From: Thuidium tamariscinum
Taxonomy: Eukaryota; Streptophyta; Bryopsida; Hypnales; Thuidiaceae
Reading direction: 5' to 3'
Assembly: GCA_947034885.2 (NCBI GenBank)
Contig: OX344749.2
Location: 5,099,501-5,163,500, forward strand
Length of the DNA stretch: 64,000 nucleotides
Shown one piece after another: positions 1-64,000 of this stretch. Below the pieces are notes generated by a model. The model was not told the DNA's origin. It was given only the letters and a program-made list of their open reading frames with translations, and made no database searches. Every line of letters begins with the position of its first letter. Within the stretch, counting starts at the first letter, position 1. The translations under genes were made by a program, and so were the position numbers.

Positions 1-719
1 CTTCTAACCCCTTCTTGAAATTTGTCTATTATAATATTTCATTGGAGGCTTTAAATTTCAAACAAATTTTTGAAGATATAATTTAATTTAATTTAATTTT
101 CTATCTAGAATTAGTTCAAAAAAATTTAATCTATTATACCAAGATGACATCTAAAATCCTACTTAGATGTTGTTTAATAAATTGCTGAATCATTAAGCAA
201 ATTTGTTTTGGTCAAAATCAACACATTTCTATTGATTGCTATTTTTGTCAAGAAATATAGTGGCTAGACTGTGAGCAACTACTTACCTACCAATGGTACA
301 TAGTCAGTCCACTATGCCTTCTAAACAATAGATATTTTCTAATTCTTAAACATTTACAACTTTGCAATAGGATAAAGGAATTCAATCCAAATTGCAAATA
401 CTCTCTAAACTAGTTTAAAGCTAACTAGGTCACAATTGTTCTAAAGTAGAAATTCGTGGAGTCCAATTTTAGCAACTTGAGGTGTTAAGGCATCTCATGC
501 CATTTCTGAAAACATAAAACACCACCCTATCCGACCTTGCTAGCAACAAATATCAACGGATGAAGTTTAAATTGTTGACAAACAAAAAATCCTCATAACT
601 TTTGACTCATTGATCAAAACAGAATGATTCAAATCTTTCTACACATACATAAATAAATAAAAGATTTCAAATTTTAATTTTGAAAAAAGTGAATTTTTTC
701 AATCTAAACCGCTCATTTA
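1..719. other. AT-rich left flank, no gene
   Basis: No open frame here looks like a gene. The last 150 bases or so (568-719) match, on the opposite strand, the DNA at about 52428-52571. The match stops abruptly at 719/720, exactly where the inverted terminal repeat of the large transposon begins, so this stretch is host flank rather than transposon. Confidence 0.7.
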
Positions 720-749
720 GGGTCATTGCATGAAAGACTTGTACTATTT
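720..749 (+). repeat. Left terminal inverted repeat of the 14.1-kb transposon
   Basis: Begins GGGTCATTGCATGAAAGACT and pairs with 14823-14852 at 29 of 30 bases; the single difference is T versus C at the twelfth position. Homology with the empty-site paralogue ends immediately to its left. Confidence 0.9.
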
Positions 750-2346
750 TCCGTCACACGTTGAAAGTTGAAGTTGTTTTGTAGCATAAGTAATGGAAAA
801 AAGATCCAATGAAAACGAAATTTCAGGTGAAGGTTCCTCTTGCATTTTTCAGTCTTCATAATTTTTTTCAGTATTTTAAAAAATGTTTTGGTAGGTCGAA
901 CTGAATTTTCAGAATATGTCACAAATATGGTTTTCAGGGTTTTGAGTACTTTTGAGTACCCAACCTAGTGAATCTGAATCTGAGGTTTAGGTGGGTTGTT
1001 CCTCTAATGAACTCTAAACTTTTCACGAGAGGGATTTCGAAACCATTGCTTCTTGTGCCTTCCTCATGGCCTCAAAGTGCACCTCATTTACCAAACATTT
1101 CTGAGCAATGGAGCTTCAAAATTCAAATTTTTTTTTGGGATTCCTGTAGTAAACAAAATTTCTAGGAATGGCCATTTTTTTCCTGAATTTTTTAAGGTCG
1201 GCACCTAATTTTTAAAAATGGAAATCATGACAGGTATTTTTCTAGTTGAAAATACAATCTCTGCCGGATGATAGTATTCCAGGGTTCTCCGAAGTAGTAC
1301 TTAGTACTGGTGGGGCCCAATTATGCTGACAGATTCCAACATAGACCTGATTGAGCTTCAATGCTGCAGTCGCCATTTGCTGGATGGCATCGTCATTGCA
1401 GTAGCTGCCGGCACCACCATAATTTGATCAGACATTAGGGTTTCACGTCTGTGCATTGTGAATTCCATACCTCTGTCACGCACAAGCGCATGAAAATGCG
1501 CTATGCGGGATTTCAGGTTCTCGATTTTGTGTCGAATTATGTTGGTAGGGTACATGACAAACAAGAATGGATAGGCAGAGGGTGCGAATCCGTCTAGGTC
1601 TGAGGACTCAAAGCTTAGTAGAAGCTGTGGCGAGGGAGAATCAAAGACAAGAGTGGAGAGATCGTCAACGTCGCTGCCGTGCTAGAGGAGGTCTTGAAGA
1701 CCCTACATTAGGAGAACAAGTTGAATCGGCAGATGTTGATGCAAATGCAGATCTTCACTGGGGAAGGCAGAGACATCGTACTACAATGTGGAGAAGTGCA
1801 CAACGAATTGTGGCCCAATTGATTAGGAAGTTGGAGCGTCTTCAAAATCCTGCTCTGCGCCATGCAGTGCTCGAGAAAGTATTCACTAACTAGCGCGTCC
1901 GACCACTTCTACCTGAATACTTTCCTAGTCCTCAGGAAGCTAGAGCACAGAGCGAGATTTTCAAAAACATTCGTGCTGATTTGGCGGCCTTGAAGATACC
2001 TCATACCTCCGGTATGCTTGCTAGGAAGCGAGCCATCCTTGAAGCGGTTGTGTCGGAGCTTGATTCGGACATCAGCAACTTCCACAAAATTCTTGGCACT
2101 CGGAAAGAGAATTTAGTGGCTGCCGTCGAGCGTTTGAGATCAGCTACAACATCATCATCGGGCAGATATGACATTCCCACTCGAAGGAAAAGGGAGGGCG
2201 GCCTCTCCGATGAGATCAAAGCGGCTGTGGTTGATTGGTGGACTCATGAAACAAGAGTTAGCCCGGGGCGACGCGATGTGCGACGGAAACACCGTGGACG
2301 TTGCCTTTACGATACACACAGTGCCCACTTGCTGCTAGAGACTCAG

Positions 2347-3846
2347 GTGCACCTTTCCATGCACTTCTCTCTTCCTCATGTTCATGATGATTTCTTTTTA
2401 ATTATTTTGCAAGCGTGGTGGACATGGTTCTTAGATGCACCCTAGTTTTTGACTCCTTTGTTCACGTGGCACATGTACAGAGAGGTCAGAATATGAGGTC
2501 TTCCACTGAAGGCTAGATAGGCTGACTTGCTATGTAAGTCAACTCCCTTACTATTGTGAGATACGATCATGCACGTATATGTAATTGCTTTTTTTCCTTT
2601 AATCGGTCTTAGAGGTTTTCACCATTTCCAAGCAAAGGCAGTCGCTCATTTCTCGACGTACATATTCATTTGTGGAGACGTACGTCTAAATTTGTTACTT
2701 TCTATATAGGAATAGCAGTTCCCTATTCACGTCTGTAGCATATACAACGAGGACTGTAAGAATGTCAAATAACATTCTTGTCGTTGGGTGCACATGACTA
2801 ACACTTACTGCTGGATCCGTGTAGGATGGTTCACATCAATGCTTGAATCGGAAATCCAATTGCCGGCACTGTGGTGCATTGTATCTATTTTTAGTATTGC
2901 TTCCCTGCAATGTTATGACGATTAGACGTCTCATGAGTAGTTTTCCACTTAGGGCTTCCTAGAATCCCAGTATATTTGTAATATAGATCATGCATGACTG
3001 CCTGCCAAGTCTGTGAGCACCTAAGCCTTCATCGTGCAGAATACTTGTAGTGAGCATTGTTTCTGACACTTGTGAACTATGAAGTCAGTCGGATGGTGTG
3101 ATAGTACTACGTCTACCTTCGAACTTCTTATTATATAGGAAGGCATTCTTTCTATGAATTTGAAATACTTCTCTGCATAAGTGTACTACATGTTTAGAAC
3201 TGCCTTACATCTTGTTTTACGTAGCTGTACTATGAAGAACAACATAATGTAGTATAGTAGCCTTTGTAGTACTAACAAGGACGTTCACATACGTCCGACT
3301 CTTTGTGGTACGTTTTCCTGTAATTGACGTCGTATGTGCAGTGTACTATGTGCACTACACGGTTCACAAAGGTATCGTGAGCCCTGCACTTCTTTTGCCT
3401 TTCACTGCTTTCACCGTACTAACGCTACGTTGTTACCACCTTCAGAGTTGTATGCAATGCTTACAACCTCTCCGTAGTTCTTCACAATAGCTTTTGTCAA
3501 CACTAACTACTACCTAGTACCACGTGAATACTACCATGGGCTATGTACTCTACTTATTCCATGATGATAGTGGAATATATACCATCCAGTGAACTTCTTT
3601 TATAGAACTTAGTACTACTAGTGTTACATAGAGTTCTGCAGTACTCTCTAGTATTACTTCACAGTACTATATATTGCCCAAGAGTGCTCTGGAGTACTAC
3701 CAAGTGTATTATATACTCCTACTCAATGCTTCATAGTACTGTCAGACTTACTAAAATGAAGTTGTAGGTACGTCCTCCACTGATGTCATTGTAGTTTCTA
3801 CAAGATACTTGTGCTGTTCTTTGCCTCTTTTCTTTGTACGCTTCAG
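2347..3846 (+). other. Long intron of the transposase gene
   Basis: The donor follows GAGACTCAG and the acceptor is CTTCAG before GTGCTC. The flanking exons join in phase 0. No open frame in it resembles a protein. Its 3' half is rich in AGTACT and GTAC words. Splicing is inferred, not observed. Confidence 0.55.
3611..3740. repeat. AGTACT word cluster in the transposase intron
   Basis: Five copies of the palindrome AGTACT occur in 130 bases, plus near matches. Similar clusters lie at 6645-6749 and 12725-12875, all inside the transposon and all non-coding. Confidence 0.7.
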
Positions 3847-6237
3847 GTGCTCATAACAGTGGTTACCCTGGAAGTGGTGCAGATGCATTTATACCATCGG
3901 TTCATTGAAGCATATCCACAGTGGTCCATCCAACATCGTACTTTTTTCAAGCTCCGCCCTTTTTTCATCATCCAATGTAAGGAGCGCAATGTATGCTGCT
4001 GTAGGTATCACATTCAAGTGCTCTACCTACTAGAGGCTCTAAATGCCTTTCGTGACCCCCAAGATGGTGCTCATATCCGGTTCCTTTGTACGTGCCTCTG
4101 TATTGTTTGTGACGTCAACGATGAAGGAGTTTGCAATGTTGGTAGCAGTCGATTCTCTGGAGTCACTGCATTATGCGAATCTCTTCTATGTCCAAAAGTC
4201 GAAGACCAAGAATTCCACAATCTGAAGTGCCTCCTAGGAGCCTGCAGCAAATGTGGTGTGAAATTCTTCAAGGTGTGTCCACGAGAGAGGGTTGAGGATG
4301 CAACTCGCACTATTAAATGGAAGCAATTCCAATATGAGATTGTGGGGACTTCAGCAGATGGAAGGCCCAAAAAAAGAATCAAGGAGGTCCACATGACAAC
4401 TTCATTTCCTGAGTTCCTTGATTTCTTTTATCCTACATTGGAGCACTTCATTCAGCACAACTTCATAGCGAAGTGGCAAACTAAGCAGGCAAAGCTCTTG
4501 CAGACGTGTCTACAGGGACGGACCATTCTAACTCATATCGATTTTGCAGAGAACTACACGTTTGCTCCTCAAAACGAAATTCAGTCTATGTACTACCACT
4601 CTGACCAAATCTCAATTTTGGTTCAAGTGACATATTCTGCAGACATTGCTGACGATGCTTTGCAGAGAGGTGTGCAGCTAACCAGGCGTACCCACTACTA
4701 CATTTCTGATGACAAGAATCATGACACCTATTTCGTACAACATTGTCTCATGTTGCATTGGCGTTGGATGCAATCCATGGGGTCCTCTCCACAATTTCAT
4801 TACGTTTTCAGTGATGGGTGTGCCGCTCAGTTCAAGAGTGCAAAGGCCATGTATTTTGTGGCTAGGTGAGTTTATTTTCCAAGAGCTTGGTTGCCCTCAA
4901 TGTTGAAGCACCCTTAGTTTTCATGATATACTAATATGCAGTCCTATGTTTAAGGGTTAAAAGTGTTGTGCGTTCCTAAGATTCACTTGCTCATTTGTTT
5001 GTTGCTAGCATCCATGAAGGAGTTAGCATGGTAGTATGTCTGCATTTGAAGTCTTGCTATGGCATACAGATTGGAGCCTCTTGTAATCCATACAACTTCA
5101 CTTCTTGCAGGTACCCGTCTTTGACAAGCGGATGCAAGATGATGTGGAACTATTATGGTAGTGGGTATGGAAAAGGAGAATGGGATGGAGCTGGAGCTGT
5201 ACTAAAGAGGGCCCTTCGTCAGGAGCAATTGCTGAATCCACATAGACGCCTACAAAATGCTGCAGATTGCGTGCTCTTCCTGGATACTACCATGGCTGGT
5301 CAAGTGCCTTCTTCAGACAATGAAATGAGGTCAATTTTTTGTGTCAAGCAAGTCTATGGTTTCCTACGTTGTCAATGGCAGTATACTTTGAATTACAACC
5401 TTCAAGTCTGCTAAGAATTCAGAATTGCAGCAGTTGATACATGCATCACTGATGCTCCATAGGCAACCATGATCTTCAAATCTTTGCAGGTCATACCGAT
5501 ATTTCCACCTCATAGGAAGCAATGATGTTGAACGTGGGAATCGTAATGCATGTGATTCCATTGTTGGCTCTTCCAAATTCCACTCAATTTTCGCTTCGGA
5601 TGTACATGACCCAATAAAGTTGTTAGTGCACCGCTTGTCTTGTTTCTGCGGACCATGCTTGGAGGAAGATTTTGTGCACTGTGAGGAGAAGAATTATGTG
5701 AAGCCGTGGCGTGCAGTGAAGATTCAACCCCGAAATGTGCACTTTGCTGCGGAGCAGTTGGCCACAGCAGAAGGTGACGACAGCTGGGACTACGAGGTTG
5801 ATGAAGAATCCATGGCAAACTTGGTAGCACCGGGAGACAATTTTGCCGTGCCTGCAGATGCAGACAATGAGGAGGGAGTGTCTTTTTTCATTCTCCAATG
5901 CCAAGTTCCGAAGCACACTTTGCAGTCAGACGTGGAATGCCCTTGGGGAGGGCATTTTGAATCGGGAGACTCTATCATCTACGGTACTTATTATCAAAAA
6001 TGGGGTCGGCATGATGCCAACAACTACGTGTACTTGCGAAAATCTAGGCAGGCTTACGTAGACGCCAGTATAATCCTCGCTTGCAAATTTCAAATGATCC
6101 CCCGACAACACAGAGTGAAGGGTGGTGATGCTGTATACAGTCTACCGGAGGAGACATTGGATGTCATCAACACAGCACTGGAGGACTGGATGCTACACTA
6201 TAGACCGATCACTTTGGCCATATTGATCGAGTCCTAA

Positions 6238-7036
6238 GCCTTGAACATTTTTTATATTCTAATACTACTACTCTGTGCTGTACATATGATCCCCATATAT
6301 ATCACTGAGTTCATCCACACAATTATAATTTCAAAGGGGTATGCTAATGTACAAACACTCTCGATTGATTGCTGCATATGTTTTTGTGGTCTGAATCATA
6401 CAGTCACTTGTAATTAGAAACAATAGAAATCTATGAAACTTTATTGGAAGAAGTGTTGGATAAGTAGTTACATTGTGCATTCTGAACTCTTAGTTCAACT
6501 GTGTAGACGTACCAGTGAACTATGATGTAACGAGAAAGAGTTTATAAGAATTCTATCATAAAATTGTACAATTGTAGGCAATGACCGTGACTACCTCTGA
6601 TAGCACAATGATAGTATTCAATAGTAGAAGGAGCTTCCAATGAAAGTACTCTAATAGTAGTCCAGAAGCACTGCAATAGTACTTGAACAATTCTCAAAAA
6701 GTTCTATGATAGTACTATAGAAGTACTATACGAGTACTACGGAAGTACTATAAGATTACTATAACAATTTTTGTATTAAGTGTTTGTAGTACTCATAGAG
6801 ACTGAGACAATCCTAGCAAGTACTATGCTTTTATTGGCAGAAGTCTAGATCATGTATGATCTCCAGTGCACCTGCATCTCTTATTCCTACGTCTACGTCC
6901 CTTTGAAGGTTAGATCGAATGCCAACCTTAGGCTTGTTTTTCATATATGAGCACACTGTAACCCGTAGTCACGTTCTTCATGTACTGAAGTGGTTCAACG
7001 ATTGACGCTGACCAATGGCTTGTTACACATCATCCT
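6238..7036. other. Spacer between convergent transposon genes, with AGTACT cluster
   Basis: This stretch separates the transposase stop from the SET-gene stop and holds no gene. At 6645-6749 there are six AGTACT copies in about 105 bases. Both genes must end transcription here, so termination signals are expected, but I cannot point to one. Confidence 0.6.
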
Positions 7037-8604
7037 CTACTTTGGTTGTCGACAGAATCTGCTGCCACAAGTGCAATGGAAAGGAAAATGAACGCCACCT
7101 TCTTTAGGAAACTGACATCCGTAGTCCCATGTCAATTCCTCTCCCTCTTGCACATCGCGAATTGTGAAAAACGCAACCTACAGGTTACACCGCATAAGAA
7201 ATGGGAGTCACTGGGGCAGACATTTTAGTACTTGACAATGCTTAAGGCACACGACACACATTACGGCATACGTTGAACAGCGGAGCTTACATGGTACAAT
7301 GTGGGAATCTCATCTTCTATCCAAACTGGGGTGTCCATCAAATTGGCATCCCCACACCTACATCAATATTTCCGAGCAACAATTGCACTATCAGCATGTA
7401 GCAAAGTAGAACTAAGTCTGAAAGTGACATCATGAACTTTCTACTAGCAAGGAACACAAAAAAGGGTGCAAGCATCAAACCTATGATTTAGATACCGCCC
7501 AATGTTCGTGTACATGGATCCATCTATGGAGAGAAGAGAATCATCCCCTTGAGTGACCTCGGACTGCCAGTGCGTATCAAAAGCTACAGAATACTTTGAT
7601 GGCGAACCCCGTCTAATCAATTCCGCATTAGTCACTATTTCTCCGTTGTATTCAAAAACAAAACAACCGCAATTCAATTTCTCTAGCGTCCGGATTCCCC
7701 AGCCTTTCATGTTGTCCAAGTGACATACCTGCACACATTCATAATTGCTTGAAATCTCTAAGCATGTGGGAACAATATTAACTCCTACCATGACTACTTT
7801 TAGCAAAACCAGCTCATGAAAAATTGAGAACAACTTGCGAAAGCATCATTGTAACAGTCCAGCATCCTTCTGCAACAAAGATAGCATGAAGAAGCAAAAC
7901 CTTTCTGAGAAGTAATTTACTAACCTCGAACCTCTTTTGTATGCCCTTCTGTACCACTCTATTTCTGCACGTTCCTTCACAACTACAGAAGTTGTGACAT
8001 TTTTTTATGTACTGGCGTTGCACATGGCCAGCACAACGTCCATCTGCCAATTCGGGGCAAGACATTTGACTCCCACAATGCACCAAGCCTCCATTGCAGA
8101 AACTTCGTCTCCGCTTAAACTGTAGTACCACATATGGACGACTCATTTAGAATTGAAGGGTCCACGCATTTTAGAATCCCATCCAGTGAACTTCTTTGCT
8201 TCCATGATGCACTACAAAGAACAGGTACATGACAAATGGGAAGGTCAAACAATTTGCCTAATGATATGAAGCATTTAGAAGAAGAGACTTACCTCTGTGA
8301 TGTAACGAGTTTGAATGCTGCTGTCCTGCATGTACACTGCAAGGTTACTCTTCAAAACATTGGAGCAGTGTCCACCACGGTGATCGCATTTGCCAGGCAA
8401 AATGCAAGAGCACGACACACATAGTGTACGTGCTGAGGCTAAGGCATGCTTAGTCACAGAGTCATGTAAAATTGGACTGCATATATATGTATACGATGTG
8501 TCCCACAACATCAAAGCATGTGGTACAATAGGTACAACAAGTACGATAGGAATCTTTTCCATACCCCGTGACAAGTCACAATGACAGAATATTTGTCGTC
8601 CCTC
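7037..8604 (-). other. Catalytic pre-SET, SET and post-SET exons (uninterrupted)
   Basis: This is the best supported part of the minus-strand gene. Five exons (8604-8293, 8119-7925, 7728-7481, 7357-7291, 7177-7037) give 321 codons with no stop before TAG at 7037-7039. The cofactor-binding GWG, the Asn-His pair of NHRC, the Tyr of WDYG and the three post-SET Cys of CTCGSRFC are all present. The zinc-binding Cys of the pre-SET are mostly in place. Nothing visible would disable catalysis; the damage is in the N-terminal half. Confidence 0.85.
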
Positions 8605-10524
8605 CTGTTCAAAGCAACACATCATAGGGTGCACAACACATAGTACAAAACTTTGAATTTCAAAATGAAGAATGTACAAAACTATACGTCCTTGGTATAT
8701 ATTGTAGTAAACCTCTGCACTAGGATTGCAGTTTCCATAGACTGCCCCTCCTGCCGTTAAGTAAGGCCTGAAAACTATCAACATTGAGCCACATGCTGAG
8801 GCCCAATACCCCTACTCAGGCCCTACATGTCACATATACGGCCAAGGCAGTCCTCTACCACCAGAGGTGGACCACCACTTAGGAGGCCATTGGCTCGAAA
8901 TCCTTACACTTTCCTCTTACCTACCTCTACCTGTGTAGTCGCCCCTGTTGGACCTGATGTTTTCTCCACTTGTGGTACTGTAGTACGTGGTCGCAAGGTC
9001 CTCGTACTGCCTGCGGGGGGATTCAATACCTTTGACGCACCTCGACTTGGAACCTTACCTGTCAGTCCACATCATGTGCATTTTATGAGAAATCAAACTC
9101 ATGCTATACATGCAAGTGTGAATGTAGGAAAACAGTAGTGTAAATGAGAACTCCCAGACATATATACTTGATGAGGAGCCCTTGGCATTGCCTCGACTGT
9201 TGGCAGGCGTAGGGATTGTTTCACAAGGAGTGCTGCTCTTGCCCTCTGAGAGAATCTTCGGGAGCGGTACTGCAGAGTCTACAACAATGGCCACTCGTTT
9301 TTCCACCTTCTCGTTAGCGGTTGCTGTAATGTCCCAAGGATCTTTAGTGTCCTATACACACATGTACACGCACAAACTAACATTAGGTGGTCAAAGTATT
9401 CCTTGCATGTCATGTTGCAAGTACTACTGTTGAGAAAAAGCAAGTCCGAAACCGTATGAACAGCAGCCTTTGAAAAGAAACACAAGTGAACATGTAGGAA
9501 GGAAAACAAGTCGGTAGGAATTCATGGGACATTACCTCTGCAGGAGATTCCATAGCTGCTGATATGACAGCATGCTCGATTTCGGTTTCTTCCTTAGAAG
9601 CATCAGTAGCAATCCCACCGGCGAATGCAGTCTTTGTCACAACGTCACATTCATTCCGGACCTCTGTCTGAAGTTCTGTGGTGTTGACTTCTACAATAGT
9701 TGCATTGAACGAGGGGAGGGAGAAGTGCTCTTGTATGGATTCCTCTTCCTGTGTGGCCGCTACATCACGTAGTAGTGGTGTGTGCACGTTCCGTGCCTCT
9801 GATTTCTAAGTGGATGATGGACACTCAGGTACCGCTACTTCTGCTCCTCTTGATGGTGAACTTGTACAACTTTGCTTCAAGCCTATGGACATGGTTGAGC
9901 ACTTAGAGTCGAAAGGATTTGAAGTTGCATCTGCTTCTTGAACGCTAGCAGGTCCCCTAACATGATGAACGCGTTCTTCATGTACCACTGTTGTCAATGT
10001 GTGGTGATACTGCCCTTCAGCAATGCATTTTGTGAATGTACTGTCAGTGGCAGAGAGACTGGGCGCACCTGTGCCTACGGAGGCAAGCCCTGCAAAAAAC
10101 CAACACAATATGAGAAGGAAGACTTTTACGTAGAGGTCTGAACATGCTTATTTCTTTACATCCACTATGTAGGAAAGACAATAATGGCATAGCAGTGTTG
10201 GAACAAAATAAGGAATAATCCATCGAAGGTAGTAGATGGGTGAATAGCCTTTTCAGGACGTCCTCTATGACATATAATGTATTGCACTAAATGAAAGCTA
10301 CTATTGTGTATTTAAGGTTCGTGCTCACAGAGGTACTCATGTCGAGTATTAACTAATAAGACAGCATAGAAAGAACAAGTATTGCCCGACATCCAAGTCA
10401 ATGGATTTCTGAGAAGCACCCCTATATAACTACATGTATCTTATTCTATACGTACAACTACTTCACTATGTAAGAAGACAAGGAACAAGGTGTTGAAATT
10501 ACAAACCGCGCTATTGTCACATAC

Positions 10525-11243
10525 CAAAGAAGGGGTTTGCATTCCTAGGCGAAGTCGGGAAGTTCCGCAAATCAGCAGTGCCTAGCATCTTGTCTTCCAA
10601 ATTTTCCGCACTTGCAGGCAGACCAGTCATGGTGTTCACGAATCCCCAACTGGCTAGCCATAGTGGATGAATGGGACCACAATCACTCACAGCACATATA
10701 GACTTTGACTGGAACCATTGCTCACCACACCATGGGTGACACACATGGTGGCAACTACTGAACATGACATCTCTGTATGGGAAACCTTCTCCGCAAATTA
10801 CACACCGTAAGTTATCTAGTGTGATGGTGAGCGGCAAAGTATGAAGCCTGTCCTCAAGGTCATTGCGCTGTGGGAGCGGGTGCATGACCAATCCTTCTCC
10901 ACCGTGTAACAAGTCATGCATTTGGTCTTTCAATGACGACAGACGGGACTGGTAGCGTACAATCTTTGTGGTGACCTCCTCTAGATTGGTACGCAATTGT
11001 TGTTGCGTCTCGTCGAATTCGCTGAGCTTCTTGAAGTGGCCCTCTAGCACTCGTTGAAGCAATTCGCTTCCGCTTTTGTCTCCCATCTCAGTCATAGTCT
11101 CTTGGAGTTGCTGAATTCCAAGGACTCTTGCACAGTGCTGGTTCTCTGTTTCCTCTGTTTTCTGTCTGAGGTCATCAGCACTCTGTTGCAAGTCTTTCAA
11201 CTGAGCTTCCACAAATTCGACCAGAGCCTGAATGCTGCCTTTC
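10525..11243 (-). other. Coiled-coil plus RING-like finger exon
   Basis: The exon encodes about 100 residues of heptad-like Gln/Glu/Leu-rich sequence. A zinc-finger-like block follows, with Cys pairs CVIC, a central CHHVCHPWC and a distal CAVSDC. The arrangement resembles a RING or PHD-type cross-brace but is atypical. From memory, similar blocks occur in seed-free-plant predicted proteins lacking SET. The exon ends in a one-base overhang that matches the next exon at 10089, which is why I join them. Confidence 0.55.
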
Positions 11244-12724
11244 CTGAAAGTTTGCGAGTCCACTGCAAGGGTCAGCATTATATATTCTCGTAAATACTGA
11301 ATACTACATAAAACTCTTGATAGTAATACAAATAGTGAATAAAATCCAAAGGGAGTCTTATGTGACTTAGTGTCCACCTTGTTTTTCAGTCAAGGGCAGT
11401 ACTAAGTACTGTGCAAGAGAATGAAAGGAAAGGTGGACGTATATACTACAAGAACGGCATACAGAAAGGAGGTTTGGGAATAGGACGTGCATATGGGCAG
11501 AATGCAAGGATCATAGTAAGAAGAAAAACTTGGAAAATTAATGAACCAAATGTATAGGACAGAAAAGAACAGAACCTTTCAGCCAAGGCTATAGCACTCA
11601 GATGCCCGCAACGTCCTTCCGGAGCTAACGGCTGCTTCTCCTCTCCGCCCCCACTGCCATCCTGCATGTCACGGAAAAGTTGGACGACCGGCATCTTTTC
11701 CTCCTTCACCTCCAAATATTTGAGAAAACCTTCTTCCTTGGCGACTTCTGCTATCGGTTTGTTTAATGCAATGGCCAATCTACTGAGCCATAGTCTTACT
11801 CACCGAGCATAAGATCTTCTTTGGTACAAATTAGTCTCTGCAGCAAACCCGGCCCAATTAATTTTGTGGCCTTTGGTTTGGAGAGTCCAACCCATAGCCA
11901 GTTCCTTACCCACGTGATTGGTGCAGTATGGCTTCTGGTAGTACTAACAGTACAATGCCTCCACCTCTTTCCTCAATGCCGGTGTGAGCTTCTCTGCGAG
12001 CAAGAAGCCATTGCGCCCCTTCTCCGGACCGAACAAGTCTGTCACATCCTTCAAGGACACGTCCTTGTCCATCTTCAATCTGTGAGGATTCAAGCCATCA
12101 CGACCCAAATTGCAAGCAGTGGCAAATATGTCCTCAGACATTGCAGTGGGAGGCCGCTTTGATGGCTCACCAAGTAGTATGAGTTGGCGTCGGCACTCAG
12201 TCTCATTGAAATCTCGAGGAGAAGACGCACTTTTCTTCCGCTTCGATGGGGTGTTCAGTAGCTGCAAATCGGCACTGTCAGCTGCCGATACGTCAGGACT
12301 CCGAGATGGGCAGTCGTCTTCACTGCCCTAAAAAGGCGACACTGCATGCTTCTGCTTCTTCTTTGAAGGAAGCGCCGTCTTCCTTCTAAGAGGGCTTTTG
12401 TCGTGTAACGATTGAGGGGCCGGCACCTTCAACGATCTCGTGGTCTTCTTGCTGGTGCCTTCTTCTGGAGGCGCTGCAACATCCAATCCACCCTTCTGTG
12501 ATGCAGATGGCAAGTGATGCTGCTTTCCTCTTATCTTGCCTTTCTTCTCATACGTTTTGGTTGTAGTTTGTCCTTCACTAACATTGTCGTCTTCACTCAG
12601 ATCCACTTCTTCGGCTGTTGTGCGAGACCGATTCTCAATAGATACAGTCTTCATCTTTGCTATAAAGGAAACCTGAAGAAATGGCCACACGAAGAGAAGA
12701 TCAGAAAGTGACAAGATGCAGTAT

Positions 12725-12875
12725 AGTACTCTTCTCATACTATAAGTACACAATAGTACTCGTTGCAAGTACTCCAAATCGGAAGAGTACTCCAAATCCT
12801 ATAGTCCCGTACTATGTGAGTACTCCAAATCGCAAAAGTACTCCAAATCCTACGGTCCTGTACTATGTGAGTACT
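12725..12875. repeat. AGTACT cluster with 51-bp tandem repeat
   Basis: Seven AGTACT copies occur in 151 bases just upstream of the SET gene start. Part of this is a 51-bp unit repeated twice (12768-12818 and 12819-12869) with a partial third copy. Each unit has two copies of AGTACTCCAAATC and one GTACTATGTG. Confidence 0.8.
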
Positions 12876-14822
12876 AAACAATGAGGTAAAGTACAAGAAG
12901 TATGACGGTATGAACTTTCTGCATAGGAAAAAAGAACGGGAAGAATGAAGGGAAGTGACCAACGGTACTAAGACAACACTGTGCCACTACTCCGACGCAT
13001 TGAAAGTACTCCAAAGAACAAGGAGGCATGCCCACAGACATAGTAGTATGAACTTAAAGAATGAAGAAACAAATAGTACTCGGAAGCACGTAGTAGAACA
13101 TTAGAGGAACAATGCAAGCTCGTGTAGTATCCTAGGAAATTATAAATGAAACACGTAAGTACTGACTTCATACTATAGACTTGAGAGTAGTACCTAAACA
13201 GAACAAAGAACAGGTTCTGGATATGAATTTTGTATAGGGTGCATACAAGCATTGCTACGACTATGGCATGGTAGAACCAGCAGTACTACAAGGTATTGTT
13301 GTGAGGACAGCATCTCAAAGGAAACCGGAGTAGGCACCCTACATAACAACAAAATGACACTGAAGTTCTACATAGTCTATATAGAGGATGCTCTGTACAC
13401 TAAAAACCACTACGAGTACTAAATGCAATTGAAGAAGCATGAAGGTATTGCATGGACGCAGTATTCGTCCAGTCTTCAGTACTACAGGACATCGAATGAG
13501 GTCGGAGGGTGAAAGGCAAGTGTGAAGTAGTAATGTCAGACCTAGCATAGCTAAGTGTTTACTAATGCATTACTACGAGCATGTTTTCCTACTACTTTGT
13601 GGAGAAGAAGCTGCATATTCAGAGGTTATACAAAGAATACTTCAAGAATTTCTATGGGTATTGAAATTCATACATTCAAAAATTCAAATCAGAAGAAAAA
13701 GGGATATTCACGCTTTGACAAAGATGCTACAAACGGAAGAGTATGCTAAGCACTGAAAAGTTCTACAATGGTCCCGCTTACTGTGCTTCTATTAATCATA
13801 GACACAGGAAGACGAAGGAATGACTCATCTTATCAACAAGAGAATGCAATGGCTAATTTTGGAACTTCGAAAAATGAGCGGAGTATGGGAATTCCATCCC
13901 TACATAGCATTCCAAAAGACGCAAAGTGCACATAGACTCCTAGAATCATAGCTGAAGCAAGCAAGGAAGCAAGCATACGTCTTACTGAAGGTGGTTTAGG
14001 GTTGAATTCTATACAAAGACAGTGAAAAAATTACAAGCGAGGCCGACATTTAGAGGAAATGATCGCCCAACATTAAACAGCCCCCCCATCCAACAACCCA
14101 ACAATCCAAGAGCAAAAGTATACTTTCGGGGCAGTAGAGGAAGAAACATAGCATTACAGTGAACCCACCCCCCAAAGAAAATTCAGTGGAAGGGGCAGAA
14201 ATTGTAACGCACCTCCCACAATGGCGGAATGCCTTGTTAGCGGAATTTCGACAGCCTCCTTTACCGAGCGGTGGCCTCCCCGACTGCCAGCAAATTCCCA
14301 CGCTCACGTCACCTTTGCGTTCAATTGCGGCAGCCACCCACAGCTCCAAACTCGTCGAAGATAACAAGAAAACGACAGACAAGTTGGAATCTCTTGCACC
14401 GACACCAGCAAGCGCCTCACGGCAGCACGCGCGAGAACTCTCTGAAATCGAACACCGGCTATCGCAATTCACAAACTTCAAAAATTGGTTGTAACATTCC
14501 CTTCAATCTACAACTCCAGCTCAATCCACACTCCACAGACAGACGAAAATTCAAGTCGCACCAAAACCTACTCATGGACGGCGCATTGAAAGTTAGACGG
14601 CGAGATGAAGTCAACAACGAAGAGGAGGATGATAAACAGTAATTCGAATTCATCCGCGGTCAGTAGCGAAGCGTGTCATCCACTGTGAAGCATCCGCGTG
14701 TCATTCCAGCCGCACATCTGATTTTCAATCAACGGCGCCTGTTTCATCGTCGAAACCAGGAATAGGACTCACAGTACTGCTAGTAGTCGTAGTACTGTCA
14801 TAGCGAAAAGCAAAAACGCAAC
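12876..14822. other. Upstream region of the SET gene, right part of the transposon
   Basis: I see no convincing gene. From about 14040 to 14760 the sequence becomes GC-rich with overlapping open frames on both strands (for example 14159-14494 plus and 14050-14481 minus), none with a recognisable domain. Its position suggests the promoter and 5' leader of the minus-strand SET gene. More AGTACT copies occur at 14773 and 14790. Confidence 0.4.
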
Positions 14823-14852
14823 AAATAGTACAAGTCTTTCGTGCAATGACCC
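14823..14852 (-). repeat. Right terminal inverted repeat of the 14.1-kb transposon
   Basis: The reverse complement begins GGGTCATTGCACGAAAGACT and matches 720-749 at 29 of 30 bases. From 14853 the DNA resumes homology with the empty-site paralogue near 52427 and then 52143 downward on the reverse strand. Confidence 0.9.
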
Positions 14853-15060
14853 GTGACAAATAAAAAACAACATATTAGGCCATCACCTTTGCTTCATATT
14901 TTCACATGTCCTAATTTTTAGTACACATGAAAGGTGTTCTTTGTCTGGGCTACCTTCTATTAAAATATGGGCCCAAAATAGGAAATCTCTAGTCACACAT
15001 ATCTATCTAAAATTCCTATGTTGCCAAATTTAGCAAGCTAGTCCTTTTGGGGTTAATATC
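14853..15060. repeat. Right flank of the insertion, paralogous to 51965-52143 and 52412-52427
   Basis: Reads as a diverged copy of the reverse strand of 52427-52412 followed directly by 52143-51965, including the shared word TATGTTGCCAA. The paralogue has a 262-bp MITE at the join; this copy does not. Part of 15100-15240 also resembles 60490-60600. Confidence 0.7.
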
Positions 15061-15623
15061 AACTTATTTACAAAGTAGTTTTCCAATTGAAAAATACTAA
15101 AAAATTAGTAAATTGTAATATCTTATTGCACTATGAACTTTGGATCTATAATGATGGTTTGTTGATTTTTTAATTAATTTTTAGAGTGACCTAGTAACAT
15201 TGTTTTATATACCATGATGTTATGTGCTAAAATACATATATCTATGGTATGTCTTCCCCAGAAAATTCTATGACTTGTAATTGACATATAACTTCATCAC
15301 CAAAAATTAAATAATAAAACTTTCATTCTAACTTATCTAATTGCAAAATGATAGTAAGCAAAGTAATGGCTTGAAATGCACGACATTAAATCCGTTTCAT
15401 AAAGTGGGACTAGCAGGATGAAATTCACATTATCCAAGGATAAAAGTAAAAAGCCCCCTATTTTTTGCCGTGTTTTTGGGTATGTTCATAATCCCACCTA
15501 GCTAATTTAGGGTCTATGATTGCATATATGAATTTATAATTTACAAAAATAAATTTGTGCAAAAAATTAAAATTTTATTTTTGTAAATTTGGTTTATTCC
15601 AAGGTATATCTAGCCACTGTGTG
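15061..15623. other. AT-rich intergenic DNA
   Basis: No gene seen. The sequence is AT-rich and, in part, a diverged dispersed repeat shared with the 60.5-kb region. Confidence 0.5.
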
Positions 15624-15921
15624 CCCGGGGAGGACACTTCTTGTGTATTTGGGGGACCCACGTGCGGTGGTGGGGTATTTTTAGGGGGGCTATCAATTAC
15701 TTGTAATCATTACTTGGCAACATTAAAAGAGCCCCTATTTTACCATAAAGCGGAAAAATCAGCCATATTATCATCCCTATTTTATTTTTAAAACACTTTG
15801 CCTTTTTAATGTCCCCTATTTTATATATAAATTTCTTATAAATTTTACCCAAGATTATTTAAATGTATCCTATCTTCCGCTGCACGTAGGTTATTAAAAA
15901 ATGGGAAGTGTCTTCCCCTAG
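15624..15921 (+). mobile_element. hAT-type MITE, copy 1 (298 bp)
   Basis: Terminal inverted repeats begin CCCGGGGAGGACACTTC on the left and CTAGGGGAAGACACTTCCC on the right (reverse complement). It is flanked by a perfect 8-bp duplication ACTGTGTG at 15616-15623 and 15922-15929. An 8-bp duplication is the hAT hallmark. No coding capacity. A second 298-bp copy in the opposite orientation lies at 49706-50003. Confidence 0.92.
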
Positions 15922-15948
15922 ACTGTGTGGGACACGTTTAATGGCCAA

Positions 15949-16171
15949 GGTGAACTAACCCCCTCACTCGACTACTCAAAAAAATGTTGAAAGTTTTTAT
16001 TTTCCATACACAATAAAATTTGCATATTTTGAATTCATATTTGTAATTTGAGGTCCGAAATTAGGTAGGAGAGGAACATTAGGTAAATTACTCGGGCACA
16101 AAATAGGAGGCTTTTATTTTTACTTGCACCTTGGAATGACTTGGTGTAGCCGAGCAAGGGGCCAGTTCACC
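15949..16171 (+). mobile_element. MITE family with GGTGAACT ends, copy 1
   Basis: The left end is GGTGAACTAACCCCC and the right end, reverse-complemented, is GGTGAACTGGCCCC. It matches the reverse strand of 41133-41351 over nearly its full length. No target duplication is clear, so I assign no superfamily. Confidence 0.75.
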
Positions 16172-16184
16172 TTGACTAGTTGAA

Positions 16185-16405
16185 CCCTGAAGCGCTCCAA
16201 CGTCGATATTCTGAACGATGAACAGAGGGCTTCAAGGCAGTGTTTCATCCAACTAACTTCTCATTTATCAAATGTAATACTTGAATCTAGAGAAGACAAC
16301 CTTCCTCAATGACCAAATTCATTAAATTTTGGTAAATGATATAGCTATGGAAAGGTAGAATCAAAAATGTGCAAAATTTCAAAAAAGGATTGAGGCGCTT
16401 AGGGG
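16185..16405 (+). mobile_element. piggyBac-like MITE, copy 1 (221 bp)
   Basis: Ends are CCCTGAAGCGC and, reverse-complemented, CCCCTAAGCGC. The right flank is TTAA; the left flank is TGAA, a one-base decay. It matches 56757-56977 on the opposite strand, a copy with intact TTAA on both sides. CCC ends with TTAA targets are typical of piggyBac. Confidence 0.82.
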
Positions 16406-16665
16406 TTAATGGCCTCCGCTTGAAATCAGTTCATTGGTCCGTCCTTCCAGGGGTCCGACTCTCAGCAGAGTTCCTTGAGCACGAGGACCGCCAGCGACGC
16501 CGCCCAGCTAGCTCCCCTTTTAGAGGTTCTCTGAATGATGCTAGCGCGTGCGTTGTAGACGGGCACCTCACTCGGTGTACATAGAATTCTTTGGATATAT
16601 TCATCTCATCCTTTTTAATTCTCTTTCTATGAATCGTGTGACTGAGAAACACACGCAAGCGCACC

Positions 16666-19600
16666 ATGGCGCGGCATGTTGTGTTGTGTGCTTTCGTTTT
16701 CATTCAACTGCTCTACGAAGGTCAGTGTTTTCAATTGGTCCGCAACATCCTTCGAGATCCAAACCAGGAGCTACAAACACCTGCCGATCTCTCTAATGCT
16801 GCAGACAGGGTGAGGATTATAGGGCTCACCATCAATCGTATTCATTTCGAAATTGAATTCATTTGTTTTTGGAGATTAATTTCTGCTGAAAATCGACGTA
16901 GGACGTCGATCACAACTGCATGACACGGGCGAGGACACAAGTAAGGTCACAATCGCATCTGAGTCAATTGCAAGCTAAGCATGAAAAGATCCAGTTGATT
17001 TAGGATCCTTGCGCCCACAGCCAGATTTGACATGCGTTATAGACGCTAGAGGTAGAATGCATTGTCTACGAATGGAAGCTCATGGTCGAACGTGTATCCA
17101 TGCCAGATTCGAGAAAATCTTTGGGGCTTCGATTTTTGTGAGGTTCCCGTTTTGTACTTTTGCATTTTTTCTGCACTTTTCCAATTGACAGCCTGAGCTA
17201 GTGTGCTCTTATAGCTGTGACCTCTTTTATGAGAAGAGTTGGGAAAAGATTCAAACTGACGTTGACAGAGATAGAAATCCTAAAATGCCGTTCTTCGCAA
17301 ATTTTGCAACAATTAAAGACCGGTGCATGTGGGCTGAGTTATGAATTTGGTCGTGAATTCTTTTTTCTAAAAGGATGCGCTGATCGATCAATGAAACGTA
17401 CGTCTTGCTTTGTTGTCAGATATTGCGATCCTCCATCGTGCGTAAGGACAGCTTAGGCGCAAAATCTACGAGTGAAAGATTCTTGGATGCAATGCAGCAC
17501 AATCACAGACGCATGAGCTTGCGACAGAGAAAAGAGCGATTGGCAGCGGACTTTGGAGGGGAGCCGGTAACAGTCCCGGTGTCCTTCGGTTTGGCAGTAT
17601 TTGTGATGCCGGTATCGTTGGACACACCTCCTCAGCAATTCACTGTGGAAGTCGACACCGGCAGTCAGCTCTGTTGGATTCAGTGCGCCCCTTGCGAGAG
17701 CTGCTTTAAGCAGCCGCACGCGTTCTTCAATCCCATGGCCTCGAGTTCCTAATCCGAAGCTGCGTGCGACGACCCTCTGTGCTAGGAGGTTAGTACCCAT
17801 CAAATTCCACAGTCAATCAGAAACCCTCTACATCTTACTAGAAGGAGTTTAGAAATTACGGTACTCGGCTGAAATAGAGATTCGATGGGTAATTGGAAAT
17901 AATTAGAACTGATTTTCATGTCATAGAAAAAAAAATTAGTCCTAAATGAATTCGTCTTGTGAATTTGGAGCTGCTTTGAAATAGTGGTGAAATTCCAAGT
18001 CCGTCTAGTATCTCCAGTGTCCAAATTCAAGCCCAAGACTATACATGGAGTACATCTTAGCATATGATATTATGACTCATTGGTTTGAGGTTGCAACAAA
18101 GATAGACAATCGTGACTGAGATCGTCAGTTTCGTTGCGAAAGGAGACATTTCTGATATTGGCCCCTTTAGAGACAACTAGCTCACAACCAAACTCTCCAT
18201 CTTTCAGGATGCCTTTCCTGACCTTTGCTCAACCAAGTGTCGCAACAGTTTCGGAGCTACAAATGCCACCAACAAAATGAAAGTAACATTCAGTAGACTA
18301 AATTGCACTTGGGCAAACGTCGTCTAAAAGCTTCAGATGTCTTGCATTTTCCTAGCATTAAATTAATTGCTGCACTGAATTCGGGACCGTCCCTTCTATT
18401 AATTACTCCGCAGGTCCTCGATCCCACTTGCAACCCCTCCCACGCCTGCCACTACTTCTACGACTACTTAGACTCCTCCAGCACCCGCGGCGTCCTGTCC
18501 TCCGAAACGCTCACCCTCTCTGTCAGATCCTCCTCTCCTCACTTTCGCTTCGACTGCGGCCACACCAACAACGGCAACTTCGAAGCCGAGGACGGATTGT
18601 TCGGGTTATCCCAAGGCGCTCTCTCCCTCCCGTCGCAGCTGGGCGTAGCGAAAGTATTCTTCTACTGCTTGGTCACGCAATTCTCTGGCGAAGTACGCTC
18701 CAGTGCTCTCACGTTCGGAGACGCGGAGGAGAATGCGCATGTGGCTTATTCCCCCATGGTGCCTAATCCGTATGGACATTATCACATTGATGTAATTGGT
18801 GTCACAATTGGTGGAGAATTGCTGCAGATTCCTGAGTCGGTGTTTGCGCTTCGTGATGGGCATGGGGGGGTGACTCTGGATTCAGGCACCACTCTGACCT
18901 ACTGGATCCAAGACGCTTTTGATGCCATTGTTGCGGTGAGTTGCAATACTTCTTGTCCTACTTCCGCATTATACTGATAATTTGTAACTATGAAGTTATC
19001 GGCTTAAGTTTGTAGAATGGTTTTAGACTTGTTCGGCATCTTTGTGACATGTGAAGTGTACAGGTGTTGAGGGCTACTGTACTGACCAATGTCTAAGTGT
19101 CTTAGTATCATTAAAATATCATAATTAAGATAATTGCAACCCGTAACTGTCTCATTAGCCTTTCATTATCTTATGGTGTATTGTGTTTATGGTGGAAAAG
19201 AGAAGGATTGAGAATCGTAACTTGTGTCACTCCTTACGCTCTCAGACAGGACCAGATCAAAGAGATTCTCACCCTATTTAATTAAGTTTGGAGAAGAAGA
19301 CTACACACTCTTCTAATTCTCTCAAACGTTTCAGTCATTGATCATGCATCTAGTACTAACATAGTGTCATAGTCGTTCATCTGATTCTAAGTCCATTGAT
19401 CGACGAAGAATTGGAGAATAAGGAGGGTGCTCATGGTTGAATAGAACACTTTGATATTTCGTCCAATTTGAGCTCTCTTGGGCATTGTTGTGAGTGAGTT
19501 TGGAGTCTTTCAACGGGTGCCTAAGAGCCATATATACTAGCTTTAACCTTGATAGGGATGAAACAATCCCATTCCATTTGAGAATTAATTGAGATTTGAC

Positions 19601-20013
19601 TGTGAATGTACCCTTAGCTAGAAGCTAGGTCATGTGTTGTTAGTATGTATCATGCATCGATCCCTGCAGTCTAATGTCAACTTCTTGGACGTGCGCGCGT
19701 GCAGGCCTTTCGCCAACAGATTGCATTTGATGAGGTCGATGCTCGTCCTCACGATTTGAATCTCTGCTACGACGTCTCCGGCATTGAAGCTCCCCCTTTC
19801 CCAGACCTGGTGGTGCACATGGCAGATGCGGTCGATCTTGAGATTCCTGCAGTGAGCTTATTCGTAGACGTAACGGACGATGCCAGCGTCTTGTGCCTGA
19901 GCATGGTACCTGCAGCTGACGCCTCCACCATCGGCAACATCGCCCAGGAAAACCAGCTCGTTGTCTACGACATTGGGAACCAGCGCATTGGTTTCCAGAA
20001 AATACAGTGCTGA
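16666..20013 (+). pseudogene. A1 aspartic protease gene, two in-frame stops
   Basis: Pepsin-family endopeptidase, probably secreted. Modelled exons: 16666-16809, 17420-17788, 18208-18282, 18414-18935, 19705-20013, with GT-AG borders and phase 0 joins. A hydrophobic N-terminal signal (MARHVVLCAFVFIQLLYEG) is followed by a basic propeptide, then the first active site VEVDTGSQLCW, a Cys-rich plant-type insert, the second active site TLDSGTTLTYW, and a C terminus with IGNIAQEN and an IGF motif before TGA. Both catalytic Asp are present. Stops at 17750 (TAA) and 17783 (TAG) interrupt the Cys-rich stretch shortly after the first active site; CAA and CAG are the likely originals. The 75-nt third exon is the least certain. 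The gene could be transcribed but could not make the full enzyme unless those stops are spliced out. Confidence 0.8.
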
Positions 20014-20356
20014 TAAGTTAGCAACTATGCTGCTGCAGTTGAACAAGAGATTGAGTAAAGACTTCTAATTTAGATATTTCGTTAAAACGACGGTATTTCG
20101 ATACGCCATGTTTCCATTCCTTTGTTTTGGGACAAATATAGATTTCAGACCTCATGGTTTTGAAATCTTGGAGACGTCTACATTTTAGACCACACAGTCT
20201 AAACCTGAAAATGCCAACCTACTTTTGGCACGCCTCAGATTTTGCCCTCAAAATAATGAGCGAATGCATTTAGTCATTGGATTTATTGGTATTCAAGGTG
20301 TAGAATCAAATGAATGATCTCAGGTGTCGAAATCACAGACCGTGGGCTCCCACTTG

Positions 20357-20508
20357 CACTACAAGAGAATGGAGGTATAAATGACTTGTCTACAATGACT
20401 ACACCGACAACAATGATTACAAAATGACTACGAAATGACTATTTTGCAGTCATTGTTGTTGGTGAAGTCATTGTGCACAAGTCATTAATACCCCCATTTT
20501 CTTGAGTG
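20357..20508 (+). mobile_element. CACTA-type MITE (152 bp)
   Basis: Ends are CACTACAAGAGAATGG and, reverse-complemented, CACTCAAGAAAATGG, with inverted homology running about 30 bp inward. It is flanked by a 3-bp duplication TTG at 20354-20356 and 20509-20511. CACTA ends with 3-bp duplications are diagnostic. The interior repeats ATGACT words in both directions and has no open frame. Confidence 0.88.
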
Positions 20509-21826
20509 TTGTCTACCGTTTGCCCTTGCAAAGTGTACTATACCAAAATACTACAAAAAAATACACAATCTTTCTTGCAACTACCTTTAAATGAAAAAAA
20601 ACTAATCTACTAAGAACTCTTACAAGATATTGAAAATTCTTAATCCCAATGGCAAGAATGTCTTAGTGAACAATTAGTAATCTATATTTAAAATTTTGTT
20701 TGAAAATTTTCAAAATTGAGATCAAAAGACAATTTTATATGTTTTTTTCAAACTTCATTGCCTCTAAATAAAACTCCTCATAACTTTTACTTCAATATTT
20801 GGAATAAATGGTTTAAATAATTTTGAGTAGGTACCAATCTATACAACTAAAAAATATTTGATTTAAAAAAAAAATCTTAACTACCTTAAGGTCTGTGCAC
20901 ACTTGCAGTTAGGGGATAGGAAGAGTTGACTGCTAAAAATAATGTGAGGGCAAAAGAAAATAAAAAAGGAAAAAATTGAGGATTTGAGCCGAGGCTCAAG
21001 GGAGGTTGCAAATAATTTATGGTTTCTCAAGAAACCACTGTACACAAGCTCCGTCACTTATTGTCATGTCCTTTTTTTTCTAACAATTCTTGGCGACAAA
21101 TGAATGTTGTAGCCCAGTCGCCTCGTAGTTGGTTACGGGCCCACAACATTGGCACTGTCACGTCCTTGTTGGAAGCGAGGGCAGTGGCGTGTTGAATTCC
21201 TAATGACATGATGAATTCCTGATACACCGTTGAAGTGTGACATGTTACCTCCGTGGGAAACTGTGCATGCACTCAAGCGGACAATTTAAATAAATCGTGA
21301 ACCGTGATCAAATTGAGCCTCACTTGTCATTTGACTTGCATTGCAACTTTTATAGTGTTTCATCGGTGGTTCTTCAAAGGAAAGAGCGGATGCAGCACAA
21401 GGACTGAATGGAAGGCTTCGCAGGCAAGGTGTACATCATCGAAAGTAATCAATTTGTCGTCAACTTCGACTTCTCCACTTGAAACAAAACCTCTTGTACA
21501 GACGTGGAAGCGTACAATATTTGTAAGTTAAGCTTATCAAGTTCTTTGAATTCTAATGTAGTTCATGTAGACGTGCTCATCATGCAATTTGCTTTTGCTC
21601 ACATTGAATTTGGACATTGCAAACATGCTCATAGTAAACAAAAAATGGTCCCCTTTCCACTAGGATCAATTGTGCTTCTGTACACTAATGTACTACACTG
21701 AACGTGGATCTATCTCTTCACTAAAGAGATGGATTTTTTGGACACCCCATAGAGTTTTTTGCCTTGGCATCTACCATAGTCATAGTTGTCTTATGTACAC
21801 AACGCGCTCTTGTTGTAGTGGAGTAG

Positions 21827-23015
21827 TTGCAGAGAAACAACATCATAGACGGAGACTGGGACCTTGTGAGTCGGGAACCTGACTCCATCGCCATTCACAA
21901 CTACTTCATGGCAGCTGCAACTCTGCACTTGTTCCAACTGTGGAGTTGTTTCGACCTTTTAGAGGACGACCTCAACTATTGGGCGAAGCCTCGTAGCACT
22001 ACTTGGTTCTCAACATTTCTCTTAGAACAATATGGAGAAGATCATTGGATTGAGCTTTTCCGCATGACAAAGGCCTCTGTCTTTGCGTTGGCCAATCTCT
22101 TGAGGCCAACTAGTGCAAAGAAGAACACTAAATATCATCCTGCAATTCCAGTGCTAGTGTGTGTAGCATGCACAATCTTTAAACTGAGTCAAGGAGCGAA
22201 TTTACTAGTGTGTAGCGAATTGTTTGCTGTAGGACGTAGTTCGGTTTCTATGGTACTCCGAGAAGTAGTCCATGCAATCTATGACATCCTTCGCTCTGAA
22301 ATCAGCTGGCCGAGAAGAGAAGAGCTTCGACATGTGGAAGCCCAATTTTGACAGTTCTGTCGACTCCCTGGTGCAGTCGGCTCTATCAATGGAACTCATG
22401 TGGCCATCAACAAGCCAAGATTTAGAGCGACAAATTACTTTTATTTTAAATCGGGCGGATATACTCTCAACTGCCAAGCTGTTGTGTCTGCAAATAAACG
22501 CTTCATGGATTTGTACCGTAGAATGCCGGGCTCCACAAATGACTCTAGAGTCCTTCAACGCTCCACTTTACACCACAATGGTAATGATGATAGTCTGTGG
22601 GATGGTGGTCACGTTTTCGAAGGATTCACACCTTACCTATTAAAAGATGTAGGTTACTCGTTGTTGTTGTGGCTTATGGTACTACATCATGAGCACGACC
22701 GTACTTTGTTTTTTGAGCAACTATTCAATCGACGCTTGAACAGGGGACGTTTTGTCGTAGAGAACTCCTTCGCCCTCCTCAAAGCAAACTTTTTGTGAGC
22801 TTCTTGTTAAGTGCGAGCTAGATGTTGTTTTTGTGCCCAACGTCATCTTGACTTGAGCCATTTTGCACAATCTCTTGCAACGCAAGTCAACTCCTGACCT
22901 CACGGACGCTCTCCATGTGCATGAGACTGAGAACTCAAGGATTGAAAGAGTCCATCATGATGTCATCAGGAACGTTGCGGCAAAAGCAAATGACTTCGAC
23001 GGTCCACCTACATAG
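21827..23015 (+). pseudogene. PIF/Harbinger DDE transposase, broken
   Basis: Catalyses transposition with the Myb-like partner. An N-terminal helix-turn-helix-like part (about 170 codons) is followed by the DDE domain. The first acidic motif reads GSINGTHVAI where GxIDGTHI is normal, so the first catalytic Asp is Asn. The second motif GSTNDSRVL keeps its Asp. The third, RGRFVVENSFALLK, keeps its Glu. Breaks: TGA at 22349-22351 in front of the DDE domain, a frame change near 22796, and TGA near 22855 inside ILTxAILHNLL. An acceptor at about 21832 suggests an upstream exon, so the true start is not placed. Confidence 0.88.
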
Positions 23016-23402
23016 AGAATTCAGAAACGACAAGAGCTCGGTGCTTACGTTGTCCAACAGCGGGCCCAATACATAAATGCAGGTAATTACATGAACCACA
23101 AACTTCGTATACAATAAATGTCTGCTTTTATTAGAAGTTATATGTCTATACAAAAAAAATTTAAAACATGCAAGAAGGCTGTTTTATGTGCTATTGAATC
23201 CCGCATTACTATTGTAACATGAAAACTTTGCACTGTCTTAACAAGGAGCTGATCAAAATGGAAAAAAAACATGAAACGTTGCTATGGTGTACATACAAAT
23301 TTTGCATGAGTATCGATCGCATAATATTTCTAGAAGTAACGGCACCGCTATAAATCTTTGGTGAACATCCCGAAATTCTCGATGGCTTTGTACTATATAC
23401 AC

Positions 23403-25101
23403 CTAGTCAGTGTCGTTGGGATCTGTCGATGTTTCGACGTCAGAGAGTGTTGTTGTATTGAGGCGATATCCATTTTCAGCAAGTGCAGCTGATGCTCCTA
23501 CTACATCAGTCTGTGTACTTGGAGGTGGTCGTTGTTGCATGCCGGCAGCAAGAATGGTAGCTAGGGATGCCATAGCTTCCACTAGCTCTCCTTGCTTCAG
23601 TATAGATAGACGAGCATTGTCATGGTCTGTACGAGCGTTGTCCTGCAGTCGTTCGTCACGTTGTACCTGGTATTGCAATTGCTTGGAGAACTGCTCCATG
23701 TGAACATCAATTTTGGCTCTCTCAATATCTCTAGTAACATCTAACATCTTTGTCATTTGTGCACTCATTGAATTGCCACTGCTCCTCGTTGCTTGTGCGA
23801 TGACATTGTGTCCTGATTGGGATTTACGTCATACGCCGGTGTTGCCCAACCGTCGTCGATTGGATGTCTGCGCAGTGTTTGTCGAGCTCAACAAGTAAAC
23901 TGTAGTATTGCTAGGTATTGCCTATCGAGGGCGAGGGCGAGGAGTGGCCGCTTCTACAGGTCATCGAGGTTCTGGACGGATGGGTGAGCCGATGAGGTGG
24001 TTGATGAGGGCTAGTCCATAGGTGTGAAAGCACTGGAAGTGTAAGCTTCAATGTCGTTGTCAGTCATTGATATGTCTACAATGTCTTCGATGTGCTGCTC
24101 GTCAGTTTCAACATTGAGTGCATGAGCTTCCGAAGCAATCAGTGGATGGTAATTCGTGTCCTCACCAGACAACAAATCACGAGTATGGGGAGGTTGCATG
24201 CTAGGGCGTTGGCCATACCACTCATGAATTGAGTAAAAGGGACTCTCGCTAAACGATCATGGCAAGACCTCCTTATTCTTGTCAACGACATTCAAACTCC
24301 AATAGTCAGGTGAGTTCGTCCCAGTCCGCACAAAATAGTCAACAATTCTTCTGTATTCAGTGCTGAGTTGGCCCCACTTGGTTTTACAAGCAGCAGCATC
24401 CCGAACACACGTGGATCGAACAGCTCTAGCAACGAGGCCACTAATGTATGCCCACTTGCTGGCATCGCTTATCATGAGCTCTCAAAGATCAGCTATTTCG
24501 ATTTGCTTCATGTGTAACTTGCGCATCGCTACAATGAGAGCAGCTGTCTCATCTGCTTGCCAGTTGGACTACTGTTCCTTGCGTTGCTGTTTGGTACCTC
24601 TGGATGGTGCTCCTTCTATTATTGATTCACTATAGGGTACTCGAGGTCCCTCGCTAATTTCACGGGTGTGGGACGCACCTGTTCATCAACGACACGTTCT
24701 AAGAAAGGCGTGGTATTCATCAATATGTGAGTTTTTTTTAAAAAGGTGCAATTATTTCGCTACTTGACAGCATTGACAAGAATCCACTCGTATACTACAT
24801 GGTGAAGCAATCACTAGTGCAGACTATGCTAGACATACACACAAGAGCGAACAATACGTTGCATTGTTGAAATATGAAGGAAAACTATGATATTATGAAT
24901 ATATAAGACCAATTACCGCTTCAACATGATCGCATAGTACTGCATGCAACGGACTTCACAAACAGCAATGTGAGTAGTAGCTTTGCGAACACATCACATA
25001 CACTATTGTGAAATTAGTTGTTAGAGTGTCTCACCTTCAGGCATAGGCGTCGGTGCTTCATCGTGGTGGCTTCCCTGTGTCACCCGCAAGAGATTCTCCA
25101 T
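23403..25101 (-). pseudogene. Harbinger Myb/SANT-like accessory protein, broken
   Basis: DNA-binding partner of the Harbinger transposase. The first exon is probably 25101-25035 (MENLLRVTQG). The Myb/SANT-like trihelix reads SNWQADETAALIVAMRKLH at the front and ACKTKWGQLSTEYRRIVDYF at the back (about 24570-24340). A downstream frame, 23768-23403, encodes a charged Gln/Arg-rich helix (QFSKQLQYQVQRDERLQ) typical of the C terminus of these proteins. In-frame stops: TAG 24569, TGA 24482, TGA 24257, TAG 24011. Most are one C-to-T step from CAG or CGA. A frame change lies between 24011 and 23768, which could be an intron. Confidence 0.8.
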
Positions 25102-26181
25102 CTTGCTATTACTGCACAACCAGTTCAATGAAAATGAGCGTTGTTCTTCACATGATAAATTTATTGAAATACAAGTATTTACAACAATGTCATGAACTGA
25201 GTGCATACAAGGCATGCATACATGCAACAGGAGTAACCTTCACGGACTGAGAAAGAGTAGTGAAGGCGTGGTAAAGCTTGAAAATTGCAGTGGCAATCAT
25301 GAAAGTCTGAATGTGGTAAAGCTGGAAAATTACAGCGCTAATGACGGAAGTCTGAATGACACTCAATGGTATGTGAAGGCAACTGAAGGCTTTATGAAAG
25401 TTGAGCTTGCGTTAAAACCGCCTGTATTCAGTGTTTTATGGCTGCCATCCATAGTGCATGGGTCCCGCAATTAATGAACTTTGTACAAACCATTATTTTA
25501 AAGGAGAACTCGAAACACGACACCAACAAGATACATACATGGCACAGACAGGTGGCCTGAAAGGGGTCCACACGTACAACAAGCTATTCAATTGCATCTA
25601 CGAAGAACAGTCATGGCAGCCGCAGGTGGCCTCTATAGGGGTCTACCGCTACAAAGAGCTACTGAATTTTTCCTTATGACAGTTGTTCAATTAAAGGCCC
25701 TTGCTGCCGTCCATTAAGTTACAATGGACCCACACTCTTGATATCTACATTTCAAGGAGTTTTCGCAGATATTTTATTGCAAGTGACAATTGTGCTATAA
25801 AAAAAAGGAATTCTTCTGTAGACCTCGTAGCCTCCACCTTCTGCCCATGCCCGTTGTATTACAATATTATAAATCTCTCGCAAAAAACTAGTTTGGTGGA
25901 AGCCTCGATTGCATGGTTGCAGGTTCGCCATTTGTTCATGTTCACGAGCCTCAAGTCCTTGTGCCTAATCCTTCTAACATCACTACTGTCGTTGATTGCT
26001 AACTGCAAGTGTGCATAGACCTTTATTTGACATTGAAATGGAAAAAAAATCTAATTTTTGCAATTATTAAGTTATAAGAATGACATAAAACAAAGTTGTA
26101 TATATAAATTATGATAAGTATCATCTATAATCTCCAAAAAATTAATACAAATATTCTACATTATGAAGTCAATAGATGTTA

Positions 26182-26447
26182 TGGTCAATTTCGTTAAAAT
26201 GGCGGTATTCCGAGTGCCATTTTGACAAATTCTAGTGCCATTTTGACATATTCCATATGCCACTTTGACAAATTTTAAGTGCCATTTTGACATATTTTGT
26301 GTACCATTTTGACATAGAGGCTTAGTGGTAGAAAAAAAAATGTGCCATTTTAACGGAATGTTATGCCAATTTAACAGAATGTCATGCCATTTTAATGAAA
26401 TGTCATGCCATTTTATTGGGGTATCGCCATTTTAACAAAATTGACCA
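26182..26447 (+). mobile_element. mariner/Stowaway-like MITE (266 bp) with internal repeats
   Basis: Inverted ends TGGTCAATTTCGTTAAAATGG and its partner at 26447 (reverse complement TGGTCAATTTTGTTAAAATGG) agree at all but one base. The dinucleotide TA flanks both sides (26180-26181 and 26448-26449). The interior is a run of TGCCATTTTGACA-type units in one half and TGCCATTTTAA units in the other. A related locus near 48440 lacks the insert. Confidence 0.83.
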
Positions 26448-26717
26448 TATTACCTAAGTTTTCAAAAAGTCCAAAGTAGGCTCTTTGGTCCTTTGGAGGT
26501 TATCATCATGTATATATTGATTTTAGAGGTTTACATAGAGTGATGATGGTCGTATTAGATAGGGTGTGATTTTGGGTGACAGTGATTGCAAGAAATACTT
26601 GGCCTATTTTTGTCCCCTCATCTTTACACAAATGGGTTTTTTTATCATAACTTTAGAGTCATATATCTATTTGACATGAAATTTGAAATGGAGGTATATA
26701 AAATATTTTTAGATATT

Positions 26718-26977
26718 TGAGTTATTTGTAAAGTACACTTAACCGGGGTTTAAGCCCATGAGTTTTATGAAAAGTCGGTTGAGTTATAAAAGTCGAAATA
26801 AAAGTGGATATGAAACTTATTTTTCCATCAAAATAGTGCCTAAAAAAGTTTGGTCCCCACTTTTGAAGTCATGTGACATAAATATCTTGCAAAAAAGTTT
26901 GACGCTTCAAGTATAGTTGTCTTCTCAATTTCAAAAAAAGTCATGCCCAAAGAGGGGGGGACTTTACAAATAACTCA
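26718..26977 (+). mobile_element. MITE family with TGAGTTATTTG ends, copy 1 (260 bp)
   Basis: Inverted ends of about 18 bp (TGAGTTATTTGTAAAGT). It matches 52147-52408 in the same orientation along its length, including AAAGTTTGGTCCCCAC. The target duplication is not clean here (ATT versus AAT) but is clean in copy 2. Confidence 0.82.
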
Positions 26978-27180
26978 AATGTGTAATTTTTAAAATTTTA
27001 ATATGAAATATTTTTATTGTTTTTTAAGATATCCCAATTGGATGTCTATGTAGGCTATTATGGAGGTTTTTAGTTCTATTTTTGACCCAAAAATGCAAAT
27101 TTGAAGTTCAAAATTGGCATGCAAGGTTTTTTACTAAAGTTATACAAGACTACAAAGAGGTTTATTTAAAATAATAAATT

Positions 27181-27497
27181 GCCATTAGGGGAGTTTTGAG
27201 GGCAATGGGGGCTATTTCAAGACCGTTCCCATGCTTGTTCCCTATATTGTCTTGAAACAATAAATGAGCCTATAATGATTGAATTTTTTAATTTTTAAAA
27301 AAAATATTCTGAAGTTTCAAAAAAGTATTAAGAATTAAAAAATTGAAATAAAAAATAATTTAATAATTTAAAAATTACTATTTTTTGATGTGGCAATGTC
27401 TCAACTACATCAAACTATTGATGTGGGCACATTCCTACAATCCAAGAACTCAAGATAACTCATGGTCTTCTAATGCCCTCAAATTTCCCCTAATGCC
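27181..27497 (+). mobile_element. MITE family with CATTAGGGGA ends, copy 1
   Basis: The left end CCATTAGGGGAGTTTTGAGG pairs with the right end, whose reverse complement is GGCATTAGGGGAAATTTGAGG. A related but more diverged copy lies at 63270-63524. No coding capacity; target duplication unclear. Confidence 0.65.
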
Positions 27498-29091
27498 ACC
27501 TTCTTTATGTGCTCAAAATGCATTACCTTTGCTCAAGTGCAAAGAATATCATCTTTTCCCAAATATGAAAATTGTTGAAAAGAAGCATCTTTAAGTTAGA
27601 AAAATATTGATTTTTAAATTTTTGTTATTAAATTATTTTTACTATTTTAAAAATCAAACATCAAAGTATATACTTTCTTGGTATTTTCTATTGTACTTTT
27701 CTTAAAGCATAACTTTCATAGATAAATTTTCTTAGGTTTGAATTTTTTGAAGCATTTTATTTTCAATGCTTTACAAATTATTCATATTTTATTTTAATTT
27801 TGAAAAAAATGTATTCCATAGTCATAATACACATTGAAATATATAGGCCATTTTGACCTAAAAACAATAAGTATTTCTTGCAACAACTTATATACCCACT
27901 TTATTGGTTACATTCATGTTTCCAAAATTTTACTTCAAGTATTGAATTGTGTCTATTGATTAGCATAACATTATTCAACAATGAATGTCAATTCTATCTA
28001 TGCAAGAGTAAATGATTTAAGGTCAATCACACTATTATTTTTCTTTTTGTTTATCATCATCATTCTCTTTTACTAAATGTACTATATCTTTTCATTTATG
28101 GATAGATTCAACATAATTAATTGGATACGTTGTCATTCTTGAAGCCTTCCAATGGCTTTATTTCTTGCCTAATGAGCATTAGGAATTCCGTTGAAATCAA
28201 TTCTCAATGGTGTAAAGGCATGCAATTTGAATAGTTTTGGAATGACAATTATAACAAGGCATTGTTGATTTCAATCTAATGACTTACATCACTAAAGTTT
28301 TCTTTTTAAATGGAAGATTAGATCTCACTTTTGTAAAACAGGGGGAATAGACTCAAACTTGCACTTATGAAGTGCTAATCAACATTTCGATTTCCTATTT
28401 TGCAAAGATGAGGAATAAATCTCAATTTTGAAAAGAGATTCATTGTGATTAGACTATATGCAACCATACCTTCTTGTCATTTTGAGAAAATCTATGTGAA
28501 GTAAATTATATTTTGTTGTCATTTCCAAAATAATTCATGTAGAATAAGAATACAAGTGCATACAATAAGAGACTCCACCACATAACCCTACCTATTATCT
28601 TAACTTGACAATCTAACGAATTCTCTATTGCCAGATCTACCTACTATATACCCGGCTGAGAAAACCGCGAAGACCCGTGAGGGTATCATCTCGAGATTTG
28701 CAAGGGACTTGCAAAGGAACAAGTGTCCAACCGTCCACATGTCTGCTTGACTTCGCAGCTTGCCTGTCCATCATGTGAGCTCTATGTTAAATCGTTGTCG
28801 CCATAGCGTTTAAGTTATACTCTTCTCGGAAAATGACTCATAGTTTCTGACCTTCCCTTCCAACCCAATTCTGTTTTGGGGCACCGTCTTCACCGTTTAC
28901 GCCATCGTTGCCAGGTGGGTGCACTTTGATCGAGCTCTGCAATTCTCTGATCTCTTGATGGTGCTGATGCTGATTAAGCGTTTTGTGAATACACGAATGG
29001 AGGTTTATGTGCTGTGCGAGATGGAGCGAATTGGGTCCCCATAGTTTGTTCTTGTTTTTGAGGGAATTGTTTGAGGATTTGAGGTCAAGCG
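27498..29091. other. Intergenic; GC rises near 28.6 kb
   Basis: 27498-28560 is AT-rich without a gene. From about 28600 the composition becomes more mixed, as expected for the promoter or leader of a plus-strand gene. I cannot point to a TATA box with confidence. Confidence 0.4.
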
Positions 29092-29349
29092 ATGGAGTTC
29101 GGTAGTGGCCAAGAGCAGGAACGGTCGCGGTTAGAGGAGCTAGCGGAGGAAGTCATGACGAAAGAGCTAATAGCACGAAAGAAGGAATTAGAAGACATTG
29201 AGAAGGCCGGATATAATTTCGAAGGAACGCGGGTGGAATTTATAGCTGATGAGGTTATTATGAAAATCATTCCTTTTCATTATGAATCGCCAGTTCTTGA
29301 GAATAGTTCTATAATTACATTGATCAATCGTAAAGTCTTTGGGAATTGA
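29092..29349 (+). CDS. Short charged ORF, unknown
   Basis: 85 codons, N terminus MEFGSGQEQERSRLEELAEE, rich in Glu/Lys and probably helical for about the first 45 residues. No family recognised. It lies 1.2 kb upstream of the dehydratase coding start, so it may be an upstream exon, an upstream ORF in that transcript, or a separate small gene. Composition is less AT-rich than the intergenic DNA. Confidence 0.3.
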   Translation: MEFGSGQEQERSRLEELAEEVMTKELIARKKELEDIEKAGYNFEGTRVEFIADEVIMKIIPFHYESPVLENSSIITLINRKVFGN

Positions 29350-29837
29350 CCTCAATACGTAATTTAACTGATTCCGACTCTTGAACTCACGAGCGAGAGA
29401 GAATGTCGACATTTCTTGAAAAACAGAATAATGTCTCTGCTCTTCAGTGTCCGAGTTTGGAAATTAGGGCACGAGAGTGGATCACGAGGAGAATCATCAC
29501 GGTCGACTTGGAATTTGCCTAGACTTTGCCTGGAATTTGCTGTCGTTAACAGGCTTTGCTTGATTTTGATTCGTCAATTTTTGTGTTGATTTGATTTTCT
29601 TCTCTGATGCTAATTGGCATCAAGGCAAATCTTTCTTGACAGACCGCGAAGTTCAAATTGGGCTTCATGTTCTATGTTGTAGTTTTGAGTAAGTTGTGTC
29701 GGGACTTTCTTTCGTCCAATTTTTTTAATTTACTGGCCAACACGTGCAATGTCCTTTGCTGATTTCCGGTAATGTAGAAATTGGCAGCGTCTGGATTCAA
29801 TGTTTCAGAAGACACAACGCCTTTGCTGGGATATCGA

Positions 29838-30216
29838 GGTGACGAATGATGGTCTTCTGACTGTATTTTCGAAAGTGCTATCATTTTGAAATCAAGAATG
29901 CTTGCTCTTTGGGGGGTTAGACATAGTTCTCGTCCACACTTTGAGAAAATCAAAATTAGGTCAAACCTGGTGAACTGGAAAAGTAACAATTGCTGAGTTT
30001 TTGAGGGGAAAATAGTGCTGTGATGATTCTGTATTTTTCTATATTGTATTTCGGAATTGCTATCTTTCTGAGACCACGAATCCTTCTTTGGGGGGGTGGG
30101 GTGGGGTATAGCTAACACAGTAGGCATGATTCTCTTCCTCACTATGAGACAAGCAAAGTTAGGTCAAACCGGTGGATTTGAGAGTGACTCCTTCGCTGGA
30201 TTTGAGGAGATCGTGA
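29838..30216 (+). repeat. Diverged tandem duplication upstream of the dehydratase gene
   Basis: Two units of about 180-200 bp (roughly 29838-30015 and 30016-30216) share the order GTATTTTCGAAAGTGCTATC-like, CTTCTTTGGGGGG-like and AGGTCAAACC-like blocks. A partial third unit (TGCTGTGATGATT) runs into the acceptor at 30249. This is probably a leader intron. Confidence 0.6.
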
Positions 30217-30284
30217 TGCTGTGATGATTTTATATTTTCTGAATTGTAGCGGTGGTCGTGAGCGCTTGCTTTCACAGCGAGAGA

Positions 30285-33200
30285 ATGCAGAGTGGATGCT
30301 TACTGCTACTGCGCACGCGTTGCTTAACGGTTTCTCAAGACTACGTCACTCAACTCTGGTGTCATCCTCCGCAGCTGCTCAGGTCGCTGCCAGGGCGGAT
30401 CCGATCCCCAAAGCGAGCCCGGCCTCGACGGTATTCAGATTCCTCATCGTCACTCTCGTCCTCTTCGCCTTCCTCTTCGGGTAGCTTTACGCCTGTCAAC
30501 CGTTCCCCAGAGCGAAGGAGTCTGCACGCAACCATGAACACTGCCACTCCTAGTGTTGTACCTGATGAGCTCCAGAAAATATTACCCGCCTTGCAACGAG
30601 TCGTTCCTGTACTTGCCCCTGGCCGCCACAAAGGCCAAGCTGGTGAGCCTTGTGTTCCTTACTCTTCTATTCATTCTCAGGACTAGAAATCTGAGCGGTT
30701 TCATGGTTGAGCAGTTTTGAGTACGCCGTTCGTTGACTGCCTTTTGTACAATCTTAATTTAATTTTTGAGCATCACATGCATTCGTTGATCCCACCTGAA
30801 TTATTGATAGTTCACAATGTGATCAATCAAACTTGATCCTTTCGGGGTTAATCCTTTAAAGACCAAAGATTCATGGTTTTATAATGACCATTTTGATCAA
30901 TCATATTGTGGAAGGTGTAATTCAAATGGGGAATTATTATATCTCACCTGGTTCAGTGTAGAACATCGCGTGCGTTGGTTGATTTATAATATTTTAAAAC
31001 AAATTTGAATCCCTATATGATCTCCAGAGAAGTGCTTAAAGAATATGAGACCATTAAGGGACAGTGCACAGCAATAGTAGTTATTTCAGTTTCCTGATAC
31101 GCGGCTTATCAGATTGGAGGGATACATTGAAGTTGTTAAGCACTCTTAATTCGTTGATTCAAGTTATTCAAGTCTGATTCTTTAGCTAAGCAACAGCATA
31201 ATTCCCCGTCTTGATGAGAAACTTCGTCATGGGGCGTTTTCGCCCGATTCTCTCAATGATCTTTCAAGCATGGTGGATGTCATGGCACCTACGTCAAGAA
31301 GTTGAACTCTGGAAGAACTTGATATGTTGCAACTTGTTGTGCAGGGAAAGTTGCTATCATCGGAGGCTGCAGGGAGTACACTGGGGCTCCATATTTTGCT
31401 GCCATATCTGCTCTCAAAATGGTCAGTTACTCAGTTTTGAACGTATTTCGATTTGTTCTTTTATTCGCTTTTTTTATGTGCGAGTGACGTTGGAAAGTGC
31501 ATATGCTTTCCGCTGTGAATGTCACGCATCCATGACTTCTCTTCTATGTTTCATGTATTCTCTTTTTTAGTATTATTCTCAGGTTTATTCAGATTCTTTA
31601 TGATCGTGCACAATGGTCCAGGGGGCTGATCTAGCACATGTGTTCTGCACGGAGGGGGCTGCAACTGTTATCAAGAGTTACAGTCCTGAGTTGATTGTGC
31701 ATCCCGTTCTTCATGAATCTTATGACCTAGGGTAACCTCTCTTGCTTTCTTCCAATTCAAGGCTTTCATGGCATAAGTCTTTGATGTACTAGGAATCATG
31801 AATGATGTCATTTTTTTACTCCTTGTAGTGATTTGATGAGTTGGAATATCATCGATTGCATTCTTCGATGATATTAGACGCATGTACAATACTTTAATGC
31901 CTCTGGCGTGATTATAAATAGTAAATACTAATATCAATCTTCTGATGCTACAATGTAGGGATATTGGGGACCAAGAGGTAGGGGAATTGAAAGAAAAGGT
32001 ACTTGCAGAAGTGGGAAAGTGGCTACAGCGTTTTGATTGCATTGTAATTGGGCCAGGCCTTGGTCGTGACCCTATACTCCTGGTACGCTCAAATGCCAAC
32101 TTCAGCGCTTATATTGTTTGTATTTTTTTCCTGGAAAGAAAGCTTACTTCTAGTCAGACAAAGGAGACAAGAAATTCATATTGCAACTGACGTATCATCA
32201 GCGCTGCTGTACATCCATGTTGCATGGTCACTGAGCCTTGACTCTTTGTTCGTTTCTACCTTAAACATGCTCACCCACTACTTTGCATGCGACCTGAAGT
32301 CATTTGAATACATGAAGCATGTATTGTGGGTGAATGGACACAGGAATGTGTTGCTGGTATCATTGAGGAAGCGAAGTCCAAGAATATTCCTCTTGTGCTA
32401 GATGGGGTAAATTTTCACACAATCTCACTTCATTTGTTTCAAATGTACTGCCATTGCTTCATGTTTGTGTGGCATGAATCGGAAAAACATGGTATTCCTG
32501 TGATCGTAATTTTAGTTCATATGGAAATCTTACAAACGAACTCTTGCATGCAGGATGGATTGTTTTTGGTAACAAACCAACCTGAGTTGATAGTTGGCTA
32601 CCCTCTTGCCGTTTTGACTCCTAATGTCATGGAGCACAAGCGGCTTGTTGCGAAGTTAAATCCCAAGGAAGTATCCGACGAAGATCTTCCCGGCCAGTTG
32701 CAGGAACTTGCTAAAAAGTACTCTTTCTTAAAATGCTAGAATTTCATTGTCATTCTTTGTTCGTCGAGGCATGGTCTTCCAGTACGTCTTTTGGGTAGAT
32801 TGTTGTGTAAAGGACTAGAATAACTTCTTTGGCTATAAAATTTGTTCTTGTTAAGAAAGATTTCAAGGTGCAAAGATTGCTGGAGAGGGTAACCAGGAGG
32901 CTCCTGGAAGTCTTAAGGAAATACCCGAGGAAGAGCTCCCTGGCCGGTTGCGAGAACTTGCTTTAAAGTACTCGTTTTTAGATGTAATTTCATGAATGAA
33001 ATGTTAAATATTTGCTTGCATTAATTTTTTTCTGTTATATTTGATTTGATTTATCATGCAGTGATTTTGTCGATTCACACTATTGCTGTTTCTTTCGTCG
33101 CATACTGATAGGGTTGACGTTAGTCCTCGTTGCGTGTCAGGATGGAAGGTGTCACAATTGTACAGAAAGGAAAGACAGACTATATCAGTGATGGTAAATC

Positions 33201-34267
33201 AGGTGGGTGCCTCCTTCACTTTCATATGTCTGCCCTCAGTTGTAGGAACCAGAAGTTCTTACAAGCTCCATTGTGTCTGTGAAAAGAGCATTACTGCTTC
33301 AGGGTGATCAGAGTGTCTTGTTTCTGCTTTGTTCCTACAGTGATTTATTCCAATGTGGAAGTGTTGTGTTGCAGTGTTGAGCTCGAATTATTATGGCTCT
33401 CCGCGGCGCTGTGGTGGCCAAGGTGATGTCCTTTCTGGCAGGTGACAGTCGACACACTTTATATTCTATAAAACAGAGATCTTCTTTAAGCCTTCTGTGA
33501 CACCTCGCTAGGGATTGTAATTTACGTAATCCCTGATACATCTCCATTTTCATTAGAGACAAAGGGATCCTGCTAGAATTAGTTAATTATGTTATGTATG
33601 AACAAGATTGTTTTATGGTACACTTTGCGTGCACACACTTTGAATTGAGGGATCATCCATAGCTCCTGTGTTTTAACATTATTGAACTAAACCTGACGCA
33701 CTTTGAGCAAACTCGGATACAGCACTGCAGTCTTTGTGTCGTGGGCCAAAGCGTTTTTCAGCAATGAGAGTACCGACGGCAAGAAGGACGTGCAGGAAAG
33801 GTGAGACCAAGCCATGGTGTTGTCGACATGATTCTGTCGATCCCAACTTTTGTTGTATTGAGAAGTTTTGCTGCCCGTGAATTTCTTGATCCTCAATGTT
33901 TAGAATCAATTATATTGGTGGAAGTAACCCATGAGGTAAGGTAGAGAGTTCTGTTTGTGTCACTTTAAGCATTTTACATATGTAGGAGTGATTTTTGGGA
34001 GATCGCTAAACGGCAGTGGAGAGATCACTTTGGGCACAGGCGACAAATCTATTGAGATCATATTTTATCACACTGTGGATTTCTTATGCAACTTCAAAGT
34101 GGGCCTTTGATCAACGCTTTGATGACACGGGACAGGATCTCTAGTAACCCAACAGTGGTTGGCGCACTAGCTGGATCTTTGCTATGCCGGAAGTCTGCTG
34201 CCAACGCATTTGCGCAGCACAAGAGGAGCACTGTTACAACCAATATCATCGAGTGTCTTGGTCAGAG
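30285..34267 (+). CDS. NAXD: ATP-dependent (S)-NAD(P)H-hydrate dehydratase
   Basis: Repairs hydrated NADH and NADPH: it dehydrates the S epimer at the expense of ATP, working with an epimerase. Exons: 30285-30642, 31345-31421, 31622-31731, 31959-32082, 32344-32406, 32554-32717, 33141-33202, 33375-33441, 33723-33800, 34136-34267 and probably a short last exon not placed. Phases agree at every join. The N terminus ([13 protein letters not shown], then Arg/Ser-rich) looks like an organelle transit peptide. Core motifs: [75 protein letters not shown], and the ribokinase-like catalytic stretch [15 protein letters not shown]. No stop breaks the frame. A candidate acidic tail lies near 34639-34693 but I could not join it in phase. 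Intact, unlike its neighbours. Confidence 0.93.
32918..32980 (+). pseudogene. Duplicated exon fragment inside the dehydratase gene
   Basis: This stretch matches exon 6 (32668-32730) at 50 of 63 bases, encoding [15 protein letters not shown] against [15 protein letters not shown]. Each copy is followed by an identical AAGTACTC donor-like word. Only one is needed to join to the exon at 33141. The second could be an alternative exon or a relic. Confidence 0.7.
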
Positions 34268-35930
34268 GTATACACTGCAAACTGCTTATTTTGCATCTTC
34301 AATCAAATCCATGTGCACCTTCATTCGAATTGCTCCTTACCTCTTCTTTTTTTTAGTACAGGATAAGGTATAATCTGTCCTCTTGATCATTTTTGTCAGG
34401 CTTGACCCTTTGAAATGGCAAAAAAGTTCAACTACACTTCTGGCTTATGTTTATTAGTTTTTTCATGAATGAAATAATGTGATTCTTGTATAGAAATTTC
34501 AAATTTTTTTGGTATAAAATCAACTTAAGTATTTAAAGTCCTCGTTTTTGCCCTTTTTTTAAAATTTAGTTTTAAATCCTGTGTTAAAGGTTCACGTTTC
34601 TTTAATACCTTTTTATACTGAATTGCAAGCTGGAGGTGATAATTTTTTGTCATGTGAAAATGATGACAGTATGGACGAGCTTTTCCCCATGTGACTAGCA
34701 CTGCAATCACGGTTGGAATACAATGCGAAGCTGTAATCTTTTGAGGACAATGCTGTTGATTCTTGCTCTCGAAGATGTGAAGGAGTTGGCTCTTATCAGG
34801 CTGAGTCTTGGTCTAAGTTGATGAAGAACTTGTAGGCTGATATTAACTTTCTCCTGAAGGTTTTATCTGAATTTTGATTATCATGCGAAGTACAAAATTT
34901 TTATTATGATTGTGGACGAGTAAGCAGAGTTGTAGTGTTTGTAAGTTTTGGGAATGATATTCTTTCCATGAAACATGGTCTAAAAACATAAGGTGGAGCC
35001 ACCCATAACCGACCAGCACTCCATCTCCAACCTGTAGACTGCATTTATTTCCAAGAAGGCTGGAACATATTTCCAACCAGAGCTGGGAATGTGTGTTTTT
35101 TTCTTTTTTAAGGTTGGGACTAATAAGTTCATAACATGTGTCCCAAACTAGCGAGCATGAAAGCAGGAAGTAATGAACAAGAGAGGAGTTCCTCAATGAT
35201 TGTAATTGAAAGAGTTTAGACATTGGCTATGGGTCCGCAACACTTCTTGCCTTTCAAAATCATAGTAATTTCAATTCATGCAATAAAATTATGAAAGTTT
35301 TTACAATCCCTTGTATCATTGCACCTCCAAAAATATTTGCTTTGCTTTGCCTTGCACTACACCAAATCATGTTTAGAATACCTTAATTGGTTGGTTATGG
35401 GTGGTTCTACCTTACAATACTTATAGATGTCTCTATGTAAGAAACACAAGCAGACATAGATAAATGAGTGGTATTGACAAATGAATGGTATTTGTATACA
35501 ACTCTATTTCTCTAAGGACACAAAGGAAGAAGGTATTCATTGAATGAGTTTTAGTGATTATATTCAAATGATGGATGTCATATTTAAATGGTCAATGGAT
35601 AACTACATAGTTGACAACCATAGTGACAAGCTTCTCATTTAAGGACAATAGTGTGTGAATGTTATTTTTTATGACATATTTAGAGAGCAATGGTTTGAAT
35701 GATGAGTGTTTTGTCCGTGCCTTCTAGTTGTTGACTTTGCAATGCTATTGTAGCATCGTTCCATTGGCAACTTGTCACCTTTGCCATTATAAGCTACAAT
35801 TCATAACCTTCTTTCCTTACAACTTGCTTCTTACACCCTTGAGGATTATAAAGATCAAAAGATGTAATTGAAAAATGTACAATTGATAACCACCTATTCA
35901 CTACTAGTACAACTTATTGATTCAAACTAA
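34268..35930. other. 3' end of dehydratase gene and AT-rich DNA
   Basis: The last dehydratase exon and 3' untranslated region should lie within the first 500 bases. Beyond about 34.8 kb I see no gene. Confidence 0.4.
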
Positions 35931-35933
35931 TAT

Positions 35934-36242
35934 CACTATACCAAAATGTGGTAAAAAAAAACCGCACTCAAAATCGAGTGTGGTTCTTTTTGCCACGTTT
36001 TTGTGCATGCGTGCGTAGTGGATTTTCACGTTTTTTTGCAATTTCCCACTGCAATTTTTAGAATTGTGAAGAGTATTTAAAAGACCTTTTCAATGGTATA
36101 TTACACGCCCCAAATTTCCAAAAATTGCAGTGGAAAATTGCAAAAAATCGTGAAAATCCATTGCACACACATGTACAAAAACATGGCAAAAAGAACCACT
36201 CGATTTTGAGTGCGGTTTTTTTTACCACATTTTGGCATAGTG
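35934..36242 (+). mobile_element. CACTA-type foldback MITE (309 bp)
   Basis: Almost the whole element is an inverted repeat: the first half (CACTATACCAAAATGTGGT) folds back on the second (reverse complement CACTATGCCAAAATGTGGT). It is flanked by TAT at 35931-35933 and 36243-36245. Transcripts would form a hairpin of more than 120 bp, a possible small-RNA source. Confidence 0.87.
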
Positions 36243-37690
36243 TATATACATGTTTGAAATTGTGACAAGCATAAGATTCTTAACCTTGTTAGGATGGGCT
36301 ATGTACTTTGAAAATCAACATTTTTCATAGAGTGTGAATCATCTACTTAAATGGAGTTGAGCTATTGTAGAAGACTTCATTTTTGGTACAAAATTTGAAA
36401 GTTGAACATTTGCACTTTTATCTTACATAGAAGGCTTCTCTATCATCTATTAGACACTTAGTGTCCCCAATATCATTACATAGTTGAGGGTTCTTTTAAA
36501 CATAACTTCACTAATTGGATGATCAAATTTCACCTAATACCTCTAACTATTTCACATTCCCTTAGTGCTAGAAAGGTGGTCTTTGAAACATTGATCTCTA
36601 GTGTTTTAGGTAGCATGGTGACCAAGGACCACCCTTCTAAAAATGGAACTACCAATATCAAACATAGAGCATATAAAATTAGCTATAAGACTAGCTATAG
36701 TATTATTGGCTACATCATCAAACCTACTTCCAAAAAAACATTAGTGGTAGCATCATTCTTTGCATCTAAAATAAGTATACCTATAATGAGCACTTGTAGC
36801 AATTGATTACATTTAACCCCTAAGCATCCAAATCAACACCCTAAATCTAGCCTTCTCCAAAGAGATGTTCAACCAATATAATTTAGCAAGTCATATAGTG
36901 AAAATTTCTTCAATTTTTCCTGAAGCTCAAATTCCTAATCTTCTTGTAAATTCAACAATCAAGTCTTTGAATCTTATTTTTTAATTGAAGGGGCCAACTT
37001 GAGTAGCAATTTGTGGCTTGCTTTTTGGATTGAAGTTTGGCACTAAGGGATTAATATTGTCTAACACAAATTATTATTTTTGGACCTTAGAAGCAAGTGG
37101 TAAAAGAGCGTAAATGCACTTAAAGCATATATTATTTTGACATTTTGAGGATAAGAAAAGAATTTCAAAGTATTATCTACAAATGTGCCAAAAGTCAATA
37201 CTAAACTCTCCAACCCTCATGTTTTCATTTTGACCATCTTGTACTATAATATTGTATTAGTGATGTTTTGAGGGTCAAGTATAGTTGTCACCTTTTGGAT
37301 TAAGGGCACACTTAAATTATTATTTTATCAAAAGACTTTTCTTTCACATTGGTCTTACAACGAGAACTATTCATCTTTAATATAGAAAACATTGTAAGAA
37401 GGGTGAAAATTCACACACCCAATTTTCTTGATTCTTTTAGACAGTGACACTTTTATACTTCATTTTTGGTGAATAGTGAGGCAAAGGTATCCACCCAAAA
37501 GACAATGAGGCAAATTTTTTATTTTATTAACCCCCAATACTTAGAACATATTCACTATTCAGCATTAAATCAACAACATTAAGGGGATTTCAATTTATTT
37601 TTTATTCTTATTTTAAATTAATGACCAAGAAATTGAGGGGTTGTTTGGTATGGGATGGTGCAATCTTTTCAGTGGATAGTGGATAATCAG
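36243..37690. other. AT-rich intergenic DNA
   Basis: No gene seen. Near 37635 the phrase GGGGTTGTTTGGTATGGGAT looks like a MITE end, but I found no matching second end. Confidence 0.35.
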
Positions 37691-40600
37691 TACGAAAATG
37701 TTGAAGGAGTTAAGTTCCTGGGGTGATTTAGGTTTCACGAGTAATTCTGGCTACAACAGGAGTCCCTTGTTGGTTTCGTCAGGACTCAGGAACCATGTCG
37801 TTTGTCCATACCTCCTGATTCGGCGCAGAGCCACTGCAAAGGAATGTTTAGCAGGTAAGCATTTGGGCCACCCTAACATAAGTTAACGAAGTTGCTCTGC
37901 ACAAGTTTACAGCCTGAGGTCTCTCTTTCACGGCAGGACACATGGCCAGAAGATTCATCAAGTAGTGGAAGACTCATTGTACCAGCATCCGCAATCGACA
38001 TGATGTTGCCGATTGCGCTGGGGAGGGAGAATCTTCATGAACGACACATCGTCTACCTCGCTCTGACATACTTGAACATCCTGGTCGCTCCCTGACAGAT
38101 GGAGAAAACAATGGCAGCGATAGGGAAATGGGTTAAGAATATTAAGCCCTAATATGAAACGGTAGTACTGGTCACGCTTGCCACATTCGCCAACAGATGA
38201 TAGCGGCATGCTTCGTTTTCGTTCAGAAAGTCGAACAAGCACGATCAGCAAACATATCCGAGATTCACGACACAAACAACTGTGAAATCCAAAAACCTGC
38301 AATCTTAAATTGTGGGTTACACGATGATGAAAACTTTTGTAACAACTACTCCGTATTACTGTTTTCGACACTATCGATGATTCAAAAGGTACAGTAGCTC
38401 TCGCAGTGAGTATGCACCTTCATCTTCGTATCCCTAACTTCAGCCAACTCAAAAATCCTGTCTGGACCGTGTGAACCGGTATAAATAGTGGACGTATAGC
38501 AATTCACAACCCACCAAACACGGATTTGATGCTGAATCTTACCCTGAGGCATTCCTCTCCAAACAATTAGCAGATTAGATATGCCTGTGAGTTTCAACGT
38601 TTCATTCTTTTCACAAAGAAATGACGATGAAATACTATTGGGCAAGCCTCTGACGTGAGATTTCTCAGACTGCAAAGATTGTCAGAAAAGGTATGGACCA
38701 CACTAACCAGACTGTACAGACTTCTTATCCTCTAGTGCACAGAAGGAGGACCACAGATGATGAAATATTATAACGACAGAACGGTGAGGACTGCTGCGCA
38801 GAAAGTCAAGTGAGATCTATGGTTCTGTGCCTAGGATGACAAGAAGTTGTATGTGATACGCAATGTGAAGAGGCATGAGAACTCACTTGAAGATCTCCAT
38901 GAAGCCTCCGGTATCGGCCATGAACTTTCCACAGATAATGGACAATCGACTCGCTGAAATCGGAGCACTAGACACTTAACAGTTCCAAGCCGTGCCAAGA
39001 TTGTGGAATTTCTATCAAATATCTCAAACAGGAAACTGCTGAAAAGGACACGGTCACCTAACTTACATGTGGGGACCTAACGTGCAGAAAAAGCTTTCCA
39101 GATTGAGAGAAAGTTATCCAACTAAGATAAGCTTAAAGAAAGCTACTCAACTGCACATGCCACGATCGTCAAAAAAATACTGAAAAGACCCGATGGCCAG
39201 GTTTGAATATCCTCAAGCAGGAAAGTGTTCGTACAATTTGTTTCCCAAACAACAATCGTCCGCTTGAAGTCTCACGAACTGTCAAATATTGGAGGGAAAC
39301 AAAGCTGTCGCGAAAAAAACGCCTGTACATTACCAAGATGAAAACTCAAAAGTAGCTCATACGATTTCGCGTAACTCGAAAGCAAATAGGCAAGAAAGTC
39401 AAGACCTCTGTTTCGAAGTGCAGTCCACAGAAAATGCAGCTCAGCGCGCTTCCAAGAAGCATCGATAGCTGGACAATAAGCTCTCGATCAAACCAAGCCT
39501 GAACTAACACGAAATGCTAAACACCTGTTCCTGGCCTAAACAGCTTGCGGGAAATTCTATCTCGCTCATATGGAAAATAAAGCACAGTGCAGGAACAGAA
39601 CAGACTCCTGCTACGAATGTCCATATCCGTGTAAACAAGACCTGAGCCCAAACGAAGAGGAACGCAACGCAGATCACAACAGAGCCAATTAGTAATCAAT
39701 ACGAGCACAACCATCCATGTGCGCGAGTACTCTTTCCCATCGCCCAGGTTCCATGAATGACCTCCCATATCACAGTCCGCATCCTCAATAAATTACCATC
39801 ACTGAACTCCCTATCTCACTCCTGTACCACGGATCCTAACTGCTGTAACTTACTTGCATGCCAGGTGGGCTCTGGGCAGAGTCCTCCAGCAACATACCCC
39901 GACCCTAATCGAATCTCTCCGCCATATTAACTTACTCGTAACAAAGCTTTAACGGGAGTTTATATTATTATCCCCAAACCCCTTGCATAATTTCCTGAAT
40001 CCACGAGCGACAATAAATTTCCACTCAAGCGCAAAGCCCTGGTAGTCCCTGCACGGCGCAGATCGGAACCTCTGGAGCCAGGCCACCAGGCAGAACGAAA
40101 CAGACCTAAAAACTGTGAACTGTCCCTCCCATCAGTTCCACCTCGTAATATCATGCCCTTTACCATAGCCGGTGATGAATGAGCCCTCTGCGAAAAGAGC
40201 CCAGAAACATGTGAATCCGAACTGAATAGGGCACCGTCAGGCAGGCAGTAATGGCTTTCGCCCTGGACAAGGCGACATGGAAGAGGCAGGCGCATTAAAC
40301 AACAACACCCAAGTGTACAGTCGACGGACTTGTCCGACTCGCCACCATCATGCCTGGCAGGACAAACAGAAGTCATGATTCCCAAACTGGGTGACTCACT
40401 CCGGCACTCAGTCACGCCCTGGGATGGAACTTAACGTACCTTACAATTCCCTCGTGGCACGAAGCTTCACTGGGCCTCGCCAAAAAGCTTCACGAACCCT
40501 GGCTATGGCGTCACCCTCCTCTGCAGAGCTGCAAATATCCACGCCACAACCCCAAAAACACTTTTTGAAACGTAGAAAACCAGGTAGGAAACGTAGATAA

Positions 40601-41100
40601 TAGGGAGACGAATGTACACTAAACGTAGAAATGCCTTCGCTGATCTACGAAAAAAGAGGATGCTCGTATTTAAGTTTGAAACGGAAAAGACAAACTGCAC
40701 GGCGCCTTCGCTGCTACGTCAACTGCTCGTGCTGAATAGGGAATCTACGAATAGAGTTCGAATTCGTAGATGGTGTGAAATGTACGCGGCTGCGAAAAGG
40801 TAAAAGGGGCTCGGTAAAGTGGGGCGAAAGATTCAAAGGGCTGGTAACAATTCAAAAGTCTTTTGGGCTGTAAGTTAGCGGGGACTCGGGGAGACGCGGA
40901 GAAGCTTCCTTTCGATCCTCGTGTCGCGCTGTGATTGGGTGGCACTGCACTGCTCCCATCATACATTTGAAAAGCCGGTATGATCAATGGAGGAAACCCT
41001 AAAGTGGAATTTATTGGCACTGGATATGCAGTCGTACATCCCCTTTCCTTTGCCTCCAAGTGTCTCCTCTAATTTTTACCGTACTCCTCCATTATTTACC
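37691..41100. other. GC-richer unassigned region with short ORFs
   Basis: Composition here is clearly less AT-rich than on either side. Short open frames exist on both strands (37698-37886, 38197-38397, 40391-40600 and 40612-40803 plus; 37958-38371 and 39960-40415 minus) but none shows a recognisable domain. A frame starting MASPSSAELQ at 40506, followed by a donor-like GTAGGA near 40583, could be a first exon. The rest may be introns, leader or non-coding RNA. Confidence 0.3.
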
Positions 41101-41132
41101 CTCAGAAAGGGCTTGGACTAATAAAGGGACTG

Positions 41133-41351
41133 GGTGAATCAATTGGCCCCCTCGCCAAGTCATTTCAAGGGTGCAAGTAAAACAAAAAGCTCCACATTTG
41201 GTACTTGGAAAATTGATCTCTTACAAGGTTTCCGGCAAATTCGGGGCCTTTGATTGCAAATGTGAATTTTGGATTTGTAAATTTTATCATGCATGGGAAA
41301 TAAAAAAATTCAGGGTTTTCCCAAAGTGTTGAGTAAAGGGGTTAGTTCACC
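41133..41351 (-). mobile_element. MITE family with GGTGAACT ends, copy 2
   Basis: Reverse complement of the element at 15949-16171, with shared blocks TTTTACTTGCACC and AATGACTTGG. The ends GGTGAATCAATTGGCCCC and GGTGAACTAACCCC form the inverted repeat. Confidence 0.75.
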
Positions 41352-41409
41352 CCAACCCTAATAAAGACAATGGAGATATTTGTATGCTTGTATGGCTTCT
41401 AATATAAAG

Positions 41410-41704
41410 TCATTAGATGTTTTTTGAGGGGTCAAGAAGACTGCGAGTTATCACAGCAGGGAACAGGTTCGGCGAGGTTCGGCAAGGCGGTCTGACGTGG
41501 CCGAGAGACTGCCACGTCATCGACCCCAAAAAAATAAATAAATAAATAAATTTGTATTTGAAGACTAAAAAAATTTTTTTTTTTTTTTTTTTTTTTTTTG
41601 AAAAAAATAAATCTGACAGCAGGCCGCTCCCCTCGCTGCGGGGAACAGCTGCGGGGGAACAGCACTGGAACAGTCTTCTGCAGGGGTCAAAAAACATCTA
41701 ATGA
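41410..41704. mobile_element. GC-cored inverted-repeat element (295 bp)
   Basis: The left end TCATTAGATGTTTTTTGAGG pairs with the right end, whose reverse complement starts TCATTAGATGTTTTTTGACC. The pairing continues through AGAAGACTG. The middle holds GC-rich arms and a run of 26 T (41574-41599). No second copy was found in the window. Confidence 0.65.
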
Positions 41705-43818
41705 ACTACGCTTTCTAATTAATAAGCCTCTAAAATATTTATTCCAGAGCATTTTTATTTTTTCCTTCAATACAAAATAATACTCAATAGGAATTTTAAA
41801 TGGACCCATACTAATCAATTGAAATCCCACACTATATAAATATCTACCTTAGCTATACATCAATGGTTATTGAAGTATGTGGGAGTTATTCATCATCATT
41901 TAAACATCTATAGTTTTCAGAATAAATCTCTTTATTTTTTTGGGTCCAATTAATACCCCTATTTGGTGTAGATTTCATCATAAAGTTTATCCCTAATTAT
42001 AATAATGGTGCCAAAGGAAGGTTTTAATTTAGAATATGGTATAACCACCGATTTCCAACTAGGGATTGATACCAAACCTACAAGTGTAACCATTTCCAAC
42101 CAAGGTTGAAGTAAATCTCCAACCGAAGCTTCAAATCTATTATTTTATGCCTCTTCAAAATTAGGAATTATAAATCTATAATTTATATCCCAAAGTAGTC
42201 AGTAGGAAAGAAGTTTCTATTGGAAAACTCTATACTTTGGAAAGGGGTTTAGGCCAACTTTCAGCTTCTAAACTTCATGGTAATTAATATTCAAGGAAAA
42301 AAATCATGAAAAATTAGCAATGCCTATAATTTCTATCTTACTACACTAGCTTCTACTACTCTAGATTATGCATAGAACTGGTTAAGTAGTCAAGTTAACT
42401 ATAGGTGTAACCTGTCTTTTGAATGGGTAGTGCAAAGTGTAGGTTGTACCTAGAGTGGATAGTCACTCACAAGGAGTTTTCCAAATAAATATATTAATTA
42501 TTTAATATTATACACGTGTCACTTTCTGGTACGCTATCAAAGTTTTATGTATGTTGTAGATAGTAAGAGGCATCTTTAGGAGGAACCATGTCAAAAACAA
42601 TGAAAACTATACATGATTTATAGAAAGGATACATGTGTCAATTTTCCATTGGTTGTAAGAATTTTATACATATTTTAAAAGGGATATAGTACCCATTTTT
42701 CTATTGAACGTAAAACTTTTACATTCAATCTGAAACCCTAATTTCTTCAACAACTTTGTCTTCACTCTCATGTGTCATTCTCCTTAGTTGTCCCTTCATG
42801 CTCCTATACTGCCTACAAATGACAAAGAAAGCATCATAAATACAAAAACAAGTGAATAAAAAAGCATCAACAACAAGAATAACGAAGACAATCAAATAAT
42901 GACAATAATACAACTATCATAAAATGTCAACATTCAAAATTTTAAACATACTGTAATACTAAATTCTTTATTCAAAATTCACAAGCACTTCATTCAACCA
43001 CAATTCAATTGAAAGAGTCAACATGCTTACAAATCGAGATACAAATTGCCAAACCCTAAATCTTCTAATTCACCTCCAAATACTACACGTAGTGATGCAA
43101 ATTGCTTAACATGACATTGTAGTGCAAAATCTTTTTCTACATGCATCAAGTTGGTTTTCTACTTTCGAAAATGATATCAAAATTACAAGCAAATACAAAA
43201 CAATAGGTAGTTGGCTCTTCCAAAAGAATATAATAGCTTACAACTTAGTGTTCAAAGCACTTAAGGTCTTATGTTTCATCTTTGGCTTACCTTTTGTATT
43301 TTGGTTTGCTTTGTCTCCTTCCTTAAAGATCTTAGTATTGTTGGCTTATTGCACAATAAGAAAAAATAAAAAATCATAGGTCATAGCATGTTGCATTAAA
43401 AATAGCTTTCAAAAATTAAAAACTTCAAATAGTACTTGCAATGAAATATTGCTTGTTTAGAGGATCATTGCCATGACATTTGAACTCTCTTTAATGATTA
43501 CAAAGAAGAACATATTCATCACTCAAATGTACTTTACATTAAGTAGCAACAACAACAATAATTAAAGCAAGAGCAATGATCATGTACTAATAGGGAAGAA
43601 AGATGTTAAAAAAGATTGGAATAGTCAAGTAATGTTAAGGAAAGAATGTGCATCCTTTGAACATTAAATCGTATATTTGTGAAACCTTTGATTAGTATCC
43701 TTCCACCAAAATCTTCTCATTGGTAAGAGGGCTTCCATGGATAGTAACATCAACGGCCACCAAAATCTTTTCATACTTTGCAAAGGGGGGAGAAAAGACA
43801 TAGTTTGTAAACACCATA

Positions 43819-43845
43819 GATAGTGAAGCATGGTGCTTCACTATC
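43819..43845. repeat. Perfect 12-bp inverted repeat, 3-base loop
   Basis: GATAGTGAAGCA, loop TGG, then TGCTTCACTATC. A diverged version of the right arm with CCACCCAAAAGA follows here and also appears near 37475. Confidence 0.75.
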
Positions 43846-45347
43846 CACCCAAAAGAATTTTAAATTAAAAAAAATTATTAAGTCACCTCCTATCCCCTTC
43901 CCAAACAAAAAAAATTTTAATTTTAATTTTAAAATTTTAAAATTTTAATTTGCATTCCCCCCATCCCACCTCTTGTAATTTTCAGAAGACAATGTCATTG
44001 ACAATCAATATGGGATTTTACCCATATCCTTATTCACTATATATATTCAGTATTGTATATGTATATCCTATCCATATCTGATATTTCACTACTATATCCG
44101 TAATCAATATTCATTTTTTAAATTTCTATCCGTATTTTGTAACTGTATCTATATCCATGTTCGAAAGGCTCAAATTAAATTTCATGAGATCAACAGCTTG
44201 TGATTTTTTGAAAAGTCAATGGTGATATCAAAGGTTACCATTTTTTTATAAAAACTATCAACAACCTGTAAATTTTTGGAGAAGGGGAAGGAGGAGGGCA
44301 AATGCAAACCAGGGTGATTGCATCTTTTGAGAGGATAGTCAAATTTGAATTGTTCTATTACAGTGAAAAGAAACACATCACCAAGTTCCACGAAACCCAA
44401 TTTTGGTGCTCTAAAGGATTTCATCTTGTATTTTTCCCAAACTTCAACTCCTAGTCCCACATTGCACACACTTCATGATAATTTGTACTACACAATATTT
44501 ATTAAAGTTCCTTCATTCAATATTACATGGATGAAATGCATTCTTCAAATTTTTACTATACAATGTGCCATCTAGATATAAGGATCATCCTATTAGGTAT
44601 GACACAAATTACTACCACTTAAAAAAAGAATACTATCATAAAGAAATTAGAAAAAAAAAATTAATACAATGTAGGCTATGTAGCAATATTCCAAGATGAA
44701 TAAATTTAAAATAGTGTATCATTTAGGTAAATTAATGTACTAGTACAAACAAGATTAGTCAATGCACCTTATCAATTTTGATTAAAAAAAGCGTTTTTAA
44801 TTAATATTTTTAATATTTTTGGAGATCATTCTTGGAAATATAAGAATTTTATTGAATAAGTCATACTCTGTATTAGACTAAACTAATAATTGATTGAATC
44901 ATTTTCTTGAATTTCACTAAATTTTTTTGCATCTTAATATAGACTAGCATAGAGTTTATTGCATGCAAATAAAGCTAAAAGGTTTCATCAAACTACAAGT
45001 TTTATTGAAAAGATATTTGAATGACATTAGGATTTAGCAAGAATGAATGAAAATGTGATAGATGAAACAAATTGCCTTTAATAAAATAGAAATATAATTT
45101 AACTCAGTTTCATCAAACTAGTCACAAAAATATATTGATTTTTGAATTTTGGAAATTAAGGGATCAAATCAATGACTTTGATTGTAGTGGTATTTTTTCA
45201 AAACTATAATTGTTCAAACGGCTGTCAAGTTTTAAAATTTTCACATAGAATTTAATATCCAATCTAAAAACATATTTTACCTGAAACATTCTTATCTAAT
45301 AATTCAAAATAAATAAATGAAAAAATGAAAAAGGTCTTGTTCATTTT

Positions 45348-45570
45348 AACCCTTGAAGGACAAACTAGTAGCCATGGAAATCATGTATTTTAATTTTGTG
45401 TGACATCATGTAGTTTGAAAAAGCCTAATATATTCATTGGAAGTCAAAGAACTATTGAAGATCTTTCCTTTCCACTCCTAATACCAAGGATGAAAAGTTG
45501 CACTTCTATCCGATAGGAAAAGATTCTTTGTCGTTCAAAGGACGCAAAATGTCCTCGGTGGCATGTAAAA
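45348..45570 (+). repeat. Dispersed repeat, copy 1
   Basis: Shares order and many words with 59026-59240: TAACCCTTG, TTTGTGTGACAT or ATTGTGTGACAT, AGGATGAA, TTGCACTTCTAT, AAGATTCTTTGTC. Same orientation, diverged. Starting with TAACCC may mean a decayed mobile element, but no second end is clear. Confidence 0.6.
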
Positions 45571-48500
45571 AAAAGTAAAATATTATCTACTTTTAAAGTT
45601 AGTCAATGTCGAGATAAATGGTTCTTTTGCCATGGAAGTCTATAACTTTTTATAAAGTAAGATAGGTCAAGATGCATAATAATCTAGCCTCATTATTGTC
45701 CTGCTATATAGTTGTCAAATTGTACAATAATCAAGCCATATTACCATCATATTATATAATTGTTGAGCCCCAAATAATGAAACTACAATTACTTCATATA
45801 CCAACTATCCTTGCAGTTGGCATAGTTTTGAAGTGACAATACTACTTTGAATTCTCTTCACCATTTTGAGTGTCTTTTCTCTAATATACATTTATTTAAT
45901 GATTGTTTGAACTTCATCTTCATCATCATTTATCAAATAGTTGTTAAGGTCATTATTGTTCATTCATTTCCCAAAACCTCTTTCAAAAATACTTCTTAAA
46001 TGCTATATCTTGAACTAGATCATTTGAAATTCTAACAACATTAAGTTCGAAAAATTCAATTTACCATCATTAGAAGTACTATGGAAAGCATAGCTCTGTT
46101 AGCAAATTAAAAGACTTTGAATAAACCATTATTTGAAAATTTGAAAATTTTCAAGTTTTATATAAGCAACTCTAACCCTTCATGTTGTAAGAAAAGATAT
46201 ACAATACATGATTATTATTCCTACCTTTTAGATTCAAAATGACCCCACATGCCTCATGCACAATCCTTAGAACTACTTATTTTTTATAGTCCCTAACTTG
46301 ATACGTTTTGTCTCAAATTTAAAGAGAGATAATGAATAAATGAACCCCTAAATAATTGCCTCAAAACACCCTTACCAAGAACAAAGGATGAAATATTCAT
46401 AGTATGTAAATACAATTGAATGGTGGGAAAATTCAAACTATATAAATTGAATTATGTTTTCCTTAATCTTTGAGATATTAAAGACAAGCAATTGAAGATT
46501 TGGGAATTTTGAAATGTTGAAATTTAAATATCTCTTGCTTAAGGCCATGAATATAAAAAATTCAAATTTTCAAATTTGTGATTTGCTAATTAAGAAGTTT
46601 ATAAGTTTGTTGTTTGTACGTATGTGAATTTATAAAAATGTGTATTCTAATTCATTGAATTGTTATATTGATATTATTGAATTGTTATATTTTGATGATT
46701 CAAGTGTTCTGAAGTGGTTGTAGTAATGGATTTTAAACACATAATGGATGATAAATACACAAAAAATAATGTCAAAACAATTGTCTTTTCAATCAAATGT
46801 ATATAAAATTCTTAATTTTGTCATGCTAGAAAATTTTAATTTACCAAAATTTCATTATTTAAGTTGTGCTACTCATCTATAAAAATTGCTTTATGCAAAT
46901 GTCAATGCTATAAATACTAGTAATCCATTTGAACATGAAAAAGGTTGTCATTCAAATTAAATTGTGATACAAATACACTAGAATGAATAGTTTAAATTGA
47001 AAAGAATTGAAAATTAAATTATTAAACTTACATTTGATCTAACTTTCTAAATAATAAACCATAAGCTCTACAAGGCCTTTTTTTTGTCAAAAAATGCTGA
47101 AAATTGTCATTCCTAGTGCCAAGAACAAATTTTTGTTTCTTAATATCTAACTCTAGAGTTTTGCAATAGACAAGTATGAGAATGTACAAAAGAAATTCCA
47201 AAAACTTTGACCACACATATTGTGAGATGTTTGCTTTCAATGTATTTAAAATATGTTATTTTTGGCTATATGTCAAACTAATTCTTAAGACCTTTAATCT
47301 TCTACACTAAAAATTTACATTTAAAATCTAAAATTTAAAAATTTTATTCATAAAGAATTGAGTAGAGAGTCTTTGAATAAACATTCAAAAAGCATAAACA
47401 TGATTTTTATTCTTTAAATAGTTGATGAGTATAAGAAAGTCAAAGATAGAATGAAAACTAAATTACTAGCTCTAAGATGGATTATAACATACTAATTCTA
47501 ATGAGTGATAGTTTTATCAAATAAAGTTAAACCTGACAACTTTTTCTTTTGGAAAAATTTACAAATTGAGCTATACAATAATTTTGTACATTGTATCTTA
47601 ACCCCTAGTCTAAACCCAACATGTTTATAGGTCCAAAATTGCTTCAAAATACTTGTCCTCAAAACAAGGTCAAAATCTTTGTCAATATTTATTTTTCAAT
47701 GATTTCAACAATAGGATTCCTTGGTTAATTTGCTAAAGTACATTAAAAGAAAAGTTTAGAATGAATATCTTCAACAATAGCAAGTTCAATGTGCTTAAAC
47801 TTCAAAATGTAGGCTTCTCTAACCTTTCCAAAAGGTGAAGTTTTGTCTTTCAAAATTTTGAGGAAAAATCATATATGTCCTATAACTTGTGAATTTTTGT
47901 CAATATATCCTAAAATGGGTTGAAATCATATGTAAAAAATTTCAGCCAAAAAAATCTTCATGTTCAATTTCTTTGAAATTGTAAAATGAAAGGTGTTATT
48001 AAATGAAAGGTATAACTAATATGCTAATTACTTTAGGAAAAAATTGAAAATTGTCAATTATAATGGAACAACTAGTATCCTTTAAATACTCTTTTGTTTG
48101 AAAATTTTCAATATTCCAAGCCAAAAATGACTTTATATGATTTATGTACCTTGATTGCCTATGTATTAAAACTCTTTAAAACTTTCACCTCATTATTTAG
48201 AATAGAATGGTTCAGGTTTTATGAATGGTTGGTATCACTCTATATATTTAAAAAATTATATATATATTATATTTAGAAAATATTATTTGAGGCCTACTTT
48301 GACGATGAAATTGAAAAAACCTTCTAAATTTTAAAATATTTGTTGGAATGACCTGAAACAAAAGCTTTGCATATAGATTATGATGAGTAGAATCCATCCT
48401 ACAAAATTTATACAAAAATTCCAAACTATGAAGTTAATAGAGCCTACCTAAATTTTAAAAAGCCAAAAGTGGATTCTTTGGTTCTTTGGGGTTAAAGAAG

Positions 48501-49705
48501 ATGCTCTAATTGCCACAAAACAAGATGTTCCATATTTTTTTCATCATTTATCCAAATGAAACAAATGGAATCTTTTGATATAGAAAAAATTATCTGTTGA
48601 AAAATTAGATCTCTTTTGTTGATTTTTTTAAATTATTTTTAAATTTATATTACACAATTTTTGTTTCTATAGACAAGTTGAATTGAAATTATATTTCCAT
48701 ATTGTTTATCTAATTTTCTATCTTGAGATGAAGTTTTAAAAAATCATGTGAAAATTTGAGATCAAAGGTACTTGGAGACTCTTTAGGGACCGAGTAAGTT
48801 TCAAAACATTATGCTTATAGGCTATGATTGATTAATGAGATAGTTTTGAAAATAAATGATAAAGCTTTAGAAGAATTAATTTTTATAAGTTTGTGAGCAT
48901 AAAATTATTTAGAGAAAAATATTTGGCAAAGAATTGATGACCCTATCTTATTTGCAATGTATAGTTTTTCAAATATTAAACTAAATTACTGGGATTTTGC
49001 CTCTTTCTATGCTATCAATGATGTTCATTTGAGAATCCAACATCTTAGATCCTAAAGATTCAAGGATTTTGCACAAATTATAAATATGGCATTAAATATA
49101 AGTTCCATAAATTCTTTGAATTTTGTGTAAAAAATAATAATATTGAACATCAATAATATGAAATATTTCTTTGGTCAAAATTCCAAAACCATTGACAAAT
49201 TTGTTTCAAATTATTTTTGAAGTTTTCAATTTCAATAGAGATTTATTAAAAGTACCCAATTTCAATCTTTGTTCTATAAATTTTCTACAATTAGTCAAAA
49301 ATGCAACTTCACTTTAATTGTGAAAAGTATACATCCAATTTAAGTATAGAAACATCAACAATTTCTCCAAATAATAAACCTTATATTACTAGGTATATAC
49401 TAACAACTTTGTACTATTTTTCTTATAGATTTTTCTATTACCATTGAAGTATTAATTTCGAATATGAATATTGCAAGAATGTAATCTTGATTGTATGGAG
49501 AAAATAATTTTGTGATTTTTCCTTTCAAAAAGAACCGAAAAACAAGTGATTGAGCTTGTAGGAATTAAACTCTTGAAGGATATGCTTAGATGAATTGATT
49601 ATTTTGAAATTAACATTCTCTAATTTTAAAATTAGGATTTATAACACTATATTTTAAATAATGGGGAAATTTGAAACTACCATCCAACGAAGTTTTAGTT
49701 ATAGT

Positions 49706-50003
49706 CTAGGGGAGGACACTTCCCATTTTTTAATAACCTACGTGTGGCGGAATATAGGGTACATTTAAATAATCTTAGGTAAAATTTATAAAAAATTTAC
49801 ATATAAAATAGGGGACATTAAAAAAGCAAAGTGTTTTAAAAATAAAATAGGGATGATAATATGGCTGATTTTTCCGCTTTATTGTAAAATAGGGGCTCTT
49901 TTAATGTTGCCAAGTAATGATTACAAGTAATTGATAGCCCCCCTAAAAATACCCCACCGCCGCACATGGGTCCCCCAAATATACAAGAAGTGTCCTCCCC
50001 GGG
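49706..50003 (-). mobile_element. hAT-type MITE, copy 2 (298 bp)
   Basis: Opposite orientation to the copy at 15624-15921 and the same length. It is flanked by a perfect 8-bp duplication GTTATAGT at 49698-49705 and 50004-50011. The two copies are very similar, which suggests fairly recent activity of the family. Confidence 0.93.
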
Positions 50004-50011
50004 GTTATAGT

Positions 50012-51964
50012 AATTTTTGTTAAATAATCTTGAATAGTTTTACTTATTTATTAAAATTTCAATTATTTTTCTCAAATTGTGAATAGATATTTGTAGCTAG
50101 TTACTAACTTTAGTTTTGACACTTCTACTATATGACATCAAATTTTTATAAATTTTTAGTTTGATGGTTTCAAAATTGAAATCTATACTTGTATTTAGAA
50201 GAAAAAAAATCTTAGGCACACAAATGACTAGTAATTTCAAAATCTATGCATAATATTAGAATTGTATTATATGGAGTATATTATAAGACACTTAATTCTT
50301 GTATATGCCATCTATTTGTTTATTTTCTATCACATATTTTGAATATATCAAATTTTCAATAACTATTCCTGGTTAAATGGTTTTCTTTTGAATATTTATA
50401 TAAGACTTATAACCTTAGGCATCGTTTTGGTTCAACATTTGTGATTTTTAAAACCTTCTTATAGTCATTGTAGGGAATCATTATTAAATTTGTTGAAGTA
50501 AATTCAATATACATTCTTTATACAAAAGCTATTGCATTTCTAAATACAATGAACCTCAATATTAAAACTAATAAATGAAGTTGGTTTAAGAGTCTATTTT
50601 TGACCTCATTCATATATTTTATTTTATTGCAAATACATAAAAAAAACAATACTTATAATAGTGTAATATACTGAACATAAATTATTTTCAATGTCATAAT
50701 AGTAATTAACTTTGTTTTAACTATTTTTGAAAAATAAATTGTTTTTGAAGAAATAATTCACAAACTATTATACAATTTATATCATTTTATTGATTTTTTG
50801 AACTTAAATGGCTTGTGAAATAAATTACTTTAATTTTTATCTTAAATCCTAAGTGTCTAAATAGTTAAATATAATTGTTTGAATGTTTGTAATATTTAAA
50901 ATATACAATCCATAAAAAATACTAGGGATGAGAAATAAAGATTTTGATCACTTTAAATAAATTTAAAATACTTGATATATTAAAAGATAAAAATATATTT
51001 TATATTTTACAACAAATAGATGAAAATTGCAAATATCTTTATTGAAATAAAAATGCACAATTTTGAATGGCTGGTTGATATATTATTTTGGCTCAATTTT
51101 CTTCTTATTTTATTTATTTCAATATTTAATAGAATTATTGTAAGAATTTTGCAATGAATTATACAAATACATTTTGTATAAATCTCATCATTAGTTGTCT
51201 CTTATTATTTTTTGATTTCAACTTTTAAAAACTTCTACATTTATATATTGTCAACAACTCTCTATGAACTCAATTTAGACATATGTAATATATTGAAGTT
51301 CCAATCTTGGATTTTTTCTATTTGAAAAAATGATATATTTCTTAATGTAAAAATTGTAGTTGTTATATTATTTATTGTACAATTTCAAAAGAAATTGATT
51401 AGTATCAATTTATTCAATTAATTTGAGTATTACACTTGGTACAAATAACCACTAAGATTCTAAAAGTAATAAGAAAATATATGAAAAAAATCATTTATTT
51501 TTAATGCATTCAATTTTTATGATGATGGTCTTCACTTTGTCATCCCTTGTATAACTACAAGATTACAATTATATTCTATTAGGCATCAAAAGAATTAAAT
51601 TTGTCTTCTAGAAGTATATATTCAATAGGTGTTTTTAGATATATCAAGGTTTTGATTTGGCTATTGTATGCCCAAGGCCCATGGACCCTCTAAATATGGT
51701 TGCCTTATTTATTTAATAGAATGTACTATGTGCACTTGTAACATTCTCAAAATTATTGGTATCTATATTAATAGGCAACATTGAATCACTATTAAGTTAC
51801 TATTGTTTCTTACACATCATTCATTTTAGTAAGATTTTGTATTATTTTAACTTTTCAACCATTAGGTAGTGTCAAAGTTTGTAGATGATTGACTAATTCT
51901 TCATTCCTAGAAGTCCAAAAGTCTACACAAGAGAAATGAAATTTTAAGTAAATTTCCTTGATTT
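50012..51964. other. AT-rich intergenic DNA
   Basis: Nothing recognisable on either strand. Confidence 0.45.
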
Positions 51965-52571
51965 CATTAACCCCTAAAGGACCAATGTGCAAAACTTGGC
52001 AACATAGTAATTTCAGGCAAGTATGTGTGAGTGGAGATTTTTATATTTGGGCCCAAATTTCAATAGAAGGTGGGGACAAGGAATATCTTCTATGTCTACT
52101 AAAAATCAAGACATTTGAAAATATGAGTCAAAAGTTATAGCCTAATTGAGTTATTCGTAAAGTACACTGAACCACGGTTTAAACCCATGAGCTTTGTGAA
52201 AAAGCCAATTGAGTTAAAAAAAAGTCAAAATAAAAGTAGGTATGAAACTTATTTTTCCATCAAAATGGTGCCTAAAAAAGTTTGGTCCCCACTTTTGAAG
52301 TTGTATGACATAAGTATCTTGCAAAAAAGTTTGATACTTCAATTATAGTTGCCTTTTCAACTTCAAAAAAAGTCATGGCCAAAGTGGGGGGACTTTACAA
52401 ATAATTCAAATATGTTACTTTTTTTCATAAATGGGCAATTCGGGCAGATTGGAAAAAAACACTTTTTTTAGAAATAAAAATTTGAAATCAAGTTTCTTCA
52501 TTTACGTATGCATGAAGAGCTTTGAATCATTCCATTTTGATCAATGAGTCAAACAATATGAGGTTTTTTTG
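51965..52571 (-). repeat. Empty-site paralogue of the 14.1-kb transposon insertion
   Basis: On the reverse strand this region reads through the left flank (568-719) and then straight into the right flank (14853-15060), without the transposon. A separate MITE (52147-52408) is nested in it. The break in homology is at 52427/52428. Confidence 0.78.
52147..52408 (+). mobile_element. MITE family with TGAGTTATTTG ends, copy 2 (262 bp)
   Basis: Same family and orientation as 26718-26977. Flanked by AAT on both sides (52144-52146 and 52409-52411). The right transposon flank at 14853-14885 is the corresponding site without the MITE, which supports a 3-bp target duplication. Confidence 0.85.
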
Positions 52572-55500
52572 TTTGAGAACAATTATGGATTCTCTACTCT
52601 AAAATAAACTTTGAAGTCCTTTATTTTACTCAATTTTCAATATTTTTCAAAAAAAAACACCATAGGATGTAGATTGTTTATTATAACATTTCAACCATTG
52701 GGATTGGCATTTTTCAATTTCATAAATAAATTCTTAACAATTTTGTATTTTGAATCATTTGCTATTTCTTTTTACTAACTATATTTTGGACCATTTTTCA
52801 TATGATTTTTGCATTTTGAAGTGCACCTGTCCTATTTTCCGCAAGGTAAAAAAAAGATTTTTGAACATTCAAATGCAATTATCTTGCAATCTACATGGTG
52901 AAAAACTTTGAAATTTTTTATACATCCTTAAAAACTATTTTACTACAAGATCCTATGGTTACAAATTTCAAAAAATGTTATTTAGAAAAGAATTATATTG
53001 GTACAAAAAATGGCAGTTTTTGACCAATTTTAGAGTAAACATAGTCAAGGAGCTTAAGGGATTAAATTGATATGATTTTTTCTAAGTAGAAAAAAATCTT
53101 TTGAGAGATTCAATATTTATTCCAAATCATCCCTAGTAATACAATTTTGCCACACTAAACTCAAAATGTTCATTCTCAAGCAAAAAAAAATCACAAGAAT
53201 TCAAATTTTAAAACATTATTTTTAATAGAAAATTGCTTTGTCTACATAAAGGTTTAATTTGTTCTATTTGGATTAGTTATGAAAAGAAATGAACAAACTT
53301 ATTTAAAGGAAAATCAAAGTAAATTTTCTAGAAAAAAAAGACTTAATATATGATCTATTTTAAACTCAAAGCACACATTTTTCACAAAAGAAATCACATA
53401 TATTGGTTTTATTGTTAGAATATTTTTTAAGCCTTAAGTACCATTAAAAATTGTGTACCTCAACTTCATATCATAAGCTATAAAAATTTAGTTTTTTTTA
53501 TTTCATTTGAGTTCTATTTAAACAATTCATAAAGAATGATAATCAAGTTTCTATTAAGAAGATTCAAAATTTTATAGTCTAGTCAGGCAATGTTAAAAGA
53601 AAAACTTTTTATTCAATGTTTTAAACAAAAATATCTTGCAATCCATGTAATCAAGGTTTGTGAAATTTCTTCCATTCATTTTTGTACTAATTTAGTGAAG
53701 ATCCTACATTAAGGTATTGATGTTTAATATATTTCCAAGGTGATATATTGTTTGGATAATGATTTTGTATCCAGATTATTGATCAATTTGGAAAATAAAT
53801 TTTTAATAATTTCTTTGAAGTTGAAGTAAATAGTTATTTTTGTACGGAGTATTATATTAATAGAAAAATAAGAACAATTTTTTTAAATGGTTGTTTAATA
53901 ATTTGTTTATAGACAGAACAATTTACAAAAACAACAAGTGGCAAAATACACACATTTACATTACCTTTAAATGCATATATATTGCAATCTAAGGTGCCAA
54001 AGTTTACAAAAAAACTTGTTTACACTCTTGTGTTAAAGTAATGTAAGATCTTGTGGTTAAATATGCTCCAAAAATATTTGTTTTTCATTTTAGCTTATTG
54101 CATTAGAAATTGAAGTTATAGAGTTTCTTTTGGTAGCATGCTTCATGAAACATTAGAGCATCATCTATCCATAGTTGTGTGCAACACAATGGCCTACGAA
54201 AATATTACTATCGAGTGAGTGATGTAAAATTAGAATTTAACCTCTAAAAACCCAATGTGTTTAGAGGTCTAAAATTGCTTCAATGTACTTGTCCACAAAA
54301 TAAGCTCAAAATCTTCATCAATATTTGTTTTTTTAACAAATTCAATCAAGTTCTTAAAAAGCCCAAAGTGGGCTCTTTGGGCATTTAGGGGCAAAAGATA
54401 ATATTATGCAAGTGCACAAAATCCATTGCAACTTTGGATTTGAAATTAAATATTCAAAATAGACTCTTATATAAGCAAGTTATAAGGCAAAAATTATAGG
54501 GGACATAACAAATCATACTACTAAAATCATACACACAATTATCTTCATTTGATACAAAAATATATCAATTATATCAATTGAAAGTGAATTTTTTTATAAC
54601 ACTCTTAGTTACAAAGATTTTTTTTAGAAATACAATTTTCATGAAAATAATTCTGAATAACACTTTTATTAATTTAATCCTAAAAACTCCAAATTCAATT
54701 TTGAATTTTTACCTATTTATATTGAATTTTATTTAGATAAATTTGATCAAATTGATCAAACTAGCATGATGTTATTTTGAAGATTCAATTATTAATTTGG
54801 ATATTTTAAAAGATATTTGGAGAAATTATCACCTTCATGTATTTTATTATCATACGGAATACAAATTGTTAGCCCCTTTTGAAACACTATATGACATCTT
54901 TTTTCAAAACAAGTTTCAAGATGAACAAAGTTTTTCAAACCAATTTTTGGTCTAAATGCATGATTTTCCATTCATTCAAATCAATTTATGAATCAATAAA
55001 ACATGGACTCTCTTCATTACCAATATTATATATATATCTAAAAAAAATATTAAAGATGTTAATTTTTTTTTCAATAATGAAAATGAATTTTTATTAGTTA
55101 AAATTTTCCAATTGGTGAAATGAGAGGTGCTTTTTCATCTAAACTTGTTTTTATCCCCCCTATCAAATTTTTATAGCAAATACCTAATAAATAATTATTA
55201 AAATACAAATGGAGTCTCTAAATGTAAATGGATAAAGTACAAATATGTAGATGAAATAATTACATCTATCTTGTATGAATATGACTATGAGTTGGAAATT
55301 GGTGTCTCTACTTTCAAGAATTTAAAAAAACAAACTAAAGAGTACACTAATTGAAGAATCATTCCTCTCCTAAGTTAATTTTTAACATTTGAATTCCAAA
55401 ACAATTTATTGTTAAGGTACTCTCGAGGGCTTGGGCAAGTTCCTATGATGTGAAATTTGGCATGATTTTTTAAAAATTATTTTAAAGATAAACAAATTTA

Positions 55501-56068
55501 TTTGCTTTATAGGAATATCTTTTAAACTTCAATTGGTGTTTAAGGAAAAAATAATGCTAACCAAAGCTCAAAATGGAGGTTACTCAGGAAAACAAATATA
55601 ATTTTAAAAGCCAAGGATTCAAATTTAAGAAAACTTAATAATTGAAAATATTTTTGTTCAAATGGAAAGCTTTGAATTCTTTCATTTGGACTAATGATGA
55701 GAAATTATAAAGAATTTTATATTTCAAACAATCAACATGTCTACTAATCTCTCCACTAGAATTTGTGTGTTTCAATTCTATCTTCTAGCTATATACAATT
55801 TAGTTTTTTCTTCTATCTTATACCTTCTTCTACATAATTAAGATTCAAATCAATTTTTTTCTTGTAAATTTTTTTACAACACTCTTAGTTCAATTTTTTA
55901 ATGTATAAAAATTTGAAATTTGAAATATGTTTGCAAAATTTTAAGTTAAAAAGATTCAAATTCTTAAAATTTTAATGGATAAGGTTCAAGAATACAAATT
56001 CTTCACTTTAAACACAACCATCTTGCAATCTATAAAGTGAATGTTTATGAAATCTCTAACACACAATT
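52572..56068. other. AT-rich intergenic DNA
   Basis: No gene seen. Near 54240-54410 a dispersed repeat resembles 47595-47710 and includes AAAAAGCCCAAAGTGGGCTC, itself a short palindrome. Confidence 0.45.
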
Positions 56069-57065
56069 AAAGACTAGTTAAGTAAAAGATCGTATTGCTA
56101 GATATGTAATTTTCAAATTTTTTTTCAAATTTTTCTGCGTTTAATATTATATATGGAAATTTTGATTATTCATTTGACAAAAGTAGTCCATCTTCTTTTA
56201 CAAGATAATTTTTAAATTTACACAATATAATGCCATACCATCTTTTTAATTTTGTAATTAAATTATTGAAAAATTCTAGATTTGGATGTAATAGATCTGA
56301 TGAAAAGAACTAAAAACTTTCAAGGAAATTTTGCTTTTGTTTATTGGTTCTAGACTTGTAGATTTAACAAACTTTGATCAACTTTCAATCAATGTTTTCC
56401 TTATATTCAATTTTAAAAAAATTAATTGAAGTTTATTCTAGAATTTAAATTGCCGTAAAGACTAGTTAAGTGGAAGATCATATTGTTAGATACACATTTA
56501 AAAAATATTTTTTCAAAATGTTTTGCATTTAACATTATATATGGAAATTTGATTATTTATTTGACCAAAAGAAGTTTATCTTCCTTTACAAGATAATTTT
56601 TGAATTTACACAATATAATGTCATACCATCTTTTTAATTTTCAAAATAAATTATTGAAAAAATTCTAGATTTTAGGGTTATAGATCAAGTGAAAAGAATT
56701 AAGAACTTTCAAGGAAATTTTGTTTTTGTTTCTTGGTTCTAGACCTATATATTTAACCCTTAAGCATCTCAATCCTTTTTTGAAGTTTTGCTCATTTTCG
56801 CTTATAGCTTTGTATAGATATATCATTTTCTAGAATTTAATGAATTTGATCATTAAAGAAGATTGTCTTTTCTAGATTCAAGTATTACATTTGACAAATG
56901 AGAGGTTAATTGGATGAAATAGGGCCTTGAAGCCCTCTGTTCATCGTCCAGAATATGGACGTCGGCGCGCTTCAGGGTTAACAAACTTTGATCAGCTTCC
57001 AATTAATGTTTTTTTAATGTTCAATTTTAAAAAAATTTAACCGGAGTTTATCCCAATATTTAAAC
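56069..57065 (+). repeat. 388-bp tandem duplication, second unit split by a MITE
   Basis: Unit 1 is 56069-56456. Unit 2 starts at 56457 with the same AAAGACTAGTTAAG and follows the same order to about 57065, but carries the 221-bp MITE at 56757-56977. Unit 1 shows the uninterrupted site (TTTAACAAACTTTG). Confidence 0.85.
56757..56977 (-). mobile_element. piggyBac-like MITE, copy 2 (221 bp), TTAA on both sides
   Basis: Ends CCCTTAAGC and, reverse-complemented, CCCTGAAGC, with TTAA immediately outside each. The empty site in the neighbouring tandem unit has a single TTAA (around 56373-56376). It matches 16185-16405 at the same length on the opposite strand. Confidence 0.92.
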
Positions 57066-57265
57066 ATAGAACAAACAGTAGAAAATCTGAGGGCAAGGCC
57101 TTGTAGTAATGTTCAATTTTTCGTCAGTAGGCTACAATCAAAAGATGTTGGCTACTTCTCATGAACAAAATTTTCATTTCCTTGAGTCAAAGTAATCAGA
57201 TTTTTGTTGCATTTCAAGAGCAACAACCAAATTTTACTTAGAAATCACCTAATTTTGTATCACCA

Positions 57266-57359
57266 AGTATCACCCAAGTATCACATGAGTATCACCCAAG
57301 TATCACATGAACATCATCCAAGTATCACCCAAGTATCACATGAGTATCACATGAGTATT
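57266..57359 (+). repeat. 11-bp minisatellite
   Basis: About eight and a half units alternating AGTATCACCCA and AGTATCACATG. One frame reads as a Ser/Ile/Thr/Gln/Val/His repeat, but I see no gene around it. Confidence 0.85.
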
Positions 57360-57840
57360 GAAAAAGCAACTGGCAACTATTTCTCCAAAGTGTCAAAGAA
57401 AAACACATCGCTGAGAATTTTGGCTTGGTCAGTCTTTGACAAAACTGACTCTAACTTAACGAAGGGTACCTGGATCCCATCACTACAGTACTGTCCTGGC
57501 CACTATATAAGAGATCAGTTGTACCGGTCCCGACAGTACCGGTACCTGCATGCCTGCCCGCCCCCTGTACCCAGAAGCTTCCGCGCATCTCAAGCTCAGG
57601 ATGCCAAACAAAGGCGAGAACGTGGAATAGTCCAAATTGGCGAGGAGCGTCCAGTCGCCTTTCTCCCTTTCCACCACTGACAGCAGTCACAGCACACTGC
57701 AAATCCTGGATTTAGCCTTAAAGTAAAGTGCCCTCCCAATACTGTACAAACCCACCGATGAGCATGGGGCGCGGGTAACTCGGCTCGGTAAGTGGGAACC
57801 GGGGAAGGTCAATTAGTATAGGGCGCCCCGCTTCCAATCA

Positions 57841-58000
57841 CAGCTCCGTCCCCCAATCCTAGATCTCAACCTCAGCTTCGTTCCCCAATCCTAGATCTCA
57901 GCCTCAGCTTCGTTCCCAAATCCTAGATCTCAACCTCAGCTTCGTTCCCAAATCCTAGATCTCAACCTCAGCTTCGTTCCCCAATCCTAGATCTCAGCCT
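57841..58000 (+). repeat. 32-bp tandem repeat, five units
   Basis: The unit is close to CAGCTTCGTTCCCCAATCCT followed by AGATCTCAACCT. The five units are nearly identical. They contain no spacers, so this is a tandem array and not a CRISPR. It lies in a GC-richer patch. Confidence 0.88.
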
Positions 58001-58059
58001 CAGGGTCCTCCCCCTCCCAGTGGTAGATTTCAGTGCCTTTAGGAGCACGTTTCGTCCCC

Positions 58060-58790
58060 AATTAACTCAGCCCGATTCCGAAACAACTATTCAATATTCC
58101 ATACCCCAATTAGTCAGTCCCCGGGAAGCAAGTGAAGTTACCTCGGTAATAAGCTTCGCGTAACTTTGGCAAGCCTTTGGAAGTGAGCGCAAAAGGGCTC
58201 GGTTGGCTTTTTTAAGGGTAGATTCTAGAATAAGCGTGTGACTGTTCTCGTGGAAGCTACTCGATTGGATTGTATCAATATGGGAGAAAAATATAAAAAG
58301 TTTTTGTGGTGGAGACAAAGCAAGGGGCCCCCCCTGCTGGGAATAGAATCCCATGAGGGGCATTCATGAGGGTAGGCCCCGCCCTTCCTCATGTAAAACA
58401 AGGAAGGGGCACGGTTTTAGAGGCCAACAAAAGGGAAAACCCGGCGAGAATCGGGGAATTGACATATCAGGGCATTATTTGGAGTATTTCCAATTCAAAA
58501 GGGGTCTGGCTTTAGTAATGACGGGGACCCACTTTCATATTTGAAATGATCTCCGGCCGGGTCTTATATACGGCTCCCGGTATTTTTAGTCGGGGGGGCT
58601 CGGCATCAAGTGGACCCGGTCCGAGTAACTGATTTCATCCGCCTTCGGTGGGATGAATGGGGTTTCGTGGACGGACTCGGAGGGACGGACGGACGGAGAT
58701 TTTTTTGGGAAAACCGCGTTCCGTCCATCCGTGGCTTGGGATGGGCAAGCGGGGTCCAGCTTGACGGATAGAAGCTTTTCACTTTGTGGG
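58060..58790. other. GC-rich patch, possible organelle-derived DNA
   Basis: Composition and style change sharply from the surrounding AT-rich DNA. The minus strand has a 90-codon open frame (58363-58091) containing LASRGLTNWGMEY, and the patch includes purine-rich stretches, a UUCG-type hairpin (58634-58657) and GGAC tandem repeats. This resembles plant mitochondrial non-coding or intron sequence. I do not recognise a specific organelle gene, so this is a guess. Confidence 0.3.
58634..58657. repeat. Hairpin with TTCG loop
   Basis: TTCATCC, then GCC-TTCG-GTGG, then GGATGAA: a stem of about ten pairs closed by a TTCG tetraloop. Confidence 0.6.
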
Positions 58791-60886
58791 CTAGCTTTGG
58801 CAGGATAGGCTTAAGGTTAATTTGGGTGGGAATTAATTGAATTTGATGGGATTTCTGGAATAGAGTCCATGATTAGTGCAAATTTGATATTAGAGATAAT
58901 TGTAAAAGTGTGTGTAATAAAGGACAAGGGACGGGAGTTTGAGATGAACACAAGACAAAACTTTTTGAAGTATCTAAATTTAGGTTTGATGGAGTTTATT
59001 GTTGTGATTATTTTGTATTACGCTTAACCCTTGTAGGACGGACTTTTGGCCTTGGAGATCAAGCATTTTGATATTGTGTGACATTATCAACTTTGAATAA
59101 GCCAAATTTACTCATTAGAAGTCGAAGTATTGTACGGTTCCACCCCTAGTATCGAGGATGAATACTTGCACTTCTATTCTACAAGGAAAGATTCTTTGTC
59201 ATTCATTGGCGACGAAAGGTCTTTGTCCACATTTAAAGGTTCATTGAACTTTTCTGTGACACCATTATACATTTTGGAATGAATATTATGATTAATTCTA
59301 TTGTGAAGCGCAAGATGAGCCTTAGTATATAGCAACCTTATCTAAAAGTTTTAGAATTTAATCCCTAAAGGTCCAAGAGACTATTCAATGTACGCAAGAG
59401 ATTTGAAGTAGTTGCACACAAGGTCAATTTTGGTTGGGTATTCACAAAACTTTGACATTACATATGAACATGTCTTCCTTTAGAGGGAATATAAATTTTT
59501 CCCCTAATTGGGTGCCTGGATCAAAAGTGATGTTGCTTTAGACTATTAGGACAACCTCACGCAACTTCGAATAGCATATGCAAAATTCTCCCTTTAATTT
59601 TGAAATTTGGCAAGTATATCATGTATATGAAAAAGAATGCAACTCTGAAATTTAAAAAAATCTATAAGTGGTGTAAAAATATTAGTCTAGGAGGAATTAA
59701 AGTTTATTGGCCATCTTGGAAAATGTCACAAAAAAACGTTTTCTTTGAGTATCAATCCTTACAATCTTTCAACCCATGAGGTCAAAATTTTTGAATATTT
59801 TCTAATATCTTTCATAGTATTATAGTACAAATTTGTACAATTGAATTTCCAAAAAAAATTCCCCCCTTTTTTTTTCTCATTGCCATAAAACCTGACAATT
59901 TTTTACAATTTTTGCTAAAAATGTGCCTTGGTTGTTGAAGGATTATATATAGTTTCAATTAGTAATTTATCTTAGTTATTGTTGAAATATGTTGACGAAT
60001 TATAGATGGTTCCAAATTCCTTTATCAATAGATTCTGAACATTGAAGGAAAAAATTGTGAATTTTAAAAGTTTTGAATATTGAAGTATTGAAAATGAACC
60101 TCAAGTTCTTATATTCATAAGGTATACGTTTAGGACATTGAACCCTTTAATTCTGCAATGGACACAAATGGCCTTTGATTTATGTTATGTTTGCTATTGC
60201 ATTAGACAAAGTGAATCAAAGTGAAATGTGTAACATTATAAAATTGAAGGCAAGAGTAAGTTGAAAACTTAGCACATATTTAGACATACATTGATGAGGG
60301 GGAATGCTTGTCAAAAGCTATAGAGGTTGCATAGAGGGTGACCAATGAAGGTGTTATGGGAAATTGTTGGAAACTCTAGTGGAGTCCAAATCTTCAAGTC
60401 CAATTTGAATGCAAGCCTAGCCATTGGGTCCCAACAATTTTTTGGAAACAAATAAAACTAGTCCAAACATCTTTTAAATTTCCTTGGTAATATGAACTTT
60501 GAGCCTAGTTTGTTGGTTTTTTAATTTTAAAGTCACATGATAATCTTGATTCATACCATGATGTTATGCACTTAGATATATGAATACATCTATTAATAGT
60601 AATATTTTCTTTTTTTGGGAGTCCATTCTATATTTGATATGAATTTTCTTCATTTTTTGCTTAAAAAATTCACAATAATGTCAAATAATCTAAAAGTAAA
60701 ATATTGAATGTCACTTGGGCATGGTAGAATAATTTTTTTCAGAAACAATTTGAACTTGAAAAGCTATGACATCAAGCCAACTTTCATCTCTAAGAATCTA
60801 TTTGAGGTTTTAAGATTCCAAATTAAACTTATAGACAAAATTCTAAAGAAGGGTTAGAAGAGGCATTTCTTTGACAATTTCAAGCA
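58791..60886. other. AT-rich intergenic DNA with dispersed repeats
   Basis: 59026-59240 is copy 2 of the repeat at 45348-45570. About 60490-60600 resembles 15100-15240 (shared ATACCATGATGTTATG). No gene. Confidence 0.5.
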
Positions 60887-61195
60887 TGGTGAATTTCGTT
60901 AAAATGGTGGCATTCCATTAGTTTGACACTTTTAACAGTTCAAACCATGCAATCTAAAATCTAAAACCATCATAGATTTTTTAAATCTATATGTATCCTA
61001 AATGTTTGAAATCTATACCAATCTAAGATGTTTCAGAACACATAGCTTGAAATCTAAATGTGTCACAAATTTTAAAAATCTACATGTGTCTTAAATATTT
61101 GAAATTTATACTAGTTTTAAATGTCAATTTTCAATTTAGATCGTGTAGTTTGAAAAATGGCATAAGGAATACTACCATTCTAACAAATTTTGCCA
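60887..61195 (+). mobile_element. mariner/Stowaway-like MITE, diverged copy
   Basis: The left end TGGTGAATTTCGTTAAAATGG and the right end, reverse-complemented TGGCAAAATTTGTTAGAATGG, form an inverted repeat and resemble the ends of 26182-26447. TA follows on the right; the left has CA. The interior (AAATCTA words) differs from the 26-kb copy. A lone left-end-like piece occurs at 20074-20098. Confidence 0.65.
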
Positions 61196-63269
61196 TAAAC
61201 ATCTCCTTTGAAATTTGTTGACAAAAGTTCTAAATCATAATTGACAAATTTGAAAAAATTATTCTAAAGTCCTTCAAAAATTGGTCATTGGTTTTATATT
61301 GATGATTATCATATGTTTTTTTTTCATGATTAAGAATTGAAAATATTTTTAAAGAATAATTTTAGAAATTTACAGTAAAAAAAGGAAGTAACACAAAATT
61401 TCAAAAAATGAAGATGAAACAAATGATATATCAAACATGTGAAACATGCTTGAGTTAATTCAATTTTGCATTGGTTAGAAGCTTTAAAGGGAATTATAGA
61501 CTTTTGCATAAATGTACACAACCAAAATTCCAATCAATGGTGATTAATTGTTGGGCACATATAACAATTTTGTTACTTTAAATCATAATGAACTAACTTT
61601 TTTCCTTTCTTTATACTCATTCTAGATCACTTTTATACAATGACCTTATTAGGTATAAATGCTTTTAGGAGTGAACACCAATTTATTATATAAAAATGCA
61701 AAGATTATGATGAAACAAACATATGAATATTCTTGCAAATCTAAATGAATCCCTCCTATTTTTTTTAATAAAAGACAATACTTCTGCCCAAAATCATCAA
61801 TGATTAAGTTATTTGATATCCTAATCATTAAAATGCATAGAGAATTTATTGGTTCAATAGCTTAAAATCCTACCTATAGTAATATTTTAAGCTAATACTA
61901 CTCAGTTTATTGTACAATTGATATTATTTCGATTGTATTTCAAATGGTAAATTAGTGAATAACACCAATACCAAATTAATTGGAGATTCTTTCCTCAAAG
62001 TATTCAATGCATGAATGAACTATACCACATATATACATGAACAATGATGTGATAAAAAATCATAAATTAAATAAAATGGCTTTATTAATATATTGAAAAA
62101 TTCAAGAAATTATTAAGAAGTAATAAATACATAAAAAAAACAAAAGACATGATCATTATACTTAAATTTGAATTTATATTTTATACGATGTGCATTTAGA
62201 TGAAAAATTAAAGAAATTCCTTTTTAATTTGCTTGATGTTTTCACTTTATAAAATCTTCTAAGGCTATGCAAATAAACATTTTTTTCTTCACTTTTTCCT
62301 ATTTTATAACTTAATATGAGGATGTTAAATGATAACTTTGGTAATGATAAGTTTGAAAAGGTATGCATTTAAGTTTAAGAAAATACTAGTGTGATGATGA
62401 GGGATCCAACCCATTTCCAACTACTTAAGTAATTGAGTATATTCAAGGCACGTGTATGTTGAGTGGAAAAATTTCCCTAAATACAACACTAAATTAAGAA
62501 ATGATCCCATAGCTTTTCACAATTATAATTTCCAAAACAAAATTACTATAAATTTTCTAAATGAAGATTCTATTTTGTCTCATATTAATCATGTAGGTCA
62601 TTTGATTTCCGACCAATGGCTAGTTGCAAAATTGAGAGTCATGTAGCCAAGTACAATGTGCCAAATGTATGTCATAACTAATCAATTACTTATTTCTCCC
62701 CTCTCAAAAAAGAAAGCACCCTATATTGTCCAAATAGAGAGATGACTAGGATTGGGTAAAATGTAAGAAGTAGTTCAAGTCAAGTTTACACTTTGACCAA
62801 TGCCTATGCAAATGAATATCCACAAAGAATCCTTAATTGCTAAAGTAGGCAATGTGATGTTAGTTTTAAGGAACTTTACTTGTTTTTTTCTTTAGAATAG
62901 GCCTAGTGGAATTTTGAGGGAAGATAATAGGCTAAAGTCTCACAACTATAGATTTTGTTTGATCAATTGTTTTATATGGCTTGGCTATGGTTTCTATTGG
63001 GTCTATATTAAGACTACACAAAAGTGTTATTATTATTTATTTTCTTGGCCTCCCACATCCCAAGGTCACATTCAAAAAGTGAGATTCCTTTTAGTGCTAT
63101 CATTCCTTGGTCCAACCTTAGCATAAATCGACCCTAATTTATACTACAAATTTCATGCATATAATTTTGGATTTTTTTTCCATTCACGTATATGATACCA
63201 CCATTTGAGTGAAGGTAATTCCCAAACATCCTTAGAGATGCTTATACTATGCAACAAGAAGCCTGCCAA
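61196..63269. other. AT-rich intergenic DNA
   Basis: Nothing recognisable on either strand. Confidence 0.45.
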
Positions 63270-63524
63270 GGCATTAGAAGAATTCTGAGGGCATTACGAG
63301 GCCATTTCAAGTTTCTTCCTGAAATGGCTCTTCATGCCGCTGGCTGTTGTCAGGCCAACTTTAATAAAAAAAAACTTTGAGTCCTAAAATATGAAAATAA
63401 GTTCAATTTTTTTTTGAATTTTTTTTTATTATGTGGCAAGATCGTGACCATGTAGGATTCGAGTTTACAGGGCAGAAACTATGTATCCGCAATCTCCTAA
63501 TGCCCTCAAATTTCATCCAATACC
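63270..63524 (+). mobile_element. MITE family with CATTAGGGGA ends, diverged copy 2
   Basis: The left end GGCATTAGAAGAATTCTGAGG pairs with the right end, reverse-complemented GGTATTGGATGAAATTTGAGG, and the pairing runs on through GGCATTA. It shares TAATGCCCTCAAATTT with 27476-27491. Confidence 0.55.
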
Positions 63525-64000
63525 ATTCCCCTCAAGTTCGATTGCATGAATTTCAATATTTTGCCCAATCCCAAGAGAGGATTTCAAGCCTATCACTAGC
63601 GTCTCGATGTAAAGTGTCTCTCCAATTTCCCAAGTCCTAATTTCCCAAGTCAAATATTTCTCATTGTCCGTATCATCCACAATGATTTGAATTGCTTGAT
63701 GGAATAAACAAGAATGGGTTAGATTGTGGTTGCATGACAAGGGACACGGCGGGCTGACATTCATCCCATCCACTGAAAATCATGGACCAAGGAATCTACC
63801 AATGATGTTAACCGAATAATGCCCCTCCTCCTCCCCCCTCACCCCAACCCATTTTTTTCCCGGGCAATGCCCTAAAAATTGCCCTCACCCCAAGATCAGT
63901 TCTTCAGCATCTAAGTTATTATTCCCAATTCATTGTGTGTGCTGTGGTCCCCTGAGACAATCAGTTCCGTTTGATGACCCCCCTCTTCTTCTTCTTTTTC
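63525..64000. other. Right edge, no gene
   Basis: Mixed composition with a C-rich stretch near 63820-63850. No gene is supported. The window ends in a pyrimidine-rich tract. Confidence 0.4.

Follow-up and report, generated by a model that had tools for sequence, protein, structure and literature searches.

Transposons are usually the targets of H3K9 methylation, and a locus of Thuidium tamariscinum raises the question of why one of them should carry a gene for an enzyme of that kind. It lies at positions 720-14852 of the window (the whole stretch of 64,000 nucleotides that was analyzed), where a sequence-only reading had recognized a DNA transposon with a transposase gene and a second gene for pre-SET, SET, and post-SET. 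Enzymes of this class are what hosts themselves employ in marking the chromatin of transposons. Here, selection appears to maintain such an enzyme in a widespread family of plant transposons, where it is tied to a RING-like domain and lies near motif arrays that could serve as an address. The broader question is whether parasites write host silencing marks to escape silencing, to restrain themselves, or to choose insertion sites.

The region is a transposon. Its 29/30-bp inverted ends, a left terminal repeat on the + strand (720-749; GGGTCATTGCATGAAAGACTTGTACTATTT) and a right one on the - strand (14823-14852), are 30-nt arms with 97% complementarity, and they enclose a transposase gene facing, in convergent orientation, a second gene that ends in pre-SET, SET, and post-SET. 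At up to three mismatches, the end pattern matches the genome 1,798 times, 881 of them forward and 917 reverse, versus 0 and 0 for a reversed control, which bears out the inverted ends. The SET gene was likewise expected between both ends of further copies, and it sits inside eight of the nine other elements longer than 9 kb with both ends located, the ninth being a deletion copy; these nine come from about 100 of the 1,798 end matches listed and are no census. Element coordinates include C1:42902444-42917363 and C1:42921988-42936907 (each partly read) and C1:13643834-13658697 (coordinates only). Target-site duplications, examined in copies of class A (the window's own class), measure 4 bp and flank six of the seven long elements with flanks read. 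Short end pairs, some of which join ends from different elements, show a 4-bp duplication in 7 of 21 cases. One pair at C4:24835919, with ends 6.2 kb apart, has no duplication, no transposase match, and no SET match and was excluded from the counts; near the class B element, no class A type end was found at up to nine mismatches in the 11 kb read.

The one exception among the seven is the window copy, whose flanks show no target-site duplication, and this is the sole support for supposing that a host SUVR gene came to lie between inverted ends by chance. Such a coincidence is hardly conceivable and we reject it: the ends recur throughout the genome and never in the control, SET-bearing copies repeat the arrangement, and the probable host SUVR gene, which has WIYLD, sits separately. 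What the window contains is a single degraded member of a large group of DNA transposons of plants, of which class A makes 4-bp duplications.

The transposase gene, also part of the original claim, is sustained by four + strand exons with the motifs HIDFAENYT, FSDGCxxQFK, and GKGExDGAGA common to relatives. The N-terminal exon (1567-2346) has an in-frame stop here at 1891-1893 and resembles sequence at 8 of the 9 other places fetched; the next (3847-4865; dN/dS of 0.07 versus copy C5) carries HIDFAENYT (4534-4560) and FSDGCAAQFK (4807-4836); the third (5111-5329) contains GKGEWDGAGAVLKR; and the C-terminal exon (5490-6237) closes with a stop at 6237. Across unsaturated pairs, dN/dS of these exons is 0.07-0.21. 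Pfam returned nothing above cut-off for the transposase of the window or the class B copy (one sub-threshold match is attributed to chance), a PDB search by sequence found none, and a second search gave a single chance-level match (E 0.29). Pattern stretches, 57 in viral contigs and 38 in bacterial or archaeal contigs, yielded no confirmed relative.

Several superfamilies were considered and set aside. Target-site duplications are 3 bp in Harbinger and 9 bp in MuDR versus 4 bp here; MuDR is ruled out by this length, and Harbinger and HarbingerS by the absence of a Harbinger-type DDE (PF13359) match for the transposase. KDZ elements of the Zisupton type fall away likewise, their duplication being 8 bp according to PMC12730594. 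The 4-bp duplication is a Sola2-like trait, and Sola2 duplications are reported as AT-rich in PMC3627910, but AT-richness is no rule in class A (tgcc, tgga). Compared with Sola2 by description only and with nothing above the Pfam cut-off, the element is not filed there. Elsewhere in the window, PF13359 does match an open reading frame at 22352-22795.

The second gene, on the - strand, is longer than first described. Its SET exons are present as claimed, and open, but the predicted exons upstream of them seem to encode a coiled coil and a RING-like domain as well. A basic stretch and a conserved domain of unknown fold (11566-12654) come first, then the coiled coil and RING-like finger (10530-11251; CVIC at 10778-10804 to CAVSDC at 10679-10696), a linker exon in frame with the RING exon (9530-10087), and two more linker exons marked by KDPWDIT (9166-9348) and TRTLRPR (8916-9008), each with counterparts in copies C5 and C2. 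These are followed by pre-SET exons a (8293-8583) and b (7925-8119; CSCEGTCRNRVVQKGIQKRFE), SET exon c from GWGIRT to LNHR (7480-7728), an intron splitting NHR|C in phase 2, SET exon d1 from CGDANLMDTPV to LYH (7291-7357), and exon d2 with post-SET (7037-7177), which reads ELTWDYG and then CTCGSRFCRQPK before the stop. The RING-like finger scores 25.0 bits with zf-RING_2, below the cut-off of 27.3; for that of class B, two other RING models (cut-offs of 30.3 and 27.4) give 15.2 bits. An apparent frameshift in the SET part at about 8150 is explained instead by a splice acceptor before FKRRRSF. A full class A element has two convergent genes, one for the transposase and one whose exons are predicted to encode a coiled coil, RING-like finger, and SUVR-type pre-SET/SET/post-SET.

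The catalytic motifs were said to be intact, and in the SET and post-SET parts they are: PF00856 matches at 7447-7845 (26.9 bits; cut-off of 22.4), the spliced exons restore NHRC, ELTWDYG, and the post-SET CTCGSRFC, and NHRC and DY are kept in the copies aligned, as are the post-SET cysteines in most (C10 is without one). The pre-SET part of the claim fares less well, since in the alignment the first half of its cysteine cluster is rearranged in the window's subfamily, and catalysis may be altered because of it. No Pfam family scored on the window's separate pre-SET exons; the class B copy scores Pre-SET at 6.3e-13. There are also stops upstream, three in the N-terminal region (12328-12330, 11944-11946, and 11800-11802, the last within sequence that copy C2 conserves) and one in the first linker exon (9806-9808). 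With that of the transposase, the window copy has five in-frame stops affecting both genes and is therefore probably a relic; the class B element has none in the stretches compared.

That the SET exons might be a normal host gene in a syntenic place is refuted by their distribution. They are dispersed and multicopy, and at least 123 of 140 SET places stand convergent with a related transposase place within 25 kb, versus a random expectation of 1.47 (maximum of 6 in 300 draws); one pair is divergent and three lie on the same strand. No fewer than 104 of the 140 have a RING-like match on their own strand in the 9 kb upstream (controls, 1 and 0), as do, among the matches listed, 12 of the 17 SET places without a transposase. 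The counts for RING and transposase are minimum values: scoring covered the best 150 of 259, 342, and 248 transposase candidates, the best 150 of 345 RING candidates, and 146 of 146 SET candidates. From a further listing of 150 rows, 27 that looked new by eye were also entered in the pairing count, and they amounted to 17 new places. At least three divergent lineages keep the transposase linked with both RING and SET. Among the matches listed, 81 of 204 related transposase places have no detectable SET, so it is dispensable for some related transposons, and SET-bearing and SET-less relatives in one genome offer a clean comparison.

Where did the SET part come from? Its assignment to the SUVR class has held. 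In a tree of 11 rows, including five of seven class A SETs (C10 and C1 left out) and one host SUVR with WIYLD but not class C, SUVR3, or SUVR5, element SETs group with the host SUVR with support of 100/99, apart from SUVH and EHMT2, with no firm branching order between the two element classes A and B and the host. A comparison of SRA covered 72 of 115 positions. The probable host gene, with a WIYLD exon, lies at C1:43260408, and the single genome match to PF10440 (WIYLD; three candidates scored) falls there, with none in the element; the SET half is therefore SUVR-derived, while the protein is not a SUVR by architecture. Four host introns were examined in the SET region, and position and phase are common to class A for three and to class B for one. 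The host intron at ELTW|DYG is absent from class A, and class A has one intron, separating pre-SET exon a from exon b, that the host gene does not. Common descent and shared intron positions show that the SET was captured at the DNA level, introns included.

SET exons c and d are under purifying selection, with dN/dS of 0.09-0.15 between subfamilies (unsaturated pairs), and under more constraint than the whole SET; the N-terminal domain of the RING-SET gene at 11947-12327 gives 0.04-0.17. These values are a subset of all pairs, divergent pairs having dS of 1 to 2.8, near saturation, and saturated pairs yielding nan. Capture of gene fragments is common among plant transposons, and the SET could in principle be a passively transduplicated piece of a host gene, functionless for the element. 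We nonetheless reject a mere passenger as very improbable, given a complete domain, its constraint, the linkage to RING, and retention in three divergent lineages. Purifying selection and joint retention with transposase and RING in at least three lineages mark the SET as a functional component of the element.

The non-coding DNA of the element is rich in AGTACT, which forms clusters in a transposase intron (3611-3740), between the convergent genes (6645-6824), and upstream of the RING-SET gene (12725-13483, in part a 51-bp tandem repeat). Full class A elements hold 29-38 copies versus 3.5-4.9 expected, and 37 of 38 fall outside exons (p=4e-9); conservation between close copies is slightly above average but not significant (p 0.06-0.26). 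The sequence TACTAGTA, mentioned as the SUVR5 site in PMC7218100, is rare in the elements: it occurs 0 times in the window copy and 0-2 times in six other class A copies, compared with 3 times in the 49 kb of the window outside the element.

We propose, as the probable reading, that the RING-SET protein methylates H3K9 on the element's own AGTACT-tagged chromatin and thereby steers its own silencing. RING and SET would be made as one polypeptide, the RING exon being in frame with the linker exon, and this would be recruited by an element-encoded DNA-binding protein, either the transposase or the RING-SET N-terminus, reading the arrays. VANC proteins of VANDAL elements are described in PMC5735166 as acting on their own motif arrays. 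The likeliest benefit would be control of the element's own silencing, for example by shifting H3K9me1/2 to H3K9me3: SUVR4 acts on H3K9me1 (PMC7218100), and H3K9me3 is reported as permissive in Arabidopsis seed (PMC13017857). Should H3K9me3 instead be repressive in the present host, the proposed direction would reverse.

The same anatomy fits a protein that silences its own family, as copy-number control or host protection, or its rivals through repressive H3K9 methylation. A silencing role is reported for SUVR2, SUVR4 acts on transposon chromatin according to a reference title in PMC7218100, and H3K9me1 marks most transposable elements of model bryophytes according to PMC10952607. A self-silencing gene would, however, be hard for selection to keep in every lineage, and the permissive H3K9me3 of the Arabidopsis seed also speaks against this account, which we regard as unlikely though a serious contender. 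Nor does it seem likely that the protein lacks catalysis and serves as a decoy or scaffold that disturbs the SUVR complexes of the host or ubiquitinates by means of its RING. The rearranged pre-SET of class A would suit this role, as would the reported lack of SUVR1 and SUVR2 activity in vitro (PMC7218100), yet NHRC, DY, and most post-SET cysteines are kept, class B has a scoring Pre-SET, and exons c and d are more constrained than the whole SET. Doubtful, finally, is a role of the SET protein in directing integration or excision, for instance by interacting with the transposase and guiding it to H3K9-marked chromatin; transposase and SET are tightly linked and contig C11 has 27 of the 140 SET places (among the matches listed, 150 of 155), but its share of SET-bearing transposases (25/123) does not differ significantly from that of SET-less ones (10/81; p=0.18, among matches listed). 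Self-addressed control of silencing remains the reading we prefer.

How does this element compare with known systems? SETMAR is a single primate host fusion gene of SET and transposase rather than a mobile family; it too brings the two together, whereas here they are separate, convergent, mobile genes. A PDB match, 3bo5, is the SET domain of SETMAR. Among described enzymes, Arabidopsis SUVR4 is the closest type for the SET half (PMC7218100), but SUVR4 has WIYLD where the element protein apparently has a coiled coil and RING-like finger. Neither a plant precedent nor a RING-SET precedent was found in the literature searched. Outside plants, DNA transposons with SET are known: HarbingerS and MuDR of Phytophthora carry a SET gene (Kojima and Jurka 2014, via PMC12730594). 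These too are DNA transposons with an acquired SET histone methyltransferase gene, but in oomycetes and, by name, of other superfamilies, as far as the description in PMC12730594 goes. With the Phytophthora SET class known by description only, the present element would add a SUVR origin, common introns, and a RING fusion. Fungal DNA transposons with TET/JBP dioxygenases likewise spread an epigenetic-mark enzyme in many copies, but one that acts on 5-methylcytosine and in other transposon groups (PMC12730594). Dinoflagellate and charophyte elements, streptophyte hosts thus included, acquired a host silencing enzyme as well, there a retrotransposon with a cytosine DNA methyltransferase (PMC5890265). 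VANDAL elements offer a plant DNA transposon with an extra chromatin-state gene and a short motif arrayed in its own non-coding DNA; VANC, however, is a DNA-binding protein, without mention of SET in the passages of PMC5735166 consulted, and its motif is YAGTATTAY rather than AGTACT. We tentatively suggest, as a possibility short of an even chance, that the Thuidium elements are the histone counterpart of VANC: a self-addressed marking system, with dozens of AGTACT tags per full class A element and a RING-SUVR fusion placing H3K9 methylation, that would predate the split of at least three lineages and extend over about 135 SET-bearing places.

The inverted ends that the sequence-only reading had described around the window element are real: the 30-nt arms at 720-749 and 14823-14852 show 97% complementarity, and a search of 363.2 Mb in 19 contigs for the end pattern, with up to three mismatches, found 881 forward and 917 reverse matches, against 0 for the reversed control. 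The central proposal of that reading, a transposon with its own SUVR-class SET gene, also held, as the gene lies between both ends in eight of nine other elements longer than 9 kb among the matches listed (C1:13643834-13658697, on the window's own contig, is counted). An exact 4-bp target-site duplication flanks six of the seven long class A elements (the window element's lineage) with flanks read, and the window copy is the exception.

Nine places picked among the left-end matches listed were examined as copies, and SET exons are present in six. The element at C4:2917893, 9.7 kb long with its two ends and a 4-bp duplication present, carries an internal deletion; two places show no SET within the stretch read, and one of these (C4:24835919) shows no transposase either. 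The C1:42910000 region holds portions of two neighbouring, mutually inverted elements with SET matches inside. Both measure 14,920 bp end to end and lie 4.6 kb apart (C1:42902444-42936907), perhaps an inverted duplication. The closest copy, C9:14246231, shares 86-88% DNA identity with the window element across nearly its full length; similarity in the remaining copies is limited to blocks of about 70-89% identity, for the most part exons and ends. Loci L013-L038 are short elements, about 0.73 or 1.07-1.09 kb long, that have the element's ends and are MITE-like derivatives; some lie near or within one another. Of 21 rows of paired ends, 7 show a 4-bp duplication, but some of the rows join ends that do not belong together.

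Across the genome, the SET exon query yielded 142 matches at 140 places, and three transposase queries, one per lineage, matched at least 204 places. A convergent transposase within 25 kb, in the layout of the window element, accompanies at least 123 of the 140 SET places, whereas random placement gave a mean of 1.47 convergent pairs and a maximum of 6 in 300 draws; among the matches listed, the divergent layout occurs once and the same-strand layout three times. The RING-like query matched at least 147 places and lies upstream of SET, on the same strand and within 9 kb, at 104 or more of the 140 (controls: downstream 1, opposite strand 0). Seventeen SET places are without a transposase among the matches listed; 12 of them have a RING within 20 kb, and the other five include the host SUVR (C1:43260408) and host SUVH (C7:20171783) genes.

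Conversely, 81 of the 204 transposase places are without SET among the matches listed, as are all 27 places below 50% identity in the first transposase search, again among the matches listed. This SET-less group comprises related elements with transposase frames of up to about 650 aa. These relatives offer natural controls for elements with SET. Thirty RING places are without SET, and six of these face a transposase within 30 kb among the matches listed, three of them with the RING at 8.8 kb. A RING beside a transposase without SET hints, from few cases, that the RING gene predates SET in these elements. In class C, a divergent related lineage, the RING-like frame about 4 kb upstream of SET is joined at some SET places by another, about 13-16 kb upstream (for example at C11:12252697, C4:2131916 and C2:35039959). 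Contig C11 carries 27 of the 140 SET places and contig C8 one; the last family match on C11 is at 17.26 Mb, and the family would be several-fold denser there than on other contigs if the contig ends near that point. C11 may be a sex chromosome or a heterochromatic one.

The RING-SET gene of the window element occupies the minus strand, its exons extending from 12654 down to 7037. Its RING exon reads in frame into the next conserved exon, short conserved exons follow up to SET, and class B, a second divergent lineage, has the same order; for these reasons RING and SET are treated as one predicted polypeptide. The RING-like finger scores under the Pfam threshold. The catalytic motifs, previously described as intact, are so in part: NHRC and DY are kept in aligned copies, but the first pre-SET cysteines are rearranged in class A. 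Post-SET cysteines are kept in aligned copies except the class A copy on C10. In-frame stops interrupt the window copy's RING-SET gene four times and its transposase once, and most other class A copies read have stops somewhere.

Constraint was estimated as dN/dS by Nei and Gojobori counting over the unsaturated pairs listed. SET exons c+d gave 0.09-0.15 between subfamilies and 0.22-0.29 between close copies, the whole SET 0.13-0.29 (two close pairs, 0.42-0.47), the RING 0.14-0.30 and the N-terminal domain of the RING-SET gene 0.04-0.17. Transposase exon b gave 0.07 where dS was measurable and 0.18-0.25 in close pairs, and the other transposase exons 0.09-0.21 between subfamilies. Between-subfamily dS of 1 to 2.8 approaches saturation, which makes these ratios approximate, and since copies decay after insertion, close-pair values are upper estimates for constraint on active lineages.

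In class B (L062, L059) the transposase frame is uninterrupted over 656 aa, and a further frame of 317 aa lies upstream. This class also has a coiled coil with a RING-like finger (E 1.7e-11 by tblastn), and its SET exon scores 6.3e-13 for Pre-SET and 1.4e-9 for SET; it is stop-free in the stretches compared. Ends of the class A type, with up to 9 mismatches allowed, were sought in the 11 kb of class B read, and none were found. A class B transposase fragment matches at least 11 places, its own included, over its full length at 95-100%. Class C (L063), with SET at 68.4 bits, has 25 dispersed strong DNA matches including its own, six others being at 84-97%. The closeness of these copies suggests that SET-bearing elements were amplified recently.

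The SET part appears to derive from the SUVR side of the plant family. The host is taken to be a plant, as its genome has a WIYLD exon and a SUVH gene with SUVH6, SUVH4 and SUVH9 as its best PDB relatives. A tree of five class A rows, class B, both host genes, SUVH6, SUVH4 and EHMT2 (SUVR3 and SUVR5 absent) places element SETs and host SUVR on one side of a branch with support 100/99; it does not fix the order within that side, so SET was possibly captured once or more than once. Three introns of class A match introns of host SUVR in both place and phase: a phase-0 intron that follows the VQxG..(Q/E) stretch, a phase-2 intron that splits NHR|C, and another phase-0 intron between YH and AFF. 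Of these, class B retains just the one at NHR|C. Neither class has the intron that interrupts ELTW|DYG in the host gene, and class A has an additional intron separating pre-SET exons a and b. The shared introns argue for capture of genomic DNA, not cDNA.

Elsewhere in the window, a PF13359 match (DDE_Tnp_4, Harbinger type; 22352-22795, 69.1 bits) is read as a remnant of another DNA transposon, and matches at 18297-18974 to TAXi_N and TAXi_C (76.4 and 34.9 bits) mark what we take to be a pepsin-like protease fragment. A separate repeat forms a 301-bp inverted pair (15624-15924 and 49703-50003, 96%), and 32-bp units form a tandem array at 57803-58045. PF02182, the methylcytosine-binding SRA domain, is matched 115 times in the genome, on most large contigs; many of these matches are dispersed and score nearly alike, and pairs separated by about 1.1 kb are common. 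This may reflect another repeat family with an SRA domain. Of 72 of these positions compared, one lies within 20 kb of a family transposase.

What the protein would do for the element can be framed by known enzymes. Passages of PMC7218100 report that SUVR4 converts H3K9me1 to me2/me3 in vitro and that SUVR1 and SUVR2 have no activity in vitro; H3K9me3 accompanies active genes in Arabidopsis seed (part of PMC13017857), and a hornwort study takes H3K9me1 as a constitutive heterochromatin mark (part of PMC10952607). On these grounds, conversion of me1/me2 to me3 on the element's own copies would be a plausible way to escape silencing. Rival readings are that the SET protein serves self-silencing, that it serves targeting, or that it acts as a decoy.

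An escape factor, or any other element-encoded factor, might find its address in the non-coding DNA. AGTACTA is the top 7-mer in the five class A copies with 7-mer lists, and full class A elements contain 29-38 AGTACT (six copies) versus 3.5-4.9 expected under a first-order model; the rest of the window (49 kb) has 9 versus 8.2 expected. Of the 38 in the window element, 37 fall in its 7,779 bp of non-exon sequence and one in its 6,354 bp of exons (p=4e-9). Class B has 13 versus 2.8 expected, and SET-less L060 (6 kb, mostly coding) has 3 versus 1.5. Conservation of AGTACT between close copies is slightly, and not significantly, above that of other hexamers.

The sequence-only reading knew of no such arrangement in plants, and this stands for the literature listings searched (most subscription journals lie outside them), in which neither a SUVR gene nor a RING-SET fusion is reported from a plant transposon; SET genes within DNA transposons are themselves already known, as part of PMC12730594 describes them in Phytophthora HarbingerS and MuDR elements. 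The 4-bp duplications of class A agree with those of Sola2 (part of PMC3627910), a likeness in duplication length. The AGTACT arrays resemble VANDAL21 in layout: its VANC21 protein binds YAGTATTAY, arrayed in the non-coding parts of its own elements (part of PMC5735166), and on this likeness we propose the AGTACT arrays as a candidate address for an element-encoded factor.
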